Below, in pieces: positions 1 to 64,000 of a DNA stretch of 64,000 bases. The notes under the pieces are model-generated. The model was not told where the DNA came from. It saw only the letters and a list, made by a program, of their open reading frames with translations, and did not search any database. Source of the DNA: Sulfurospirillum sp. Its GTDB lineage: Bacteria > Campylobacterota > Campylobacteria > Campylobacterales > Arcobacteraceae. Where the stretch lies: contig JAKZMJ010000001.1 in the NCBI GenBank assembly GCA_030491005.1, positions 62,001-126,000 on the forward strand, read 5' to 3'. The translations under genes were made by a program, and so were the position numbers. The first letter of the stretch is position 1; every line of letters begins with the position of its first letter.

Positions 1-483
<483 letters not shown>

Positions 484-529
484 ACTAATTTAGATTATAA
501 GTAAAATAAAGTTTGATACTAAAAATACA

Positions 530-565
530 AATAAGTAAGAAGATGTTAAATAATTCTTACTTATT
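530..565 (+). terminator. Stem-loop after ilvC
   Basis: A perfect 12-bp inverted repeat, AATAAGTAAGAA at 530-541 and its complement at 554-565, encloses a 12-nt loop. It lies 47 bp after the ilvC stop and ends in TTATTGTTT. The stem is AT-rich, so termination strength is uncertain. Confidence 0.55.
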
Positions 566-580
566 GTTTACTGGCATTAT

Positions 581-1564
581 ATGAAAAAACAAAACAAAAC
601 TAATACTAAAAAAGTTACTGTAAAAAAATCTAAAAGCAAAATTATTAATATAGTTTTATTTATACTTGTATTATTTTTAAGCTTTACTATATATTTTATT
701 TTAATAGAAAAAGAAAATATTATTAAAAAAAATGAAATGGCAAAGTCTATAATAAAGAAAGAGAAAGAAAAAATTGAAAAATATACAAAAGAATTATATA
801 AAGAATATGTTGAAATAAAACAAGAAAAAAAAATTCCAAATATCAAAAATAATAAAGAAAAAAATATAATAAAAAAAGAAATAAAAAAATATATAATAAA
901 AAAACCTAGAATAACAAAAGCAAAACTAGCTATAATTATAGATGATGTAACAACACAAACACAAGTAAATAGAATACTTAACTTAGGATATAGAGTTAAT
1001 ATTTCATTTTTACCTCCAACAAAAAAACATAAAAATTCAGCAAAAATAGCACAAAAACTACCTTTTCATATAGTTCATCTACCATTAGAAGCAAACTCTT
1101 TTTTAGGAAATGAAGAGAATACTTTAAAAGTTACACATTCATATGAGATAATTGAAAAAAGAATAAAACAAATTAGAAAGTGGTATCCAAATGCTAAATA
1201 TACTAATAATCACACAGGAAGTAAATTTACATCAGATGATAAAAGTATGAATAAATTAATGAAAGCTTTAAAAAAATATAATTTTGTTTTTCTTGATAGT
1301 AGAACTAGTTCTAAAACTCTTGGAAAAAAATATTCTAAAAAATATAATATGCCTTATCTCGCAAGAAATGTTTTTTTAGATAATGAAGTTAATAGTAAAG
1401 CTATAAAAAAACAATTTAAAAAAGTAATATATATCGCAAAAAAACAAGGCTATGCAATAGCTATTGCTCATCCACACTTAATTACTCTTAAAACTATTGA
1501 AAAATATAAATATTTACTAAAAGATTTAGATTTAGTTTATATTAATAAAATTCCTACAAAGTAG
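581..1564 (+). CDS. Divergent polysaccharide deacetylase family protein
   Basis: This 327-residue protein has a Lys-rich N-terminus, one membrane segment (about residues 22-42) and a Lys/Glu-rich coiled-coil linker to about residue 105. A divergent polysaccharide deacetylase domain (Polysacc_deac_2, YibQ/DUF610 type) follows. Support comes from KLAIIIDDV (start of the NodB-like barrel), FLPPTKKH, HLPLEA, NNHTGSKFTSD, FLDSRTS and the late AIAHPH motif. The family is probably anchored in the inner membrane and acts on envelope glycans, but its substrate is not established. dprA starts 6 bp after its stop, so the two are probably co-transcribed. Confidence 0.85.
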   Translation: MKKQNKTNTKKVTVKKSKSKIINIVLFILVLFLSFTIYFILIEKENIIKKNEMAKSIIKKEKEKIEKYTKELYKEYVEIKQEKKIPNIKNNKEKNIIKKEIKKYIIKKPRITKAKLAIIIDDVTTQTQVNRILNLGYRVNISFLPPTKKHKNSAKIAQKLPFHIVHLPLEANSFLGNEENTLKVTHSYEIIEKRIKQIRKWYPNAKYTNNHTGSKFTSDDKSMNKLMKALKKYNFVFLDSRTSSKTLGKKYSKKYNMPYLARNVFLDNEVNSKAIKKQFKKVIYIAKKQGYAIAIAHPHLITLKTIEKYKYLLKDLDLVYINKIPTK

Positions 1565-1570
1565 TTTTAA

Positions 1571-2344
1571 ATGATTAAAAAAATAGATTTTCATATACCT
1601 AAATTAGAAGTAATGAAAAAATACCCTAAAGATTTATACTATATTGGAAATACCGATTTATTAGAAAAAACAAAAGTTTCTATTGTGGGAAGTCGTTCAC
1701 CTAACCAATATTCTTGTGGCTTAATTCATCAAATTTCAAGTAAATTATCCAAAGTAGGAATTTGTATAATTAGTGGTGGAGCAATAGGAGTTGATACCAT
1801 TGCACACAAAGCTGCTAATATTAATAATACTATTATGGTAGCAGGTACTGGCTTAGATAAACGATATCCTAGTATTAATACAAATATGATTAAAGATATT
1901 GAAAAAAATGCCTTAGTTTTAAGTCAATTTGAAGCGGGAGTACCATCTAATCGTTGGAATTTTCCTATTCGTAATGAATTAGTTGTTGCATTAGGAGAGG
2001 TATTAATAGTAGCATACGCTGATATAAAGTCAGGCACTATGAGGAGTGTAGAATATGCTTTAAAAATGAAAAAAGAAATATATGTTTTACCACATAGAAT
2101 AGGAGAAAGTAATGGTACTAATAAGCTTTTAGAAGATGGGACGGCTAAAGCTATTTATAATGTTGATGAATTTGTATCTAAATTTGGTAGTATAAAAAAT
2201 AATGTAATAAAAGATGAATTTTTAGATTTTTGTAAAACAAATCCAACTTATGATGAAGCTGTATCAAAATATGCTACTAAAGTTTTTGAATATGAGTTAC
2301 TTGGTAAAATACAAATTACAAATGGATTAGTTTTTATTGTATAA
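1571..2344 (+). CDS. dprA: DNA-processing protein DprA
   Basis: DprA/Smf binds single-stranded DNA entering during natural transformation and loads RecA. The 257-residue protein has the Rossmann-like DprA core: SIVGSRSPNQYS near residue 36, SGGAIGVDTIAHKAA near residue 75, GTGLDKRYP, then SGTMRSVEYAL. A short C-terminal extension (about residues 215-257) takes the place of the winged-helix domain of longer homologues. The start lies 6 bp after the deacetylase gene. The match is strong across the whole core. Confidence 0.93.
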   Translation: MIKKIDFHIPKLEVMKKYPKDLYYIGNTDLLEKTKVSIVGSRSPNQYSCGLIHQISSKLSKVGICIISGGAIGVDTIAHKAANINNTIMVAGTGLDKRYPSINTNMIKDIEKNALVLSQFEAGVPSNRWNFPIRNELVVALGEVLIVAYADIKSGTMRSVEYALKMKKEIYVLPHRIGESNGTNKLLEDGTAKAIYNVDEFVSKFGSIKNNVIKDEFLDFCKTNPTYDEAVSKYATKVFEYELLGKIQITNGLVFIV

Positions 2345-2399
2345 CATTATCTTTGCTAAGATACTATATTGAAGATGAAGATGAAATGAAAGGGATTTT

Positions 2400-3596
2400 A
2401 TGAAAGCCATAAACTTATTAGATAGAAATTCAAATACAGCCATATTACTTGCAGGGATTATTGCACTTATTATTGGAGTTGGGGTTGCTAGATTTGTATT
2501 TACTTCGCTTTTGCCTTTTATGTTAGAAGATTATTTAAGCGTAGGTTTTGCAGGAATACTAGCTTCTATAAATTATGTAGGATATTTGTCTGGCTCAATA
2601 TTTGCAGTTTTTATTAAAGACATCAATACAAAAGTAAAGTTTTTTAGGTTTGGTATGTTTTTATGTATTAGTACCACACTATTATTAGCCATTAGTACAA
2701 ATGAAATTGTGTGGATAGTTTCAAGAGTGCTAGCTGGCTTTGGTGCTGCTATGGCACTTGTTGTAGGCTCTGCTATTGTAATGAATAAACTAAGTATAAA
2801 AAATAAAACTAAAGCTATGGGAATACACTTTTCAGGTATTGGATTTTCTATTTTAGTTAGTGATTTAATTATGCGTGGTAGTTTTTATTTTAATGAAGAT
2901 TGGCAGTTTTCTTGGCTGGTATTGACTATATTTGCTATGATTATTGTTGTTTATCCTTTATATATTTTATCTTATGATAAGGTTGTCAAACAAAATAGTG
3001 TAAAGCATAAAATTGACAAATCAATATTTTCACCTTTTGTGATGATACTTATTTTTGCATATTTTTGTGAAGGTGTTGGTATGGTAGTTCAAGGAACATT
3101 TTTACCAGATATAATTAATTCTTTAGAGGGCTTGGAGGGTTTTGGTAGTTTTACTTGGACTATTGTAGGACTCGCAGGTATTCCTTCTTGCATTATCTGG
3201 ATGATACTAGCACATAAATATGGCAGTGTAAATATTATTATGCTAGCAATGTTTATCCAAGTAATTGGGATTTTAATTTCAGCACTTACAAATAATATAT
3301 ACTTAAATCTATTCTCAGGTGTTCTATACGGTGGAACATTTGTAGGTTTAGTTGCTTTGTTTATGAATTTAGGAGGTAAACTAGCTTTGCATAATCCTGT
3401 TTTATTAATGGGTGTGTTAACAACTGCCTATGGAATAGGTCAAGTTTTAGCACCTTTGTATAGCATTGTTTTAATTGAAAAATATCAAACATATGAATAT
3501 GCCTTATATCTCACAGCTTTTATTGTAGTATGTGGAATTTTAGCTTTATTATTTACAAAAATCTTTAAATTAAAAAGAGGTGATGCATATGTTTAG
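2400..3596 (+). CDS. YbfB/YjiJ-type MFS transporter
   Basis: A 398-residue inner-membrane protein with about 12 hydrophobic segments in two six-helix halves. The N-terminus (LAGIIALIIGVGVARFVFT, then LLPFML) and the pattern VGSAIVMNK are typical of the YbfB/YjiJ branch of the major facilitator superfamily, whose substrates are mostly unknown. The start is supported by AAAGGGA about 8 bp upstream. The last codons overlap a short ATG frame that stops after 12 codons, so no downstream partner gene is apparent. Confidence 0.8.
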   Translation: MKAINLLDRNSNTAILLAGIIALIIGVGVARFVFTSLLPFMLEDYLSVGFAGILASINYVGYLSGSIFAVFIKDINTKVKFFRFGMFLCISTTLLLAISTNEIVWIVSRVLAGFGAAMALVVGSAIVMNKLSIKNKTKAMGIHFSGIGFSILVSDLIMRGSFYFNEDWQFSWLVLTIFAMIIVVYPLYILSYDKVVKQNSVKHKIDKSIFSPFVMILIFAYFCEGVGMVVQGTFLPDIINSLEGLEGFGSFTWTIVGLAGIPSCIIWMILAHKYGSVNIIMLAMFIQVIGILISALTNNIYLNLFSGVLYGGTFVGLVALFMNLGGKLALHNPVLLMGVLTTAYGIGQVLAPLYSIVLIEKYQTYEYALYLTAFIVVCGILALLFTKIFKLKRGDAYV

Positions 3597-3915
3597 GTTT
3601 CAGAAATATGCAAAAAATATTCTATAAGTTTTAACTCAAATATTGAATTAGAGATTTTAATTTTTATCTTAATTTTTTATAGATTAATAAAACCAAATTT
3701 AAGTTTTAATCTGCTATCCTAGCTTACTTTTTAGAAAACTTCTTGTTTCTCTAGAATGGAAGTATCGTTTTGATTATACATGGGTATATGTCATGGTGCA
3801 GATTTGCATAACGAGAAGCATGAGCATTGCTTGAATTGCTCAAACCAAACGAATAGAGAATTTATACATAAATAACTTATATAAAATTACTCTGTACATA
3901 AATTAAAGGAAAGAA
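3597..3915. other. Non-coding stretch before the str operon
   Basis: 319 bp without a credible gene. It is AT-rich on the left. At 3820-3850 there is a GAGCA...TGCTC inverted repeat. The right part holds the presumed promoter and leader of rpsL. No tRNA cloverleaf or riboswitch fold was recognised. Confidence 0.6.
3880..3887 (+). promoter_or_regulatory. Candidate -10 element for rpsL-rpsG-fusA
   Basis: TATAAAAT lies 36 bp before rpsL in a T/A-rich region, as expected for sigma70 promoters of Campylobacterota, which often lack a clear -35. This is motif-based only. Confidence 0.4.
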
Positions 3916-4293
3916 ATGCCTACAATTAATCAATTGATTAGAAAAGAGCGAAAAAAGATTGTTAAAAAATCTAAATCACCTGCTTTAGAAAGTTGTCCAC
4001 AAAGAAGAGGAGTATGTACAAGAGTATATACAACAACTCCTAAAAAACCTAACTCAGCTTTAAGAAAAGTTGCAAAAGTTAGATTAACTACTGGTTTTGA
4101 AGTTATTTCATATATTGGTGGAGAAGGTCATAACCTTCAAGAGCATTCAATTGTTTTAGTTCGTGGAGGTAGAGTTAAAGATTTACCTGGTGTTAAATAT
4201 CACATTGTTCGTGGTGCTTTAGATACTGCTGGTGTTGCTAATAGAACTGTTGCTAGATCTAAATACGGTACTAAAAAACCGAAAAAAAAGTAG
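3916..4293 (+). CDS. rpsL: 30S ribosomal protein S12
   Basis: This 125-residue protein has the usual S12 length. [12 protein letters not shown] at the N-terminus, [22 protein letters not shown] around residues 27-48, and [13 protein letters not shown] are diagnostic. Lys43, the classical streptomycin-resistance position, is the sensitive-type lysine. S12 sits at the decoding centre of the 30S subunit. AAAGGAAAG precedes the ATG. First gene of rpsL-rpsG-fusA, with 12 bp to rpsG. Confidence 0.99.
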
Positions 4294-4773
<480 letters not shown>

Positions 4774-4782
4774 GAAAATAAA

Positions 4783-6891
4783 ATGGCAAGAGTTACACCA
4801 CTAAAACAAGTAAGAAATATCGGAATTGCTGCACATATTGATGCAGGTAAAACTACAACGACTGAGAGAATTTTATTTTATACAGGAGTTGAGCATAAGA
4901 TAGGTGAAGTTCATGATGGAGCTGCAACTATGGATTGGATGGAACAAGAGCAAGAAAGAGGTATTACTATTACATCAGCTGCTACGACTTGTCATTGGAA
5001 AAATCCAATTGATGGTAGTGATACTATGATTAATATTATTGATACTCCTGGACATGTTGATTTTACTATTGAAGTTGAGAGATCTATGAGAGTTCTTGAT
5101 GGTGCAGTTGCAGTATTTTGTTCAGTAGGTGGCGTACAACCACAAAGTGAAACTGTATGGAGACAAGCAAATAAATATAGAGTGCCTAGAATTATCTTTG
5201 TAAATAAGATGGATAGAACTGGTGCTGATTTTTTTAATGTTGAAACACAAGTATCTTCTAAATTAAAAGCTAATCCTGTTCCTCTTCAAATTCCAATAGG
5301 AGCTGAAGAAAACTTCGCAGGTGTAATTGATTTAGTTGAAATGAAAGCAATTGTTTGGGATGCAGATGCTGAAATGGGTTCTAATTATCATATTGAAGAT
5401 ATTCCAGCTAATTTACTTGACAAAGCAAATGAATATAGAGAAAAATTAGTTGAATCTGCTGCAGAACAAGATGAAGATTTAGAAATGAAATACCTAGAAG
5501 GTGAAGAAATTACTAATGATGAAATCATGGCTGCAATTAAAAAGGGTTGTTTAGCAATGAACATTACTCCAATGATTTGTGGAACTGCTTTTAAAAATAA
5601 AGGTGTTCAAACTTTACTTGATTGTGTTTGTAGATACTTACCTTCACCTGTTGAAGTTGAAGATATTAAAGGTGAAACACAAGATGGTGATGCTGTTATT
5701 GTTGAATCAACTGATGATGGTGAAGTAGCAGCCTTAGCTTTTAAAATTATGACAGATCCATTTGTAGGACAATTAACATTTACAAGAGTTTATAGAGGAA
5801 TTTTAAAATCAGGTACTTATGTTTTGAATTCAACTAAAATGAAAAAAGAAAGAATCGGAAGACTTCTTAAGATGCATGCCATTAAAAGAGAAGAAGTTTC
5901 TGAATTGTATGCAGGAGAAATTGGTGCTGTTGTTGGATTAAAATCAACAATTACAGGTGATACACTTGCAAGTGAAAAAGATCCAGTTATTTTAGAGCGA
6001 ATGGATTTTCCTGAGCCTGTTATTTCTGTAGCAGTTGAACCTAAAACTAAAGCAGATCAAGAAAAAATGGGTGTTGCTTTAGGAAAACTAGCACAAGAAG
6101 ATCCTTCTTTTAGAGTGGCAACTGATGAAGAATCTGGTCAAACTATTATTTCAGGAATGGGTGAGCTTCACTTAGAAATTTTAGTTGATAGAATGAAAAG
6201 AGAATTCTCAGTTGAAGCTGAAGTTGGAGCTCCTCAAGTTGCTTATAGAGAAACTATTAAAAATGCTACTAAGGTTGAGTATAAATATGCTAAACAATCT
6301 GGTGGTAAAGGTCAATATGGTCATGTATACTTAAATATTAAGCCATTACCTGCTGATAGTGAAGAAAATTACATATTTATTAACTCTATTAAAGGTGGTT
6401 CTGTTCCTAAAGAATATATACCTGCTGTTGATAAAGGTTGTAAAGAAGCAATGGCTGGTGGAATACTAGCTGGTTATCCCATGGTTAATATTGAAGTAAC
6501 TTTATATGATGGTTCTTATCATGATGTAGATTCATCTGAAATGGCATTTAAATTAGCAGCTTCCATGGGATTTAAAAAAGGTTGTAGAAGTGATGCTGCA
6601 AAAGCAGTTATCTTGGAACCTATGATGAAAGTTGAGATTGAAACTCCTGAAGATTATATGGGAGATGTTATTGGTGATGTTAATAAAAGAAGAGGACAAG
6701 TTCAATCTATGGATGATAGAGCTGGTATTAAACTAGTAATTGCAATGATTCCATTGGCTGAAATGTTTGGTTATTCTACTGATTTAAGATCTATGTCACA
6801 AGGAAGGGCTACATATTCTATGTTATTTGATAATTATGCAGAAGTTCCTAAGAATGTTTCAGAAGAAATTATAAAAAAACGAAACGGTTAA
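4783..6891 (+). CDS. fusA: Translation elongation factor G
   Basis: A full-length 702-residue EF-G. The GTPase motifs are in order: G1 [13 protein letters not shown], switch/G2 [13 protein letters not shown]3 DTPGHVDF and G4 [10 protein letters not shown]. Domains II to V follow, including [14 protein letters not shown] and [20 protein letters not shown]. The factor drives tRNA-mRNA translocation and, with RRF, ribosome recycling. Last gene of the str-type operon. tuf does not follow, and the operon ends at a strong hairpin. Confidence 0.99.
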
Positions 6892-6904
6892 AACATATAT
6901 AATA

Positions 6905-6943
6905 AAATAAACGATACGCTTGGTATCGTTTATTTATATTTTT
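6905..6943 (+). terminator. Rho-independent terminator of the str operon
   Basis: A perfect 13-bp stem, AAATAAACGATAC at 6905-6917 pairing with 6923-6935, closes a 5-nt loop and is followed by ATATTTTT. It lies 13 bp after the fusA stop. Confidence 0.85.
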
Positions 6944-7033
6944 GTATTATTAAGACATAAGTAATATAAAAATATAAAAACCTTTATTACAATTTTATGA
7001 TAAAATAGTCCACAAAGATGATTGGAATATTAA

Positions 7034-8140
7034 TTGAAAATAGAAACTAAAACAGCTAAATTTACAGACCCTTTATATTTAGAAAGTGGAAGAATACTAC
7101 AGCCTTTTGAGCTTATTTATGAAACTTACGGCACATTAAATGAAGACAAATCAAATGTTATTATAATATGTCATGCACTATCAGGTTCACATCATGCAGC
7201 AGGACGATATGCAAATGAAGCGAAAGCTGGTTGGTGGGATAATTTTATAGGTGAAGATAAAACAATAGATACAAACAAATACTTTGTAATTTGTTCAAAT
7301 AATTTGGGTTCATCTTTTGGTTCTACTTCACCTATGAGTAAGATGTATCCTTTGGAAGAATTATATAGGCTTAAATTTCCAGTATTAACTATCTCTGATA
7401 TTGTAAAAGCACAAAAAAATCTTTTAAACTCACTTGGTATTTATCATGTAAGAGCCATTATTGGGGGTTCTATGGGTGGTATGCAAGCTTTATGTTATGC
7501 TATAGAATACCCAGATTTTTCTGATATTATAATACCTTTAGCAACAACAGCATATACAAGACCTTGGGCAATTTCTTCAAATATCATAGCGATGCAAGCT
7601 ATTAAAAACGATCCAAATTTTAAAAATGGAAACTATACAAAAGATGATTTAATTGCACAAGGACTTACAGGTTTAGCTCTTGGTAGAATGGCTGGATTAA
7701 TAGCTTATTTAGGTTCAAATTCTATAAATGAAAAATTTGGACGAACTTATTGTCATACTGATGGTTTATATGAATTATTTGGTCGATTTGAAATTGAAAG
7801 ATACTTAGAGTACAATGCTTATAGTTTTCCTAAATTTTTTGATCCTTTATCTTATTTATATATTTGTAAAACTATGAATATTTTTAATGCTGCAAGAGGA
7901 AGTGATAAATTAGAAGACGCACTTTTAAAAATAAAATCTAAATTATATTTAATATCATTTTCAGATGATACATTATTTTTTCCAGAAGAGATGGAAGAAA
8001 TATATAATATAATGAAAAATATAAAAAAGCATAATGTAAATTATAAAATGATACAATCAGAGCATGGACATGATTCTTTTTTAGTTGAAATACATAAATG
8101 TAAAAATCATATTCAGAATATATTAGAAAATAAAATATAA
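7034..8140 (+). CDS. metX: Homoserine O-acetyltransferase
   Basis: This alpha/beta-hydrolase (368 aa) transfers acetyl from acetyl-CoA to homoserine for methionine synthesis. The nucleophile elbow GGSMGGMQAL places the catalytic serine near residue 146. The later Asp (FSDDTLFF) and His (EHGHDSF) complete the triad. CHALSGSHHAAG and NNLGSSFGSTSP are typical of MetX. The start is TTG at 7034, because the family N-terminus (ETKTAKFTDPLYLESG) begins directly after it and no ATG fits. Confidence 0.95.
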   Translation: MKIETKTAKFTDPLYLESGRILQPFELIYETYGTLNEDKSNVIIICHALSGSHHAAGRYANEAKAGWWDNFIGEDKTIDTNKYFVICSNNLGSSFGSTSPMSKMYPLEELYRLKFPVLTISDIVKAQKNLLNSLGIYHVRAIIGGSMGGMQALCYAIEYPDFSDIIIPLATTAYTRPWAISSNIIAMQAIKNDPNFKNGNYTKDDLIAQGLTGLALGRMAGLIAYLGSNSINEKFGRTYCHTDGLYELFGRFEIERYLEYNAYSFPKFFDPLSYLYICKTMNIFNAARGSDKLEDALLKIKSKLYLISFSDDTLFFPEEMEEIYNIMKNIKKHNVNYKMIQSEHGHDSFLVEIHKCKNHIQNILENKI

Positions 8141-8149
8141 AGAATTTCT

Positions 8150-9046
8150 ATGTATAATAAAACTTTCATTGGTATACTTGCAGGATTTTTTGCAGCAATT
8201 ATATGGGGACTTTGGCCTGTACTAACAAGAAGTGGAGTTCTTTATGAATTTACTCCAAACGAAATAGTAATTATAAGATTTTTAATATGTGGTATTTTAT
8301 TATTACCATTTTTTATAAAAAATAAATGTTATAAAAAATATAGCATAATAAACTCAGTAATTCTTACAATTGGTGCAGGAGCATTATATGTATATGTTTC
8401 TGCTTTAGGTTTAAAATATGCACCTGCTGGTCATTTAGGTATAGTTGAAATAGGAACAATGCTTACTTTAAGTGCAATTTTTGGATACTTTTTATTAAAT
8501 GAAAAGAAAAATAAAGTACAAATTATCGGGTATTTTATTGTATTTTCTGGAATGATGGTAATCAATTATCAAAGCCTAAGCATCACTTATGATGAAAATG
8601 TAATCTTTGGAGATTTTCTTCTTGTTATTGGTGGGGTATTATGGGCTATTTATACTGTTTTTTCAAAAAAATGGAATATCTCGTCATGGGATGCTGTTAG
8701 TATTGTATCAGTTTATTCAATGATAATTTATATTCCTTTAATACTCATTTTTGATTATGAAAATATAAACTTAATAAATAAACCTCTAAATGAATTAATT
8801 AAACAAGCATTAGGACAAGGAGTATTAGCAGCCATACTTGCCTTATATTTGTTTAGTTTATCTGTTCAAATCTTAGGAGCTTCAAGAGGTTCAATTATTA
8901 GTGCTTTTGTTCCAAGTGTAGCAGTAATAGGAGCTTATTTTTACTTAAGCGAAAAACCTACAAATCTTGAACTAATTGGATTGTCTTTAACTACTATTGG
9001 TTTATTATTGGTCATATTTGAAAAAAAGAAAATAAACAATAAATAA
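8150..9046 (+). CDS. DMT-family (EamA) transporter
   Basis: A 298-residue membrane protein with ten predicted helices made of two EamA repeats. The first opens with GFFAAIIWGLWPVLTRSGV. The second opens near FGDFLLVIGGVLWAIYTVFSK and ends in LSEKPTNLELIGLSLTTIGLLLV. Members export or import amino acids, nucleosides and other small metabolites, and the substrate cannot be read from sequence. It starts 9 bp after metX, so the two are probably co-transcribed. Confidence 0.85.
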   Translation: MYNKTFIGILAGFFAAIIWGLWPVLTRSGVLYEFTPNEIVIIRFLICGILLLPFFIKNKCYKKYSIINSVILTIGAGALYVYVSALGLKYAPAGHLGIVEIGTMLTLSAIFGYFLLNEKKNKVQIIGYFIVFSGMMVINYQSLSITYDENVIFGDFLLVIGGVLWAIYTVFSKKWNISSWDAVSIVSVYSMIIYIPLILIFDYENINLINKPLNELIKQALGQGVLAAILALYLFSLSVQILGASRGSIISAFVPSVAVIGAYFYLSEKPTNLELIGLSLTTIGLLLVIFEKKKINNK

Positions 9047-9136
9047 GAACTTAATACTTCTTTAAAAGAATAAAAAACTATTATATAAGAAATATATAAT
9101 ATAATAAAAAGTATAAACAATAGTAGAGGATAAAAT

Positions 9137-9340
9137 ATGAAAGAAAAAGAATTGGTATTTGAAGAAAAAATAGAAAAAGCAAAAGAACTTTTAAATAAAT
9201 TATCTAAAAGAGATATTGCATTAAGTGACTCATTAGATTTTTATAAAACTGGTATGAAAGAATTAGAAAGTGCTCAAAAATTATTAGACGAGGCAAAATT
9301 AATTTTTAAACAAGAAGATAAACAAGAAGATAAACAATAA
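9137..9340 (+). CDS. xseB: Exodeoxyribonuclease VII small subunit
   Basis: A 67-residue XseB with FEEKIEKAKELLNKLSKRDIALSDSLDFYKTGMKEL, the two-helix hairpin that decorates XseA. The pattern of a short acidic protein with the serine-rich turn and LxxA(Q/K)KLLDEA matches the family. The tail holds a tandem KQEDKQED repeat. A GAGGA site precedes the ATG, and the ThiF-like gene follows after 18 bp. xseA is not in the window. Confidence 0.85.
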   Translation: MKEKELVFEEKIEKAKELLNKLSKRDIALSDSLDFYKTGMKELESAQKLLDEAKLIFKQEDKQEDKQ

Positions 9341-9358
9341 ATATATTAGGATATAAAT

Positions 9359-10039
9359 ATGAATGAAAGACACGAATTTTTTAATAGACAAATCAAACTT
9401 TGGGGTGAAGATACTCAAGATTCCTTACAAGATAAAAAAATAGCTATCATAGGTTCTGGTGGACTTGGTTGTTGTTTAGCTATTGCTTTAGGAGCTAGCG
9501 GTATTGGTGAATTTGCTTTTGTTGATTTTGATGAAGTTAGTATTCACAACATTCATAGACAAATTGGTTTTAATATTGAAGATGATGGTAAACCTAAGGC
9601 TTTAGTATTAAAAAAACTTGTTGATAAAAGATGTTCATATACAAAAGTTACAGCTTATGTTGAAAGTTTTGATGAATTTAAAAAAAGAGGTTTAAATTTT
9701 GATTTAATTATTGATGCAAGTGATAATTTACCAACAAGAGCTAGTATAAATGAATATTGTATGAAAAAAAACCAAGCTTGGATTTATGGTTCAGTTGAAG
9801 AGTTTCACGGGCAGGTTTGTTTTTTCCATAAAGCTTCATATGAAGAAGTATTTCATATAAATGATAGAAAACCAAATGGCATAGCCTGTCCAATTGTAAT
9901 GCACATAGCTTCGCTTCAAGCTAATCTAGCACTTAGATACTTAGCAAATTTAAGTGTTAAAAAAGATATTTTATATTATTTATCTTTTAATCAAGATGGT
10001 GTATTAGATACTAAAAAATTTAATCTACCTACTGCATAA
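9359..10039 (+). CDS. thiF: ThiF/MoeB/HesA-family adenylyltransferase
   Basis: A 226-residue E1-like enzyme. NRQIKLWGEDTQDSLQDKKIAIIGSGGLGC carries the glycine-rich ATP-binding loop, followed by DFDEVSIHNIHRQIGF and the Asp motif IIDASDNLPTR. The family adenylates the C-terminal glycine of a small sulphur carrier (ThiS or MoaD). The zinc-binding cysteine pairs of typical MoeB are not evident, and at 226 residues it is a short ThiF-like form. The gene name is therefore tentative, and thiS/thiG are not nearby. Confidence 0.75.
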   Translation: MNERHEFFNRQIKLWGEDTQDSLQDKKIAIIGSGGLGCCLAIALGASGIGEFAFVDFDEVSIHNIHRQIGFNIEDDGKPKALVLKKLVDKRCSYTKVTAYVESFDEFKKRGLNFDLIIDASDNLPTRASINEYCMKKNQAWIYGSVEEFHGQVCFFHKASYEEVFHINDRKPNGIACPIVMHIASLQANLALRYLANLSVKKDILYYLSFNQDGVLDTKKFNLPTA

Positions 10040-10059
10040 TTTTATAGGAGAATAACTAC

Positions 10060-10521
10060 TTGGAACTTTTAGAATACTTTAACAAAAAAAATCTTGTTGA
10101 TAATATGGCAAGATATGAGGCAAATTATCAAATATCTTTGGGTAAAATTATAAAAGAAACAAATATATCAAATGATATGTCTTATGAGATTGAATTTTCT
10201 TTAGCCTTAGGTTCTTTATACGATTTATTTAAAGATATTAAATCTTTAGATAATATAGATTTAACTAATATAATAGATCAGCAAAGTGCATTAGATGCTC
10301 TTCAGTATTTTGTAAACAAAAATTATGAACTTGTAAAAGATGGTACTATTAAATTAGAAAATATTATAAATGATATTAATGATGAAGCTTTTTTTAGTGA
10401 TTCTATGAAAAATATTTATGAATTAAATATTTCTGATATTAAGAATAAATATAAAGCTTTATTTACTGATAATTTTTTGCAACAAATACAAGAAGAAATT
10501 CAAAAAGAGCATAATATTTAA
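10060..10521 (+). CDS. Hypothetical acidic protein
   Basis: A 153-residue protein I do not recognise. It is soluble, acidic and mostly helical by composition, with no signal peptide, membrane segment or known motif. The TTG at 10060 is preceded by a good AGGAG site. It lies 20 bp after the ThiF-like gene and 28 bp before ybeY, so it is probably part of the xseB-thiF-ybeY transcription unit. Confidence 0.65.
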   Translation: MELLEYFNKKNLVDNMARYEANYQISLGKIIKETNISNDMSYEIEFSLALGSLYDLFKDIKSLDNIDLTNIIDQQSALDALQYFVNKNYELVKDGTIKLENIINDINDEAFFSDSMKNIYELNISDIKNKYKALFTDNFLQQIQEEIQKEHNI

Positions 10522-10549
10522 TTACTAGTTAAAAAAAAGGTTTTATATA

Positions 10550-10969
10550 TTGATTGACTTAGAAAATCGTACACAAGATAAAATAGATATGTCTTATTTA
10601 GAACATATTGCTAAAGATTTGAGCTTACAAGATATAGAATTAATAATTACAAATAATGATGAAATAAAAACATTAAATAAAAAATATAGAAATATTGACA
10701 AATCTACTGATGTATTAAGCTTTCCTTTGAGCAATGAATTTGAACATATGCCTTTAGGAACTATTATAATCTCAAGTGATTTTGTAAAAGAAAAAGCCAA
10801 AAAATTTAAACATAGTTTTCAAGATGAACTAGCTTTATTATTTATTCATGGTCTTTTGCATCTTTTGAAGTATAACCACGAAATTGATAATGGAGAACAT
10901 AGGAAAAAAGAAGAAGAAATAATTAAAAAATTTAATCTACCAAATAGCTTAATAGTAAGGAATAGTTAA
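10550..10969 (+). CDS. ybeY: Endoribonuclease YbeY
   Basis: A 139-residue zinc-dependent RNase used in 16S rRNA 3'-end maturation and ribosome quality control. The C-terminal zinc site reads HGLLHLLKYNHEIDNGEH, giving the three conserved histidines. YRNIDKSTDVLSFPL is the other family signature. The usual LxGYDH is LLKYNH here, a modest change next to the ligands. Translation probably starts at TTG 10550. It ends 3 bp before the exchanger gene. Confidence 0.92.
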   Translation: MIDLENRTQDKIDMSYLEHIAKDLSLQDIELIITNNDEIKTLNKKYRNIDKSTDVLSFPLSNEFEHMPLGTIIISSDFVKEKAKKFKHSFQDELALLFIHGLLHLLKYNHEIDNGEHRKKEEEIIKKFNLPNSLIVRNS

Positions 10970-10972
10970 AAT

Positions 10973-11896
10973 ATGGATTTAATGATTTTTATAGTATCAA
11001 TGATAGCATTGATTTACGGTGCAGGTTTTATTATAAATGAAAGTGAAAAAATAGCCAAGCATTATAATATATCTGCTTTTGTGATAGGGGCTACACTAGT
11101 GGCATTGGGAACTTCATTACCAGAAATGGCAGTTTCTATATCTGCTTCATTAAAGGGAAGTGGTGACATTGCCGTTGCTAATGTCGTTGGTAGTACTATT
11201 TTTAATATAGCTTTAGTTTTAGGAGTAGTGTTTTTAATATCTAAAAAAATTGTGCCTAAAAGAGATATCTTTGCTAAAGATTCCGCTTGGGCTTTATTTC
11301 CAATTTTAGTATTTATTCTAATGGGAATGGATGGTAAATTAAATTTTGTTGATGGTATATTATTTTTATCTTTAATGCTAGCTTATTTGATGTTTTTATT
11401 TTCCTCAAATCAAGTAAATTCATTTAATGAAGATGATATAAAAGAAAAATTTGCATGGAAGAAAACAGCTCTTTTTCTTCTTCTAGGTTTTAGTTTTACT
11501 ATTCTTGGTGCTGATTTTGCAATTAGTAGTGCTGGGAGTATTGCTAAAGAGTTTGGGGTTAGTCAGTGGATTATTGGCTTATTTTTAGTAGCCCTTGGTA
11601 CATCTTTACCTGAACTTACTATTTCTGTAAAAGCTGCTTTAAATAATAATTCTGATTTAGCAATTGGAAATATTATTGGTTCAAATGTAGCAAATTTTAC
11701 TATGGTCTTAGGACTTAGTTCTATGGTAAATCCTTTAAATATTAATCTTCAAGAATATACTTTTGATATTTTAGCTGCATTAATATTATCTTTAATGTTA
11801 GTATTTATAAGTGCGAACAAGCTTTATAATAAGAGTGCAGGAATAGTACTGATGGTGGTTCTTGTTCTAGTTATACAAAATGGCTTAAATGTATAA
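10973..11896 (+). CDS. Calcium/sodium antiporter (CaCA family)
   Basis: A 307-residue inner-membrane exchanger with ten hydrophobic segments and two inverted alpha-repeats. The first is GATLVALGTSLPEMAVSI followed by VVGSTIFN. The second is FLVALGTSLPELTIS followed by IIGSNVANF. The paired acidic residues in GTSLPE coordinate the cation. Similarity is to YrbG-like K+-independent Na+/Ca2+ exchangers. It begins 3 bp after ybeY, pointing to co-transcription. Confidence 0.92.
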   Translation: MDLMIFIVSMIALIYGAGFIINESEKIAKHYNISAFVIGATLVALGTSLPEMAVSISASLKGSGDIAVANVVGSTIFNIALVLGVVFLISKKIVPKRDIFAKDSAWALFPILVFILMGMDGKLNFVDGILFLSLMLAYLMFLFSSNQVNSFNEDDIKEKFAWKKTALFLLLGFSFTILGADFAISSAGSIAKEFGVSQWIIGLFLVALGTSLPELTISVKAALNNNSDLAIGNIIGSNVANFTMVLGLSSMVNPLNINLQEYTFDILAALILSLMLVFISANKLYNKSAGIVLMVVLVLVIQNGLNV

Positions 11897-11965
11897 ATCA
11901 TATTTATAAATAAGGGGAAGACCTACAAGTATAAAATTTTAATATTTTATAAAAGAAACCTAAAA

Positions 11966-13069
11966 TCATTTTGTACTATATTTAGACTTCCTTGCCCATC
12001 TTAAAAATAACCTATCTGTAGTAATAAAATCATTTAATTTTTTATTATTTTGTATAAAGTTTACTAATTCTTGTGCTAAATATGGGGCTAAAACAAAACC
12101 TCGTCCACCTAAGCCATTTAGAACATAAAGATTTTTAAATCTAGTAAAGTTTTCATTTTTAATTTTTCTTCCATTTTTTAAGCAAGGATACTTTTCTAGT
12201 GTAGCCTTAGCATTAATAATTTCTCCATAAATTGGAAAATAATCTATACTAGAAGCTCTTGCACCAACTTTAATATCTATAACTTTTACATCATTTAATT
12301 TCTTAATATCATTTGCTAATTCCAAAAGCTTTATAGTGTCTTTTTTTTTAAGTGAGTCATTATATATTTCTCTATGATGACTAGCTCCAATAGACATTTT
12401 ATATTTAGATGAATTTTGCATTTTAAAAGAAGATGAGATAGAACATTCTTTGTGATAATTATTCAAAATATTTGAACTTGTAGATATCTCTATTTTTTGA
12501 CCCCATATTTTTCTAATATCAAAATAAGCTTCTTTTATCAAATCTATACTAGCTCCACTTGTTATTATTAGTTTTGTCGCTTTTATCTCATCATTAAGTA
12601 CCCAAGTATCATTTATATATTCAATAGTTTTTACTTCATAATTAAATTTCTTATCACAATTTTTTGATAAATTTTCACATATTCGTACTGGATCAACTTT
12701 TGAACCAATATCAAAAAAATAGCCATTTTTTATTTTTTTATATCTAAAGTCATTATGAGTTTTGTATAATTCAAATTTTATTTTGAATTCATCATTTTTT
12801 GGAATTTTAATAATTCCTTTTGTTTTAATATCTTGTGGAAAATGTTTAGTATAAAAATTAACAGAAAAAAGAAGTGACTTATTTACTAGATTCTTAAAGT
12901 CATTATTTCTGCCAATTTGTGGAGATAAGAATGCACCAGCTGCACCACTTGCTCCTTTAGAAATATTATCATTCTTATCTATTAATAATATATTAGTATT
13001 TTGTAAAAAATGTGCTATTGAGCAACCAGCAATACCAGTACCTATAATGACATAATCATATTCAATCAT
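11966..13069 (-). CDS. FAD-dependent oxidoreductase, MnmC C-domain-like
   Basis: This 367-residue protein opens with the dinucleotide-binding fold YDYVIIGTGIAGCSIAHFL and belongs to the DAO superfamily. GASGAAGAFLSPQIGR, the late ARASSIDYFPIYGEI and GLGGRGFVLAPYLAQELV resemble the C-terminal oxidase domain of MnmC, which removes the carboxymethyl group of cmnm5U34 in tRNA. The methyltransferase half is absent, so this would be a standalone MnmC2. The tRNA substrate is inferred from similarity. It is convergent with the antiporter gene. Confidence 0.7.
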   Translation of the reverse strand: MIEYDYVIIGTGIAGCSIAHFLQNTNILLIDKNDNISKGASGAAGAFLSPQIGRNNDFKNLVNKSLLFSVNFYTKHFPQDIKTKGIIKIPKNDEFKIKFELYKTHNDFRYKKIKNGYFFDIGSKVDPVRICENLSKNCDKKFNYEVKTIEYINDTWVLNDEIKATKLIITSGASIDLIKEAYFDIRKIWGQKIEISTSSNILNNYHKECSISSSFKMQNSSKYKMSIGASHHREIYNDSLKKKDTIKLLELANDIKKLNDVKVIDIKVGARASSIDYFPIYGEIINAKATLEKYPCLKNGRKIKNENFTRFKNLYVLNGLGGRGFVLAPYLAQELVNFIQNNKKLNDFITTDRLFLRWARKSKYSTK

Positions 13070-13095
13070 ATTTTACTTGTATTAAAAAATGTTTT

Positions 13096-14067
13096 TTAAA
13101 ATAATTCCACATTATCTTCATTATTTAATTCATCATAATGAACTAATTTTCCACGACCCAGATTTTTAGCTTCATTTAATGCAATATCAGCATTTTTAAT
13201 TATTTTATCTATATTTAAGTTGTTATTATTACTATAAGTATCAATACCTATACAAATTGTTTTTTGTAAAGTATTATTTTGATCATCAACTTGAATTTGT
13301 ATTTTACTAAAACCTTGTATAATATTTTTCCCTATGTTAATTACACTTGCTTTATTATCATTACTTATAATTGATATTAAAAATTCATCACCTATTAATC
13401 TTGCAACCATATCAACTTCTGTTATATTTGTATGTATTATTTTTGCAAGTTCAATTAAAACTTTATCTCCAATATTATAATCAAATTCATCTATAATAGC
13501 TTTAAATCTATCAATACCAAGCATTAGAAAAAAAATATTTTTATATTCTTTTCCAGATAAATTAATATATTTATTGATATTTTTAATTAGATATTTTCTA
13601 TTATAAACATTAGTTACAGAATCTAATGATGAAGATTCAATAAAGTTCTTTTTGATAATACCACTTTGAATAATAGGAGATATTTGGAAAAATGCAGAAT
13701 CAATTGTTGGTTTATTATCGTCTAATATTTTATATTGTATATTCGATAAAGCGCAAAATGAGACAATAGCATTAAGTTTAGTATGTGTATTAATAATAAA
13801 GAAAAAAGATAAATTATCATCTAAATAAAAGCTTTCGCCTTTTTCAAATATAATTTCTTTTGTATTTTTTTCCATATCAAATAAGGAAAAAGTCATATTA
13901 CTAATCTTAAATAAACGAGCAAGCCATGCAAAAATATCTTCTGCCATTTGTTTTATAGTAAAAGAATATTGTAATTGCTCATAAAGTTGATAAATATTTT
14001 CTAATGCTTTATAGTCATTTTGATTTGTTGCTGATGATTTAATAAGTTGTAAAATATTATTTTTCAT
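13096..14067 (-). CDS. GGDEF-domain protein with a GAF-like N-terminus
   Basis: A 323-residue cytosolic protein. Residues 1-150 resemble a sensory GAF-like domain. Residues about 155-315 form a GGDEF domain beginning DSVTNVYNRKYLIKNI and holding MVARLIGDEFLIS and a late NADIALNEAKNLGRG. The signature reads IGDEF rather than GGDEF, and no upstream RxxD inhibitory site is evident. It could make cyclic di-GMP or act as a degenerate binding domain. It is unlinked to its neighbours. Confidence 0.85.
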   Translation of the reverse strand: MKNNILQLIKSSATNQNDYKALENIYQLYEQLQYSFTIKQMAEDIFAWLARLFKISNMTFSLFDMEKNTKEIIFEKGESFYLDDNLSFFFIINTHTKLNAIVSFCALSNIQYKILDDNKPTIDSAFFQISPIIQSGIIKKNFIESSSLDSVTNVYNRKYLIKNINKYINLSGKEYKNIFFLMLGIDRFKAIIDEFDYNIGDKVLIELAKIIHTNITEVDMVARLIGDEFLISIISNDNKASVINIGKNIIQGFSKIQIQVDDQNNTLQKTICIGIDTYSNNNNLNIDKIIKNADIALNEAKNLGRGKLVHYDELNNEDNVELF

Positions 14068-14134
14068 TTTTTATCCTTAATAATAACTTTACACTTATAA
14101 AATTATTTTTAAATTAGTATTACGTTGATGTAAC

Positions 14135-14728
14135 TTAAATATAGTGCATCCAATTTTTTAAAGAACTTTTTTCTTTCTCTAAAGTGGTACTAGCCCCATG
14201 TCCTGGAAAAATTTTAATATCTTTATCCCAAGATAAAACTTTTTCTAAACTTTTTTTCATATCTGATGGATTTGAATATGGAAAATCACATCTACCAATT
14301 GAACCTTTAAAAATAAAATCACCTGAAAATAAATTCTCACCAATTTCAATAGCAGAACATCCAGGTGTATGTCCTGGAAAAAAATGAAACTTTATTTTAA
14401 CACCTTCAAGTGTAAATTCTTCATCTTCTTGTACTAATATATCGGGTATGGATGTTTGCATACCTTTTTGAAATATATCATCTTTTAACATAAAAGCATC
14501 ATTTTTTGGGCAATACAATTTAATATTAAAATATTCTTGTATTATTTTGTTTGACCATACATGATCAAAGTGTCCATGAGTATTTAGTATTGCAACAGGA
14601 TTTTTTACATTTTGTTTAATCCATGAACTAGATTCCACTCCTGGGTCTATTATAAAATCTTTGTCATTTATATTAATAATATAACAATTAGTCTGATACT
14701 CTCCCATTGCCTGTACTTTAATACTCAT
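14135..14728 (-). CDS. MBL-fold metallo-hydrolase (glyoxalase II-like)
   Basis: A 197-residue metallo-beta-lactamase-fold hydrolase. The metal ligands are visible: NTHGHFDH (HxHxDH), FFPGHTPGC, SGDFIFKGSIGRCDFP and the final FPGHGASTT. The layout matches the short YcbL/glyoxalase II-like group, which hydrolyses thioesters such as S-lactoylglutathione in some members. The true substrate is unknown. Upstream AGGGA on the minus strand serves as ribosome-binding site. Confidence 0.88.
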   Translation of the reverse strand: MSIKVQAMGEYQTNCYIININDKDFIIDPGVESSSWIKQNVKNPVAILNTHGHFDHVWSNKIIQEYFNIKLYCPKNDAFMLKDDIFQKGMQTSIPDILVQEDEEFTLEGVKIKFHFFPGHTPGCSAIEIGENLFSGDFIFKGSIGRCDFPYSNPSDMKKSLEKVLSWDKDIKIFPGHGASTTLEKEKSSLKNWMHYI

Positions 14729-14958
14729 ATAATGTTTCCCTGCTTAAAATATAATTATTAGTATTGTATCAAATATCTAGTAAGACGAAAGTTAAGAAAA
14801 TTGTTTTTTGTGAAATTAAACTTAAATATAAATTTTTTGAATACAAAAATAATCACTTTTTTTATAATCAACTATAGAATTACCGACTAATTTTAATTTA
14901 TTATTTTAATATTTAAGATATTTTATATTTAATATTAATTTAAATTATTATATTATGG

Positions 14959-14964
14959 TATAAT
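14959..14964 (+). promoter_or_regulatory. Extended -10 promoter of the PP2C receptor gene
   Basis: TGGTATAAT at 14956-14964 is an extended -10 with the consensus hexamer TATAAT, 33 bp before the ATG. AAGGAG at 14985-14990 is a strong ribosome-binding site. Confidence 0.6.
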
Positions 14965-14997
14965 CTCTTATAAAATAATAAATTAAGGAGTTCTAAT

Positions 14998-17900
14998 ATG
15001 TATTTGTATAAATATATCTTTATTATAGTTCTTATTTGTTTTAGTGTTCTAAACGCTAAAGTTGTACTTGATTTAACACAAAAAGAAAAACAATGGTTAG
15101 AAAATAATCACACTATTAATATAGCAACTACTCTAAGTTTAAAGTATGATAGAGATGGAAATAATATTCATACAGATTTACTAAAACTAATAAATAAATA
15201 TGGTAATACTAATTTAGTAGCTATTAGATTTGCTACATGGCAAGAAGCATTTAGGGAAGTTACAAAGGGTGAGATAGTTAAAGGTATTCTAAATATATCA
15301 TATACAAAAGAACGCAGTGAAAAATATTTTTATTATTTGCCAACATATAACTTCAGTCCTTTATATTTAATAGTAAAAGATACAAATACTACAATCAAAT
15401 CTTTAAAAGATTTGGAAAATCAAACAATATATCTAGAGAAAAATGATTCAAGCCATAATACAATTAAAAGTTTTACTAAAAATATAACAGTTATTGATCA
15501 AGCTAATGATATGACAATGTATAAATCTTTATTTGAAAATAAGAATAAAGATGTAGTAGCTTATTTGACTTATAGAAGTCCAAAAAAATATATGAAAAAA
15601 TATAAATTAAAAATTGCAAAAACTATTTATAATAAATATGGAGATGTTCATATTGCTATAAATAAAAAATACGCACTTTTACATTCTATTATAAATAAAA
15701 TATTTAAAATTATTCCTAAAGAAGAATTAACAAATTTAAGAAATAAAGTATATATAAGTTCTCAAATTATCAAGCGTGATATCGGATTAAGTATAGAAGA
15801 AAAAAAATGGATTAGTGAAAATACTGTAACAATGGGAATTGAAGACTGGCCTCCTGTTGTTTTTCTTAATACTTCTTTAAAAATTGATGGAATTTCTGGT
15901 GATTATATAAAATTTATTATAAAAAGAACAGGTTTGAAGGTGAAGTATATAAGTGGTCCTTGGAATAAACTTTTAAAAGATTTTGAAAATAAAAAAATAG
16001 ACATACTTCCAGCTACATATTATACAAAAAAAAGAACTAAATATGGTTTATATAGTGAAACATATTTTAAAATGAAAGATTATCTATATGTTAGAAAAGA
16101 TGATAGTTCTATACATTCAATGAAAGATTTAGAAGGTAAAACTCTAGTAATTCAGAAAGGCTATGCTTCAATTGATAAAATAAAAAATAAATTTCCAAAA
16201 ATAAACTTAATATATGCGACAAGTTTAAATGAAACAATTAATTTTGTATTGAATAAAAAAGCAGATGCTTTATTTAACGGACAAATTGTAGTGGAAAAAA
16301 AAATAAATGATGAATTAGTCATTGGCTTAAAAGGCATTTCTCAAACATCATTTAACTCACCCACCTTGCATACTTTTTCAAATATAAATAAACCAATTTT
16401 AGCTTCAATTTTGAAAAAAGGATTAAAGAGTATTTCAAGAGATGAAAAAGTCAAAATTTCTCATAAGTGGCTAAAAACAATTAATAATGATGTGAAATAT
16501 TTAGATGAAGAGGTGAATATAGAGTATACTTCATTTTTAGATATATTATCCTTAGGTGAGCTTTTATTTTCTTTGTTAATATTAAGTGTTTTATTACTTT
16601 TTATTTATTCTAATTATTCAAAATCAAAGATTTTAAACATTAGTATGAGCAGATTTATTTTACTAATTCTTGTATTTGAACTTTCTGTAGTGTTTTTTCT
16701 TATTTATGAAATCATAAGCTTAGATAAAATTGAGAATGAATTAGCACTTGTATATAAAGACAAAACTAATATGATTCAAGTTATGCAAAAGCTAAGACAA
16801 AGTTCAGATGATTTAACTAATGCTGCGAGAGCTTATGCTGTAAGTAATGATAAAAAATTTAAAAAACAATACTTTGATATTTTAGATATAAGGAATGGAC
16901 TAAAAGCTAGACCTGAACATTATGATTTAATTTATTGGGACTTAAGTAAGGAGCGAAGAGAGCAAAAACATAAAAGTTTAAGAAAAGAATCTTTAAAAAG
17001 TATGATTGGTAAATTACCTTTTAATTCTTTTCAAAAAAATCTATTAAAACGATCAGAGTATAATTCTAATGATTTAGTTAGTTTAGAAAAAGATGTTTTT
17101 AAAGCTATGAAAAATGGTAATCAAAAATTAGCAATTAAGCTATTATATTCTAAGCAATACTACAAAGAAAAAGAAAAGATTATGATACCACTAGATGATA
17201 TGATAATTTCTCTTAATAGTACTATGGATGGTAAGATATCACTTTTAAATTATAAAATTAAAAATGAATTTATCTATATAGTAATAGTTGTAATATTTTT
17301 TATACTTGGAAATTTTATGATATATTTAATGATAATTAAAAAAATCTCAAAACCTCTTAATTATTTATCAAAACTTATAGACAAGTTTCAAAAGAATGAT
17401 AAAGATATAATTAAACAAACTTTTTATAAAGATGAAATAGGTGATACTATTCAACAGTTTTTTAATATGAGAGCTTCAATTGAAGAACAGCAAGAAGACT
17501 TAAACAATTTAAATCACAACTTAGAAAAAATCATTCAAGATAAAACAAAAATACTAAATGAACAAAAAAAAGAATTACAGTCTTTGATTAATGCATATGA
17601 TCAAAATGTTATTGCATCAAAAACTGATGTATATGGCAATATCATATATGCAAGTAAAGCATTTTGTAGAATAAACGGCTATTCACAAGATGAACTAATT
17701 GGGAAAAGTCATAGTATTATAAAACATGAAGATACCAAAGCAGAAATATTTCAAGATATGTGGAAAACAATTAAATCAAAAAAAATATGGAAAGGTGAAT
17801 TAAAAAATAAAAAAAAGAATGGAGAATTTTATTGGGCATATTCAATAGTTTCACCAGATTTCAATGAAGATGGTAAAATTATTACTTATAATTCAATTAG

Positions 17901-19143
17901 ACAGGACATTACAGCTAAAAAAGATCTTGATCAACTTCTTGAATCTTTAGAAGAAAAAGTTAAAGAAAGAACATTGGAATTAAATAATGAGAAAAAATAT
18001 ATAAGTTCTGTTATAAATTCTCAAAACAATATTGTAATTACTAGTGACTCAGCTAATCTAAAAACTGTAAATAAATCTTTTTTAAAGTTTTTTAATATTG
18101 AAAATAAAGAAGAATTTTTAAGTAAGTTTGGAAATTGTATATCTAAAACATTTGTAAGTAATAAGTTATTTAAAAATAAACTTTGGCTTGAATATTTTTA
18201 TGAACAAAAAAATAATATAAGTACAATACAAATGGAACAAAATAATATTATTTATACTTTTACCATATCTGTTGATAAATTTAATTTTAATAACGATATT
18301 TTATATACAGCTGTCTTTACAGATATTACTGAGTTTGAAAATATTAGAAAAGAAATAGAAGAAATTCATCAACATACAAAAGACTCAATAGAATACTCTT
18401 CTTTAATTCAACGCTCAATTGTTCCAAGCAAAGAATTATTCTCTAAATATTTTAAAGAATATTTTGTGATTTGGAATCCTAAAGATATAGTAGGAGGAGA
18501 TATATACCTTTTTAATGAGATAAGTGAAGATGAATGTATTTTTATGATTATTGATTGTACTGGTCATGGAGTTCCAGGTGCTTTTGTTACTATGTTAGTA
18601 AAAGCAATTGAGCGACAAATTATGTTAGAAATAATACTTAAAGATGAAGCAATTAGTACATCTCATATTCTAAAAAGATTTAATAAAGAAATGAAAAGTA
18701 TTTTAAAACAAGATAATAATGATGCAATATCAAATGCAGGTTTTGATGGAGCTATTCTTTATTATAATAAAAAAGAAAAAGTGATAAAATTTTCAGGAGC
18801 TAATAATGAATTATTTATTGTAAAAGATGATGAATTAAGTTCAATAAAGGGAAATAGACATTCAATTGGCTATAGAAGCTCTGATGTAAATTATGAATTT
18901 ACAGAACATATTATTGATGTAGAAGATAATATGAAGTTTTATATTACAACTGATGGTTATTTAGATCAAAATGGAGGAGAAAAAGGTTTTCCATTTGGTA
19001 AAAAAAGATTTAAAAATATTATACAAGAGTGTAATAATGAAGAATTCATTAATCAACAAGAAATATTTTTAGATACCTTAGCTCAATATCAAGGAAAAGA
19101 AGAAACAAATGATGATATTACATTAATAGCTTTGAAAGTATAA
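14998..19143 (+). CDS. Two-sensor membrane receptor with PAS and PP2C phosphatase output
   Basis: A 1381-residue transmembrane signalling protein. A signal peptide (1-20) precedes two SBP_bac_3 periplasmic solute-binding domains (about 25-255 and 265-495). Membrane helices lie near 515-540, 551-575 and 757-780, with a helical region between the second and third. HAMP (about 780-835), PAS (about 862-985, GNIIYASKAFCRINGYSQDEL), a second PAS-like region, then a SpoIIE/PP2C serine phosphatase (about 1150-1381) with GGDIYLF, DCTGHGVPGAFVTML and a late DDIT. Its target is probably an anti-sigma-type or other phosphoprotein, but no such gene is adjacent. Confidence 0.88.
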   Translation: MYLYKYIFIIVLICFSVLNAKVVLDLTQKEKQWLENNHTINIATTLSLKYDRDGNNIHTDLLKLINKYGNTNLVAIRFATWQEAFREVTKGEIVKGILNISYTKERSEKYFYYLPTYNFSPLYLIVKDTNTTIKSLKDLENQTIYLEKNDSSHNTIKSFTKNITVIDQANDMTMYKSLFENKNKDVVAYLTYRSPKKYMKKYKLKIAKTIYNKYGDVHIAINKKYALLHSIINKIFKIIPKEELTNLRNKVYISSQIIKRDIGLSIEEKKWISENTVTMGIEDWPPVVFLNTSLKIDGISGDYIKFIIKRTGLKVKYISGPWNKLLKDFENKKIDILPATYYTKKRTKYGLYSETYFKMKDYLYVRKDDSSIHSMKDLEGKTLVIQKGYASIDKIKNKFPKINLIYATSLNETINFVLNKKADALFNGQIVVEKKINDELVIGLKGISQTSFNSPTLHTFSNINKPILASILKKGLKSISRDEKVKISHKWLKTINNDVKYLDEEVNIEYTSFLDILSLGELLFSLLILSVLLLFIYSNYSKSKILNISMSRFILLILVFELSVVFFLIYEIISLDKIENELALVYKDKTNMIQVMQKLRQSSDDLTNAARAYAVSNDKKFKKQYFDILDIRNGLKARPEHYDLIYWDLSKERREQKHKSLRKESLKSMIGKLPFNSFQKNLLKRSEYNSNDLVSLEKDVFKAMKNGNQKLAIKLLYSKQYYKEKEKIMIPLDDMIISLNSTMDGKISLLNYKIKNEFIYIVIVVIFFILGNFMIYLMIIKKISKPLNYLSKLIDKFQKNDKDIIKQTFYKDEIGDTIQQFFNMRASIEEQQEDLNNLNHNLEKIIQDKTKILNEQKKELQSLINAYDQNVIASKTDVYGNIIYASKAFCRINGYSQDELIGKSHSIIKHEDTKAEIFQDMWKTIKSKKIWKGELKNKKKNGEFYWAYSIVSPDFNEDGKIITYNSIRQDITAKKDLDQLLESLEEKVKERTLELNNEKKYISSVINSQNNIVITSDSANLKTVNKSFLKFFNIENKEEFLSKFGNCISKTFVSNKLFKNKLWLEYFYEQKNNISTIQMEQNNIIYTFTISVDKFNFNNDILYTAVFTDITEFENIRKEIEEIHQHTKDSIEYSSLIQRSIVPSKELFSKYFKEYFVIWNPKDIVGGDIYLFNEISEDECIFMIIDCTGHGVPGAFVTMLVKAIERQIMLEIILKDEAISTSHILKRFNKEMKSILKQDNNDAISNAGFDGAILYYNKKEKVIKFSGANNELFIVKDDELSSIKGNRHSIGYRSSDVNYEFTEHIIDVEDNMKFYITTDGYLDQNGGEKGFPFGKKRFKNIIQECNNEEFINQQEIFLDTLAQYQGKEETNDDITLIALKV

Positions 19144-19300
19144 AAGAGTGTAAAATACTAATTTTAAAACATATTAATAAAGAATTGAGCTTTAAATAAG
19201 CTGTAAATTTAGACTTTAAATCTTGTTTTATAAATATAAAATTATAAGTTTTATCTTATTAATTATATAGTACAATCACGAAATTTAAGGAGCATAAAAG

Positions 19301-20488
19301 ATGACATTTACTAAAGATGAATTTAAAAAACAAGTTGAAAATATACAAGCACAAACTTGGTATAAAAACCCTATAGGATTTGGTATTGCGCGAGTTGATA
19401 GAGGACAGTTAAATCCTGACAAGATACTACAAGCAACATTTTTACATATAAATTGGAATGAAAACTTTGGAAGTGCTGCTATTTTTTTAGAAGGATTAAA
19501 AAAATCTGGAGTGCAAATTGATACAAATAAATCAGAATTAGTATGTGAAATAAATGATTCTTTTTTAACTTTTTGTATAGAATCTTTTAGACCTTATTTA
19601 CCTGAGGCAAAAGGTGAAGATCATAAAAATGTACAAGTTATATCATCTTTAGCGTCTTTACCTATTGAATCTGGTTTAAATGCAAATAATTATAAAGTAG
19701 TTTTTATTTTTGAAGATGATAAACCTTTATCAACTGAAAGTGTATATTTAAAACTTCATGCCTTATCAAGTGGAAAAGCAAAATTAAGAAGTTTAAACTT
19801 AGATGGTGCTTTTGGAAAACTTCATAATTGTGCATGGACAGGTTCAACTCCTATTGAATTAGACTGGTTAAGACAAAATGAAATTGCATTAAAAGTAGCA
19901 AATAAATATCCTGAGATTACTATGGTAGATAAATTTCCTAGATTTTTATCTCACATAATACCAGCTGATAATACAAGAATACTAGAAACATCTAAAGTTA
20001 GATTTGGAGCTCAATTAGCAAATGGAACTACAGTTATGCCAGGAGCTTCGTATATAAATTTTAATGCAGGAACATTAGGTAGTGTTATGGTTGAAGGAAG
20101 AATATCTTCAAGTGCCGTTGTAGGAGCTGGTTCAGATGTAGGAGGTGGTGCTTCTATCTTAGGAGTATTATCAGGAACAGATGGTGTGCCTGTAAGCATA
20201 GGTGATAATACACTTCTTGGGGCCAATTCTTGTACTGGTACAAGCATTGGTGATTCTTGTATTTTAGATGCAGGAGTTACTATATTACCTGGAACCAAAA
20301 TATCTTTATCACAAAAAGCAGTACAACAAATACAAGAAGTAAATCCTGATAAAAACATAAAAGAAGTTATGAAAGGTATGGATTTTATAGGTGTAAATGG
20401 AGTTCATTTTAGAGTCAATTCATCTACGGGGCAAGCAATTGCAATGCGCTCAACAAGACAAATTAAACTAAATAGTGATTTACATTAG
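19301..20488 (+). CDS. dapD: Tetrahydrodipicolinate N-succinyltransferase
   Basis: A 395-residue DapD of the long form found in Campylobacterota. It carries out the succinyl-CoA-dependent step of lysine and meso-diaminopimelate synthesis. The C-terminal half is a left-handed beta-helix of hexapeptide repeats (VRFGAQLANGTTVMPGASYINF, then GADVGGGASI-like turns and GDNTLLGANSCTG). Residues 1-200 form the family's N-terminal domain. AAGGAG precedes the ATG. A stem-loop follows the stop. Confidence 0.95.
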   Translation: MTFTKDEFKKQVENIQAQTWYKNPIGFGIARVDRGQLNPDKILQATFLHINWNENFGSAAIFLEGLKKSGVQIDTNKSELVCEINDSFLTFCIESFRPYLPEAKGEDHKNVQVISSLASLPIESGLNANNYKVVFIFEDDKPLSTESVYLKLHALSSGKAKLRSLNLDGAFGKLHNCAWTGSTPIELDWLRQNEIALKVANKYPEITMVDKFPRFLSHIIPADNTRILETSKVRFGAQLANGTTVMPGASYINFNAGTLGSVMVEGRISSSAVVGAGSDVGGGASILGVLSGTDGVPVSIGDNTLLGANSCTGTSIGDSCILDAGVTILPGTKISLSQKAVQQIQEVNPDKNIKEVMKGMDFIGVNGVHFRVNSSTGQAIAMRSTRQIKLNSDLH

Positions 20489-20501
20489 TTATATATTTAA
20501 G

Positions 20502-20530
20502 TATCTAGCTTACTAATTATAAGCTAGATA
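20502..20530 (+). terminator. Stem-loop after dapD
   Basis: A 10-bp perfect stem, TATCTAGCTT at 20502-20511 and its complement at 20521-20530, with a 9-nt loop and an AT-rich tail. It lies 14 bp after the dapD stop. Confidence 0.55.
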
Positions 20531-20571
20531 TATTATATTATTTGGCTACACTTATTTAAATTATTATCTTT

Positions 20572-22068
20572 TAGAGCTACTTGCAAATTCAATCACAATC
20601 AAATATATAATTCTTAATAGTAACTATTTTAAGCTTTAAAAAAATAGTTATTATTTCTAACTTGCATAATTTACAATATATTTATCAAATTTATTAAAAA
20701 ATCACATTTTTTCTCCATTCCTTATGGTTAAATTGTAAAATTCAGTATTTTTATATAAATTTCTATCAATGGTCATGTAATAAGTTTTAAACTTTGATGT
20801 ATACAAATAGATAAAATTCCAAATGCTAAAACGCAAGCTACCTTATTTGCCCCTTGATAGTATATTTTATCACATCCAAAGTCATCTTTTAAGTATTTAT
20901 TTACTCGCTCTACCATACTTCTTTGCTTGTAGTGATGTTTATCTGATGCTTGAGTCAAATTTAAATATTCAAATTTTTCTTTTTCCTCTTTTGCTAAAGC
21001 TATTTTTTCTTTTAGCACTTTAGAGTTTTTAGGATTTATATCTATGATTGGTTTATGATTTAACTCTTCAGAATACTCTGCAATAATATCACTATCATAT
21101 CCAGCATCAAGTAAATCATGAAGATACATTACTCTTTTGCTAGTTTCATTTATAAGTGGAAGTGCTACAGAACTATCATGAACATTTGCACCACTATAAA
21201 ATGCAACTACTGGTATATCTCCATCAACAACACTAATATGAAGTTTACCACCTATCCAAACTTCTCTATTACCTTTTGAATTTTGTTTAATACCAACTCC
21301 ACATGATGTTGATACAAGTGATAACATATCATTAGTAGTTTTCATATCTTTTTGAAGTTCAAGAATCTTTGGTTTTATAGCTTCTCTTTTCTCACCTTTT
21401 TTAGGTCTTCCAACCTTATTTTTTGCTTTCTCTTTTTTCTCAACTTTTACAGGTTTTTCCCTAAGTGGTATTTTTGTAGCATCACTTGCATTATACATAA
21501 ATATAGTATCTGACAAATATTCTTCTATGAATTTTTGATGAGTTTTCTCAGCTATTTTCATATTACTAAGTTGTTCAAACACTCTACTAAATTTTGATTC
21601 ACTAGGAATATCTATTTTATATCTCCATCCACATAATACTCGCAATATTCTATCCCTATGCAGTCTATGAATTAAATCTCTTGTTGTTTGTATATTATAA
21701 ACTGATTTAGCAATAAATGCCCTTGCTATTTCTTCTCTATCTTTTGGAGTGTTTGTAATTGTTACAATTGTAACATGCTTTTCTATTTGTGCAAAATCTA
21801 ATATTTTTATTAATTTTTCTTCTTTAGTGCTTAGTGTTCCTAGTTGTTCTTTTATCTCAGGAAATAAACAATTTTCATGGTTTATAATCCTAAGCCACAT
21901 TTTTGAAAGATTTGAAGATAATTTTGGTATAATATTTTTCATAAGTTGAATCTCTTTTCTGTTAAATTTTAGGATATAAAATTATAACTTATTTGAAATT
22001 TGATTCAACTTTTTTTACAAATAAAAACCTAAATTATGAACTTATTTGCTAATTTGCAAGTGGCTCTA
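20572..22068 (-). mobile_element. IS-A copy 1, intact DDE insertion sequence
   Basis: The element is bounded by 18-bp inverted repeats, TAGAGC[T/C]ACTTGCAAATT, at 20572-20589 and 22051-22068. It is 1497 bp long and encodes one transposase. A second, broken copy with the same 5' end starts at 37309. The right end interrupts the small membrane-protein gene ending at 22049. No clean target duplication was found. Confidence 0.8.
20773..21942 (-). CDS. IS-A transposase (IS4/IS5-superfamily DDE)
   Basis: A 389-residue intact transposase. After a helical N-terminal region (ETHQ-like contacts in residues 70-140) comes a DDE core. DATKIPLREKPVKVEKKE gives the first Asp with a Lys-rich GRPKKGEKRE insert. 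HDLLDAGYDSDI gives the second acidic site and SMVERVNKYLKDDFG the Glu. PF01609-type folds share this arrangement, but I cannot assign the ISfinder group. The gene is nearly identical to the broken copy at 37435-39677, indicating recent transposition. Confidence 0.9.
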   Translation of the reverse strand: MKNIIPKLSSNLSKMWLRIINHENCLFPEIKEQLGTLSTKEEKLIKILDFAQIEKHVTIVTITNTPKDREEIARAFIAKSVYNIQTTRDLIHRLHRDRILRVLCGWRYKIDIPSESKFSRVFEQLSNMKIAEKTHQKFIEEYLSDTIFMYNASDATKIPLREKPVKVEKKEKAKNKVGRPKKGEKREAIKPKILELQKDMKTTNDMLSLVSTSCGVGIKQNSKGNREVWIGGKLHISVVDGDIPVVAFYSGANVHDSSVALPLINETSKRVMYLHDLLDAGYDSDIIAEYSEELNHKPIIDINPKNSKVLKEKIALAKEEKEKFEYLNLTQASDKHHYKQRSMVERVNKYLKDDFGCDKIYYQGANKVACVLAFGILSICIHQSLKLIT

Positions 22069-22423
22069 TAATCTTGATAATTTCTTCATTAGAAGAAATT
22101 TTACTATGTAAAGCATCATCATCAGATACAATATAAACAGTATTATCAAACTCAGTATTACTAGTTTGATATTCATTAGATATACCTATTTTTTTAAAAA
22201 AACGATCCGTGGAGCTTTCTCTTTTTAATGAATAATCATATCCTTCTATACCATCTATTCCAAGTATAACTTTAACAACTTTATATTTATTACTAATTAT
22301 GCTATATTTATATGATATACCATTGTGTGTTTTATGTATTCCATCCCAAGATGCATTCATTCGTTTATATATACCATACATTATAAAACCAAATAAAGGA
22401 ATAAATCCAAAAATAAACCACAT
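22049..22423 (-). pseudogene. Small membrane protein truncated by IS-A
   Basis: A 124-codon frame with one N-terminal membrane segment (FIFGFIPLFGFIMYGIY) and a soluble part I do not recognise. Its last codons, read as P-L-A-N-stop, lie inside the IS-A terminus (the repeat ends at 22068), so the natural C-terminus has been replaced. The start matches TTTAAAGGAAA upstream on the minus strand. It may still be expressed as a slightly altered protein if only a few residues were lost. Confidence 0.65.
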
Positions 22424-22716
22424 ATATAAATTTTCCTTTAATTATTGAACACTAACCGTCGTGCTAAGTTACAATGTTGAATAAGTATTAAGAAAGCAAA
22501 GCTTTCTAATTGCTTATATACAAAGAGTAAGAGCATATCGTTTAGCAATGTATTTAGATATTATACGGCAATAATGTCGTATAAGCAAGTGTAATTAATA
22601 TTATACAACATTATTTTAAATTAAAAGAAATACGTAAAGAATGACTAAAATATCATTCTTCTATCGTTAAGTTTTAGAAATAGAAATACATTTCTAAAAC
22701 ATTTATATTATTATAC
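22424..22716. other. Non-coding stretch with three palindromes
   Basis: 293 bp without a gene. It contains inverted repeats AAGAATGA at 22637-22644 with 22653-22660, and GTTTTAGAAAT at 22671-22681 with 22690-22700. A TTATACG...CGTATAA hairpin lies near 22559-22581. The two right-hand hairpins lie downstream of the glycine operon and may terminate it. Confidence 0.55.
22671..22700 (-). terminator. Candidate terminator of the glycine cleavage operon
   Basis: A perfect 11-bp stem, GTTTTAGAAAT at 22671-22681 and 22690-22700, with an 8-nt loop, 16 bp after the lpd stop on the minus strand. No strong T-tract follows, so this is tentative. Confidence 0.4.
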
Positions 22717-24081
22717 TTATTTCATACTTGCAGTATCAAGTATAGTTTCACTTAAAGTAGGATGAGCAAAAATCATATCTTCTAAATCTTTTAAGCAAAG
22801 ATTTGCATTTATAGCTATTAAAAATTGATGAATTAGCTCAGTTGCTTCATTTCCTATAATCGATGAACCTAATATAAGACCAGTTTCATTTTCATAAAGT
22901 ATTTTCACAAAACCACTATCATCACCTTTTATTTTTGCTTTTCCATTTACTTTAAAAAACAGTTTTTTAATTTTAAAATCAACTTTATCTTCTTTTAAAA
23001 CTTTTTCACTTTTTCCTATACTTGCAATTTGTGGAGTACAAAAAGTAACTGAAGGAAAAATAGCATCTGCTTTTAGTATTTCTTGCTCTAATATTATACG
23101 AACCAATCTTTTTGCTTCATAATAAGCTGTATGTGCTAAAGCAGGAGTATTTATAACATCACCAATAGCATATACATTTTTATTATTTGTACTTTGCAAA
23201 GAAGAATTTACATCTATAAAACCTCTAGTATTTGAGATATTTGCTTTTTCTAAATTTAAGTCATTTGTATTTGGACTTCGTCCTATAGAAATAAGTACTT
23301 TTTCATATGATTTATCGTGTATTTTTTTATTTATTTCCATACTAAGACTTACTTCATTTTCTTTGATGTCATAAGAGTTTACATTTGCATTTAAATATAT
23401 CTTGATACCTTGTTTTTCTAATTCTCTTTTTAATGTTCTTGCGATATCTTCATCTTCAATAGGTACTAACCTTGGAGTAAACTCAGCAATTTCAACTTTT
23501 GTTCCTAAAGATGAAAAGAAACTAGCAAACTCACAGCCAATAGCTCCACCACCTATTATTAATAAAGATTTAGGAATTTCATTTAAATTAAATACTTCTT
23601 TACTTGATAATATTTTATCTTCATGCAAATTCATTAAAGGGTGGTCTTTATGTTTTGAACCACTTGCTATTATTATCTTCTTTGCACTTATGATTTCTTC
23701 GTTTTCCCCGTGTATTTTAATACTTGTTTCATCTATAAAAGAAGCAGTTCCGTATTTGATATCTACTTTTGTTTTTTTAAGTTTCCCTAAGATTCCAGAT
23801 TTTAAATCTTGAATTAAACAAGAAGTATTTTTCTTTAAAGCGTTAATATCAAAAGAGTCTAAAGTAAAATTCACACCTGTAGTTTTAAAATAAGCACTTT
23901 TTTTAATATAACTAGCCGTTTCTAAAAAATTCTTAGCAGGTATACAACCTTCATTTAAACAAGTTCCACCAATACGACTTTCATCTTTATCAACAATACA
24001 AACGCTTTTTCCACTAGCTCCTAATAAAGTTGCTACTTCATAACCAGCAGGTCCAGCTCCTATTACAATAATATCATACAT
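22717..24081 (-). CDS. lpd: Dihydrolipoyl dehydrogenase (L protein)
   Basis: A 454-residue FAD disulphide oxidoreductase that re-oxidises dihydrolipoyl groups with NAD+. IIVIGAGPAGYEVATLLG binds FAD. GGTCLNEGCIPAKNFLE holds the redox CxxxxC pair. LLIIGGGAIGCEFASFF binds NAD, and AIGDVINTPALAHTAYYEA closes the FAD site. HPTLSETI near the C-terminus carries the catalytic His-Glu dyad. It is last in the gcv operon, 3 bp after lipA, so it serves as the L protein of glycine cleavage. Confidence 0.95.
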   Translation of the reverse strand: MYDIIVIGAGPAGYEVATLLGASGKSVCIVDKDESRIGGTCLNEGCIPAKNFLETASYIKKSAYFKTTGVNFTLDSFDINALKKNTSCLIQDLKSGILGKLKKTKVDIKYGTASFIDETSIKIHGENEEIISAKKIIIASGSKHKDHPLMNLHEDKILSSKEVFNLNEIPKSLLIIGGGAIGCEFASFFSSLGTKVEIAEFTPRLVPIEDEDIARTLKRELEKQGIKIYLNANVNSYDIKENEVSLSMEINKKIHDKSYEKVLISIGRSPNTNDLNLEKANISNTRGFIDVNSSLQSTNNKNVYAIGDVINTPALAHTAYYEAKRLVRIILEQEILKADAIFPSVTFCTPQIASIGKSEKVLKEDKVDFKIKKLFFKVNGKAKIKGDDSGFVKILYENETGLILGSSIIGNEATELIHQFLIAINANLCLKDLEDMIFAHPTLSETILDTASMK

Positions 24082-24084
24082 ATC

Positions 24085-24966
24085 CTAGTCCTTCTTCTTA
24101 TCTTTTTCTAAATACTCATGTGCCATATAAGAAGATCTTGCATATGGAGTACTATGAACAAATTCAAAACCCATATCAAGTGCAGTTCTTTTATATAAAG
24201 CAAACTGTGTAGGATTAACATATTCTACAACTTTTTCATACTCACCAGAAGGTGCTAAATACTGTCCAATACTAAGTAAAGTACAACCAACATCTAATAA
24301 ATCTTGAAACACTTCTACCATCTCTTCAAAAGTTTCACCAAGTCCTACCATTAACGCACTTTTGGTTTTGATTTTATCTCCACCTAAAAGTTTTAATTGT
24401 TTAAGAACTTCAATAGATCTTTTATATGTAGATGCTTTTCTTATTTTATAAAGCCTTGGTATTGTTTCTACATTATGTCCTATTACAACAGCACCTGAAT
24501 TAACAGCTGTTTGAATAGAACTTATTTTCCCCTTAAAATCAGGTATTAAAAGCTCGACTTGTGCATTAGGTACATTTTTTAAGATATCTTGTGTTACTTT
24601 ATAAAACTGATTTGAACCACCATCTTCTAAATCATCTCGTGCAGGAGATGTAATAACAATATATTTTAAACCAAGCTCGATTACCGATGTTCTTACTTGA
24701 TCAATTTCTTTTTGATTTACTTCAAAAGGTTTTCCAGTCATTACATTACAGTAAGTACACCGTCTAGTACAGATATTTCCTAAGATTAAAAATGTAGCAT
24801 TTTTATTTGCAAAACACTCAGAAATATTAGGACATTTTGCTTCTTGACAAATAGTATGAATTCCATTTGTGCTTAAAAGTTTTTCCATATCTCTTTGTGC
24901 TTTGAAAGATATTTTTTTTCTTAACCATTCTGGTTTACGTGCTATATTTTTTACTCTCATTGTCAT
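24085..24966 (-). CDS. lipA: Lipoyl synthase
   Basis: A 293-residue radical-SAM enzyme that inserts two sulphurs into protein-bound octanoyl groups. The auxiliary cluster motif CQEAKCPNISEC and the radical-SAM motif CTRRCTYC are intact, as is the C-terminal ARSSYMA that ligates the auxiliary cluster. Here it would lipoylate GcvH encoded upstream. Two in-frame Met codons lie at the start (M1 and M3), and either is possible. 62 bp separate it from gcvPB. Confidence 0.97.
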   Translation of the reverse strand: MTMRVKNIARKPEWLRKKISFKAQRDMEKLLSTNGIHTICQEAKCPNISECFANKNATFLILGNICTRRCTYCNVMTGKPFEVNQKEIDQVRTSVIELGLKYIVITSPARDDLEDGGSNQFYKVTQDILKNVPNAQVELLIPDFKGKISSIQTAVNSGAVVIGHNVETIPRLYKIRKASTYKRSIEVLKQLKLLGGDKIKTKSALMVGLGETFEEMVEVFQDLLDVGCTLLSIGQYLAPSGEYEKVVEYVNPTQFALYKRTALDMGFEFVHSTPYARSSYMAHEYLEKDKKKD

Positions 24967-25028
24967 CTTTGTATCCTTAAATTCTCTAAAATAGAATTAA
25001 ATTATATCTTAGAAGTATTTGTATTGCG

Positions 25029-26477
25029 TTAATGTTTAGATCTAATATTTAATTCTTTAATAGCTCTTGTATCATCAGGTCTACAAACTCCCCATGTTTT
25101 TGGATAATCTTGGAAAGCCTTAGGATTACTTTGTGCTAATTTAACAGCTTCAATCATACGATCACAAAATATATCTATTGTTTCTTTATTTTCTGTTTCA
25201 GTTGGTTCTATCATAATAGCTTCTTTAACAATCAAAGGAAAATACACTGTAGGTGCATGCATTCCAAAATCAATTAAATATTTTGCAATATCCATAGCTG
25301 TCACACCATTTTTAGCTAAAGTCTTAGCTGAGAGTACACACTCATGCATACATAAACCATCAAATGGAACATCAAAATATTCTCTTAATCTTACTCTTAT
25401 ATAGTTTGCATTTAACACAGCTTTTGTACTAGCATTTAACATACCATTTGCACCAAGAGTAACCATATATACAATAGCTCTTAAAGAAATACCATAATTA
25501 CCAAAAAATGGAGATATTTTACCAATACTATTCTCTGCTCCTTCTGTAAGTTCATATTTATTGTTTACTTTTTTAATTCCTAAATCAGGTAAAAAAGGTT
25601 TAAGTTTGTCATTTACTCCAACAGGTCCGCTTCCAGGACCTCCACCACCGTGAGGAGTTGCAAATGTTTTATGCACATTGATATGAATAACATCAAATCC
25701 TATATCACCAGGACGAGCTACTCCCATAATTGCATTCATATTAGCACCATCATAATACATCATGGCATCATAAGAATGAGCTAAGGCACATATATCTTTA
25801 ATCTTTTTATTATACATTCCTAAAGTATTTGGAACAGTTAACATAACAGCTGCTACTTCATCACTCATTTTTGCTTTAAATTCTTCATAATCCATAGCAC
25901 CGTTTGCATCAGATTTTATAGTAATAACTTCATATCCAACCATAGCAGCAGTTGCTGGGTTTGTTCCGTGTGAACTATCTGGAACAATAATATATTTTCT
26001 TTTATTACCTTTACTTTCATGATATTTTTCAATCATCATAATACCTAACATCTCACCATGAGCTCCTGCTTGTGGTGTAGTTGTAAAAGCACTCATACCT
26101 GTAACTTCACATAAAGTTTTTTCTAACATATCAATTGTTTCTAGTGTACCTTGAAAATCATCTATCATATTATTTGTAATTAAATGAGGATGAATATTTG
26201 TAAATCCTTCTAAAGCAGCTATTCTTTCAGTAATCTTTGGATTATACTTCATAGTACAAGAACCTAAAGGATAAAAGTTTTTATCTATTGACATATTTTT
26301 ATTTGATAGATTTGTAAAATGTCGTACTACATCAAACTCGCTTAATTGTGGTAATGCTGCTTTTTCTTTTCTTACTAGATTTTCATCTAAACTGCATTTT
26401 GGAACATCAAATGGTGGTAGTTTTATTCCCATTCTTCCTTCATGTGATTTATCAAAAATAGTTTCAGTTTTAATCAT
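25029..26477 (-). CDS. gcvPB: Glycine dehydrogenase (decarboxylating) subunit 2
   Basis: A 482-residue PLP subunit of the two-subunit P protein. INVHKTFATPHGGGGPG carries the PLP lysine and a glycine-rich turn. PLGSCTMKYNPK and SSHGTNPATAAM are conserved. With GcvPA it decarboxylates glycine and passes aminomethyl to lipoyl-GcvH. Its start overlaps the end of gcvPA by 4 bp, consistent with translational coupling and equal amounts of the two subunits. Confidence 0.97.
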   Translation of the reverse strand: MIKTETIFDKSHEGRMGIKLPPFDVPKCSLDENLVRKEKAALPQLSEFDVVRHFTNLSNKNMSIDKNFYPLGSCTMKYNPKITERIAALEGFTNIHPHLITNNMIDDFQGTLETIDMLEKTLCEVTGMSAFTTTPQAGAHGEMLGIMMIEKYHESKGNKRKYIIVPDSSHGTNPATAAMVGYEVITIKSDANGAMDYEEFKAKMSDEVAAVMLTVPNTLGMYNKKIKDICALAHSYDAMMYYDGANMNAIMGVARPGDIGFDVIHINVHKTFATPHGGGGPGSGPVGVNDKLKPFLPDLGIKKVNNKYELTEGAENSIGKISPFFGNYGISLRAIVYMVTLGANGMLNASTKAVLNANYIRVRLREYFDVPFDGLCMHECVLSAKTLAKNGVTAMDIAKYLIDFGMHAPTVYFPLIVKEAIMIEPTETENKETIDIFCDRMIEAVKLAQSNPKAFQDYPKTWGVCRPDDTRAIKELNIRSKH

Positions 26478-27805
26478 AATAGACCTCCAATAGCATTTAC
26501 TAGTTCATCTAATTCTTCTTTTGTTCTTTTTTCAGTAACACTTACTAAAATTTTATTTTCACAATTTTCATATAGTTTTGATAAATTTATTCCTGCATAT
26601 ATATCAAATAAATGCAATTTTGCCAATAATTTATCTGCACTAAGAGGAGTTTGTAAAATAAATTCATTAAATGTAGGTGAACTATTACAAACTTCAACAC
26701 CGTTTAGTTCTTCTAACTTAGTTTTTAAATATTGTGTTTTACTATGACAAAGATTTGACATATGAACTAAACCCTCACGACCAAGAAGTGATAAAAAAAT
26801 AGCCGATCTTAAAGCTAATAAGTTTTGATTTGAACAAATATTTGAAGTTGCTCTTTGTCTTCTTATATGTTGTTCTCTTGCTTGCATAGTTAATACAAAA
26901 AGTTCATTTCCATTTTTATCTAATGTTTTTCCTATAAGTCTTCCAGGAAGATTTCTAATGTCTTTTTGTCTTGTAGCAATAAATCCAAAAGTTGGACCCC
27001 CAAAGTTTAGATAATTACCTAAACACTGACCATCACCACAAACAATATCAACCCCTAAACTTCCAGGATCTTTTATCATACCAAGTGATATAGGATAAGC
27101 TGACATAACTGCTAAGGCTTTATTTTCATGTAGTTTTTCTACAATTGAAGTAAAATCTTGAATGCTTCCAAAAAAATTAGGATTTTGGAATAAATAAGCA
27201 GCAATACTATTATCTATTTTAGCTTCAACTTTTGAAAAGTTTGTTTTAAAATCTTCTATATCTATAACTTCTACATCTATATCTCTAAAAGATAAATATG
27301 TTTTTACAATTTTTATGTAGGTTTTATTTACTCCTGCATCTATTAAAATTTTATTTTTTCTTGTAATTCTAACGGCCATTAAAGCAGACTCAGCTAAGGC
27401 AGTCGCACCATCATACATAGAAGCATTTGAAGCATCCATTCCCGTTAATTCACAGATTAAACTTTGATACTCATATAAAGACTGCAATGTCCCTTGTGAA
27501 GCTTCTGCTTGATAGGGTGTATATGCTGTATAAAATTCACTTCGTCCAGCAAGTGCATCAACAGCAGATGGAACCACGTGATCATAATAACCACCACCTA
27601 AAAAAATGGTTTTATTACTTACATTTTTAGAAGATAGTTTTTTAAATTTAGCAAAAGTAGAAAATTCATCTAAACCATTTTCTAAATGTAAATTATCAAC
27701 TTTTAAATCATCTGGTACTGAAGAAAATAAATCTTTTTCGTTTTCTAATCCTATAACATCTAACATTTCTTTTATGTCAGATTTAGTATGAGCAGTATAT
27801 GGCAT
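26474..27805 (-). CDS. gcvPA: Glycine dehydrogenase (decarboxylating) subunit 1
   Basis: A 443-residue subunit of the split P protein. It begins MPYTAHTKSDIKEMLDVIG, typical of GcvPA. FLGGGYYDHVVPSAVD, AYTPYQAEASQGTLQ and NFGGPTFGFIA are family motifs. It has the fold of a PLP enzyme but no PLP lysine, which is supplied by GcvPB. gcvH lies 10 bp upstream and gcvPB overlaps downstream. Confidence 0.97.
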   Translation of the reverse strand: MPYTAHTKSDIKEMLDVIGLENEKDLFSSVPDDLKVDNLHLENGLDEFSTFAKFKKLSSKNVSNKTIFLGGGYYDHVVPSAVDALAGRSEFYTAYTPYQAEASQGTLQSLYEYQSLICELTGMDASNASMYDGATALAESALMAVRITRKNKILIDAGVNKTYIKIVKTYLSFRDIDVEVIDIEDFKTNFSKVEAKIDNSIAAYLFQNPNFFGSIQDFTSIVEKLHENKALAVMSAYPISLGMIKDPGSLGVDIVCGDGQCLGNYLNFGGPTFGFIATRQKDIRNLPGRLIGKTLDKNGNELFVLTMQAREQHIRRQRATSNICSNQNLLALRSAIFLSLLGREGLVHMSNLCHSKTQYLKTKLEELNGVEVCNSSPTFNEFILQTPLSADKLLAKLHLFDIYAGINLSKLYENCENKILVSVTEKRTKEELDELVNAIGGLL

Positions 27806-27815
27806 AAAAAACTCC

Positions 27816-28181
27816 TTATAAAGTATTTACATATTGAGCATAAGAATCGCCATCCATCAAGGAAGCTAATTCACTCTCATCATCTATTTTGATTTTAAAA
27901 ATCCAAATATTCTCAGCATTCTCGTTTAAAGACTCAGGAGAATCTAATAAATCTTCGTTAATTTCTACAATAGTTCCAGTTAAAGGAGTATATATATCTG
28001 AAGCTGCTTTTACTGATTCTATAAATGCTACGCTTCCACCAATACTAACAACTAAATCTACTTCTGGAAGTTCGATAAATGTAATATCACCTAATTGATC
28101 AATAGCATACTTTGAAATACCAACACTTGCAATTCCATCATTAACTTCAACCCATTCATGTTCTTCATTAAATTTTTTCAT
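27816..28181 (-). CDS. gcvH: Glycine cleavage system H protein
   Basis: A 121-residue lipoyl carrier. EEHEWVEVNDGIASVGISK opens the domain, and FIESVKAASDIYTPLTG presents the lysine that is lipoylated (near residue 62). The two flanking beta-sheets and Gly-rich turns are those of GcvH. It shuttles the aminomethyl intermediate between P, T and L proteins. It lies 17 bp after gcvT and 10 bp before gcvPA. Confidence 0.97.
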   Translation of the reverse strand: MKKFNEEHEWVEVNDGIASVGISKYAIDQLGDITFIELPEVDLVVSIGGSVAFIESVKAASDIYTPLTGTIVEINEDLLDSPESLNENAENIWIFKIKIDDESELASLMDGDSYAQYVNTL

Positions 28182-28198
28182 TCTTAAATCTCCTAATT

Positions 28199-29269
28199 TT
28201 ATTTTTTTATAAAAGGTAGTGTAGCAATATTTGCCTCAATTTTACCTCTTGCATCTCTTAATTCAAAAGAAAGTTCTTTATAAAAGTCTTTTATACTAAC
28301 CATAGCTAAACCAATTCCTACATTTAATATAGGTGAAAATGCAGCTGATGTTACGAAACCAACTTCTTTATCGTTTTGAAAAACTTTAAAGCCTTTTCTT
28401 GCAGACCTTCTTGAAGTTGTTTTAAAAGGAAGTAAAATTCTATTTAGACCTTCTTCTTTTTGTTTTAACAAAGCATCACGACCAATATAATCTCTTTTTA
28501 GATTTACAAACATTCCTAAGTTTGCTTCAAGTGGAGTTATATCTTCTGTTAAGTCATTGCCATACAGTGAATATCCCATTTCTAATCTTAAAGCATCTCT
28601 TGCACCAAGTCCTGCTGGTTTCACACCATCGCTTATTAAAGCATCCCATAATTGTACAGCAATATCAGATTTAACATATAATTCAAAACCTAACTCACCT
28701 GTATAACCAGTTCTACTTAATAAACAATATTGATCAAAAAGTTCAGTTTGAACGAATGAAAAGAATTTTAATTCATCTAAATTAATGTCAAAATATTTTT
28801 CTAATATTTTTTTAGCATTAGGACCTTGTACATCTAATTTTGTAAATTCTTCTGAACGATCTTCTAGTACACCTGAAGTAATTCTTGAATTAAATGTTTC
28901 AAAATCAATATTTGCTCTTGAAGCATTAACAACTATCATTAGCTCATCATTTGCTAATTTATAAATAATAAGGTCATCAATTACTCCACCATTTTCATTA
29001 AGTAAAAAGCCATACTTACATTTTCCAACAACTAAAGCTTCTATATCAATCGAAACAGCATTGTTCATACCACTTTGTAAAATATCACCTTTGAAAAAAA
29101 ATTCACCCATATGTGAAGTGTCAAATACGGCAACATCATTTCTACAATAAGAGTGTTCAGCTACAATTCCCTCAAATTGCATAGGCATATCCCAACCACA
29201 AAATCCAACATTTTTTGAATTTAACTCTTTTTGTCTATCATAAAGAGGTGTTTTTAATAATTCTTCCAT
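28199..29269 (-). CDS. gcvT: Aminomethyltransferase (glycine cleavage T protein)
   Basis: A 356-residue T protein that releases ammonia and forms 5,10-methylene-tetrahydrofolate from the H-protein intermediate. FCGWDMPMQFEGIVAEH and AVFDTSHMGEFFF with its catalytic Asp are conserved, as are RTGYTGELGFELY and GLGARDALRLEMGY. It is the first gene of the gcvT-gcvH-gcvPA-gcvPB-lipA-lpd operon. No glycine riboswitch fold is visible in the 97 bp upstream. Confidence 0.97.
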   Translation of the reverse strand: MEELLKTPLYDRQKELNSKNVGFCGWDMPMQFEGIVAEHSYCRNDVAVFDTSHMGEFFFKGDILQSGMNNAVSIDIEALVVGKCKYGFLLNENGGVIDDLIIYKLANDELMIVVNASRANIDFETFNSRITSGVLEDRSEEFTKLDVQGPNAKKILEKYFDINLDELKFFSFVQTELFDQYCLLSRTGYTGELGFELYVKSDIAVQLWDALISDGVKPAGLGARDALRLEMGYSLYGNDLTEDITPLEANLGMFVNLKRDYIGRDALLKQKEEGLNRILLPFKTTSRRSARKGFKVFQNDKEVGFVTSAAFSPILNVGIGLAMVSIKDFYKELSFELRDARGKIEANIATLPFIKK

Positions 29270-29366
29270 ATTAGTCCTTCTTATTTTAAATATATGTAAA
29301 ATTATAAAATATAAAAGAGGAATAAAAGTATCAAATAACTTGTAAGTTTTAGAATATTAAGAAGAT

Positions 29367-29777
29367 TTATATTAAAGTACAATGCTCAATTATATTTTCT
29401 AAGTTTTTAACAATAAATTTATTGGCAACTTTATTTATTTGTACATTTGGAGCAATGCAAAGGTATTCTTTATTCTTTTTATTAAGAATATAAGTAAACT
29501 TATAAACAAACTTAGTTGTAGAAGAAATATTCTTATTATTTAGTTTTTGACTTGATAATTTATAAATCTTAATTTTATTTACTTTTTCATAATTTGTTTT
29601 AAAAATTTTAGGTAAATCATCACTTTTATATTCATAATAAGCTAAAATACAAGCTAAAATAAAGATGCAAAAAAAAGCAAAAAGCCCAAATCTTTTCTTT
29701 TGTAATTCACTTGTTACTTTATACATAATAAAAGCCAAAATAATAAATACGATAATTGATAATATTATAATTTGCAA
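29367..29777 (-). CDS. Hypothetical membrane protein
   Basis: A 136-residue protein I do not recognise. Two hydrophobic segments (about residues 2-20 and 30-47) anchor it. The rest is Lys/Asn-rich and probably faces one side of the membrane. It lies 9 bp after the HD-domain gene on the same strand, so it is probably the last gene of the folD-lepB-rpiB unit. Confidence 0.65.
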   Translation of the reverse strand: MQIIILSIIVFIILAFIMYKVTSELQKKRFGLFAFFCIFILACILAYYEYKSDDLPKIFKTNYEKVNKIKIYKLSSQKLNNKNISSTTKFVYKFTYILNKKNKEYLCIAPNVQINKVANKFIVKNLENIIEHCTLI

Positions 29778-29786
29778 AATATTCCT

Positions 29787-31013
29787 TTAAAAATCTATTT
29801 TAACTTGAGTTTGTCCAGTTGTTCCAAATGCTTCATCAATGTCTTGTGCAATTTTCATAAAATCTACACCTTGTATAGTTTTAAATGATTTTAGAATTTC
29901 TTTTTTACCTCTTATTAACTCTTTTGATTTAATACCATGAGAAATAGATAAACTAGCTTCTATAAAAGCAGATAATTTATCACATTGTTTTAATGCAAAG
30001 CCATCTATTGCATTATATTTATTGTCATTATAAGATTTTAGTCCACCATCAATAACTTTTATTTTATCAATATATATTTTGTCTAAAAATTCATCTTTAA
30101 TTCCATCATATAAGCCAAGATAGTATGAAAATTCATCTTTTAAATCAGAAGGAATATTTGGCATAATATCATCTTCTATTTTAATGATTTCATACTCACT
30201 AATAATTTTAGATAAATCATCAACTGAATATTTAACAGGAGATATAATATCTCTTGTTAAAGCTTCTGGGAGATCATGAAATAAAGCAGTAAAAAAGTTA
30301 TTTTCTAGTCTTTTAGAACAAGCTTTAATTTCAATTGAATAAAAATAAGAAAAAAGTGCTACAGTTAACATATGCCCAAGAACAGAAGTTTCTGGAATTC
30401 TAGGAGTTTGAGCCCATCTTTTTTGAAATCTTAATCTTCCACTTAAATCAATGATTTTTGCAAGTTTTTTATTTAGCAATAATTTTCTAATTCCAATTAA
30501 TTCATAATAATCTTCTATTTCTTCTTCTACTTTTTTCTTAACCTCATCTATATCTGATAAAAATTGACTTGTTTGATAAACAATAGAAAATTCCCATTTA
30601 GTTGATATATAAGATGCAGCTTTTAATATAAATCTTTCTTTTTTATACATATTAGGATTACTTAAATACTCTTCAAAGTTTTTTAAAAAAATACCATCAT
30701 TTATATCTTCTAAAGAACTTCTTAGTTTTTCAATAACCCAAGCATTGATTTCTCTTTCTTTTTTTTGTAAAGCATTTCTAAACACATCTGGTCTAATATC
30801 TGTTACAACAACTCGTCTTAAAAATTCAAATATCCCAGCTTCTATTAGATGGGTATAATTTACATCTTTTTCAAGTTTTGCAAAAAAATAAGCAATGATA
30901 AACTTATGAGCTTGTTTATCAAGTTCAACGAGTTCAATCATACGGGGATAGTCATTCCATCTTTGTATAGATGCAGATGTGAAGATATGTTCTATTATTT
31001 TTGGATTAATCAT
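29787..31013 (-). CDS. HD-domain phosphohydrolase
   Basis: A protein of about 408 residues counted from the ATG at 31013. The open frame runs on to 31088, but 31013 is preferred because the 53-residue gene upstream ends 8 bp inside it and homologues start near MINPKIIEH. The HD core reads SVLGHMLTVALFSYFY and FFTALFHDLPEALTRDI, similar to YfbR-type nucleotidases. The N-terminal 180 residues are helical and unassigned. Substrate unknown. Confidence 0.78.
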   Translation of the reverse strand: MINPKIIEHIFTSASIQRWNDYPRMIELVELDKQAHKFIIAYFFAKLEKDVNYTHLIEAGIFEFLRRVVVTDIRPDVFRNALQKKEREINAWVIEKLRSSLEDINDGIFLKNFEEYLSNPNMYKKERFILKAASYISTKWEFSIVYQTSQFLSDIDEVKKKVEEEIEDYYELIGIRKLLLNKKLAKIIDLSGRLRFQKRWAQTPRIPETSVLGHMLTVALFSYFYSIEIKACSKRLENNFFTALFHDLPEALTRDIISPVKYSVDDLSKIISEYEIIKIEDDIMPNIPSDLKDEFSYYLGLYDGIKDEFLDKIYIDKIKVIDGGLKSYNDNKYNAIDGFALKQCDKLSAFIEASLSISHGIKSKELIRGKKEILKSFKTIQGVDFMKIAQDIDEAFGTTGQTQVKIDF

Positions 31014-31167
31014 TTGTTTTATCTTTATTGTGTTGTTTGTTGTCTTGCTCGTCTTTTCCATCTTTGTCATTTGATTTTGAATTATCACTAAAAATCATTT
31101 TTTTGCCAAGAAGCATTAGTGCTACTACACTTAATGTTACAAGATAAGCTACCCAAGGTTCTCTCAT
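31006..31167 (-). CDS. 53-residue single-pass membrane protein
   Basis: A short gene begins at ATG 31167 behind AAGGAAATTATT, a strong ribosome-binding site. The product starts MREPWVAYLVTLSVVALMLL, giving one membrane helix (about residues 6-21). A hydrophilic tail rich in Asp, Lys, Asn and Gln follows. Its stop overlaps the HD-gene start in ATGATTAA, so the two are probably coupled. The function is unknown, and the gene is short enough to be missed by length cut-offs. Confidence 0.7.
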   Translation of the reverse strand: MREPWVAYLVTLSVVALMLLGKKMIFSDNSKSNDKDGKDEQDNKQHNKDKTND

Positions 31168-31181
31168 AATAATTTCCTTTT

Positions 31182-31628
31182 TTAACTACAAGACATATAA
31201 AGTGCATTTATTTTACTTACTCTTTTTGTATGTCTTCCTTCTTGAAATTTAGCACTCTCCCATGAATTAATAATTGAATTAATCATACCAAGTCCACAAA
31301 CTCGCTCACCTAAACATAAAACATTTGCATCATTATGTTCTCTTGCCATTTGGGCTGAATATTCATTATGACATAAAGCAGCCCTAATTCCTTCAAATTT
31401 ATTAGCAGCCATACTCATGCCTAAACCTGTACCACAGATTAATATACCTTTACTTCCTTCATTTTTAATAAGTTCACGGCAAAGCTTACTAGCAAAATCT
31501 GGATAATCTACTCTGTCATTTGTATTGGTACCTAAATCAATCACTTCATGACCTTTGTTTACAAAAAGTTCTTTTACATATTCTTTTATCTTAATACCTG
31601 CATGATCTGCTGCAATAAAATATTTCAT
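31182..31628 (-). CDS. rpiB: Ribose-5-phosphate isomerase B
   Basis: A 148-residue RpiB/LacAB-type isomerase interconverting ribose 5-phosphate and ribulose 5-phosphate. FIAADHAGIKIKEYV, ILICGTGLGMSMAANKF (with the catalytic Cys) and LCHNEYSAQMAREHNDANVL are diagnostic. Its first codon overlaps the last base of lepB, and it sits in a run with folD and lepB on the minus strand. Confidence 0.97.
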   Translation of the reverse strand: MKYFIAADHAGIKIKEYVKELFVNKGHEVIDLGTNTNDRVDYPDFASKLCRELIKNEGSKGILICGTGLGMSMAANKFEGIRAALCHNEYSAQMAREHNDANVLCLGERVCGLGMINSIINSWESAKFQEGRHTKRVSKINALYMSCS

Positions 31629-32413
31629 TAATAAATACCATCTTCATGATTAGTATCAACAACTTTACCATACATATCAGCTTCAATACTAGCAGGAGTT
31701 CTAAATACTCTATTCCATCTTATTTTTTTATCTTCATTCCATGAAAAATAAATAATCCAAGGAGTTCCAACTATATATTTATAAGGCACAGTTCCCCAAA
31801 ATCTTGAATCATTTGAGTGATCTCTATTATCTCCCATCATAAAATATTCACCTTGTGGCACTTGTATGGGAGATATATTAAATAATTCTTGATGATATAA
31901 ACCATTATTCATAACATTTGTATCATTATGAATTCCTGGATGTTTAGCTTTATAAGGATTTATAACCCAAAGTTTATTATCAATTTCTATTATTTGTTCT
32001 TTTTCATAATTCTTTTTAACATACTCATTACCTTCATGTGGATGTAATAATAGTTGTTTATTTTGTATGGCAATTAAATCTCCACCAACACCAACACATC
32101 TTTTAACAAAATGGATTTTTTCATCAGCTGGATACCTAAATACTACTATTTCACCTCGTTTTGGTCCATCACCTTCTATTAAATGACCATTATCATTAAA
32201 ATCAGGTAATAGTTTTATTTCCAACCAAGGAATTCTTGGAATTGGAATACCATAAGAAAATTTCTTTACAAAAAGCATATCTCCTATTAGAAGTGTATTT
32301 TTCATACTTCCACTTGGTATTACAAAAGCTTGAGCTATAAAAGACATAACAAAAAGTACTATTACAATAGTACCCGTCCATGAACCTGACCACTTATATA
32401 TTTTTTTTAACAT
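31628..32413 (-). CDS. lepB: Signal peptidase I
   Basis: A 261-residue inner-membrane serine protease that removes signal peptides from Sec and Tat substrates. An N-terminal helix (about 15-33) precedes PSGSMKNTLLIGD with the nucleophilic serine. HFVKRCVGVGGD holds the general-base lysine and MGDNRDHSNDSRFWG is box E. The active-site domain faces the periplasm. It overlaps folD by 7 bp and rpiB by 1 bp. Confidence 0.97.
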   Translation of the reverse strand: MLKKIYKWSGSWTGTIVIVLFVMSFIAQAFVIPSGSMKNTLLIGDMLFVKKFSYGIPIPRIPWLEIKLLPDFNDNGHLIEGDGPKRGEIVVFRYPADEKIHFVKRCVGVGGDLIAIQNKQLLLHPHEGNEYVKKNYEKEQIIEIDNKLWVINPYKAKHPGIHNDTNVMNNGLYHQELFNISPIQVPQGEYFMMGDNRDHSNDSRFWGTVPYKYIVGTPWIIYFSWNEDKKIRWNRVFRTPASIEADMYGKVVDTNHEDGIY

Positions 32414-33297
32414 ATAATTTCTTTTGGCTTATTTTTTTCTCTTTTTTCTCTTGTTTGTCTTAAGTTTGCAGCCTTAACAGTGTTCTTTAAAAGCATAGCT
32501 ATTGTCATGGGACCAACGCCTCCTGGTACTGGAGTTATATAAGAGCATTTATGCTTAACTGCTTCAAAGTCTACATCTCCAACTAATTTACCATTTTGTA
32601 TACGATTAATACCAATATCAATAATAATAGCACCATCTTTAACCATATCTTCTTTTATTAAAAAAGGAACACCAACACCAACACAAATAATATCAGCATC
32701 TAAAGTATGAGCTCTTAAAGACTTTGTACTACTATTACATACATTAACAGTTGCTTTTGCATTTACTAATAATGATGCCATTGGTTTTCCAACAATATCA
32801 GATGAGCCAATAACACATATATTTTTACCCTTAACATCTATTTTATATTCTTCAAATATTCGCATAACTCCATAAGGAGTTGCAGGTACGAATGAATCTA
32901 AATTCAATGTCATTCTTCCTACATTGTAAGGGTGAAATCCATCAACATCTTTTAGAGGATGAATTGCTTCTAAAATCAATGTAGTATCAATGTGTTTAGG
33001 CAAAGGCAGTTGAACTAAAATTCCGTCTAAACTTGGATTATCATTCATTCGCTGTATAATGTCTAAAATCTCACTTTGCGATATAGTCTCTGGTATTTCA
33101 TGAACAACAGAATAAATACCAGCTTTTTTACAAGCTTTTGCTTTCATTCCTACATAAGTAGAACTAGCAGAATCATCTCCTACTAAAATAACAGCTAAAC
33201 CTGGTGTGATTTGTTTTGTTTTTTGAAGTTCATCAACTGATAATTTTACTTCATCTTTTATTTTATTAGATAATGATTTTCCATCTAAGATTGTCAT
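32407..33297 (-). CDS. folD: Methylene-THF dehydrogenase/cyclohydrolase
   Basis: A 296-residue bifunctional enzyme that interconverts 5,10-methylene-THF and 10-formyl-THF. YVGMKAKACKKAGI holds the catalytic lysine. GILVQLPLPKHID, KDVDGFHPYNVGR, GSSDIVGKPMASLL and TPVPGGVGPMTIAML follow in the standard order. It is the first gene of the leftward folD-lepB-rpiB run. It complements the nearby glycine cleavage system, which makes its substrate, although the two operons are separate. Confidence 0.98.
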   Translation of the reverse strand: MTILDGKSLSNKIKDEVKLSVDELQKTKQITPGLAVILVGDDSASSTYVGMKAKACKKAGIYSVVHEIPETISQSEILDIIQRMNDNPSLDGILVQLPLPKHIDTTLILEAIHPLKDVDGFHPYNVGRMTLNLDSFVPATPYGVMRIFEEYKIDVKGKNICVIGSSDIVGKPMASLLVNAKATVNVCNSSTKSLRAHTLDADIICVGVGVPFLIKEDMVKDGAIIIDIGINRIQNGKLVGDVDFEAVKHKCSYITPVPGGVGPMTIAMLLKNTVKAANLRQTREKREKNKPKEIIC

Positions 33298-33371
33298 TTA
33301 TTTTTAACCTTAATTTTATTTTATTAATAGCTTGCTATAATATCTAAAAATATTTTACAAAAAGGTTAATA

Positions 33372-33743
33372 TTGAAGTTTATACTTATTATTTGCATAAT
33401 GCTTAGTTTTCTTTTTTCAGAAGAAGAAGATAATTTATTTATTACAAAGTTTGAATATGGTGCAATGTTATACAAAAATCCAAGAGGAATAGGCTGTAAT
33501 AAGTGTCATGAAAGTGGAAATAAAACTATACAATTAGCAAAATATCAAAAATTAAATAAAAAAAACAATAAACTAGAAAATATAAGTATAGTAGTTCCTC
33601 CTATTAATATAGTAACATTTAAAAAATTTAAGAAAAAATTAACTGCTGATAATAGAGATTCATTAATAATGCCTACATATTTTTTGACACAAGATGAATT
33701 AAAATCTATATATTTTTATATTAAAAATATTAATACTAAATGA
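33372..33743 (+). CDS. Small c-type cytochrome
   Basis: A 123-residue secreted protein. Residues 1-16 form a signal peptide (KFILIICIMLSFLFS). GCNKCH is a CxxCH haem attachment site near residue 43, and MPTYFLTQDEL near residue 103 supplies the likely distal Met ligand. Translation starts at TTG 33372 after AAAGGT. Redox partner unknown. It is divergent from folD and borders the mobile-element region. Confidence 0.8.
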   Translation: MKFILIICIMLSFLFSEEEDNLFITKFEYGAMLYKNPRGIGCNKCHESGNKTIQLAKYQKLNKKNNKLENISIVVPPINIVTFKKFKKKLTADNRDSLIMPTYFLTQDELKSIYFYIKNINTK

Positions 33744-33774
33744 TTATCTATTTTTTTTTACAATAGAAAAATAT

Positions 33775-33954
33775 ATGTCAAATACAATTATTTACAATGA
33801 TGGGGAATTGGAATTAAAAGTTTCAGTTGATGATGAAACAGTTTGGTTAAATAGAATACAATTATCAGAGATTTTTGATAGAGATGTAAAAACTATTGGA
33901 AAACATATAAACAATGTTTTTAAAGAGGGCTTAATGAAACTTTTGAGTGCCTAA
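33775..33954 (+). pseudogene. RhuM-family protein, N-terminal fragment
   Basis: 59 codons match the start of virulence RhuM/Bro-N-like proteins found on genomic islands: YNDGELELKVSVDDETVWLN, then LSEIFDRDVKTIGKHINNVF. The IS256-like element begins at 33930, after VFKEG. The last residues and stop are encoded by its terminal repeat. No C-terminal half remains in the window. Confidence 0.75.
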
Positions 33955-34888
33955 AAACTTAAGTTAGATTAGGTACTATAAGGGTTTAAAAAGGTTTATT
34001 TATAAATGGCTGTAAAAAAATACTAAAACTTGTCCAAACTGCTCACAAAACAACACAAGAAAAAGAGGTATCAGAAGAGGAATAATTAGATATTTTTGTA
34101 ATGATTGCAACACTTCATTTAGTTCAAAAAGAGAAGAGAAGGTAAACTTATGATATAAATCATAAGGAAACTGAACGCGTCAACAAATCTACAAGAAATA
34201 ATCTTCAAAAAGTATGTTTACAAGAGACAAATATTAAAAGATTTAGCCCAAGAGTATAATAGAAGTTTACCGTGGGTTAGAAAGCAAATTATAGAATACA
34301 ATACTCCATTAAAAATACATAATCCAAGAGAAGTTGTAATAGTTTGTGATGCTACATTTTATGGTAAAAGGAAAGATAGACTAGGCACATTAGTTTTTAA
34401 AGATATAATACAAAATGAAATACTAATTTGTAAACATATTGATAGTGAATTAGTCAAAGACTATAATCAACTGCTCAATGCACTTTTAGATTTAGGATAC
34501 ATTGTTAAGGCTATCATTATAGATGGAAAGAGAGGCTTATATAAAGCTTTTAAAGACCATCCTGTTCAAATGTGTCACTTCCATCAAAGAAAGATACTAA
34601 ACAAATACTTAACACGAAAACCAAGATTAGAAGCTAGTAAAGATTTACAGAAAATAATGTATAATTTAACAACTACAACATTAACTATTTTTACTAAAAA
34701 GTTAAATGAATGGTATAAAAAACACAAAGACTTTCTTGAAGAGAAATTCATTTCTCCAACTACAGAAAAACTAAACTTTACACATCCAAGAGTTAGGTCT
34801 GCTTATAGAAGTTTGATAACAAACTTACCATATTTATTTACTTATAAAAATGAAAAAGATATCACTATTCACAACACAACAAATTCGA
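33930..34888 (+). mobile_element. IS256-like element, copy 1 (right end lost)
   Basis: The left terminus CTTAATGAAACTTTTGAGTG at 33930 aligns with the 23-bp end of copy 2 but has diverged at about six positions. The right end was removed where copy 2 begins at 34889. Confidence 0.7.
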
Positions 34889-34893
34889 CTTAA
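34006..34893 (+). pseudogene. IS256-like transposase with zinc ribbon, broken copy 1
   Basis: The zinc-ribbon N-terminus (KTCPNCSQNN, then YFCNDCNTSFSS) is out of frame with the ATG at 34006 across an A7 run. The frame is cut by a stop near 34150, beside an insertion of about 40-48 bp absent from copy 2. The catalytic part follows: IVCDATFYGKRKDRLG, IIIDGKRGLYKAF and MCHFHQRKILNKYLTRKPR. It ends at TIHNTTNS where copy 2 starts. The pattern is that of the MULE-type IS256-like transposases with a zinc-binding N-terminus. Not functional. Confidence 0.8.
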
Positions 34894-35947
34894 TGAAAAA
34901 TTCAGGGGTCTAAAAACTCAAGTAAACTACGATACTATAGGAGTTAAAAAAGGATTGTTTACAAATGGCTGTAAAAAAACAATAAAACTTGTCCATATTG
35001 TCTAAAAAGCTATACTAAAAAGATAGGTACGAGAAATGGTATACAGAGATATAAATGTAATGAATGTGGTCGTAAATTTAGTTCTAAAAGAAGACCAAAA
35101 AATCTACAAGAAATAATCTTTAAAAAGTATATTTACAGAAGACAAATATTATCTAATTTAGCCGAAGATTATAATAGAAGTTTACCATGGATAAGAAAGC
35201 AAATATTAGAATATGAGCCAGATGAAAAGATCCATAATCCAAGAGAAGTTGTTATAGTTTGTGATGCCACTTTTTATGGCAAACGAAAAGATAAGTTAGG
35301 TACTTTAGTTTTCAAAGATACTATATCAAAAGAGATACTAACTTGGAAACATATTGATAGCGAATTAGTATTTGATTACAAGCAGCATTTAGACTTGCTA
35401 GTAGAATTAGGATACAAAGGCAAGCAATTATAATTGATGGTAAGAGAGGCTTATATAAAGCTTTTAAAGACTATCCAACTCAGATGTGCCACTTTCATCA
35501 AAGAAAAACAATCAATAAATATTTAACTAGAAAACCTAGACTACAAGCTAGTAAAGATTTACAAAAAATAATGTATAACTTAACAAGTACAAATCAAAAG
35601 AATTTTAGCAAAAAGTTAGATGAATGGTACAAAATATATAAAGGTTTTTTAGATGAAAAGTCAATATCTCCAACTACAGGTAAATTGAATTTTACTCATC
35701 CAAGAGTTAGGTCTGCATACAGAAGTTTAATAACTAATCTACCTTACCTTTTTACTTATAAAAATCATAGAAATATTACTATACATAATACTACAAATTC
35801 TATAGATGGTGGAGTGTTTTCACCTATGAAAAAACTTATAAAAATACATAATGGTGTTACTAAAAGTTTGAAGTTAAAAATGCTTGATGATTATCTTGTT
35901 AGTTATAAGAAAAAGTGATAAATCAGACCCCTGAATTTTTCATTAAG
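34889..35947 (+). mobile_element. IS256-like element, copy 2 (complete ends)
   Basis: Perfect 23-bp inverted repeats lie at 34889-34911 and 35925-35947, beginning CTTAATGAAAAATTCAGGGG. The element is 1059 bp. It sits between the truncated copy 1 and a truncated ISNCY-like transposase gene. Confidence 0.85.
34965..35918 (+). pseudogene. IS256-like transposase, frameshifted copy 2
   Basis: Same architecture as copy 1: zinc ribbon (KTCPYCLKSYTKK, then YKCNECGRKFSSKRR), then VVIVCDATFYGKRKDKLG, KRGLYKAFKDYP, CHFHQRKTINKYL and a complete C-terminus ending DDYLVSYKKK at 35918. The start ATG 34965 is again out of frame across an A7 run. A further one-base deletion near 35423 breaks the frame before IIIDGK. 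It is inactive as sequenced, although the ends are intact and could be mobilised in trans. Confidence 0.8.
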
Positions 35948-36839
35948 CCGATATATCAGTAACAAAGCTATTATGATATAGTTTCTTACCCGTAGCATTA
36001 GTAACTATAACTTCACACCAGTTTACTTCTTGTGGTGGATGTTGTGTATCTCCTTGTGGATTTTTAATTGCTAAATTATTAATATAGTTATATGTAAAAA
36101 TTTGCTTTTTACCATTAATCATTTTGGATATTATTTTTGTATCAATAGTATTTAGATTTTTTATCATTTCTATTTGTTCATATAAGTATTTATGTGATGT
36201 TGGTTTAGCTACAAATATATATGAATGGCTCTTATCTAATACTTTTTTTATCATAGGTTCTCTTGAATATAAATCATCACCTAAAATAATAAGTTTTTTA
36301 TTAGTTGGATTATTAAAACTATCTAGCCATCTTTTAGAAGCATTTACTTCACAATCTTGTTTATCTTTACCATCATCATTTGATATAAACTCTTGCATCA
36401 ATGGTATAACTTTTTTTATATCAGGATGTACTATTGTTGGAGTTATAACACTATGATAGTAATGTACTTCACCTGTATCACTATTAGTTTTACTTTGACA
36501 ACATTTACAAGATATATTTTTACTTGAATGATAATGAGTACCATCTAATGCTACAAGCATATAATCATCTTTAAAATAAAATTTATCTAATATTCCTATA
36601 TCTCTTAACTTAACAAGTATTATTTCATATACTTTTTTGAAACTATTGGGTGTTATTTTATCCAACATGTTTCGTATATGATTATCACTTGGTATATCAG
36701 ATATTCCAAACATAGTTTGTGCATTACTGATACCTTTTCTTGTATCAATATCCCTTTGAAAACTTAAGCAAGATTTATTTTGAAAATAAAATACACTAAA
36801 TGCTGATAATATAATATCTTTTAAACCATATGAGACCAC
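35943..36839 (-). pseudogene. ISNCY-like transposase, truncated at both ends
   Basis: A 298-codon frame matches the middle of ISNCY-type DDE transposases: YGLKDIILSAFSVFYFQNKS, QTMFGISDIPSDNHIRNMLD, LVALDGTHYHSSKNISC and LGDDLYSREPMI. The N-terminal 30-40 residues are missing (the frame opens at a GTG). The C-terminus is cut by IS256-like copy 2, whose end provides the final Ala codon and the stop. It contains a CKCC cysteine cluster after the first catalytic Asp. Confidence 0.8.
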
Positions 36840-36926
36840 TGCACAGTATAATCCAACAAAGCAACCTATTTAAAGGCATTAAAAGCACTTTTCAGCTAAA
36901 ATAACATCACTAAGAAGAGGTAAAAA

Positions 36927-37328
36927 ATGGCATTTAAAGATACAAACAATACATTTTCAGATATAGCAGTAACATCAAGATTAGAAAAAGTAAATTCATT
37001 TCTTAAAGAGTTGGACTCTATTATAGACTTTGATAAATTACGACCAGTACTAAATAGAAATGGAATTGCTAAAAGTAATGTAGCTGGAGCACCTGCTTAT
37101 GATAATGTACTGATGTTTAGAGTACTGTTACTCCAGAAGTATTACAATCTCTTTGATCAAGCCACCCAAGATGCACTCTATGTAAACCTACTCTTTATTA
37201 GATTTGTAGGACTTAGCCTAGAGGATAGTGTACCAGACGAGAGTACAATCTGTAGATTTAGAAATTCCCTACTCAAGAACCGACTTTATGATAAATTATT
37301 TAACTCTGTAGAGCTACTTGCAAATTAG
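36927..37328 (+). pseudogene. IS5-like transposase, N-terminal fragment
   Basis: 133 codons after AAGAGG match the N-terminal domain of IS5-family transposases: FDKLRPVLNRNGIAKSN, LMFRVLLLQKYYNL and GLSLEDSVPDESTICRFRN. The frame is cut by IS-A copy 2, and its last codons (E-L-L-A-N-stop) come from the IS-A terminus at 37309. A matching C-terminal fragment lies at 40717-41021, probably from the same gene, with the middle lost. Confidence 0.8.
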
Positions 37329-37608
37329 CAAATAAGTTCATAATTTAGGTTTTTATTTGTAAAAAAAGTTGAATCAAATTTCAAATAAGTTATAATTTTA
37401 TATCCTAAAATTTAACAGAAAAGAGATTCAACTTATGAAAAATATTATACCAAAATTATCTTCAAATCTTTCAAAAATGTGGCTTAGGATTATAAACCAT
37501 GAAAATTGTTTATTTCCTGAGATAAAAGAACAACTAGGAACACTAAGCACTAAAGAAGAAAAATTAATAAAAATATTAGATTTTGCACAAATAGAAAAGC
37601 ATGTTACA

Positions 37609-38991
37609 GGGCACCTCTAAAAATAGACAAAAAATCACATAATTTTCAAATACTTAGAAAATCATAAAATAAGTCTTTTATTTAATCCAAATAAATTTAC
37701 AAATAACTCTCTATAAAGCTATTATTTAAAGCATTTGATACCACTATTTAGCTATAATTACAACATAAATTATTATAAAAAGTGAGTATATTATGGCAGG
37801 ATTATTTGATTATGAGTTTCAGCTAGAAAAGATTAAAAAGCATCAACCACCTTTACAAAAGTTAAATGAAATTATTGATTGGGAATTATTTAGACAACCT
37901 ATTGAAGAATCATTAATGAAAGAAGATAAAAAAAGTAATGCTGGTAGGAAACCATATGATAAACTTTTAATGTTCAAAATAATTATACTTCAAAGATACT
38001 ACAATTTATCGGATGAACAAACAGAGTTTCAAATCAAAGATAGATTATCTTTTATGAATTTTCTAGGTCTCCAAATAGGTGATAATGTACCTGATAGAAA
38101 TACAATTTGGCTATTTAAAGAAGAACTAAAAGAGAAAGATTTATCAAAAAAACTATTTGATATTTTTACTGCTAAACTTTTATCTAATGGTGTTATTGCT
38201 AAAGAGGGAACACTTGTAGACGCTAGCTTCATCAAAGTACCTAAGCAAAGAAATAAAAGGCAAGATAATGCTGATATTAAAAAAGGTGCTATTCCTTTAG
38301 AGTTTGGAAAGAATAAAAATAAATTAGCTCAAAAAGATATAGATGCCAGATGGGTTACCAAGTATAAAACTAGAGAATTTGGATATAAAAATCATATATC
38401 AGTTGATCAAAAAACTAAAGTAATATCTACTTATACTGTAACACCCTCATCAACTCATGATTCACAAGTAATTAAAGAACTTATCAATGAAGATGATACT
38501 ACATTGTATGCTGATTCAGCATACAAATCAAAAGAGATAGAAGACTATCTTCAAAAAAATAATGTAAACTCAAAAGTTATCAATCGAGCATATAGAAATA
38601 AACCACTTACTAATGCTCAACACAAACTCAATCATAAATATTCAAAAACTAGAGTAAGAGTAGAACATATATTTGGAACATTCACAACCTCTATGAATAA
38701 AGCTCTATCTTTAAAAGCTATTGGCATTGATAGGATTAAATCCCTAACAGGACTTTTAAATCTTACTTATAACTTTATACGATATGAACAATTAGTAAGG
38801 TTAAAAAATATACCAATTATGAAAAGTTGATAATATATCAACAAAATAGTGAATATTATCACTATTTCAAGAGTAAATTATAGATAATTTATAGTTGAAA
38901 TTGTCATATTTTCTCAAATAAAATTTATATTCTGATATTTTTTAATAAATATTTGGAAAGTGGTTTTTAAATGCTATTTTTAGAGGTTCCC
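37609..38991 (+). mobile_element. Complete IS5-family insertion sequence
   Basis: 1383 bp bounded by 18-bp inverted repeats GGG[C/A]ACCTCTAAAAATAG with one mismatch. The 4-bp target duplication TACA is present at 37605-37608 and 38992-38995. Comparison with IS-A copy 1 shows the exact uninterrupted target, so the ends are certain. Confidence 0.93.
37793..38830 (+). CDS. IS5-family transposase
   Basis: An intact 345-residue transposase. KKSNAGRKPYDKLLMFKIII and DRLSFMNFLGLQIGDNVPDRN form the N-terminal DUF772-type domain. The DDE core gives GTLVDASFIKVP (Asp), TLYADSAYKSKEIE (Asp) and RVRVEHIFGTF (Glu). Length and motifs match functional IS5-group enzymes. It is the sole gene of an element with intact ends and a target duplication, so the element is probably active. 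Confidence 0.93.
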   Translation: MAGLFDYEFQLEKIKKHQPPLQKLNEIIDWELFRQPIEESLMKEDKKSNAGRKPYDKLLMFKIIILQRYYNLSDEQTEFQIKDRLSFMNFLGLQIGDNVPDRNTIWLFKEELKEKDLSKKLFDIFTAKLLSNGVIAKEGTLVDASFIKVPKQRNKRQDNADIKKGAIPLEFGKNKNKLAQKDIDARWVTKYKTREFGYKNHISVDQKTKVISTYTVTPSSTHDSQVIKELINEDDTTLYADSAYKSKEIEDYLQKNNVNSKVINRAYRNKPLTNAQHKLNHKYSKTRVRVEHIFGTFTTSMNKALSLKAIGIDRIKSLTGLLNLTYNFIRYEQLVRLKNIPIMKS

Positions 38992-39693
38992 TACAATTGT
39001 AACAATTACAAACACTCCAAAAGATAGAGAAGAAATAGCAAGGGCATTTATTGCTAAATCAGTTTATAATATACAAACAACAAGAGATTTAATTCATAGA
39101 CTGCATAGGGATAGAATATTGCGAGTATTATGTGGATGGAGATATAAAATAGATATTCCTAGTGAATCAAAATTTAGTAGAGTGTTTGAACAACTTAGTG
39201 ATATGAAAATAGCTGAGAAAACTCATCAAAAATTCATAGAAGAGTATTTGTCAGATACTATATTTATGTACAATGCAAGTGATGCTACAAAAATACCACT
39301 TAGGGAAAAACCTGTAAAAGTTGAGAAAAAAGAGAAAGCAAAAAATAAGGTTGGAAGACCTAAAAAAGGTGAGAAAAGAGAAGCTATAAAACCAAAGATT
39401 CTTGAACTTCAAAAAGATATGAAAACTACTAATGATATGTTATCACTTGTATCAACATCATGTGGAGTTGGTATTAAACAAAATTCAAAAGGTAATAGAG
39501 AAGTTTGGATAGGTGGTAAACTTCATATTAGTGTTGTTGATGGAGATATACCAGTAGTTGCATTTTATAGTGGTGCAAATGTTCATGATAGTTCTGTAGC
39601 ACTTCCACTTATAAATGAAACTAGCAAAAGAGTAATGTATCTTCATGATTTACTTGATGCTGGATATGATAGTGATAGATTAAACAACATAAG

Positions 39694-40716
39694 TGTAAAA
39701 TCTTTACAACACATAAGGATTTAAAATATGTCACAAACCTATCACTCTAATGCTAGAGCAAACCAGCACATAAGAGAAATAATACAGAAATCTAATTTAA
39801 CAAATGTTGAATTAGCAAATAATTATAATCTAAATATTAAAACTATCTCTAAATGGAAAGATAGGGATTTTATTGAAGATAAAAGTTCAAGACCACATAA
39901 TATAAAAACAACTTTAACATCTTTAGAAAAAGAGTTAATAAAAGTAGTTAGGACAATGACTTGGATGGAACTAGATGACCTAGTAGATACAATGGTTGAT
40001 ATTATCCCAAATGCAAATAGAAGTAATATCTATAGAACTCTAAAAGCATTTGATATAAATAGAGTCCCACAAGAACAAAAAGAAAAAGCAAAGAAATTTA
40101 AAGAATACGAACCTGGATATTTGCATATAGATGTAACCTATTTACCAAAGTTTGATAAACAAAAGTTTTATCTATTTGTAGCAATAGACAGAGCTACAAG
40201 GCTACTATATTACAAAGTATATGAAAACAAATCATCTAATAATGCAGTTGAATTTCTAAAAGTTTGTAAAGAGTTTTTTCCTTTTTACTTAACTCATATT
40301 TTAACAGATAATGGATTGGAATTTACAGATAAATGGGCAAGAGGCAAAGGAATTGTAAGTGGTAATCACAAGTTTGATGTAGAATGTAAAGAAGATAGTA
40401 TAGAACATAGACTAACAGCTCCATATACACCACAAACCAATGGAATGGTAGAAAGAGTAAACGGAACTATTAAAAATGCTACAATCAAAGCCCAAGACTA
40501 TGAAAATATAGATGATGTTAAAAAAGATTTAAATAAATTTTTGATATACTACAACTTCAATAGAAGACATGGTTCTTTAAGAAAAGAATTAAAAGTCAGA
40601 ACTCCATTTAATGCAGTTCAAAGTTGGTTTCAAACGAAACCTGAAATATTTAAGATTTTACCAGATGTGTTTCAAGATATTGTTTTTGGAATGGTACAAC
40701 GTGGTGAAACTTGACA
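39694..40716 (+). mobile_element. IS481-family insertion sequence
   Basis: The probable left end TGTAAAATCTTTAC at 39694 and the right end (reverse complement TGTCAAGTTTCACC, finishing at 40716) are imperfect TGT...ACA inverted repeats typical of IS481. The 16 bp between 39677 and 39694 belong to neither IS-A nor IS481. No exact target duplication is visible. Confidence 0.65.
39728..40714 (+). CDS. IS481-family transposase
   Basis: An intact 328-residue rve-type transposase. The N-terminal helix-turn-helix contains LTNVELANNYNLNIKTISKW. The integrase core has LHIDVTYLPKF (Asp), ILTDNGLEFTDKW (Asp) and YTPQTNGMVERVNGTIK (Glu), the DDE triad with IS481 spacing. It ends two bases before the presumed right terminus. 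RNase H-like folds of this group are shared with IS3, but there is no second frame. Confidence 0.9.
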   Translation: MSQTYHSNARANQHIREIIQKSNLTNVELANNYNLNIKTISKWKDRDFIEDKSSRPHNIKTTLTSLEKELIKVVRTMTWMELDDLVDTMVDIIPNANRSNIYRTLKAFDINRVPQEQKEKAKKFKEYEPGYLHIDVTYLPKFDKQKFYLFVAIDRATRLLYYKVYENKSSNNAVEFLKVCKEFFPFYLTHILTDNGLEFTDKWARGKGIVSGNHKFDVECKEDSIEHRLTAPYTPQTNGMVERVNGTIKNATIKAQDYENIDDVKKDLNKFLIYYNFNRRHGSLRKELKVRTPFNAVQSWFQTKPEIFKILPDVFQDIVFGMVQRGET

Positions 40717-41021
40717 ATAAAGCATATAACTCAAAAGATATAGATACTTTTTTAGAAAGTGAAAATATAGAAAATATGGTATGTCTCAAAGAGAAACAAA
40801 CTCTAAGCCAAGAACAGATTAAGCAGCAAAGAAAAGATGAAAAACCTAAACATAAGATTAGAGCTAAAGTTGAACATAGGTTTGCAGATATAAAAACTCA
40901 GATGAAAGGCTCAACTACAAAATTTATAGGACTCGTTAGAAATAATATGAATTTTACCCTTACCTGTATAGCTACTAACCTTAGATTATTAGGACAAAGA
41001 CAAATAAGACAAAGATTATAA
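40717..41021 (+). pseudogene. IS5-like transposase, C-terminal fragment
   Basis: An open frame crossing the IS481 boundary encodes AYNSKDIDTFLESENIENMV, then KHKIRAKVEHRFADIKTQMK (catalytic Glu) and CIATNLRLLGQRQ, the end of an IS5-type transposase. It probably belongs to the same gene as the N-terminal fragment at 36927, with the middle deleted during later insertions. Confidence 0.7.
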
Positions 41022-41524
41022 GTAGTTAGATGAATAATATAGAGCTAAAGAGATTTAATAGACTAAAAAAGCTCCTAAAAATGACTGAATCTAATTTTAT
41101 TGAAGATGGATTTTTTTAAATATTTGAAAAAATAAGATATATGAGTACTTTTTAATTATGCAGTCGGCTCTATATATTATATTTGTTCTTTGTTTTCTAG
41201 TATCTTCTATATTTGATATATTATCTGTAAATGATTCTATTAAAAAATCAAAAATATTTGTCTGTCTCATTTGTTTAAACACTCCTGTTTATGGGCTTTT
41301 ATAGGATATATTATAGCTAAAATTAGGTATTAAAAAGCTTGATAAAGCCTTTAAATAAAGGGTTTTAGTGAATTTGCTTAGTAGTGATTTTTGATATTAT
41401 TTTGGAAGATTTTAGCTATATAAATTTTCACTTAGAATTGCTGACCTTTTTTATTCTCTATTGATATTTTATAGTTCTTATGCTATACTGTTTCTACAAT
41501 TCGCCTTAGGGCAGACCCACTTTT
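41022..41524. other. Insertion-sequence debris
   Basis: About 500 bp with no intact gene. 41097-41282 (minus strand) encodes MRQTNIFDFLIESFTDN and IEDTRKQRTNIIYRADCII. That resembles the missing N-terminus of an ISNCY-like transposase and then loses frame. The rest to 41460 is AT-rich without recognised structure. Confidence 0.5.
41097..41282 (-). pseudogene. ISNCY-like transposase, N-terminal scrap
   Basis: 61 codons whose first 42 match the start of ISNCY-type transposases (FDFLIESF, NIEDTRKQR, YRADCIIK). The sequence then runs into unrelated codons. 15 bases of this fragment (41153-41167) also occur in CRISPR spacer 2. Confidence 0.5.
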
Positions 41525-41932
41525 TTAAGTGGGGTCAATCAAACTTTTTAACTTTTCAGTAATAATTTTAAATTTCTGTTTATCTACTGTACCAATTTTA
41601 TTTAATAATCTTTTTTTACTAAATACTTTTAATTGTAGTAGCATAGCAGTACTATTTATTTTTATGTTAGTTTTGTCAGTATAGTTGATATTATGAAAAT
41701 AATCATTATCTTCTTTTGCTGTTGTAGTTGTTGGAACACCAATAAATAAATCACTTGTAAGTTGCCTTATAACTACAATAGGTCTTAGAAAATCTTTACC
41801 TTTGCCATATTCTTCGTGTCCTATATTTTGACCTATTTTAGCCCAATAAATATCTCTTGACTTAATACTCAATTTCATTTTATTTTTAGCTGTTTCTTTT
41901 TTAACTTCATTCCATCTATCAAACTCTTGCAT
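41525..41932 (-). CDS. PemK/MazF-family toxin without a visible antitoxin
   Basis: A 135-residue protein. After a 25-residue leader come DIYWAKIGQNIGHEEYGKGK, FLRPIVVIRQL, LFIGVPTTT and STAMLLQLKVFSKKRLL, the PemK/MazF barrel that cleaves mRNA. MazF-type genes usually follow an antitoxin gene, but the 130 bp upstream (41933-42060) has none. The stop codon lies within a GC-richer stem-loop, GACCCACTT with AAGTGGGGTC, at 41515-41538. It could be an orphan toxin controlled in trans or an inactive remnant. Confidence 0.75.
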   Translation of the reverse strand: MQEFDRWNEVKKETAKNKMKLSIKSRDIYWAKIGQNIGHEEYGKGKDFLRPIVVIRQLTSDLFIGVPTTTTAKEDNDYFHNINYTDKTNIKINSTAMLLQLKVFSKKRLLNKIGTVDKQKFKIITEKLKSLIDPT

Positions 41933-42081
41933 TTTGACCTCTTTATTGATTGGGTTACATAATGGGTTACATTAAGACATGGAATGATTATACATTAAAA
42001 GATATTAACATAAATTAAAGAATATAGGTTTTAAGGGCTTTTGGTTATACTATACATTATAAAGAATAATAGTACCTTTGA

Positions 42082-42104
42082 TTCAAGTCCTTTCATCCGC
42101 ACCA
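42082..42104 (+). repeat. tRNA-Leu 3'-end fragment, probable att core
   Basis: 23 bp starting TTCAAGTCC and ending CATCCGCACCA equal the T-loop, 3' acceptor strand and encoded CCA of a tRNA. CATCCGC pairs with GCGGATG, the usual tRNA-Leu acceptor. The 5' T-stem and the rest of the tRNA are absent. Such 3' fragments are left by integrases that use a tRNA gene as attachment site. Confidence 0.55.
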
Positions 42105-42236
42105 TCTATTTATATCTTTTCTTTAAATCCTCTTAAATTTTAAGTATTAGTTAAACATTTAGCAGAATCTATTAAAAACTCCCAATCAAATTTACACTAC
42201 TTTTTAGCTATAATATCTATATAAAAAGGGGATGTT

Positions 42237-43410
42237 ATGGCAAATAAATTTAGAGAGAAATTAGCAGGAAAAAGAAGTAAAAAAGGTTATGAAGAGTTTG
42301 CTAAGAAAAATAGATTATTACAATTATTAAGTTAAATTCCTGACCATAGAAAAGGGCAAGGTAAACTTCATAAATTAGAGCATATATTATTTTTATCAGT
42401 AATTGCACAATTAATGGGAGCAGTAAACTATAAAGAAATTTGGATATGGATAGTAAAGCATATCCAAAAAGATAATATTAAAAAACTTTTAGGTGTAGAA
42501 TTTATAAGAACACCAAGTAGAAGTTCTATTGCTGAGATATTAGCAGAAGTAAAATATATAGAATTAGAAAAAGTTTTTAGAATATGGATAAATGAACTTG
42601 TTGATATATCTCAATTAGAACAATTAGCAGTTGATGGTAAAGTTATGAATGGAAGTAGTGTTAATGCAAATAAGTCAACAGAAGTATTAAATGCAGTATT
42701 AGCTAATAGTGGGATAATACTAGCACATAAAAAAATTGCTGATAAATCTAATGAAGTACCAGCACTAAGAGAACTTATTGATGAATTAGATGATAGCTTT
42801 ATCTATACCTTTGATGCCATGAACTCAAAAAAAAACATTAAATAAAATTGAGAATAAGAATAATAATAAATATTATGCTAAATTAAAAGGAAATCAGAAA
42901 AAACTTTTAAAAAAAGCAATAAGTATATCAAATACAAAAGAACTTACAGATATCTACATATCACCTTTAAATCAAGAAGGTAAAAACTTAGTTAAAAGAA
43001 AAATATCAACTTTTACAAATGATAGTTGCTTTTACCATAATAAAATGACACATATAAAAACTATTATTAGAATTGATAAAACTATTCACAAAACTGATAA
43101 AAAGACAGGAGAGACAAAAGAAATAAACACAATATCATTTGCAATTTCAAATTTTAAAGATAATGCAAAATTCTTTCATGATTTAGGACTAAAACATTGG
43201 AAAGTTGAAACTATGCACTTTCATAAAGATAAATCACTTTGTGAAGATTTACATACTGCAAATATTAACCCCATGACAATGACAATTTTAAGAAGCTTTG
43301 TTATAAATATTTTACATCTAAATAAAGTAAAATCTATTAAAAATAAACTACTTGAAAATAGATGGGATTTAGATAGTACTTTGTCGCTTTTATTAGGAAT
43401 TAGTTTTTAG
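42237..43410 (+). pseudogene. ISAs1-family transposase, broken by a stop and a frameshift
   Basis: Start ATG 42237 after AGGGGATG. An in-frame TAA at 42333 replaces the Gln expected in LLSQIPDHRKGQGKLHKLEH. The frame continues through LEQLAVDGKVMNGSS (catalytic Asp) to TFDAMNSKK, where an A9 run at 42828-42836 shifts it. It then continues with YYAKLKGNQKKLLKKA, HWKVETMHFHKDKSLCED and NINPMTMTILRSF to 43410. The whole is one ISAs1 (H-repeat) transposase of about 390 residues, inactive. Confidence 0.85.
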
Positions 43411-43561
43411 TGGATTAGACTATAAACATTCTTTATAGTTTTTGCTATCTTGAAGTTTAATATAGTTTTCATTATAATATCAATCCTATTGAAGTAAAAG
43501 TTATGCCCTTAGGTGAAAATTTTAGTATACTTTTTTTAATTTAAAATATTTAGGATCTAAC

Positions 43562-44266
43562 TTGGCTATAAAACAAGCACTTTTTAAAGAAATAAAAGAT
43601 TTTATTAAAAAAGAAATAGAAGAAGAAAACTATCTTCCAGATGAAAAAATCCCAACTGAAATGGAACTTTGTAAGATATTTAATACAAGTAGACCAACGG
43701 TTAATAAAGCTATTAGTGAACTTGTTCTTGAGGGCATGGTTGTAAGATTTCCTAGAAGTGGTACTTTCGTTACTCATAAAAAAGCACAAAGTTCAATTTT
43801 AAATTTGCAAAATATATCTGATGAGATAAAAAATAGAGGCAATATTTATACTAATGAGCTTTTATATTTAAAAGAGATAAAAGCTAGTGAAAAAGTTGCA
43901 AATGTATTAAATGTAGTAAAAGATCAAAAAATATTTGTATCTAAAATGATTCATAAAGAAAATAATGTACCTGTTCGTTTTGATATACGATACATTAAGC
44001 CCTCCCTTGCACCTAAATATATAAATCAAGATTTTAAAAACATTACACCAAGTGAATATCTACAAAAAAATTGTCCTGTACAAAAAGTAGAAAACACCAT
44101 AGAAGCTATTCTAGTGAATGAAGATATACAAAAAAATTTAGATATTACAAAATATGAACCTTGTTTATTAATTTCTCGTATAGTTATTTCAAAAGAAGAA
44201 ATTTCTAGTTATTCAAAATTATATTATCCAAGTTCACGATATAAATTAAATTCAACTTTTACATAA
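43562..44266 (+). CDS. GntR-family regulator with UTRA domain
   Basis: A 234-residue HutC-type regulator. Residues 1-75 form a winged helix: YLPDEKIPTEMELCKIFNTSRP, then INKAISEL-like recognition helix and FPRSGTFVTHKK. Residues 95-230 form a UTRA ligand domain (FVSKMIHKENNVPVRFDIRY). The start is TTG 43562. Target and ligand are unknown. It borders the mobile-element region, and the next gene (80 bp) is on the same strand. Confidence 0.88.
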   Translation: MAIKQALFKEIKDFIKKEIEEENYLPDEKIPTEMELCKIFNTSRPTVNKAISELVLEGMVVRFPRSGTFVTHKKAQSSILNLQNISDEIKNRGNIYTNELLYLKEIKASEKVANVLNVVKDQKIFVSKMIHKENNVPVRFDIRYIKPSLAPKYINQDFKNITPSEYLQKNCPVQKVENTIEAILVNEDIQKNLDITKYEPCLLISRIVISKEEISSYSKLYYPSSRYKLNSTFT

Positions 44267-44345
44267 AAATAATACTCTTAATTAATGCACTTTTTGCTAA
44301 AATCTTTTATAATTTAAATAAAAATATGAAAAAAAGAGGAAATAA

Positions 44346-44903
44346 ATGTTATTTTTATACAATAAAGACCATCACTTTAACTTAGCTAATATAGTTACAT
44401 TTTTTAATATAACAGCAGGTATTCTTGCCATATATTATATAACACACGGAGAGTTTTTTGCAGCTGCACTTTTTGCATGGTTAGGTGGTGCTTTTGATAT
44501 TATTGATGGTAAAATTGCTAGAAAGTATAATTTGTCTACTCAGTTTGGTATTCAATTAGATTCTTTTGCTGATTTTTTATCTTTTGTAATTGTTCCTGTG
44601 ATGTTTATATATTTTGCCATTATAGATGGTAAAGAATTGATTCTTTTTACTCCTTTAGTTATTTTTGCTTTTGTATATTATGTAATTTCAGGGTTAAGAA
44701 GATTGATTAAATTTAATATAGATTCAAGTATAGGGGAAGTTCAAAAATTCTTTTTAGGAGTACCTACTCCTTTAGGTGCTATTTTATTGTGGCTTATTTA
44801 TTTGGTTTGGTTAACAAACATAATAAATGAAGAATTTGTATTAATATTTGTAATTATAATCGCATATTTATTAAACTCTAAAATCAAAATACCCCATCCT
44901 TAA
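44346..44903 (+). CDS. CDP-alcohol phosphatidyltransferase (PssA-like)
   Basis: A 185-residue inner-membrane enzyme with five to six hydrophobic segments. The class signature DGxxARx8GxxxDxxxD is intact: DIIDGKIARKY, then FGIQLDSFAD. It swaps the CMP of CDP-diacylglycerol for an alcohol such as serine or glycerol phosphate. The order of motifs and length fit the PssA-like branch, but the acceptor cannot be settled from sequence. AGAGGA precedes the ATG. Confidence 0.82.
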   Translation: MLFLYNKDHHFNLANIVTFFNITAGILAIYYITHGEFFAAALFAWLGGAFDIIDGKIARKYNLSTQFGIQLDSFADFLSFVIVPVMFIYFAIIDGKELILFTPLVIFAFVYYVISGLRRLIKFNIDSSIGEVQKFFLGVPTPLGAILLWLIYLVWLTNIINEEFVLIFVIIIAYLLNSKIKIPHP

Positions 44904-44972
44904 CTGTTTTTTAAAATCATTTAAATCATTATGTGATATTATTATATTTATTAAAAAATAAAAAGGTGAATT

Positions 44973-47900
44973 ATGAAAAAGCTTTCAATTTGTATAGATA
45001 TGGGTGCTAAAAATAATGGTATTTTTATAGTAAAAACAGAAAATAAAAAAATTGTTGATAGAGAAGCTTCTTATATTGTCATAGAAAATATAAATTTCTC
45101 AAAACTATCAAGACGATTAAATAGGCATAGAATTAGAAATAAGGATAGATTTAAATTAGCGAGACGACTATTAGGAGAGATGGTTGATTTAAATAAATAT
45201 AAACAAGATAGCGAAAAGAGGCAATTTCATCAAGAGCAGATAATAGGACTTTTACATAATCGTGGTTTGGATAGAGTTGAGGGTAAGTTTGAAAAGTTAG
45301 ATGATATAACAGTAGAATTTTTAAAAAATGAAATATTAGACATTAATAATATCTCTAATATTTCTAGTTTTGATAACTTTATAAATGAAGCTATATCCCC
45401 TGAAGAGTTAAAACAAGAATTAGTTAAGTATAGAGAATTTATAACTACTAAATACAAACAATTGAATTTGTTTATAAATAAAGATGCTATTTTAAATGAT
45501 TTAAATAGCATACTAAATAAAACAACAAAAAAATTTAAAACAACAAAAGAATCTAAATTATATATCAAAGATGTTTTATATAGATCAAAGATCAAATATA
45601 GTTATGAAAAAGATACTGAAATTAAAGAGTATTTTGTATCTACATTAAACGAAGGCGATATTATTGAGCAACTTAACAAAATAGAGTTAAATCCTGAAAC
45701 TATTAAATTTATTAACAATGAAATAAAAACAATTGTAAGTTTAAATTTTGACAAGCAATTTACAGAAAATATCGAAAAGCTGAAATATGATTTAAAACTA
45801 ACTAGTGATAAAGCTACAAATCCTAGTATAATAGGAATGATTGAAACAAGTATTAAAGGATTAGAAACAGGTGTAAAACCTAGAAAAATGTATCAAAAAG
45901 AGATGAGAAAAGATATAAAAGAATTTGATTTTATAGAGGAAAAAGATGAAGATGAACTTTTTAATATTATTGCAAATATATCAAATTTACAACTTCGAGT
46001 TTTAAGAAAATATTTTAATAATAAAAAAACTAGTGATACTAAAATAGATGAAAAGAAGTTATCTATAGTTATTCATAGGTATTTTATCTCAAAACATTAT
46101 AAAAGCCCTAACGAGAAACAACGAAAAGATGATTTATTTAAAAAAATAAATAAATATATAAATCTTGTCAAATTATCTAAAGAAAAGATGCCAAAAAAAG
46201 TTAAGAATTATAATAAGTATGATTTAAAAAAAGATAAATATGAAATATTGAATTTCTTTAAAAACTGTAATCCTGAATTTACTATACCACCATTTGAAGA
46301 TATGAATAATAGAGATACTTATAAATGTAATTCTTTGTTAATTAATCCTAAGAAAATAACAATTGGTTTAAAAAACTATATTAAAGATATTTTAAAACTA
46401 AAAGAGTTTAATGATTTATGTGATTTTGAACTAAATGATAACAAAAACTATGCTAAAGCACTTCAAAGAATACTAGACATAAACAGTAAAAATATAGATA
46501 AAAAAATATATCCACGAAATATATTTAAACATCAGAAAGATGATACGAATATAAAATATTATCAAAATATATCAAAAGAATATTTTGAAGAGTTTAGTAA
46601 CTTTGCAAAAGAGTTCTATAGTAAAGAGGAAAAAGCTATAAATGGTATATTTGATGATAAAGATATTAACTATATTTTTACGAAATGTAATAAAAATACA
46701 CAAGCAAAAAGAAACATAAAACATCAACTTATAAATACAATCTTTGCAACAAATTTTGAAAAAAAAGAGGATATGGATTCTCTTTTAGAAGAAATTAAAA
46801 ATTATAAAATACAAACAAAACTTGAAAAGATAAGTAATATATTAAAAAAATATCAAAATGAATTTTTTAAAAATCTTGTATATGTATATATTCTTAAAAA
46901 TACAGAAAATAAACAAGATGAATATGCAAATATAAATGATAATTTAAAAGATATATTGGAAGATGTAGATGATCTTTTAATAATTTTCAAAAAAATATTT
47001 AAAACTCTTAAACAAAATAGTTATTTGATTGATAGTTTTACTCTTAAATATGAGGTAACAATAAAAGCTAAAGATAGAGGAAACAAACTAAAAAGATTTG
47101 TTAATTCTCTAAAACAACTTTATGATATATTATATTTAGATGCTGGAGGACATAATAAAACTTGCTCTAAGTGTACCATAGAAAACAATACTAGAAGTGA
47201 TGAAGAAAAACCATTGGCAAAGCGACTTTTAAGTGATGTAGCAAAACCTATTAATGGTAAACTTGATATGTTCTTAAATAAAGTTGCGGGGGAGATTGTA
47301 AAACAAATAGATAAAAAGTTTTATAAAGATGTTGAAGTAATTGAAATATTATTAGAGCAAAATAAATTTAAATTTGAAAAAAGTTTACATGATTTAACTA
47401 TTAGAAAAAACAAGCCAAAAGAACAAGAACTAGATTATAATATATGTCCATATACGGGGGATGAATTTGATTATAAAAATGGAGAATACGACCATATTAT
47501 CTCACAATCAAGCTCAAAAAATACCAACAAACAAATTTATAATAGTGAAGCTAATCTTATCTTGTGTTCTGCTATTGGAAACAAAAATAAAGGTGATAAA
47601 CAATATACTTTTGATGATTTAAAAGAAAATCATCTTAAAATAATATTTGGAATCACCGATAAAAAAACTATAATAGAAAATATACAAGATATTTGGGATA
47701 AAAAAAATAGTGGTTTAAAATACTATACATCATTTAAAAATCTAAAATTTGAGGAACAAAGAGCACTTAGATATGCTTTGTTTTTTGATGTAAAAGATGA
47801 TTATTTTATAAAAGCAGAAGCACTTTTAAAACAAGAACAAAGAACAATGACAAATGGTACTCAAAAAAGATTAGCAAAACTTATCTTTGAAAAACTACCA

Positions 47901-49172
47901 CAAAAGTATAAAAAGAATGTTACAGTTAAAGTAATAGATGCTAAAGAGGTATCTACAACTAGACAAGAGTTATCAGAGTATTATTTGAAGTATGATAAAA
48001 AAACTGGAGAAGTATTAAAAGATATAATAAGCAAACAAGAGATACAAAACAATTTCAGTCATATTATAGATGCAATGGTGGTTTATTATATTGCTAATAA
48101 ATTAAAAATTGAAGATTTTGGAACACAAATATTAAAAGATTTTAAAACAGATGGCGATTACAAACAATCTGCTAAAACAAAACAATGGTATGAAACAGAA
48201 AATACAAAATATGATATAGCAAGTAAAAAATTATTTGATGAAAAAGATATAGGTGTAGGATATTTACAACTTAAAAAAGTGATTACGATAGATAAAAAAG
48301 AGAAAGAGAAAGTTACTTTTTTAAAAGGTGTAGTAGAAGATTCTTTTGTACCTACTTTATTTTCATTTAATATAAAAGATTTTGATTATTTTAAAAAGCA
48401 TCATATTTTAGAAGAAAAAAAGATAAATCGTAATAAAAAAATCATTATTGTATATGTAATAAATAAAGAAAACTATTATAATTTCTTGTTTGAAAATAAA
48501 GAAGGTGTTCTTGAAAATATTGTTCATTTCAATAGATTAACAAAAGAGTTAAGATATACATATACAAAATTTGACCCATTTGAAATTTTAGAAAAGTTTT
48601 TAGCTCCAAAAAATAAAGCTGATAAAGAAGCAGTAAATAAAATTATTAAAAAAGAGATACGAAGCAAAAACGATATTACTTATAAAAATTTAATGAGTTG
48701 GTTTTCAAGAAGTAGTAAACTAGAAAAAGGTAGTGCAAAGCTAGGTTATTATAAATCATGGGAAATATTCACTGAAATACTGATTTCTAATAAAAACGAA
48801 CTTTTTAAAGAATGTGAAAGAACAACAAAAGAAAATAAAAACTATAAAGTTATTGAAATAGATAAAGAAAAAGCACTTAAATATTGTCAAGATAAATTAT
48901 TTAAAACTACACATTTAAGAAGAAGAGATAAAAAAAGAAATGAATATAGACTTTATAGTGCATCAAAAAATGATACACAATATATACATAGAAGAAAAAT
49001 AAATGATAAATATATTTATCAAGTTAGAATTGCTAATGGACATAATAAATTATTAGGATTTGAAAAAAAACCAGTTTCCAAAGATGGGAGCATATTTTTT
49101 AAAGATTCTAAAAATATCGTTCCTTTAACAATGGATAATTATAGACTTGCTTTTGAAAAAAAGGAAAATTAA
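44973..49172 (+). CDS. cas9: Cas9, type II-B
   Basis: A 1399-residue RNA-guided endonuclease. RuvC-I is SICIDMGAKNNGIF with Asp9. The arginine-rich bridge helix is SRRLNRHRIRNKDRFKLARR (about 54-73). RuvC-II is VEVIEILLEQNKF (Glu791). HNH is GEYDHIISQSSSKN (Asp840-His841) with ANLILCSAIGNKNKG. RuvC-III is FSHIIDAMVVYY (His1030, Asp1033). All catalytic residues are present. Length, N-terminal style (IGLLHNRGL after the bridge helix) and the adjoining cas4 place it with Francisella and Wolinella Cas9. AAAAAGGTGA precedes the start. Strand-cutting residues are intact, so activity is likely. The PAM is unknown. Confidence 0.96.
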   Translation: MKKLSICIDMGAKNNGIFIVKTENKKIVDREASYIVIENINFSKLSRRLNRHRIRNKDRFKLARRLLGEMVDLNKYKQDSEKRQFHQEQIIGLLHNRGLDRVEGKFEKLDDITVEFLKNEILDINNISNISSFDNFINEAISPEELKQELVKYREFITTKYKQLNLFINKDAILNDLNSILNKTTKKFKTTKESKLYIKDVLYRSKIKYSYEKDTEIKEYFVSTLNEGDIIEQLNKIELNPETIKFINNEIKTIVSLNFDKQFTENIEKLKYDLKLTSDKATNPSIIGMIETSIKGLETGVKPRKMYQKEMRKDIKEFDFIEEKDEDELFNIIANISNLQLRVLRKYFNNKKTSDTKIDEKKLSIVIHRYFISKHYKSPNEKQRKDDLFKKINKYINLVKLSKEKMPKKVKNYNKYDLKKDKYEILNFFKNCNPEFTIPPFEDMNNRDTYKCNSLLINPKKITIGLKNYIKDILKLKEFNDLCDFELNDNKNYAKALQRILDINSKNIDKKIYPRNIFKHQKDDTNIKYYQNISKEYFEEFSNFAKEFYSKEEKAINGIFDDKDINYIFTKCNKNTQAKRNIKHQLINTIFATNFEKKEDMDSLLEEIKNYKIQTKLEKISNILKKYQNEFFKNLVYVYILKNTENKQDEYANINDNLKDILEDVDDLLIIFKKIFKTLKQNSYLIDSFTLKYEVTIKAKDRGNKLKRFVNSLKQLYDILYLDAGGHNKTCSKCTIENNTRSDEEKPLAKRLLSDVAKPINGKLDMFLNKVAGEIVKQIDKKFYKDVEVIEILLEQNKFKFEKSLHDLTIRKNKPKEQELDYNICPYTGDEFDYKNGEYDHIISQSSSKNTNKQIYNSEANLILCSAIGNKNKGDKQYTFDDLKENHLKIIFGITDKKTIIENIQDIWDKKNSGLKYYTSFKNLKFEEQRALRYALFFDVKDDYFIKAEALLKQEQRTMTNGTQKRLAKLIFEKLPQKYKKNVTVKVIDAKEVSTTRQELSEYYLKYDKKTGEVLKDIISKQEIQNNFSHIIDAMVVYYIANKLKIEDFGTQILKDFKTDGDYKQSAKTKQWYETENTKYDIASKKLFDEKDIGVGYLQLKKVITIDKKEKEKVTFLKGVVEDSFVPTLFSFNIKDFDYFKKHHILEEKKINRNKKIIIVYVINKENYYNFLFENKEGVLENIVHFNRLTKELRYTYTKFDPFEILEKFLAPKNKADKEAVNKIIKKEIRSKNDITYKNLMSWFSRSSKLEKGSAKLGYYKSWEIFTEILISNKNELFKECERTTKENKNYKVIEIDKEKALKYCQDKLFKTTHLRRRDKKRNEYRLYSASKNDTQYIHRRKINDKYIYQVRIANGHNKLLGFEKKPVSKDGSIFFKDSKNIVPLTMDNYRLAFEKKEN

Positions 49173-49173
49173 A

Positions 49174-49272
49174 ATGCAAAAAATAGACACAACATATCTA
49201 TTAAAATGCAATCTTGTCTTAAAAGAGCAAGTAGATGAACTTATAAAGGTTATAGATGCTTCTACGAACTAA
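49174..49272 (+). pseudogene. HEPT-domain N-terminal remnant
   Basis: A 32-codon frame starts 1 bp after the cas9 stop. It encodes MQKIDTTYLLKCNLVLKEQV and ends DASTN. The opening resembles the first helix of HEPT (nucleotidyltransferase substrate-binding) proteins, which usually begin with IDTTY and run to about 130 residues. The RxxxxxH RNase region is missing, so the toxin part is lost. The stop lies inside the MNT gene start. Confidence 0.5.
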
Positions 49273-49555
49273 AGATAAAGATAATATTCTTCATATATTT
49301 AAAAAAATATTTACTAATTCTATAGATATATGGGCTTATGGTAGTCGTGTAAATGGAGATGCTCATGATATGAGTGATTTGGATTTAGTTCTTGTATCAA
49401 CAAACAATAAAAAAATAGATATAAATAAATTTGTGAATTTTAAAAGCTCTTTAACTAATTCTAATATTCCTATATTAATACAAATATTAGATTGGAATAA
49501 AATACCTGAATATTTTAAAAAGAATATTTTAAATAACTATGAAAAATTAAATTGA
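49256..49555 (+). CDS. MNT-type minimal nucleotidyltransferase inside the cas operon
   Basis: A 99-residue MNT/Pol-beta-fold nucleotidyltransferase. YGSRVNGDAHDMSDLDLVLV gives the GS motif and DxD metal ligands, and IQILDWNKIPEYF gives the third acidic residue, so the active site looks complete. In HEPT-MNT modules this protein is the antitoxin that AMPylates the HEPT RNase. The partner is reduced to a 32-codon remnant. The gene overlaps that remnant by 17 bp, and its TGA overlaps the cas1 TTG, so it is translated within the cas operon. It is not a known core CRISPR gene. Confidence 0.85.
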   Translation: MLLRTKDKDNILHIFKKIFTNSIDIWAYGSRVNGDAHDMSDLDLVLVSTNNKKIDINKFVNFKSSLTNSNIPILIQILDWNKIPEYFKKNILNNYEKLN

Positions 49556-50517
49556 AACATATAATCGTAAATAATTATGGTATATTTTTGGGACTAAAGT
49601 CACAAAGATTAACTATCAAAAAAGAGGGTAAGGTTATAAGGGAAGTAGCTTTGAATAGATTAAAAACTATTCAAGTTCTAAGCCGTGGCATATCTCTATC
49701 AAGTGATTTGATAACAGCATGTAGCTATAGAGGTATAAAAATATTTTTTAATACTTTTAACTCTTTTTCTGATTTACATTCACTTTATGAACACAAGTCT
49801 GTGATGGTAAGAAAAAATCAATTTGATGTATGTGATAGTACAAAAGGTTTAGAATTAGCAAGACAACTAATAATTGGAAAACTTAAAAATCAAAGAGCAA
49901 CTTTACTTTACAGTAGTAGAAATATAAAAAATGAAAAAAAAGATAAAGTAATAGATAGTTTTGACAGGTCAATAAAGCAACTAAAAAATAAAAAAGATAT
50001 ATCAAAAGAATTTATCATGGGTGTAGAGGGCGTTAGTGCTAGTTTTTATTTTGAATATTTAAGAACTATGGACTTAGTTCCTGATACTTTTAAATATCGT
50101 ACAAAAAGATATAGCGAAGAGATAACAAATATAGCTTTAAATTATGGCTATGCAATACTTTTTAATTTTATATATAAGTCTTGTATTAATGCAGGGCTAG
50201 AACCATATTGTGGAGTGCTTCATAGTGTAAGAAGTGCAAAACCATCTTTAATACTTGATATTATGGAAGAATATAGAAGTTTTGTAGTAGATAGAAATAT
50301 CATAAAACTAAGAAGTAGATTAGCTAAAACAAATCCTGAAAATTTTGATAAAATCAAAAAAGATATAGCAAGTAATATTTTAAAAACATTATCAAAAAAA
50401 TATAAATATAAACATAAAAAATTAACTTTAGAGAGTATAATACAAAGACAAATGTATAAAATATCAGGCTATTTTTGTGAAAATAACAAATACAAATCTT
50501 ATATATTTAGGTGGTAA
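49552..50517 (+). CDS. cas1: Cas1 integrase
   Basis: A 321-residue spacer-integration nuclease. GVEGVSASFYFEYLRTM has the metal-binding Glu, GVLHSVRSAKPSLILDIME the His and Asp. RGISLSSDLITACSYRGIKI belongs to the N-terminal beta-domain. Start is TTG at 49552, overlapping the MNT stop by 4 bp. No ATG fits, since the product opens with KHIIVNNYGIFLG as in other type II Cas1. The operon includes cas2 and cas4, so this is the adaptation complex. Confidence 0.96.
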   Translation: MKHIIVNNYGIFLGLKSQRLTIKKEGKVIREVALNRLKTIQVLSRGISLSSDLITACSYRGIKIFFNTFNSFSDLHSLYEHKSVMVRKNQFDVCDSTKGLELARQLIIGKLKNQRATLLYSSRNIKNEKKDKVIDSFDRSIKQLKNKKDISKEFIMGVEGVSASFYFEYLRTMDLVPDTFKYRTKRYSEEITNIALNYGYAILFNFIYKSCINAGLEPYCGVLHSVRSAKPSLILDIMEEYRSFVVDRNIIKLRSRLAKTNPENFDKIKKDIASNILKTLSKKYKYKHKKLTLESIIQRQMYKISGYFCENNKYKSYIFRW

Positions 50518-50518
50518 A

Positions 50519-50806
50519 ATGTATAGTCAAATAATAGTAAGCTATGATATAAGTAATACAAAAAAAAGAAATAAATTTTTTGAAGAATTAAAAGACTTAG
50601 GACTTATATCTATTCAAAAATCAGTTTTTTGGGGATATGTACTTCTTAGTGAAAAAAGGATTATTAAAGAACTTTTTAAAAAATATTGTGAAATATATAC
50701 TGACAAAGCATTTATAGTCAATGTAACACTTGATAAAGATATAAATGATAGCTTTGGCTATGCCAAAGATAATTTCAAACATCCTGAAAGTTTTGAAATT
50801 ATATGA
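50519..50806 (+). CDS. cas2: Cas2
   Basis: A 95-residue ferredoxin-fold protein that bridges Cas1 dimers. It begins MYSQIIVSYDISNTKKRNKF, with the conserved Asp after beta-1, and continues GLISIQKSVFWGYV. The open frame extends to 50477, inside cas1. ATG 50519 behind AGGTGG is preferred because it gives the standard N-terminus and starts 1 bp after the cas1 stop. It overlaps cas4 by 4 bp. Confidence 0.95.
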   Translation: MYSQIIVSYDISNTKKRNKFFEELKDLGLISIQKSVFWGYVLLSEKRIIKELFKKYCEIYTDKAFIVNVTLDKDINDSFGYAKDNFKHPESFEII

Positions 50807-51375
50807 TTCCTATAAGTTTAATTAGACAATATATATTTTGTCCTCGTATCGTATATTATAATCTTCTTACAAATATCAAGCCCATTTATCCAAGGCAAGT
50901 AAGCTTAGGAAATGAATATCATACCTTACAAGATAGATTATCGAAAAATAGAAAATTTAAAAAATTAAATATAAAGTACGATGAATTTGTTTTAAATAAA
51001 TATATAGAAAATAAAGACTTAAATATATGTGGTATTGTTGATTTGGCATTTTTATCTAAAGATGAGGTAACTCCTATAGAGTTTAAATTTATTAATACAA
51101 AAAAACCATCTTATTCTCATATCTTGCAATTATATGCTTATGGACTTTTGTTAAGTAAAAAATATGAAAAAAATTTTAATCAAGCTATCATATCTTATTC
51201 AAATAATATGAAAATATTTAAAATAAATATAAACGATAAAATAAAAAATGATTTTTTAAAAGTATTAAAAGAAATAGAAAAAATAGTAAAAAACGATATT
51301 CTACCAAATAGTAGTGCTGATCAATATAAATGCTCTCAATGTGAGTATCTAAATTTTTGTGACGATAGATTCTAA
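50803..51375 (+). CDS. cas4: Cas4 nuclease
   Basis: A 190-residue RecB-like nuclease, the hallmark of type II-B. LIRQYIFCPRIVYY has the first Fe-S Cys, and CSQCEYLNFCDDRF near the C-terminus the other three. Nuclease motifs are ICGIVDLAFL (Asp), TPIEFKF (Glu-x-Lys) and HILQLYAYGLLL (QxxxY). It trims prespacers and helps select PAM-flanked DNA for Cas1-Cas2. It overlaps cas2 by 4 bp and is the last gene of the cas operon. Confidence 0.95.
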   Translation: MIPISLIRQYIFCPRIVYYNLLTNIKPIYPRQVSLGNEYHTLQDRLSKNRKFKKLNIKYDEFVLNKYIENKDLNICGIVDLAFLSKDEVTPIEFKFINTKKPSYSHILQLYAYGLLLSKKYEKNFNQAIISYSNNMKIFKININDKIKNDFLKVLKEIEKIVKNDILPNSSADQYKCSQCEYLNFCDDRF

Positions 51376-51390
51376 ATAAAAGTTTATTCG

Positions 51391-51420
51391 ATGGGTATGT
51401 CATCAGACAGATGACCCACT
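51391..51420 (+). other. Stem-loop after cas4
   Basis: Near 51392-51419, TGGG(TATG)TCATC pairs with GATGACCCA around an AGACA loop. It starts about 18 bp after the cas4 stop and has no T-tract on the plus strand. It may end or stabilise the cas mRNA. It could also be part of a small RNA, as scaRNA is encoded in this interval in Francisella. Confidence 0.45.
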
Positions 51421-51446
51421 TCATTTGTATTTAACAGGAAAACTTT

Positions 51447-51520
51447 AAAAAACCCTCCAAAATAAATTTTGGATAATGATTTCAACCAGAGGTAGCAAAG
51501 TAGATATAATTTGTTAGATT
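51447..51520 (-). ncRNA. tracrRNA
   Basis: Read leftward. The -10 TATACT (51532-51527) leads to a start near 51520. The anti-repeat (51517-51480) then pairs with the crRNA repeat: 23 consecutive bp (51495-51517), an internal loop of 9 against 7 nt, and 6 bp (51480-51485). A short linker follows, then a terminator hairpin CCAAAAT/ATTTTGG (51457-51472) and TTTTTT (51452-51447). The predicted RNA is about 70-75 nt. The position between cas4 and the array matches Francisella type II-B. The ends are predicted, not measured. Confidence 0.85.
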
Positions 51521-51526
51521 AAAAAA

Positions 51527-51532
51527 AGTATA
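51527..51532 (-). promoter_or_regulatory. Predicted -10 of tracrRNA
   Basis: TATACT on the minus strand, 7-8 bp before the anti-repeat, in a T-rich stretch. Confidence 0.5.
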
Positions 51533-51545
51533 TCATTTTTTCCAC

Positions 51546-51579
51546 AAAAAGTAAAGTTTTTAGACTTTTTTTACTTTAC
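51546..51579 (-). terminator. Predicted terminator of the crRNA array
   Basis: GTAAAGT (51551-51557) pairs with ACTTTAC (51573-51579). On the minus strand the stem is followed by TTTTT (51550-51546). It lies 58 bp beyond the left end of the array and just ahead of the tracrRNA promoter, so it would stop leftward crRNA transcription. Confidence 0.6.
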
Positions 51580-51637
51580 GAAAAAAACTAATTTTTAATA
51601 CTCTGTAAAGCCCTTAAAAGAGGGGTCTAATCTTGCT

Positions 51638-53190
51638 CTAACAAATTATATCTACTTTGCACTTAGTTTGAAACCCTATGGTAATATTCAAAGTAGAGCT
51701 TGTTTTTATCTAACAAATTATATCTACTTTGCACTTAGTTTGAAACCTAATTATGCAGTCGGAGATTGCCATTCCACTCGCCTAACAAATTATATCTACT
51801 TTGCACTTAGTTTGAAACTTGGGTGCACGGCATAGTCGTTTTGTGCATAAGTGCTAACAAATTATATCTACTTTGCACTTAGTTTGAAACACTAATTTTT
51901 TTCCTGAACGCAATAAAATTAGTTTCTAACAAATTATATCTACTTTGCACTTAGTTTGAAACACCAATTCTCTTAAAAACTCATCTACACTTTCACGCTA
52001 ACAAATTATATCTACTTTGCACTTAGTTTGAAACTGCCCAAGTGATGAACTCATAGCACTTTCTATACTTCTAACAAATTATATCTACTTTGCACTTAGT
52101 TTGAAACACTGGGAAACTATAGATTTTATCAAAAAAGCCCATACCTAACAAATTATATCTACTTTGCACTTAGTTTGAAACGCGGCCGCTGCTTTTGTAG
52201 CAAGTCCAAAGGCTATCTAACAAATTATATCTACTTTGCACTTAGTTTGAAACTATTTAACGATAGTGCAGAGGAAATTAAATCTATAACCTAACAAATT
52301 ATATCTACTTTGCACTTAGTTTGAAACATGAAGGCATCACTCGCAAATAATAGACCTGAAAGACTAACAAATTATATCTACTTTGCACTTAGTTTGAAAC
52401 GTAACGATAGATAAGTAAGTAGCATAAGTATAAGCTAACAAATTATATCTACTTTGCACTTAGTTTGAAACATAAGACTAGATATTAAAACTTCTAGGAA
52501 TTCATTCTAACAAATTATATCTACTTTGCACTTAGTTTGAAACTGTGATACTAGATTTTAAAGATGCTAGAGTTATCTAACAAATTATATCTACTTTGCA
52601 CTTAGTTTGAAACAAAGTTTTTAGATACTTATGACAAAGTCATTATACTAACAAATTATATCTACTTTGCACTTAGTTTGAAACAGATATAGTTTTAGTT
52701 CATCTTCATATTTTGGTCGCTAACAAATTATATCTACTTTGCACTTAGTTTGAAACAAAGTATATGAAAAAGCATTAAATAGAACTGTAAACTAACAAAT
52801 TATATCTACTTTGCACTTAGTTTGAAACCGAAACAAATCTTTAATTTCATTAACTTTTAAGAAACTAACAAATTATATCTACTTTGCACTTAGTTTGAAA
52901 CTCATCTCAACTAACATCTTTCCACTATCTTTATTTGCTAACAAATTATATCTACTTTGCACTTAGTTTGAAACCAAGGATGGGTAGGAGGAAAATCGAA
53001 GTTAGCGAACTAACAAATTATATCTACTTTGCACTTAGTTTGAAACTCTTTTTTTGTTTTATTTTTATACAACTTAGAAAACTAACAAATTATATCTACT
53101 TTGCACTTAGTTTGAAACATTTTAAGGCTATAGGAACAGTTAATTTTTTTTAACTAACAAATTATATCTACCTTGCACTTAGTTTGAAAC
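51638..53190 (-). CRISPR. Type II-B CRISPR array, 22 repeats, 21 spacers
   Basis: 22 direct repeats of 37 bp (plus strand begins CTAACAAATTATATC and ends TTAGTTTGAAAC) alternate with 21 unique spacers of 33-37 bp, mostly 35. 21 repeats are identical. The rightmost (53154-53190) has T to C at repeat position 19. The minus-strand form starts GTTTC, the crRNA orientation of Cas9 systems, and the anti-repeat agrees, so crRNAs are made leftward. The imperfect repeat marks the old end, and spacers are probably added on the left beside the tracrRNA gene. Each minus-strand repeat contains TATAAT 7 nt before the spacer. Confidence 0.97.
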
Positions 53191-53211
53191 TTTATGCAAG
53201 ATAAAGAATTG

Positions 53212-53808
53212 TTAATTTCTATTAATTACATTTTTTGATTCTTCTATTGGGATATACACATAAAGGTCAGAAATAAGCTCTCTAGCTATTTTAATGCCTT
53301 TTTGTTTATCCCAATAACAATTTTGAGTAATATACTCTAATGATGGCTGACTGTATCGTTTGGTATAAGAAACAAGATTCAATAAATTTTCATTAATAGA
53401 ATCTGATTTAGTTACAACATTTAATAATTCTAATGTATGTATATTATGATATTTTAAACAATATTCAAAACTATCAATACCTTCATAAATTAGTGCTTTA
53501 TCCCAAATATATAATGTATCATTATGTATTTTAAGTTCAAGATAAGCATGTGTTAAAATATGATGTTCTAACTTATTGACTTCCATTGTTAAGAAAAAAA
53601 GTTCATCAACAGTGAACTTTTTTTCTAAAGCAAAACCTTGAGTTGTTGTATTAAAAATAAAGCCTAAAGCCTCTAATGCTGAATGATTAAATAACTTTGT
53701 ATCACTTTTTAATCTTAAAGTTTTTTGTGACTTTATAATATCTGAAAGAAAGTTTTTTGAATCAATTACTTCTTTATCATTTGTTAATTTTACCTCTAAA
53801 TAATTCAT
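53212..53808 (-). CDS. Unrecognised protein upstream of the array
   Basis: A 198-residue soluble protein I do not recognise. It is helical by composition with no signal peptide or metal motif. Segments include KSQKTLRLKSDTKLF, VNKLEHHILTHAYLEL and YTKRYSQPSLEYITQNC. It ends 22 bp from the outermost repeat on the same strand as the crRNAs, with no terminator between. It may be co-transcribed with the array or simply be the flanking chromosomal gene. Confidence 0.6.
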   Translation of the reverse strand: MNYLEVKLTNDKEVIDSKNFLSDIIKSQKTLRLKSDTKLFNHSALEALGFIFNTTTQGFALEKKFTVDELFFLTMEVNKLEHHILTHAYLELKIHNDTLYIWDKALIYEGIDSFEYCLKYHNIHTLELLNVVTKSDSINENLLNLVSYTKRYSQPSLEYITQNCYWDKQKGIKIARELISDLYVYIPIEESKNVINRN

Positions 53809-53850
53809 CTTGATCCTTATCTAAGAATAGCTTTTTTGACATTTCACCCC

Positions 53851-55152
53851 TTATAAATTTCTATTATCAACAACACGCTTCGCTTTACCTTCACTTCTAG
53901 GAACCTCTCCATATGCTTTTATGCTTACTTTTACAGATACTCCTATACCTGATTTTATTCTATGTTTCAAGATATTTATTGATTCTTTTATACTATTTTC
54001 ACTTGCATTGGTTTTTGTTTCTATATTGATTGTTAAATCATCCATATTTCCTGTTCGCGAAAGTATAATTTGATAATGAGGAGAGAATGTATCAATTTTA
54101 AGTAATATCTCTTCTATTTGAGAAGGGAATACATTTACTCCTCTAACAATCATCATATCATCTGTTCTTGCGTGAATTCTTTTCATTTTTCTCATATTTA
54201 AAAGGTCACCATTATAGAGTGTAGATAAATCTTTTGTTCTATATCTAATAATTGGTAGAGCTTCTTTTGTTAATGTTGTAAGTATTAGTTCACCTTCGTT
54301 TCCATCTTGTATTGGTTTAAATGTATCTTTATCTACTATTTCAGGATAAAAATGATCTTCCCATACATACATATCTCCTCTATCTTCTAGCACTTCACAA
54401 GCAACTCCTGGACCCATCATTTCGGACAGTCCATAAATATCTAAAGCATCTATTCCTACTTTTTCTTCAATTTTTCTTTTCATCTCCATTGACCATGGTT
54501 CTGCTCCAAAAATTCCAACTTTTAGTGCTGTCTCTTTAGGGTCTATTCCTCTTCGTTCCATCTCTTCTATTATATTTAACATATAAGATGGTGTTACCAT
54601 AATTGCAGTTGCTTTAAAATCTGTAATAAGTGTTACTTGTTTATCAGTAAAGCCTCCACTTGCAGGTACAACTGTACATCCTAATTTCTCAGCTCCATAA
54701 TGTGCTCCTAGTCCCCCTGTAAATAAGCCATATCCATAAGAAATATGAACCATATCTCCTTTACCAATTCCACCAAGTCTAAGGGATCTTGCAACTAAAT
54801 CAGACCATGTTGCTATATCTTTTCTTGTATATCCTACAACAGTAGGTTTTCCTGTAGTTCCTGAAGAAGCATGAAGTCTTACAATGTCACTCATTGGATT
54901 TGCGAACATTCCAAATGGATAATTTACTCTTAAATCTTCTTTTGTAGTAAACGGAAACTTTTTTATATCTTCTAGGAATGTAAAATCATCTGGATGTACT
55001 CCATGGTCATCCCATTTTTTTTTATAATATGGTACAAATGAATATGCTCGTAAAAGTGTATGTTTCATTCTTCTTGTTTGAAGATCAAGTAGTTCATCTT
55101 TTGACACTAATACTTTTGGATAATAACTTACCGTTTTTCTTTTATTTTCCAT
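53851..55152 (-). CDS. paaK: Phenylacetate-CoA ligase
   Basis: A 433-residue adenylate-forming enzyme that activates phenylacetate to phenylacetyl-CoA with ATP. ASSGTTGKPTVVGYTRKD is the phosphate loop, IYGLSEMMGPGVACE follows, and IRYRTKDLS and PRSEGKAKRVVDNR lie in the C-terminal lid. Length and motifs match PaaK. It is last in the leftward set hydratase-paaI-thiolase-paaK, 1 bp after the thiolase gene. Related aryl acids are possible substrates. Confidence 0.93.
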   Translation of the reverse strand: MENKRKTVSYYPKVLVSKDELLDLQTRRMKHTLLRAYSFVPYYKKKWDDHGVHPDDFTFLEDIKKFPFTTKEDLRVNYPFGMFANPMSDIVRLHASSGTTGKPTVVGYTRKDIATWSDLVARSLRLGGIGKGDMVHISYGYGLFTGGLGAHYGAEKLGCTVVPASGGFTDKQVTLITDFKATAIMVTPSYMLNIIEEMERRGIDPKETALKVGIFGAEPWSMEMKRKIEEKVGIDALDIYGLSEMMGPGVACEVLEDRGDMYVWEDHFYPEIVDKDTFKPIQDGNEGELILTTLTKEALPIIRYRTKDLSTLYNGDLLNMRKMKRIHARTDDMMIVRGVNVFPSQIEEILLKIDTFSPHYQIILSRTGNMDDLTINIETKTNASENSIKESINILKHRIKSGIGVSVKVSIKAYGEVPRSEGKAKRVVDNRNL

Positions 55153-55153
55153 A

Positions 55154-56377
55154 TTATGCTCCTTGAACTTGATTTAAATTCTCTATTATCATTGAGATTC
55201 CTTGTCCTACCCCTATACACATAGTACAAAGTCCATATCTACCATTTGTTTGTTCTAATTGATTTAATGCAGTCATAACTAATCTAGCTCCACTCATTCC
55301 TAAAGGATGTCCTATAGAAATAGCTCCTCCGTTTGGATTTACTTTTGCATCGTCATCTTTTAAACCAAGACCTCGCAGTGTTGCTAATCCTTGTGCTGCA
55401 AATGCTTCATTTAATTCAATCGTATCCATATCATCAAGTGTTAAACCTGTTTTTTCTAATATTTTCTTAGAAGAATATAGTGGTCCTATTCCCATAATTC
55501 TAGGAGGAACACCTGCAACTGCCATCATTACTATTTTTGCTTTTGGTTTTAAGTTATATTTTTCTACAGCTTCTTTAGAAGCAATAATCATAGCACCTGC
55601 TCCATCATTAACTCCAGAAGCATTTCCAGCAGTTACTGTTCCATCTTTTTTAAATGGCGTTCTTAAACTTTCAAGTTTTTCTAAAGTAGTATTTGGTTTT
55701 GGATATTCGTCTGTATCAATGATTAAATCATCTTGTTTTCTTCTTTTTATTGTTACGGCAGTTATCTCTTTTTTAAAAAATCCTCGCTCATTCGCTGCTT
55801 TACATTTTTGTTGTGAATTAAATGCAAACTTATCTTGATCTTCTCTACTAATACCAAACTCTTCTGCTACATTTTCACCAGTTTCTGGCATTGAATCAGT
55901 TCCATACAATTCCTTCATTTTAGGATTTGTAAATCTCCAACCAATTGTCGTATCATAAACAGTATTCGCTCGTGTAAATGCTGTATCTGCTTTTGGCATC
56001 ACAAAAGGAGCTCTTGACATAGATTCAACTCCCCCTGCAATAATTAAATCACACTCTCCTGCTTTAATACTTCTAGCTGCTATTCCTATTGCATCCATTC
56101 CTGAGCCACAAAGTCTATTAATAGTTGTCCCACCACTATTTGTAGGAAGTCCTGCTAATAATGCAGACATTTTTGCTACATTTCTGTTATCTTCTCCTGC
56201 TTGATTTGCACAACCCATAATAACATCATCAATGTCTTCAAAATTAATAGAAGTATTATTTTCCATAAGATGTTTAATAACTACAGCACCCATATCATCT
56301 GGTCTTATTGATGATAATGCACCACCATAAGAACCCACAGCTGTTCTAATATAATCTATTATATATGCTTCTTTCAT
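55154..56377 (-). CDS. paaJ: Acetyl-CoA acyltransferase (3-oxoadipyl-CoA thiolase type)
   Basis: A 407-residue thiolase. NRLCGSGMDAIGIAAR carries the acylated Cys, NPNGGAISIGHPLGMSGAR the His, and LCTMCIGVGQG the second Cys. In phenylacetate degradation PaaJ cleaves 3-oxoadipyl-CoA to succinyl-CoA and acetyl-CoA, and the adjoining genes favour that role. Generic acetyl-CoA acetyltransferase activity cannot be excluded from sequence, so the symbol is tentative. It overlaps paaI by 4 bp. Confidence 0.85.
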   Translation of the reverse strand: MKEAYIIDYIRTAVGSYGGALSSIRPDDMGAVVIKHLMENNTSINFEDIDDVIMGCANQAGEDNRNVAKMSALLAGLPTNSGGTTINRLCGSGMDAIGIAARSIKAGECDLIIAGGVESMSRAPFVMPKADTAFTRANTVYDTTIGWRFTNPKMKELYGTDSMPETGENVAEEFGISREDQDKFAFNSQQKCKAANERGFFKKEITAVTIKRRKQDDLIIDTDEYPKPNTTLEKLESLRTPFKKDGTVTAGNASGVNDGAGAMIIASKEAVEKYNLKPKAKIVMMAVAGVPPRIMGIGPLYSSKKILEKTGLTLDDMDTIELNEAFAAQGLATLRGLGLKDDDAKVNPNGGAISIGHPLGMSGARLVMTALNQLEQTNGRYGLCTMCIGVGQGISMIIENLNQVQGA

Positions 56378-56808
56378 ATTATTTCCTCTTTTATTATTGA
56401 ACCTTTTATAGCTCTTGATTTTCCTGTAAAAAATGCTACTGTTTGATAATTTTGATTTACTACAACTATATCGTATATCCCATTTCTACCTTTTATATAC
56501 TTTTCAGTTGCACTTGCAATTAATATATCTCCTTTAAAAGCAGGTTGAACAAAAGATATATCGCAAAATTGTGCCACAGTAGCAATATTTCTAGAATTAC
56601 ACGCAATTGCAAAAACTGCATCTGCAAAAGAAAATATAGCACCACCGTGACAAGTACTATGACCATTTAGTAAATCTTCTGTAACTTCCATTTTCATTTT
56701 TGCAAAACCATCATCAACTTCTATAAATTCAATACCAAGTTTATGTTCAAATTGTGTATCCTTCATCATTTTTATGGCTACTTTGTAACTTAATTTTAAT
56801 TGATTCAT
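56374..56808 (-). CDS. paaI: Hotdog-fold thioesterase PaaI
   Basis: A 144-residue thioesterase. LLNGHSTCHGGAIFSFADAV contains the PaaI signature with the catalytic Asp. NSRNIATVAQFCDISFVQPA and GRNGIYDIVVVNQ complete the hotdog domain. PaaI removes CoA from dead-end hydroxyphenylacetyl or oxepin-derived thioesters and so protects the CoA pool. Its gene overlaps the thiolase by 4 bp. Confidence 0.92.
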   Translation of the reverse strand: MNQLKLSYKVAIKMMKDTQFEHKLGIEFIEVDDGFAKMKMEVTEDLLNGHSTCHGGAIFSFADAVFAIACNSRNIATVAQFCDISFVQPAFKGDILIASATEKYIKGRNGIYDIVVVNQNYQTVAFFTGKSRAIKGSIIKEEII

Positions 56809-56864
56809 TTTAAAAACCTTTTAATAATATTTTTTCTATAAGCAAATCTAAATCTATTTTTATA

Positions 56865-57635
56865 TTAATTTCCTGTAAATTTTGCTTTTCTTTTTTCTTT
56901 AAATGCTGATATTCCTTCTTTTTTATCAGAGGTAGATAAAATTCCTGAAAATACCATTTTTTCATATTTTAATGAAGCACTTAAACCATTATCATATGAT
57001 GCTAAAACAGCACTTTTAATAGCACTTATTGCTAAAGGTGATTTACTTATAATGATATATGCAATCTGCAATGATCGTATCATTGTACTTTGGAAAGGAA
57101 CAACTTCTGATACTAAATTCATTTTTTGTGCTGTTTTTGCATCAATAAATTTTCCAGTTAAAAGCATAAGCATCGCATTTGATTTTCCCATGGCTTTTAC
57201 TGTTCTTTGTGTTCCCCCAGCACCTGGTATGATGCCTAGATTAATTTCAGGTTGTCCAAATTGTGCATTATCTCCTGCAATTATAATGTCACAGATCATA
57301 GCTAACTCACACCCTGCTCCTAAACAAAATCCATTTACAGATGCAATAATTGGTTTTTTAAAATCTTTAATATATTCCCAATAAGAAGTTCTTACATCGT
57401 TTATAGAATCAAGTGCACTTTTTACTTCTAATTCATTTATATCAGCACCAGCTGCAAATACTTTTTCTCCACCTGTTAATATTACACATCTTATTTCATT
57501 TCCACAAGTTACTAATGCACTTGATATTTCTTTTAAAGTTTTTGTTCTTAAAGCATTAAATACTTTAGGTCTATAAATAGTTATTATTAGAATATATTGA
57601 TTTTTTATATCTACTTTTATATCTTCAAAGTTCAT
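56865..57635 (-). CDS. paaF: Enoyl-CoA hydratase/isomerase
   Basis: A 256-residue crotonase. VFAAGADINELEVKSA and FCLGAGCELAMICDIIIA form the oxyanion hole. QPEINLGIIPGAGGTQR holds one catalytic Glu and MNLVSEVVP follows. In this cluster it probably hydrates a dehydroadipyl-CoA-type intermediate (PaaF) or isomerises the ring product (PaaG). I chose paaF tentatively from similarity to plain hydratases. It is the first gene of the leftward set. Confidence 0.8.
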   Translation of the reverse strand: MNFEDIKVDIKNQYILIITIYRPKVFNALRTKTLKEISSALVTCGNEIRCVILTGGEKVFAAGADINELEVKSALDSINDVRTSYWEYIKDFKKPIIASVNGFCLGAGCELAMICDIIIAGDNAQFGQPEINLGIIPGAGGTQRTVKAMGKSNAMLMLLTGKFIDAKTAQKMNLVSEVVPFQSTMIRSLQIAYIIISKSPLAISAIKSAVLASYDNGLSASLKYEKMVFSGILSTSDKKEGISAFKEKRKAKFTGN

Positions 57636-57839
57636 TTTGTTCCTTTAATTTATTATTATATTACATTAAATGTAAAAAAATTCTAACTAATGTAATATTT
57701 ATTTGAGCTTAAAATATGTGTTATATCTTTTGTGTTTATTAAATATATACCATCTTAACACTATATTTACTTATCTTTAATATTCTATTAATAAAAAATA
57801 TATTAGTATTTTAATAAATATATTACACAAAGGATAAGA
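57636..57839. promoter_or_regulatory. Divergent promoter region of the paa genes
   Basis: 204 bp of AT-rich DNA separates the leftward hydratase-paaI-paaJ-paaK set from rightward paaN. AAAGGATAAGA precedes the paaN start. No clear operator palindrome was found. Confidence 0.4.
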
Positions 57840-59498
57840 ATGAGTCTTTTTAAGAAACATAATGAAACATTAAATAGAGCGTTAAAAGAAATTAAAAATA
57901 GAGGGTACTGGTCACCTTATTTTGAGATACCTAGTTCTAAGGTTTATGGGAAAGGAAAAAAAGAAGAATCTGTTCAAAACTTCAAAGAACAACTCAATAA
58001 TAAGTTTGAAATAAAAGGTTTAGAATCTGATACATTTATAGGAAAAGAAGTTTCTCCTTATGGATTTGCTTTAGGTATTACATATCCTTCTATTAAAACT
58101 GATACATTAGTAAGTGATTCTAACATTGCTCGAAATCAATGGAAAAGAGTATCTTTAGAAGTTAAAGCTGGTATTTGTTTAGAAATTCTTGATAGAATTA
58201 ACAAAAGAAGTTTTGATATGGCAAATGCTGTTATGCATACAACTGGACAACCTTATATGATGTCATTTCAAGCAGGTGGTCCTCATGCTCAAGATAGAGG
58301 ATTGGAAGCTTTAGCGTATACATATAAACAATTAAATGATATACCCAACACTGCTAGATTTGAAAAACCAATGGGTAGAGATAAACCACCTATTGTTCAA
58401 AATAAAAAGTTAGTTATAGCACCTCGTGGTATTTCGCTTATCATTACATGTTCTACATTTCCTACATGGAACTCTTATTCTGCTTTATTTGCTTCATTAT
58501 TAGCTGGAAATTCTATTATTTATAAACCACATAGAAATGGTATATTACCTATTGCTTTAACTGTAAAAATTGTAAGAGAAGTATTAGAAGAGAATGATAT
58601 AGATGCAAATTTAGTATCTATGATTATATCTGATGATAGAAGTGAAACTCAAGGTTTAGTAAAAAACAAAAATGTAAAAATTATTGATTTTACTGGTAGT
58701 ACTGAATTTGGAAATTGGTTAGAAAATAATGCACCTCAAGCAAATGTATATACTGAAAAAGCTGGAGTAAATTGTTTATTAATTGATAACTTTGATGATT
58801 TAAAAGGAATGAGTAGAAATATTTCTATGGCTTTATCATTATATTCTTCACAAATGTGTACAGCTCCTCAAAATATTTTCATACCAAAAGATGGTATTGT
58901 TTCAAACGGTAAAAAAGTTTCCTTTGAAGAACTTGCGTCTTTAATTTGTGGTTCTGTTGAAAAACTATTAAGTGTTGATGAAAGAGCTATTGAAATTTTA
59001 GGTGCTATTCAAAATGCTAGTATTTGTAAAAGAATTGATGAAGCAGATAAACTAGGAGAAGTTCTTTTATCATCTAAAACAATTAAACATCCTTTATTTA
59101 AGAATGCTACTATTAAAACTCCTGTAATAATTAAAATATCTTCTAAAGACAAAGATCTTTATCACAATGAACATTTTGGTCCTGTTATTTTATTGATTGA
59201 AACTGATTCAAGAGAAGATACTTTGTGCGTTTGGCAAGAGACTATTCAACTTCATGGTGCTATTACAGCAGGTGTGTATTCTTCAGATGAAGAGTATCTT
59301 AATAAAGTTGAAGATATTACTATTGAAGAAAAAGTTAATTTATCTATTAATTTAACTGGTCATATTTTGATGAATCATTCTGCTGCATTTACTGACTTTC
59401 ATGCAACTGGTGATAATAAAGCTGCTAATTGTGCTTTATCAAATGACAACTTTGTTTCTAGTAGGTATTGCGTTGTGACTATTAAGAGGGATGCGTGA
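57840..59498 (+). CDS. paaN: PaaN-type aldehyde dehydrogenase
   Basis: A 552-residue NAD(P)-dependent aldehyde dehydrogenase. The N-terminus (HNETLNRALKEIKNRGYWSP, then VYGKGK) is specific to PaaN. IDFTGSTEFGNWLENNA and VYTEKAGVNCLLID surround the general-base Glu. SSQMCTAPQNIFIPKDG has the catalytic Cys and HFGPVILL is near the end. PaaN-type enzymes oxidise the ring-opened semialdehyde in phenylacetate degradation and lack the hydratase domain of PaaZ. It is divergent from the other paa genes. Confidence 0.92.
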   Translation: MSLFKKHNETLNRALKEIKNRGYWSPYFEIPSSKVYGKGKKEESVQNFKEQLNNKFEIKGLESDTFIGKEVSPYGFALGITYPSIKTDTLVSDSNIARNQWKRVSLEVKAGICLEILDRINKRSFDMANAVMHTTGQPYMMSFQAGGPHAQDRGLEALAYTYKQLNDIPNTARFEKPMGRDKPPIVQNKKLVIAPRGISLIITCSTFPTWNSYSALFASLLAGNSIIYKPHRNGILPIALTVKIVREVLEENDIDANLVSMIISDDRSETQGLVKNKNVKIIDFTGSTEFGNWLENNAPQANVYTEKAGVNCLLIDNFDDLKGMSRNISMALSLYSSQMCTAPQNIFIPKDGIVSNGKKVSFEELASLICGSVEKLLSVDERAIEILGAIQNASICKRIDEADKLGEVLLSSKTIKHPLFKNATIKTPVIIKISSKDKDLYHNEHFGPVILLIETDSREDTLCVWQETIQLHGAITAGVYSSDEEYLNKVEDITIEEKVNLSINLTGHILMNHSAAFTDFHATGDNKAANCALSNDNFVSSRYCVVTIKRDA

Positions 59499-59559
59499 TG
59501 GCAAAAAAAAGAATTACGAAATAGACAATTATACATTTAGATTAATAACAAATATTAAT

Positions 59560-60339
59560 CTAAATATTATGTAAAAATTCTTTTATTTTTTCTATTGTTG
59601 TATTAGAATATGTTTCTAAAATATCAAGTGATTTTTGAATATTATCTTTTAAAGGAAGAGTATCTAAAAAATCTATGTCAATGATTGAAGTAAGACTATC
59701 AATTTGAAAAGAACATTTATTAAAATATAATATAGTTACACTATCATCAAATTGAATATGCTCAAACTTTACATTATATGCACAAAACTCACTATCTTTA
59801 TTTTTTATTTTTATATTCATAGAAGATTTTAGTTTTAAAAGTTGTAATAATGTTAAAAGAGAATATCTTGATTTGGAATCATTATCTACAGATATTAAAA
59901 TTTTAGATAAGGTTATTTTTAATTCTTGATTATCAATTGCTGATAAGTAATTAGAAATAACAAAATCTACAGATTCAATAATATATGATAAATCATCTTT
60001 TACTTGATATGTATCATTAATCATATCTTTACCTTCATGCATTAAAATAATACGTCTTGATAATTCTTTATAAACTTTTGTATTATCATCTGTATTTATT
60101 TTTATAGTTTCTGGTAATTTATATTTTTCATAATAAGTAACTTTAGTATTTTCTAATTGTAAAAGTCCTCGTTTTAACAAATATTCACATCCTTCAGAAA
60201 TTTTTTCATTAATATCAAAATTATTAAACTCATCTGTATAAACAACATTTTTAAAATCTTTTTTAGAAAAAGAATTATCTTTATTTTTTATTGCATAAGT
60301 TAAAATATTTACTATTAATTCAAAAGTACAAGTGTACAT
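59560..60339 (-). CDS. Hypothetical protein in the paa region
   Basis: A 259-residue cytosolic protein I do not recognise. It is rich in Asp, Lys, Ile and Asn. The N-terminal 60 residues (ELIVNILTYAIKNKDNSFSK, then GCEYLLKRGLLQ) look like a small helical, possibly winged-helix, module. No enzyme motif is evident. It lies between paaN and the ABC importer on the opposite strand, so it could be a local regulator, but nothing in the sequence proves this. Confidence 0.6.
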   Translation of the reverse strand: MYTCTFELIVNILTYAIKNKDNSFSKKDFKNVVYTDEFNNFDINEKISEGCEYLLKRGLLQLENTKVTYYEKYKLPETIKINTDDNTKVYKELSRRIILMHEGKDMINDTYQVKDDLSYIIESVDFVISNYLSAIDNQELKITLSKILISVDNDSKSRYSLLTLLQLLKLKSSMNIKIKNKDSEFCAYNVKFEHIQFDDSVTILYFNKCSFQIDSLTSIIDIDFLDTLPLKDNIQKSLDILETYSNTTIEKIKEFLHNI

Positions 60340-60785
60340 TTTACACTCCTAAGTATGTATATTGTGTTATTTTATATAAAAATCACTTAATTTATTATAA
60401 TAAGAGAATTATTTATACTACAAAAATATATTTAAATTAATATTATTTGTATTTTAATTTAAGGTATATATTCCATTTAGAGAATAAGAATAATTAAAGA
60501 GAATTATAATTTTAAAATATATATTTATATAAATTATATATATAACTATATGTATCACTTTGCTATACTTTTAAAATAGATAAATTAATATCAATAATAA
60601 ACTTTTAATTAAAAAATTAACTACACATATATACATAATTATATAAAAAGTGTCACAAATGATTATCTTTAAAATAATATAATACTATTCTATGTATTAT
60701 TTAAGTTTTCTTGTATTATAATTATTCATATCAGGATGAATTATTATAAAATTCATTTTGTATTTTATAAAAAAGGATACGAAAA
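60340..60785. other. Non-coding stretch before the ABC importer
   Basis: 446 bp, extremely AT-rich, with no gene. A consensus -10 TATAAT at 60717-60722 lies 64 bp before the importer ATG. No GG-N10-GC sigma54 site was seen. AAAAGGA at 60771 is the ribosome-binding site. Confidence 0.5.
60717..60722 (+). promoter_or_regulatory. Candidate -10 of the ABC importer operon
   Basis: TATAAT within TTGTATTATAATTATTC, upstream of the substrate-binding protein gene. Assigned by motif and position only. Confidence 0.4.
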
Positions 60786-61931
60786 ATGAAAAAAATTATG
60801 AGAATAATTCTAGGATTATTTATTCTAGGTTTTGCACTTAATGTAAGTGCAAAGGAAACAATTAAAATAGGTGCAATTCTTGCAACAACTGGTCCTGCAT
60901 CATTTTTAGGTGATCCTGAATTAAAAACTTTAAAATTGTATGTAGAGAAAATCAATAAATCTGGTGGTGTTTTAGGTAAGCAATTAGAATTAATTACTTA
61001 TGATAATGCTGCAAATCCAAAAAAAGCTACAACATTTGCAAAAAGACTTATTAATCAAGACAAAGTCGTAGCGATAATTGGACCTTCTGCTTCTGGAGAC
61101 ACTTTAGCAATAGCACCTTTTTTGGCAAAAGCTAAAGTTCCAATGATTTCTCTAGGTGGAGCGATTTCAATAGTAAAGCCTGTTAAAAAATATGTATTTA
61201 AAACTCCTGCTACTGATAGAATGGCATGTCAAAAAATATTTAAATATTTAAAAACAAAAGGTAAAACTAATGTTGCTTTAATTTCTGGTAATGGTGGATT
61301 TGGTAAATCAATGAGAGGTCAATGTAAAGATGTTGCATCTGATTATGGAATTACAATTGTTGCAGATGAAACATATGGTCCAAAAGATACAGATATGACA
61401 GCTCAATTAACAAAAATTAAATCTATTAAAAATTTACACGCAGTTGTAAATCCAGGATTTGGACAAGGTCCAGCAATTGTAACAAAAAACTTTAGACAAT
61501 TAGGACTAACACAAACATTAGTACAATCTCATGGAGTTGCATCTAAAAAGTTTATTGAGTTAGCTGGAAAAGCTAGTGAAGGTGTGATTGTAGCTTCACC
61601 ACCTGTTGTAGTTGCTGAACTTTTAGAAGATTCAAATCCAATTAAAAAAATTGCATTAAATTATATCAAAGAGTATGAGGGTAAATATAATATTCCAGTA
61701 TCAACATTTGGGGGATATGCTTATGATGCATTAAATCTTCTTATAGAGGCTATAAAAACAGCAAAATCTGTTGATCCAGAAAAAATAAGAGATGCAATTG
61801 AATCAACAACTTCCTATGTTGGACTAAATGGTATATTTAATATAACTAAAAAAGACCATTTAGGATTAGATCTTAATTCTGGTATTAAAATGTTAGTTAT
61901 TAAAAATGGTACTTGGGCTTTAGCAAAGTAA
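60786..61931 (+). CDS. Branched-chain-amino-acid-type ABC substrate-binding protein
   Basis: A 381-residue periplasmic binding protein (Peripla_BP_6). Signal peptide RIILGLFILGFALNVSA is cleaved before KETIKIG. GAILATTGPASFLGDPELK opens lobe 1, AIIGPSASGDTLAIAPF and VPMISLGGAISIV line the cleft. LivJ/K-type proteins bind branched-chain amino acids, but relatives beside paa genes bind aromatic acids. The substrate here is inferred at best. First gene of the importer operon. Confidence 0.92.
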   Translation: MKKIMRIILGLFILGFALNVSAKETIKIGAILATTGPASFLGDPELKTLKLYVEKINKSGGVLGKQLELITYDNAANPKKATTFAKRLINQDKVVAIIGPSASGDTLAIAPFLAKAKVPMISLGGAISIVKPVKKYVFKTPATDRMACQKIFKYLKTKGKTNVALISGNGGFGKSMRGQCKDVASDYGITIVADETYGPKDTDMTAQLTKIKSIKNLHAVVNPGFGQGPAIVTKNFRQLGLTQTLVQSHGVASKKFIELAGKASEGVIVASPPVVVAELLEDSNPIKKIALNYIKEYEGKYNIPVSTFGGYAYDALNLLIEAIKTAKSVDPEKIRDAIESTTSYVGLNGIFNITKKDHLGLDLNSGIKMLVIKNGTWALAK

Positions 61932-61935
61932 TACT

Positions 61936-62805
61936 ATGGTTGAATTATTACAATATACTTTTGGAGGATTAACTGTTGGATTCATCTATGCTTTAGTAGG
62001 TCTTGGATTTACAGTTATCTATAACTCGAGTAAAATTATAAACTTCTCTCAAGGGGAGTTTGTAATGATAGGTGGAATGGCAGCAGTATTTTTGTCATAC
62101 TTAAAATTTCCATTTATTTTAGCATTTCCGATGGCAGTAATGTTAGCTTCTTTATTAGGTTATGTACTCTTTAAATTAGTTTCGATGTCAAGTAATTCAT
62201 CAGTAACTTCTTTAATTATTTTAACTTTAGGATATTCTATCTTTATAAGAGGTGCAGCACAAGTTGGATTTGATAAACAAATGCACACATTGCCAAGTTT
62301 TATAAGTGATACACCTATTTCTATTTTTGGTGCAACAATAACACCTCAAGCAGTATTAGTAATTGTTGTTTCACTTTGTATTGTTTTTGCATTATATTAT
62401 ATGTTTAACAAAACAAAAATAGGCAAAGCAATGCTAGCAACTGCTGATAATCAAGATGCAGCTAAATTAGTAGGAATATCAGTTAAAAAAATATTAATTA
62501 TGAATTTTATGATAGCAGCTGCAATTGCAGCAATAGGAGGAATAGTATTAACACCAATAATATCTATGAATTATGAAATTGGTGTTATGCTTGGTTTAAA
62601 AGGATTTTGTGCCGCAATTATTGGGGGTATTGGTAATCCATTTGGTGCAGTATTTGGAGGAGTGGTACTTGGTATCTTAGAATCTTTTGTTGCTGGTTAT
62701 GTAAGTAGCGAATATAAAGATGCTGTTGCATTTGTAGTATTATTATTAATTTTATTCTTTTTTCCAGGTGGTATGTTTGGTGCAAAGAAATCTTCAAGAG
62801 TATAG
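61936..62805 (+). CDS. LivH-type ABC permease
   Basis: A 289-residue inner-membrane permease with about eight helices. VGLGFTVIYNSSKIINFSQG and FVMIGGMAAVF match the LivH start. The cytoplasmic coupling loop reads GISVKKILIMNFMIAAAIAA, and GGIGNPFGAVFGGVVLGILE is the C-terminal signature. It forms the channel with the LivM-type permease, 8 bp downstream. Starts 4 bp after the binding-protein gene. Confidence 0.92.
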   Translation: MVELLQYTFGGLTVGFIYALVGLGFTVIYNSSKIINFSQGEFVMIGGMAAVFLSYLKFPFILAFPMAVMLASLLGYVLFKLVSMSSNSSVTSLIILTLGYSIFIRGAAQVGFDKQMHTLPSFISDTPISIFGATITPQAVLVIVVSLCIVFALYYMFNKTKIGKAMLATADNQDAAKLVGISVKKILIMNFMIAAAIAAIGGIVLTPIISMNYEIGVMLGLKGFCAAIIGGIGNPFGAVFGGVVLGILESFVAGYVSSEYKDAVAFVVLLLILFFFPGGMFGAKKSSRV

Positions 62806-62813
62806 GTTGATAT

Positions 62814-63779
62814 ATGGAAAATAAAGGTATATTTTTAGATAGAGGTATTGTAGCAACGATTGTAATCTTGACTGTGATACCATTTTTATTACAAAATAGT
62901 TTTCATTATGAAATAGCAATTATGTGTATGTTAAATGCAGTTATCTGTATTGGGCTTAATATGCTAGTTGGCTATACTGGGCAAATTTCATTAGGTCATG
63001 GAGCTTTTGCTGGTCTTGGTGCTTATGTAGCAGTGATTTTATCAACTACATTTGAATTTGACCCAGTTTTAAGTATTTTAATTGCAACTGTTGTATTAGC
63101 AACAATTGCGTATTTCATATCTAAACCAATTTTAAAACTAGAAGGTCATTACCTTGCGATGGGAACATTAGCAGTTGGTATTATTATCTCAATTGTATTA
63201 AATAATGAAGATCAATTAACAGGTGGACCTGATGGTATGGGTATTGGAAAATTTCATATTTTAGGATATGTATTTGAAAATGATATTCAATGGTATATTT
63301 TATCAGCAATGATTTTAGTATTTTCAATTTGGGCATTACAAAATGTAATTAACTCTCCATTTGGAAGAATTTTAAGATGTATTAGAGATTCTGAAACTGC
63401 TGCAAAAGCAATTGGTGCTGATGTTGCGTATTATAAAACATATGTATTTGTAATCTCAGTTGTCATTGCTACAGTTGCAGGAAGTCTTTACTCATACTAT
63501 ACAGGTTATATCTCACCAGAAGAATCAGGATTTATGAGAAGTATTGAGCTTATTGTTATGATTGTATTTGGGGGACTTGGTAGAATTTATGGAGCTGTAA
63601 TCGGAGCTATTGTTATTACTGCACTTCCTCAATTTCTTACATTCTTACATGATTATGAACATATGGTATTTGGAGCGATTATTATTTTTGTAATGATTTT
63701 TATGCCAAAAGGAATTGTTTCAATTTTTGATGGACTTAAGAAAAAAAAGAAAAAAGAGATTGTAAAGGATAATTCATGA
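62814..63779 (+). CDS. LivM-type ABC permease
   Basis: A 321-residue permease. ICIGLNMLVGYTGQISLGHG and FAGLGAYVAVIL are the LivM signatures. FGRILRCIRDSETAAKAIGA is the coupling helix contacting the ATPase, and GGLGRIYGAVIGAIVI follows. The Lys-rich C-terminus (GLKKKKKKEIVKD) is cytoplasmic. Its end overlaps the ATPase gene by 4 bp. Confidence 0.92.
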   Translation: MENKGIFLDRGIVATIVILTVIPFLLQNSFHYEIAIMCMLNAVICIGLNMLVGYTGQISLGHGAFAGLGAYVAVILSTTFEFDPVLSILIATVVLATIAYFISKPILKLEGHYLAMGTLAVGIIISIVLNNEDQLTGGPDGMGIGKFHILGYVFENDIQWYILSAMILVFSIWALQNVINSPFGRILRCIRDSETAAKAIGADVAYYKTYVFVISVVIATVAGSLYSYYTGYISPEESGFMRSIELIVMIVFGGLGRIYGAVIGAIVITALPQFLTFLHDYEHMVFGAIIIFVMIFMPKGIVSIFDGLKKKKKKEIVKDNS

Positions 63780-64000
63780 GTTTATTAAAAATTGATGGAA
63801 TTAGTAAAAGCTTTGGTGGATTAAAAGCTGTTGATAATATCTCTTTTGAAGTAGAAGAAGGAACCATTCATGCGTTAATTGGTCCAAATGGAGCTGGTAA
63901 AACAACTTTAGTAAATATGATTTCAGGAATTTACTCAGTAGATAAAGGTGATATCTATTTTGCAGATGAAAAGATTACAGATGTACCAACACATAAACTT
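63776..64000 (+). CDS. LivG-type ABC ATP-binding protein, N-terminal part
   Basis: The gene begins at ATG 63776 and runs off the window, so 75 residues are present. SKSFGGLKAVDNISFEVEEG leads to the Walker A motif GPNGAGKTTLVNMISGIY. Wording and position match LivG, the first ATPase of branched-chain amino acid-type importers. A LivF-type ATPase would be expected next, outside the window. Confidence 0.93.
   Translation, partial: MSLLKIDGISKSFGGLKAVDNISFEVEEGTIHALIGPNGAGKTTLVNMISGIYSVDKGDIYFADEKITDVPTHKL

Follow-up and report, generated by a model that had tools for sequence, protein, structure and literature searches.

Promoters embedded in CRISPR repeats are already established for type II-C systems, namely those of Campylobacter jejuni and Neisseria meningitidis (PMC3656092, PMC4607530; Zhang 2013 cited there), and what is proposed as new here is a type II-B version of that arrangement. 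The sigma-70 promoters of C. jejuni take the form TGxTATAAT without a clear -35 box, and its repeats initiate transcription (Dugar 2013, PMC3656092), with the start at spacer position five (PMC3656092). Type II-B arrays are transcribed opposite to the cas operon, Francisella novicida included (PMC3936727), and II-B Cas9s use guides or form R-loops of ∼20–22 nt (PMC12231574, PMC10482872). The orientation assigned by software to II-B arrays is undetermined in over 70% of cases (PMC6737040), and a 2026 paper calls the transcription of these arrays “unclear” (PMC13187072). Pearson 2015 (PMC4607530) lists II-B repeats, printed in the opposite orientation, but its treatment of -10 boxes is confined to II-C and II-A. 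The sequence-only reading that this analysis follows up knew of no repeat promoters established for II-B; this agrees with our search, in which no such paper was found, and a prior mention is possible as coverage of the literature was incomplete.

The window (the whole 64,000-nt stretch of DNA analysed here) carries a complete type II-B system, comprising a Csx12-like Cas9, cas1, cas2 and cas4, and a tracrRNA gene beside the array. The features of the locus are as follows:

44973–49172, plus strand: cas9 (II-B, Csx12-like), 1399 aa, a divergent member
49552–50517, plus strand: cas1 (TIGR00287 above cut-off)
50519–50806, plus strand: cas2 (TIGR01573 above cut-off)
50803–51375, plus strand: cas4, the hallmark of II-B (TIGR00372 above cut-off)
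51385–51520, minus strand: putative tracrRNA, with the anti-repeat followed by conserved stems; 3' end approximate
51527–51535, minus strand: extended -10 of the tracrRNA promoter, TGATATACT, an internal reference for the promoter type of the locus
51598–51637, minus strand: crRNA-3' (cas-proximal) flank, conserved across II-B loci
51638–53190, minus strand: CRISPR array, 22 repeats of 37 nt and 21 spacers of 33–37 nt, mostly 35
53191–53211, minus strand: gap of only 21 nt separating the first repeat from the stop codon of the upstream gene
53212–53808, minus strand: 198-aa ORF of unknown family adjoining the array upstream, no NCBIfam match

The only NCBIfam match of cas9 was to TIGR03031 (E = 8e-34), at 117 bits versus a curated cut-off of 399 bits. 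The genes cas1, cas2 and cas4 are present without csn2, in a gene order common to relatives, and the presence of cas4 sets the locus apart from the three-gene operon of II-C, which lacks it. The anti-repeat (51517–51495) is a 23-nt exact complement of repeat positions 15–37. Its complementary strand also reads TATAAT (51505–51510, plus strand), a possible antisense promoter directed from the tracrRNA gene toward the array. Compared with relatives, the tracrRNA gene has an apparent mid-gene insertion (51480–51441, minus strand), whose hairpin and T run (CCAAAATTTATTTTGGAGGGTTTTTT) could terminate transcription prematurely. In many II-B loci the tracrRNA promoter is flanked by a conserved TTTTTCC...GTGGAAAAA element, ∼20–60 nt upstream of the tracrRNA start (51530–51580 in the window; likewise in loci L043, L048 and L051), which may be a regulator site or an acquisition leader element. 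A small MntA-like nucleotidyltransferase ORF, with a weak NCBIfam match to type VII antitoxins, lies between cas9 and cas1 (49256–49555, plus strand); the corresponding gap in locus L041 is only ∼50 nt. An Rfam search gave a single sub-threshold snoRNA match, which was taken as chance.

Read from right to left (53190 to 51638), the array is convergent with the cas genes. On the minus strand the 37-nt repeat is GTTTCAAACTAAGTGCAAAGTAGATATAATTTGTTAG, and positions 25–30 are TATAAT in 22/22 copies, followed by TTGTTAG (7 nt) and then the spacer; the hexamer had been noticed at this place in every repeat by the sequence-only reading, and all 22 repeats agree. A G stands at -14 in all of them. The sole variant is the rightmost, crRNA-5'-most repeat, with the single change A19G, and the other 21 are identical. 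The repeats and hexamers are placed as follows:

53154–53190, minus strand: first (crRNA-5', presumed oldest) repeat, with mismatch A19G; -10 hexamer at 53166–53161 intact
51645–51650, minus strand: -10 hexamer TATAAT of the last repeat, repeat positions 25–30
51717, 51789, 51861, 51933, 52005, 52078, 52152, 52224, 52298, 52371, 52442, 52514, 52584, 52655, 52727, 52799, 52872, 52945, 53017, 53089 and 53161, minus strand: hexamer ends in the other 21 repeats

Standard -10/+1 spacing would put the +1 at the final base of each repeat (e.g. 51638), ± 1–2 nt. A loose TTGACA/TATAAT scan picked up TTCAAA-16-TATAAT in all 22 repeats and no promoter-like site on the minus strand from the array to 53506. 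The TTCAAA at repeat positions 3–8 (4/6) was considered as a -35 box and set aside; it is probably not required, and it sits in the 5' half, where first repeats decay.

One repeat by itself is not strong evidence, nor do its 22 copies constitute 22 independent observations. TATAAT arose somewhere in the repeat in 2.5% of dinucleotide-preserving shuffles (5.0% with both strands) and in 6.8% of mononucleotide shuffles; GNTATAAT (G-n-TATAAT) arose in 0.6% of dinucleotide shuffles. The hexamer in a single AT-rich repeat is weak evidence, and it is the comparative pattern that lifts the case above chance. Because the chance figure (2.5%) was modest, a comparative test across loci was made.

Type II-B loci were gathered using Cas9 as bait, rather than the repeat or the box. 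An alignment-based search of genome contigs yielded 15 loci (a single-protein query yielded no relative), and tblastn against plasmids gave nothing. Arrays were read from 18 II-B loci including the window, 17 from Campylobacterota and one from Oligoflexales (L069); the repeats of F. novicida, Sutterella and Legionella pneumophila were taken from a published table only (PMC4607530) and converted to the crRNA strand by reverse complementation. Almost every II-B repeat has a -10 hexamer, exact or near, in its 3' half, and always on the crRNA strand. Exact TATAAT occupies positions 25–30 in 11/18 loci, and three loci forming one genus-level group have TAGAAT at 20–25 preceded by TG-n, where n is A, G or C depending on the repeat. 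The remaining forms were TGC-TATAAA at 25–30 in Wolinella succinogenes (L037), TATACT at 24–29 in the Oligoflexales locus, TAAAGT at 27–32 in L038 and L039, and TATGAT at 26–31 in the Sutterella repeat. The G at -14 was kept in most II-B repeats, with the bases either side varying. The II-B system of F. novicida (FnCas9, tracrRNA, scaRNA) resembles that of the window in its cas9-cas1-cas2-cas4 genes and in a repeat box, TGG-TAAACT at 24–29, but the hexamer is weaker (4/6 matches), and no report of repeat promoters was found for F. novicida. The weaker boxes, i.e. those of L038, L039, W. succinogenes and F. novicida, are none of them individually significant. L. pneumophila shares the gene set, and its repeat is likewise 37 nt long and starts with GTTTCAG, but the published sequence contains no -10-like hexamer in the 3' half, so a leader promoter may be used there.

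Repeats were scored with a textbook -10 matrix plus positions -15/-14. The crRNA strand scored higher than the antisense strand in 20/20 distinct II-B repeats. Furthermore, II-B repeats outscored those of 18 type I arrays from their phylum, even when the better strand of each type I repeat was used (p = 0.0017 on clusters at 70% identity; 1e-5 unclustered), with many of the II-B loci being related (7 clusters) and independent lineages therefore few. One of these type I arrays (L112, G000:C32, 15009–17508) is cas3-associated, lies in the same genome as the window, and has 39 repeats and no comparable -10-like box. The II-C repeats of the same phylum scored high in 16/16 cases, with the box at 31–36, and the genome of W. 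succinogenes holds both a II-B (L037) and a II-C (L126) array. Fragments of Cas9, covering only the first 23–122 residues, recur in several genomes (L041:16775–16843; L070:92–187; G381:C53:759–902; G127:C1:801949–802317), one such fragment lying past the crRNA-5' end of an array.

The first repeat of II-C arrays loses mostly its first 15 nt, and it has been suggested that this extra repeat must retain promoter function (Feussner 2025, PMC12080349). The crRNA-5' ends of the II-B arrays were searched with a criterion that treats both repeat halves alike. The 5' half was the more changed in 9 loci, against a single locus (L038) for the 3' half (sign test p = 0.011), while 5 loci were tied and 3 lay at contig edges or gaps. 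Changes in the 5' versus the 3' half numbered 11 vs 0 in L045, 6 vs 0 in L061, 11 vs 1 in L050 and 3 vs 0 in L040; the same script run on II-C as a control gave 5'-half decay in 11 vs 1. The last repeats, at the crRNA-3' end, are nearly intact in II-B. The pattern is imperfect: in L037 and L046 the hexamer of the decayed first unit is itself altered. The first repeat of the window has one mid-repeat mismatch, so this locus alone is uninformative on decay. The idea that the hexamer serves the tracrRNA gene, whose antisense strand also reads TATAAT, was rejected because the first-repeat pattern does not fit it. Outside the window, the same genome has a lone copy of the repeat (G000:C1:139410–139446; L009, 3411–3447) that keeps TATAAT and differs at positions 1 and 15 only, within the 5' half. 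A membrane-protein gene lies upstream of this copy and a transposase nearby; it may be what is left of a lost array, as its first repeat, or a small-RNA promoter.

Flanks of 110 nt on each side of the arrays were compared, the crRNA-3' side being that between array and tracrRNA. The crRNA-3' flanks are conserved between II-B loci (median z 5.3, 68% of pairs above 4) and the crRNA-5' flanks are unrelated (median z 0.05, 0/45 pairs above 4). In the window, the 21-nt gap leaves no room for a conventional leader, and in several other II-B loci the closest upstream ORF is directed away from the array. The conserved crRNA-3' flank and unconserved crRNA-5' flank argue against a conserved upstream leader promoter. 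Array growth at the cas-proximal end would fit the conserved crRNA-3' flank together with the degenerate crRNA-5' repeats, and in the window the flank at 51598–51637 is the likely leader and acquisition end. A possible further role for this flank as array terminator is not claimed, given that the hairpin after the last repeat is no more stable than its shuffles (z 0.05) and that the promoter/terminator scan yielded no terminator.

In both the window and II-C arrays, an extended -10 lies in the 3' part of each repeat on the crRNA strand and the array converges with the cas genes; II-B loci also share with II-C a first repeat that decays in its 5' half and intact crRNA-3' repeats. Unlike II-C, the system has a II-B Cas9 and cas4, a 37-nt repeat and spacers of ∼35 nt; the hexamer typically lies at 25–30 (range 20–32) rather than at the terminal 31–36, the predicted start is at the repeat-spacer border rather than at about spacer position five, and the repeat promoters, proven in II-C, are predicted here.

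A sigma-70-type promoter in each II-B repeat, near the spacer, was the central proposal of the sequence-only reading. Comparative sequence evidence now speaks for it, namely conservation of the box among II-B repeats, the G at -14, the contrast with type I, the II-C-like decay and the lack of a conserved leader; initiation itself is a prediction. We put the probability that every repeat is an extended -10 sigma-70 promoter, starting near the last repeat base, at roughly four in five. The promoter would be of the G-n-TATAAT kind, the extended -10 used in Campylobacterota, for which no -35 is needed. RNA polymerase would start at about the last repeat base or the first spacer base and transcribe the spacer and the downstream repeat, with which tracrRNA would pair, and RNase III would make the 3' end. 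No cut in the upstream repeat would be needed for the 5' end. With the entire spacer lying downstream of the start, trimming of the 5' end to guide length would probably still be required, and the earlier suggestion that such initiation bypasses 5' processing is too strong: initiation at the border would leave a guide of 33–37 nt, versus the ∼20–22 nt of II-B Cas9s. The upstream RNase III cut would be bypassed, the trimming probably not. New units would enter at the cas-proximal (crRNA-3') end, beside the conserved flank. The oldest repeat would have no spacer before it, leaving its 5' half (the guide handle) free to decay, and its 3' half would be kept as the driver of the first spacer.

A rival account would have one long pre-crRNA made from upstream, by read-through from the gene that ends 21 nt before the array or by initiation within it; RNase III would cut this RNA on both sides, and the hexamer would be fixed only by pairing with tracrRNA. 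The upstream ORF shares the strand of the array and contains promoter-like matches (53556–53528), and a retained 3' half of the first repeat would also permit RNase III cleavage before the first spacer. The anti-repeat keeps the hexamer complement and pairs through it in every locus, which could contribute to conservation of the hexamer. Pairing, however, does not require TATAAT, and the hexamer and the G at -14 are retained although adjacent paired positions vary. Four loci (L043, L048, L050 and L062) have an anti-repeat altered opposite this G and a repeat that still carries it, a small, non-independent set that is suggestive only. The unconserved crRNA-5' flanks, and the upstream ORFs that in several loci are directed away from the array, also count against a long pre-crRNA, and we consider this account unlikely.

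Two other explanations deserve far less credence. Shuffling gives a functionless TATAAT in an AT-rich repeat of an AT-rich genome a chance of 2.5–7% per repeat, but recurrence in divergent II-B repeats, near the same position and with the same strand and spacing, makes coincidence very improbable, as does the failure of AT-rich type I repeats in this phylum, one of them in the same genome, to reach a comparable score. It is just as hard to credit that the hexamer is kept for spacer integration by Cas1-Cas2, through DNA bending or melting, rather than for transcription. The strongly conserved repeat ends do fit integration constraints; yet the oldest repeat, which is not the inferred integration site, keeps its 3' half and loses its 5' half, and the consensus, the G at -14 and the strand bias match sigma-70.

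With regard to repeat promoters beyond the window, we think it rather likely that the II-B arrays of Campylobacterota, and probably others (Oligoflexales, Sutterella, Francisella), combine a promoter in each repeat with reversed growth polarity and a start at the border, in an arrangement independent of, or ancestral to, that of II-C. If true, this would answer how II-B arrays are transcribed. Each spacer would have its own expression, with no bias to the 5' end of the array and less dependence on 5' processing. It would also explain the absent conserved upstream leader in these II-B arrays, and perhaps why software often fails to orient them. Lastly, the promoter-per-repeat arrangement would not be special to II-C.
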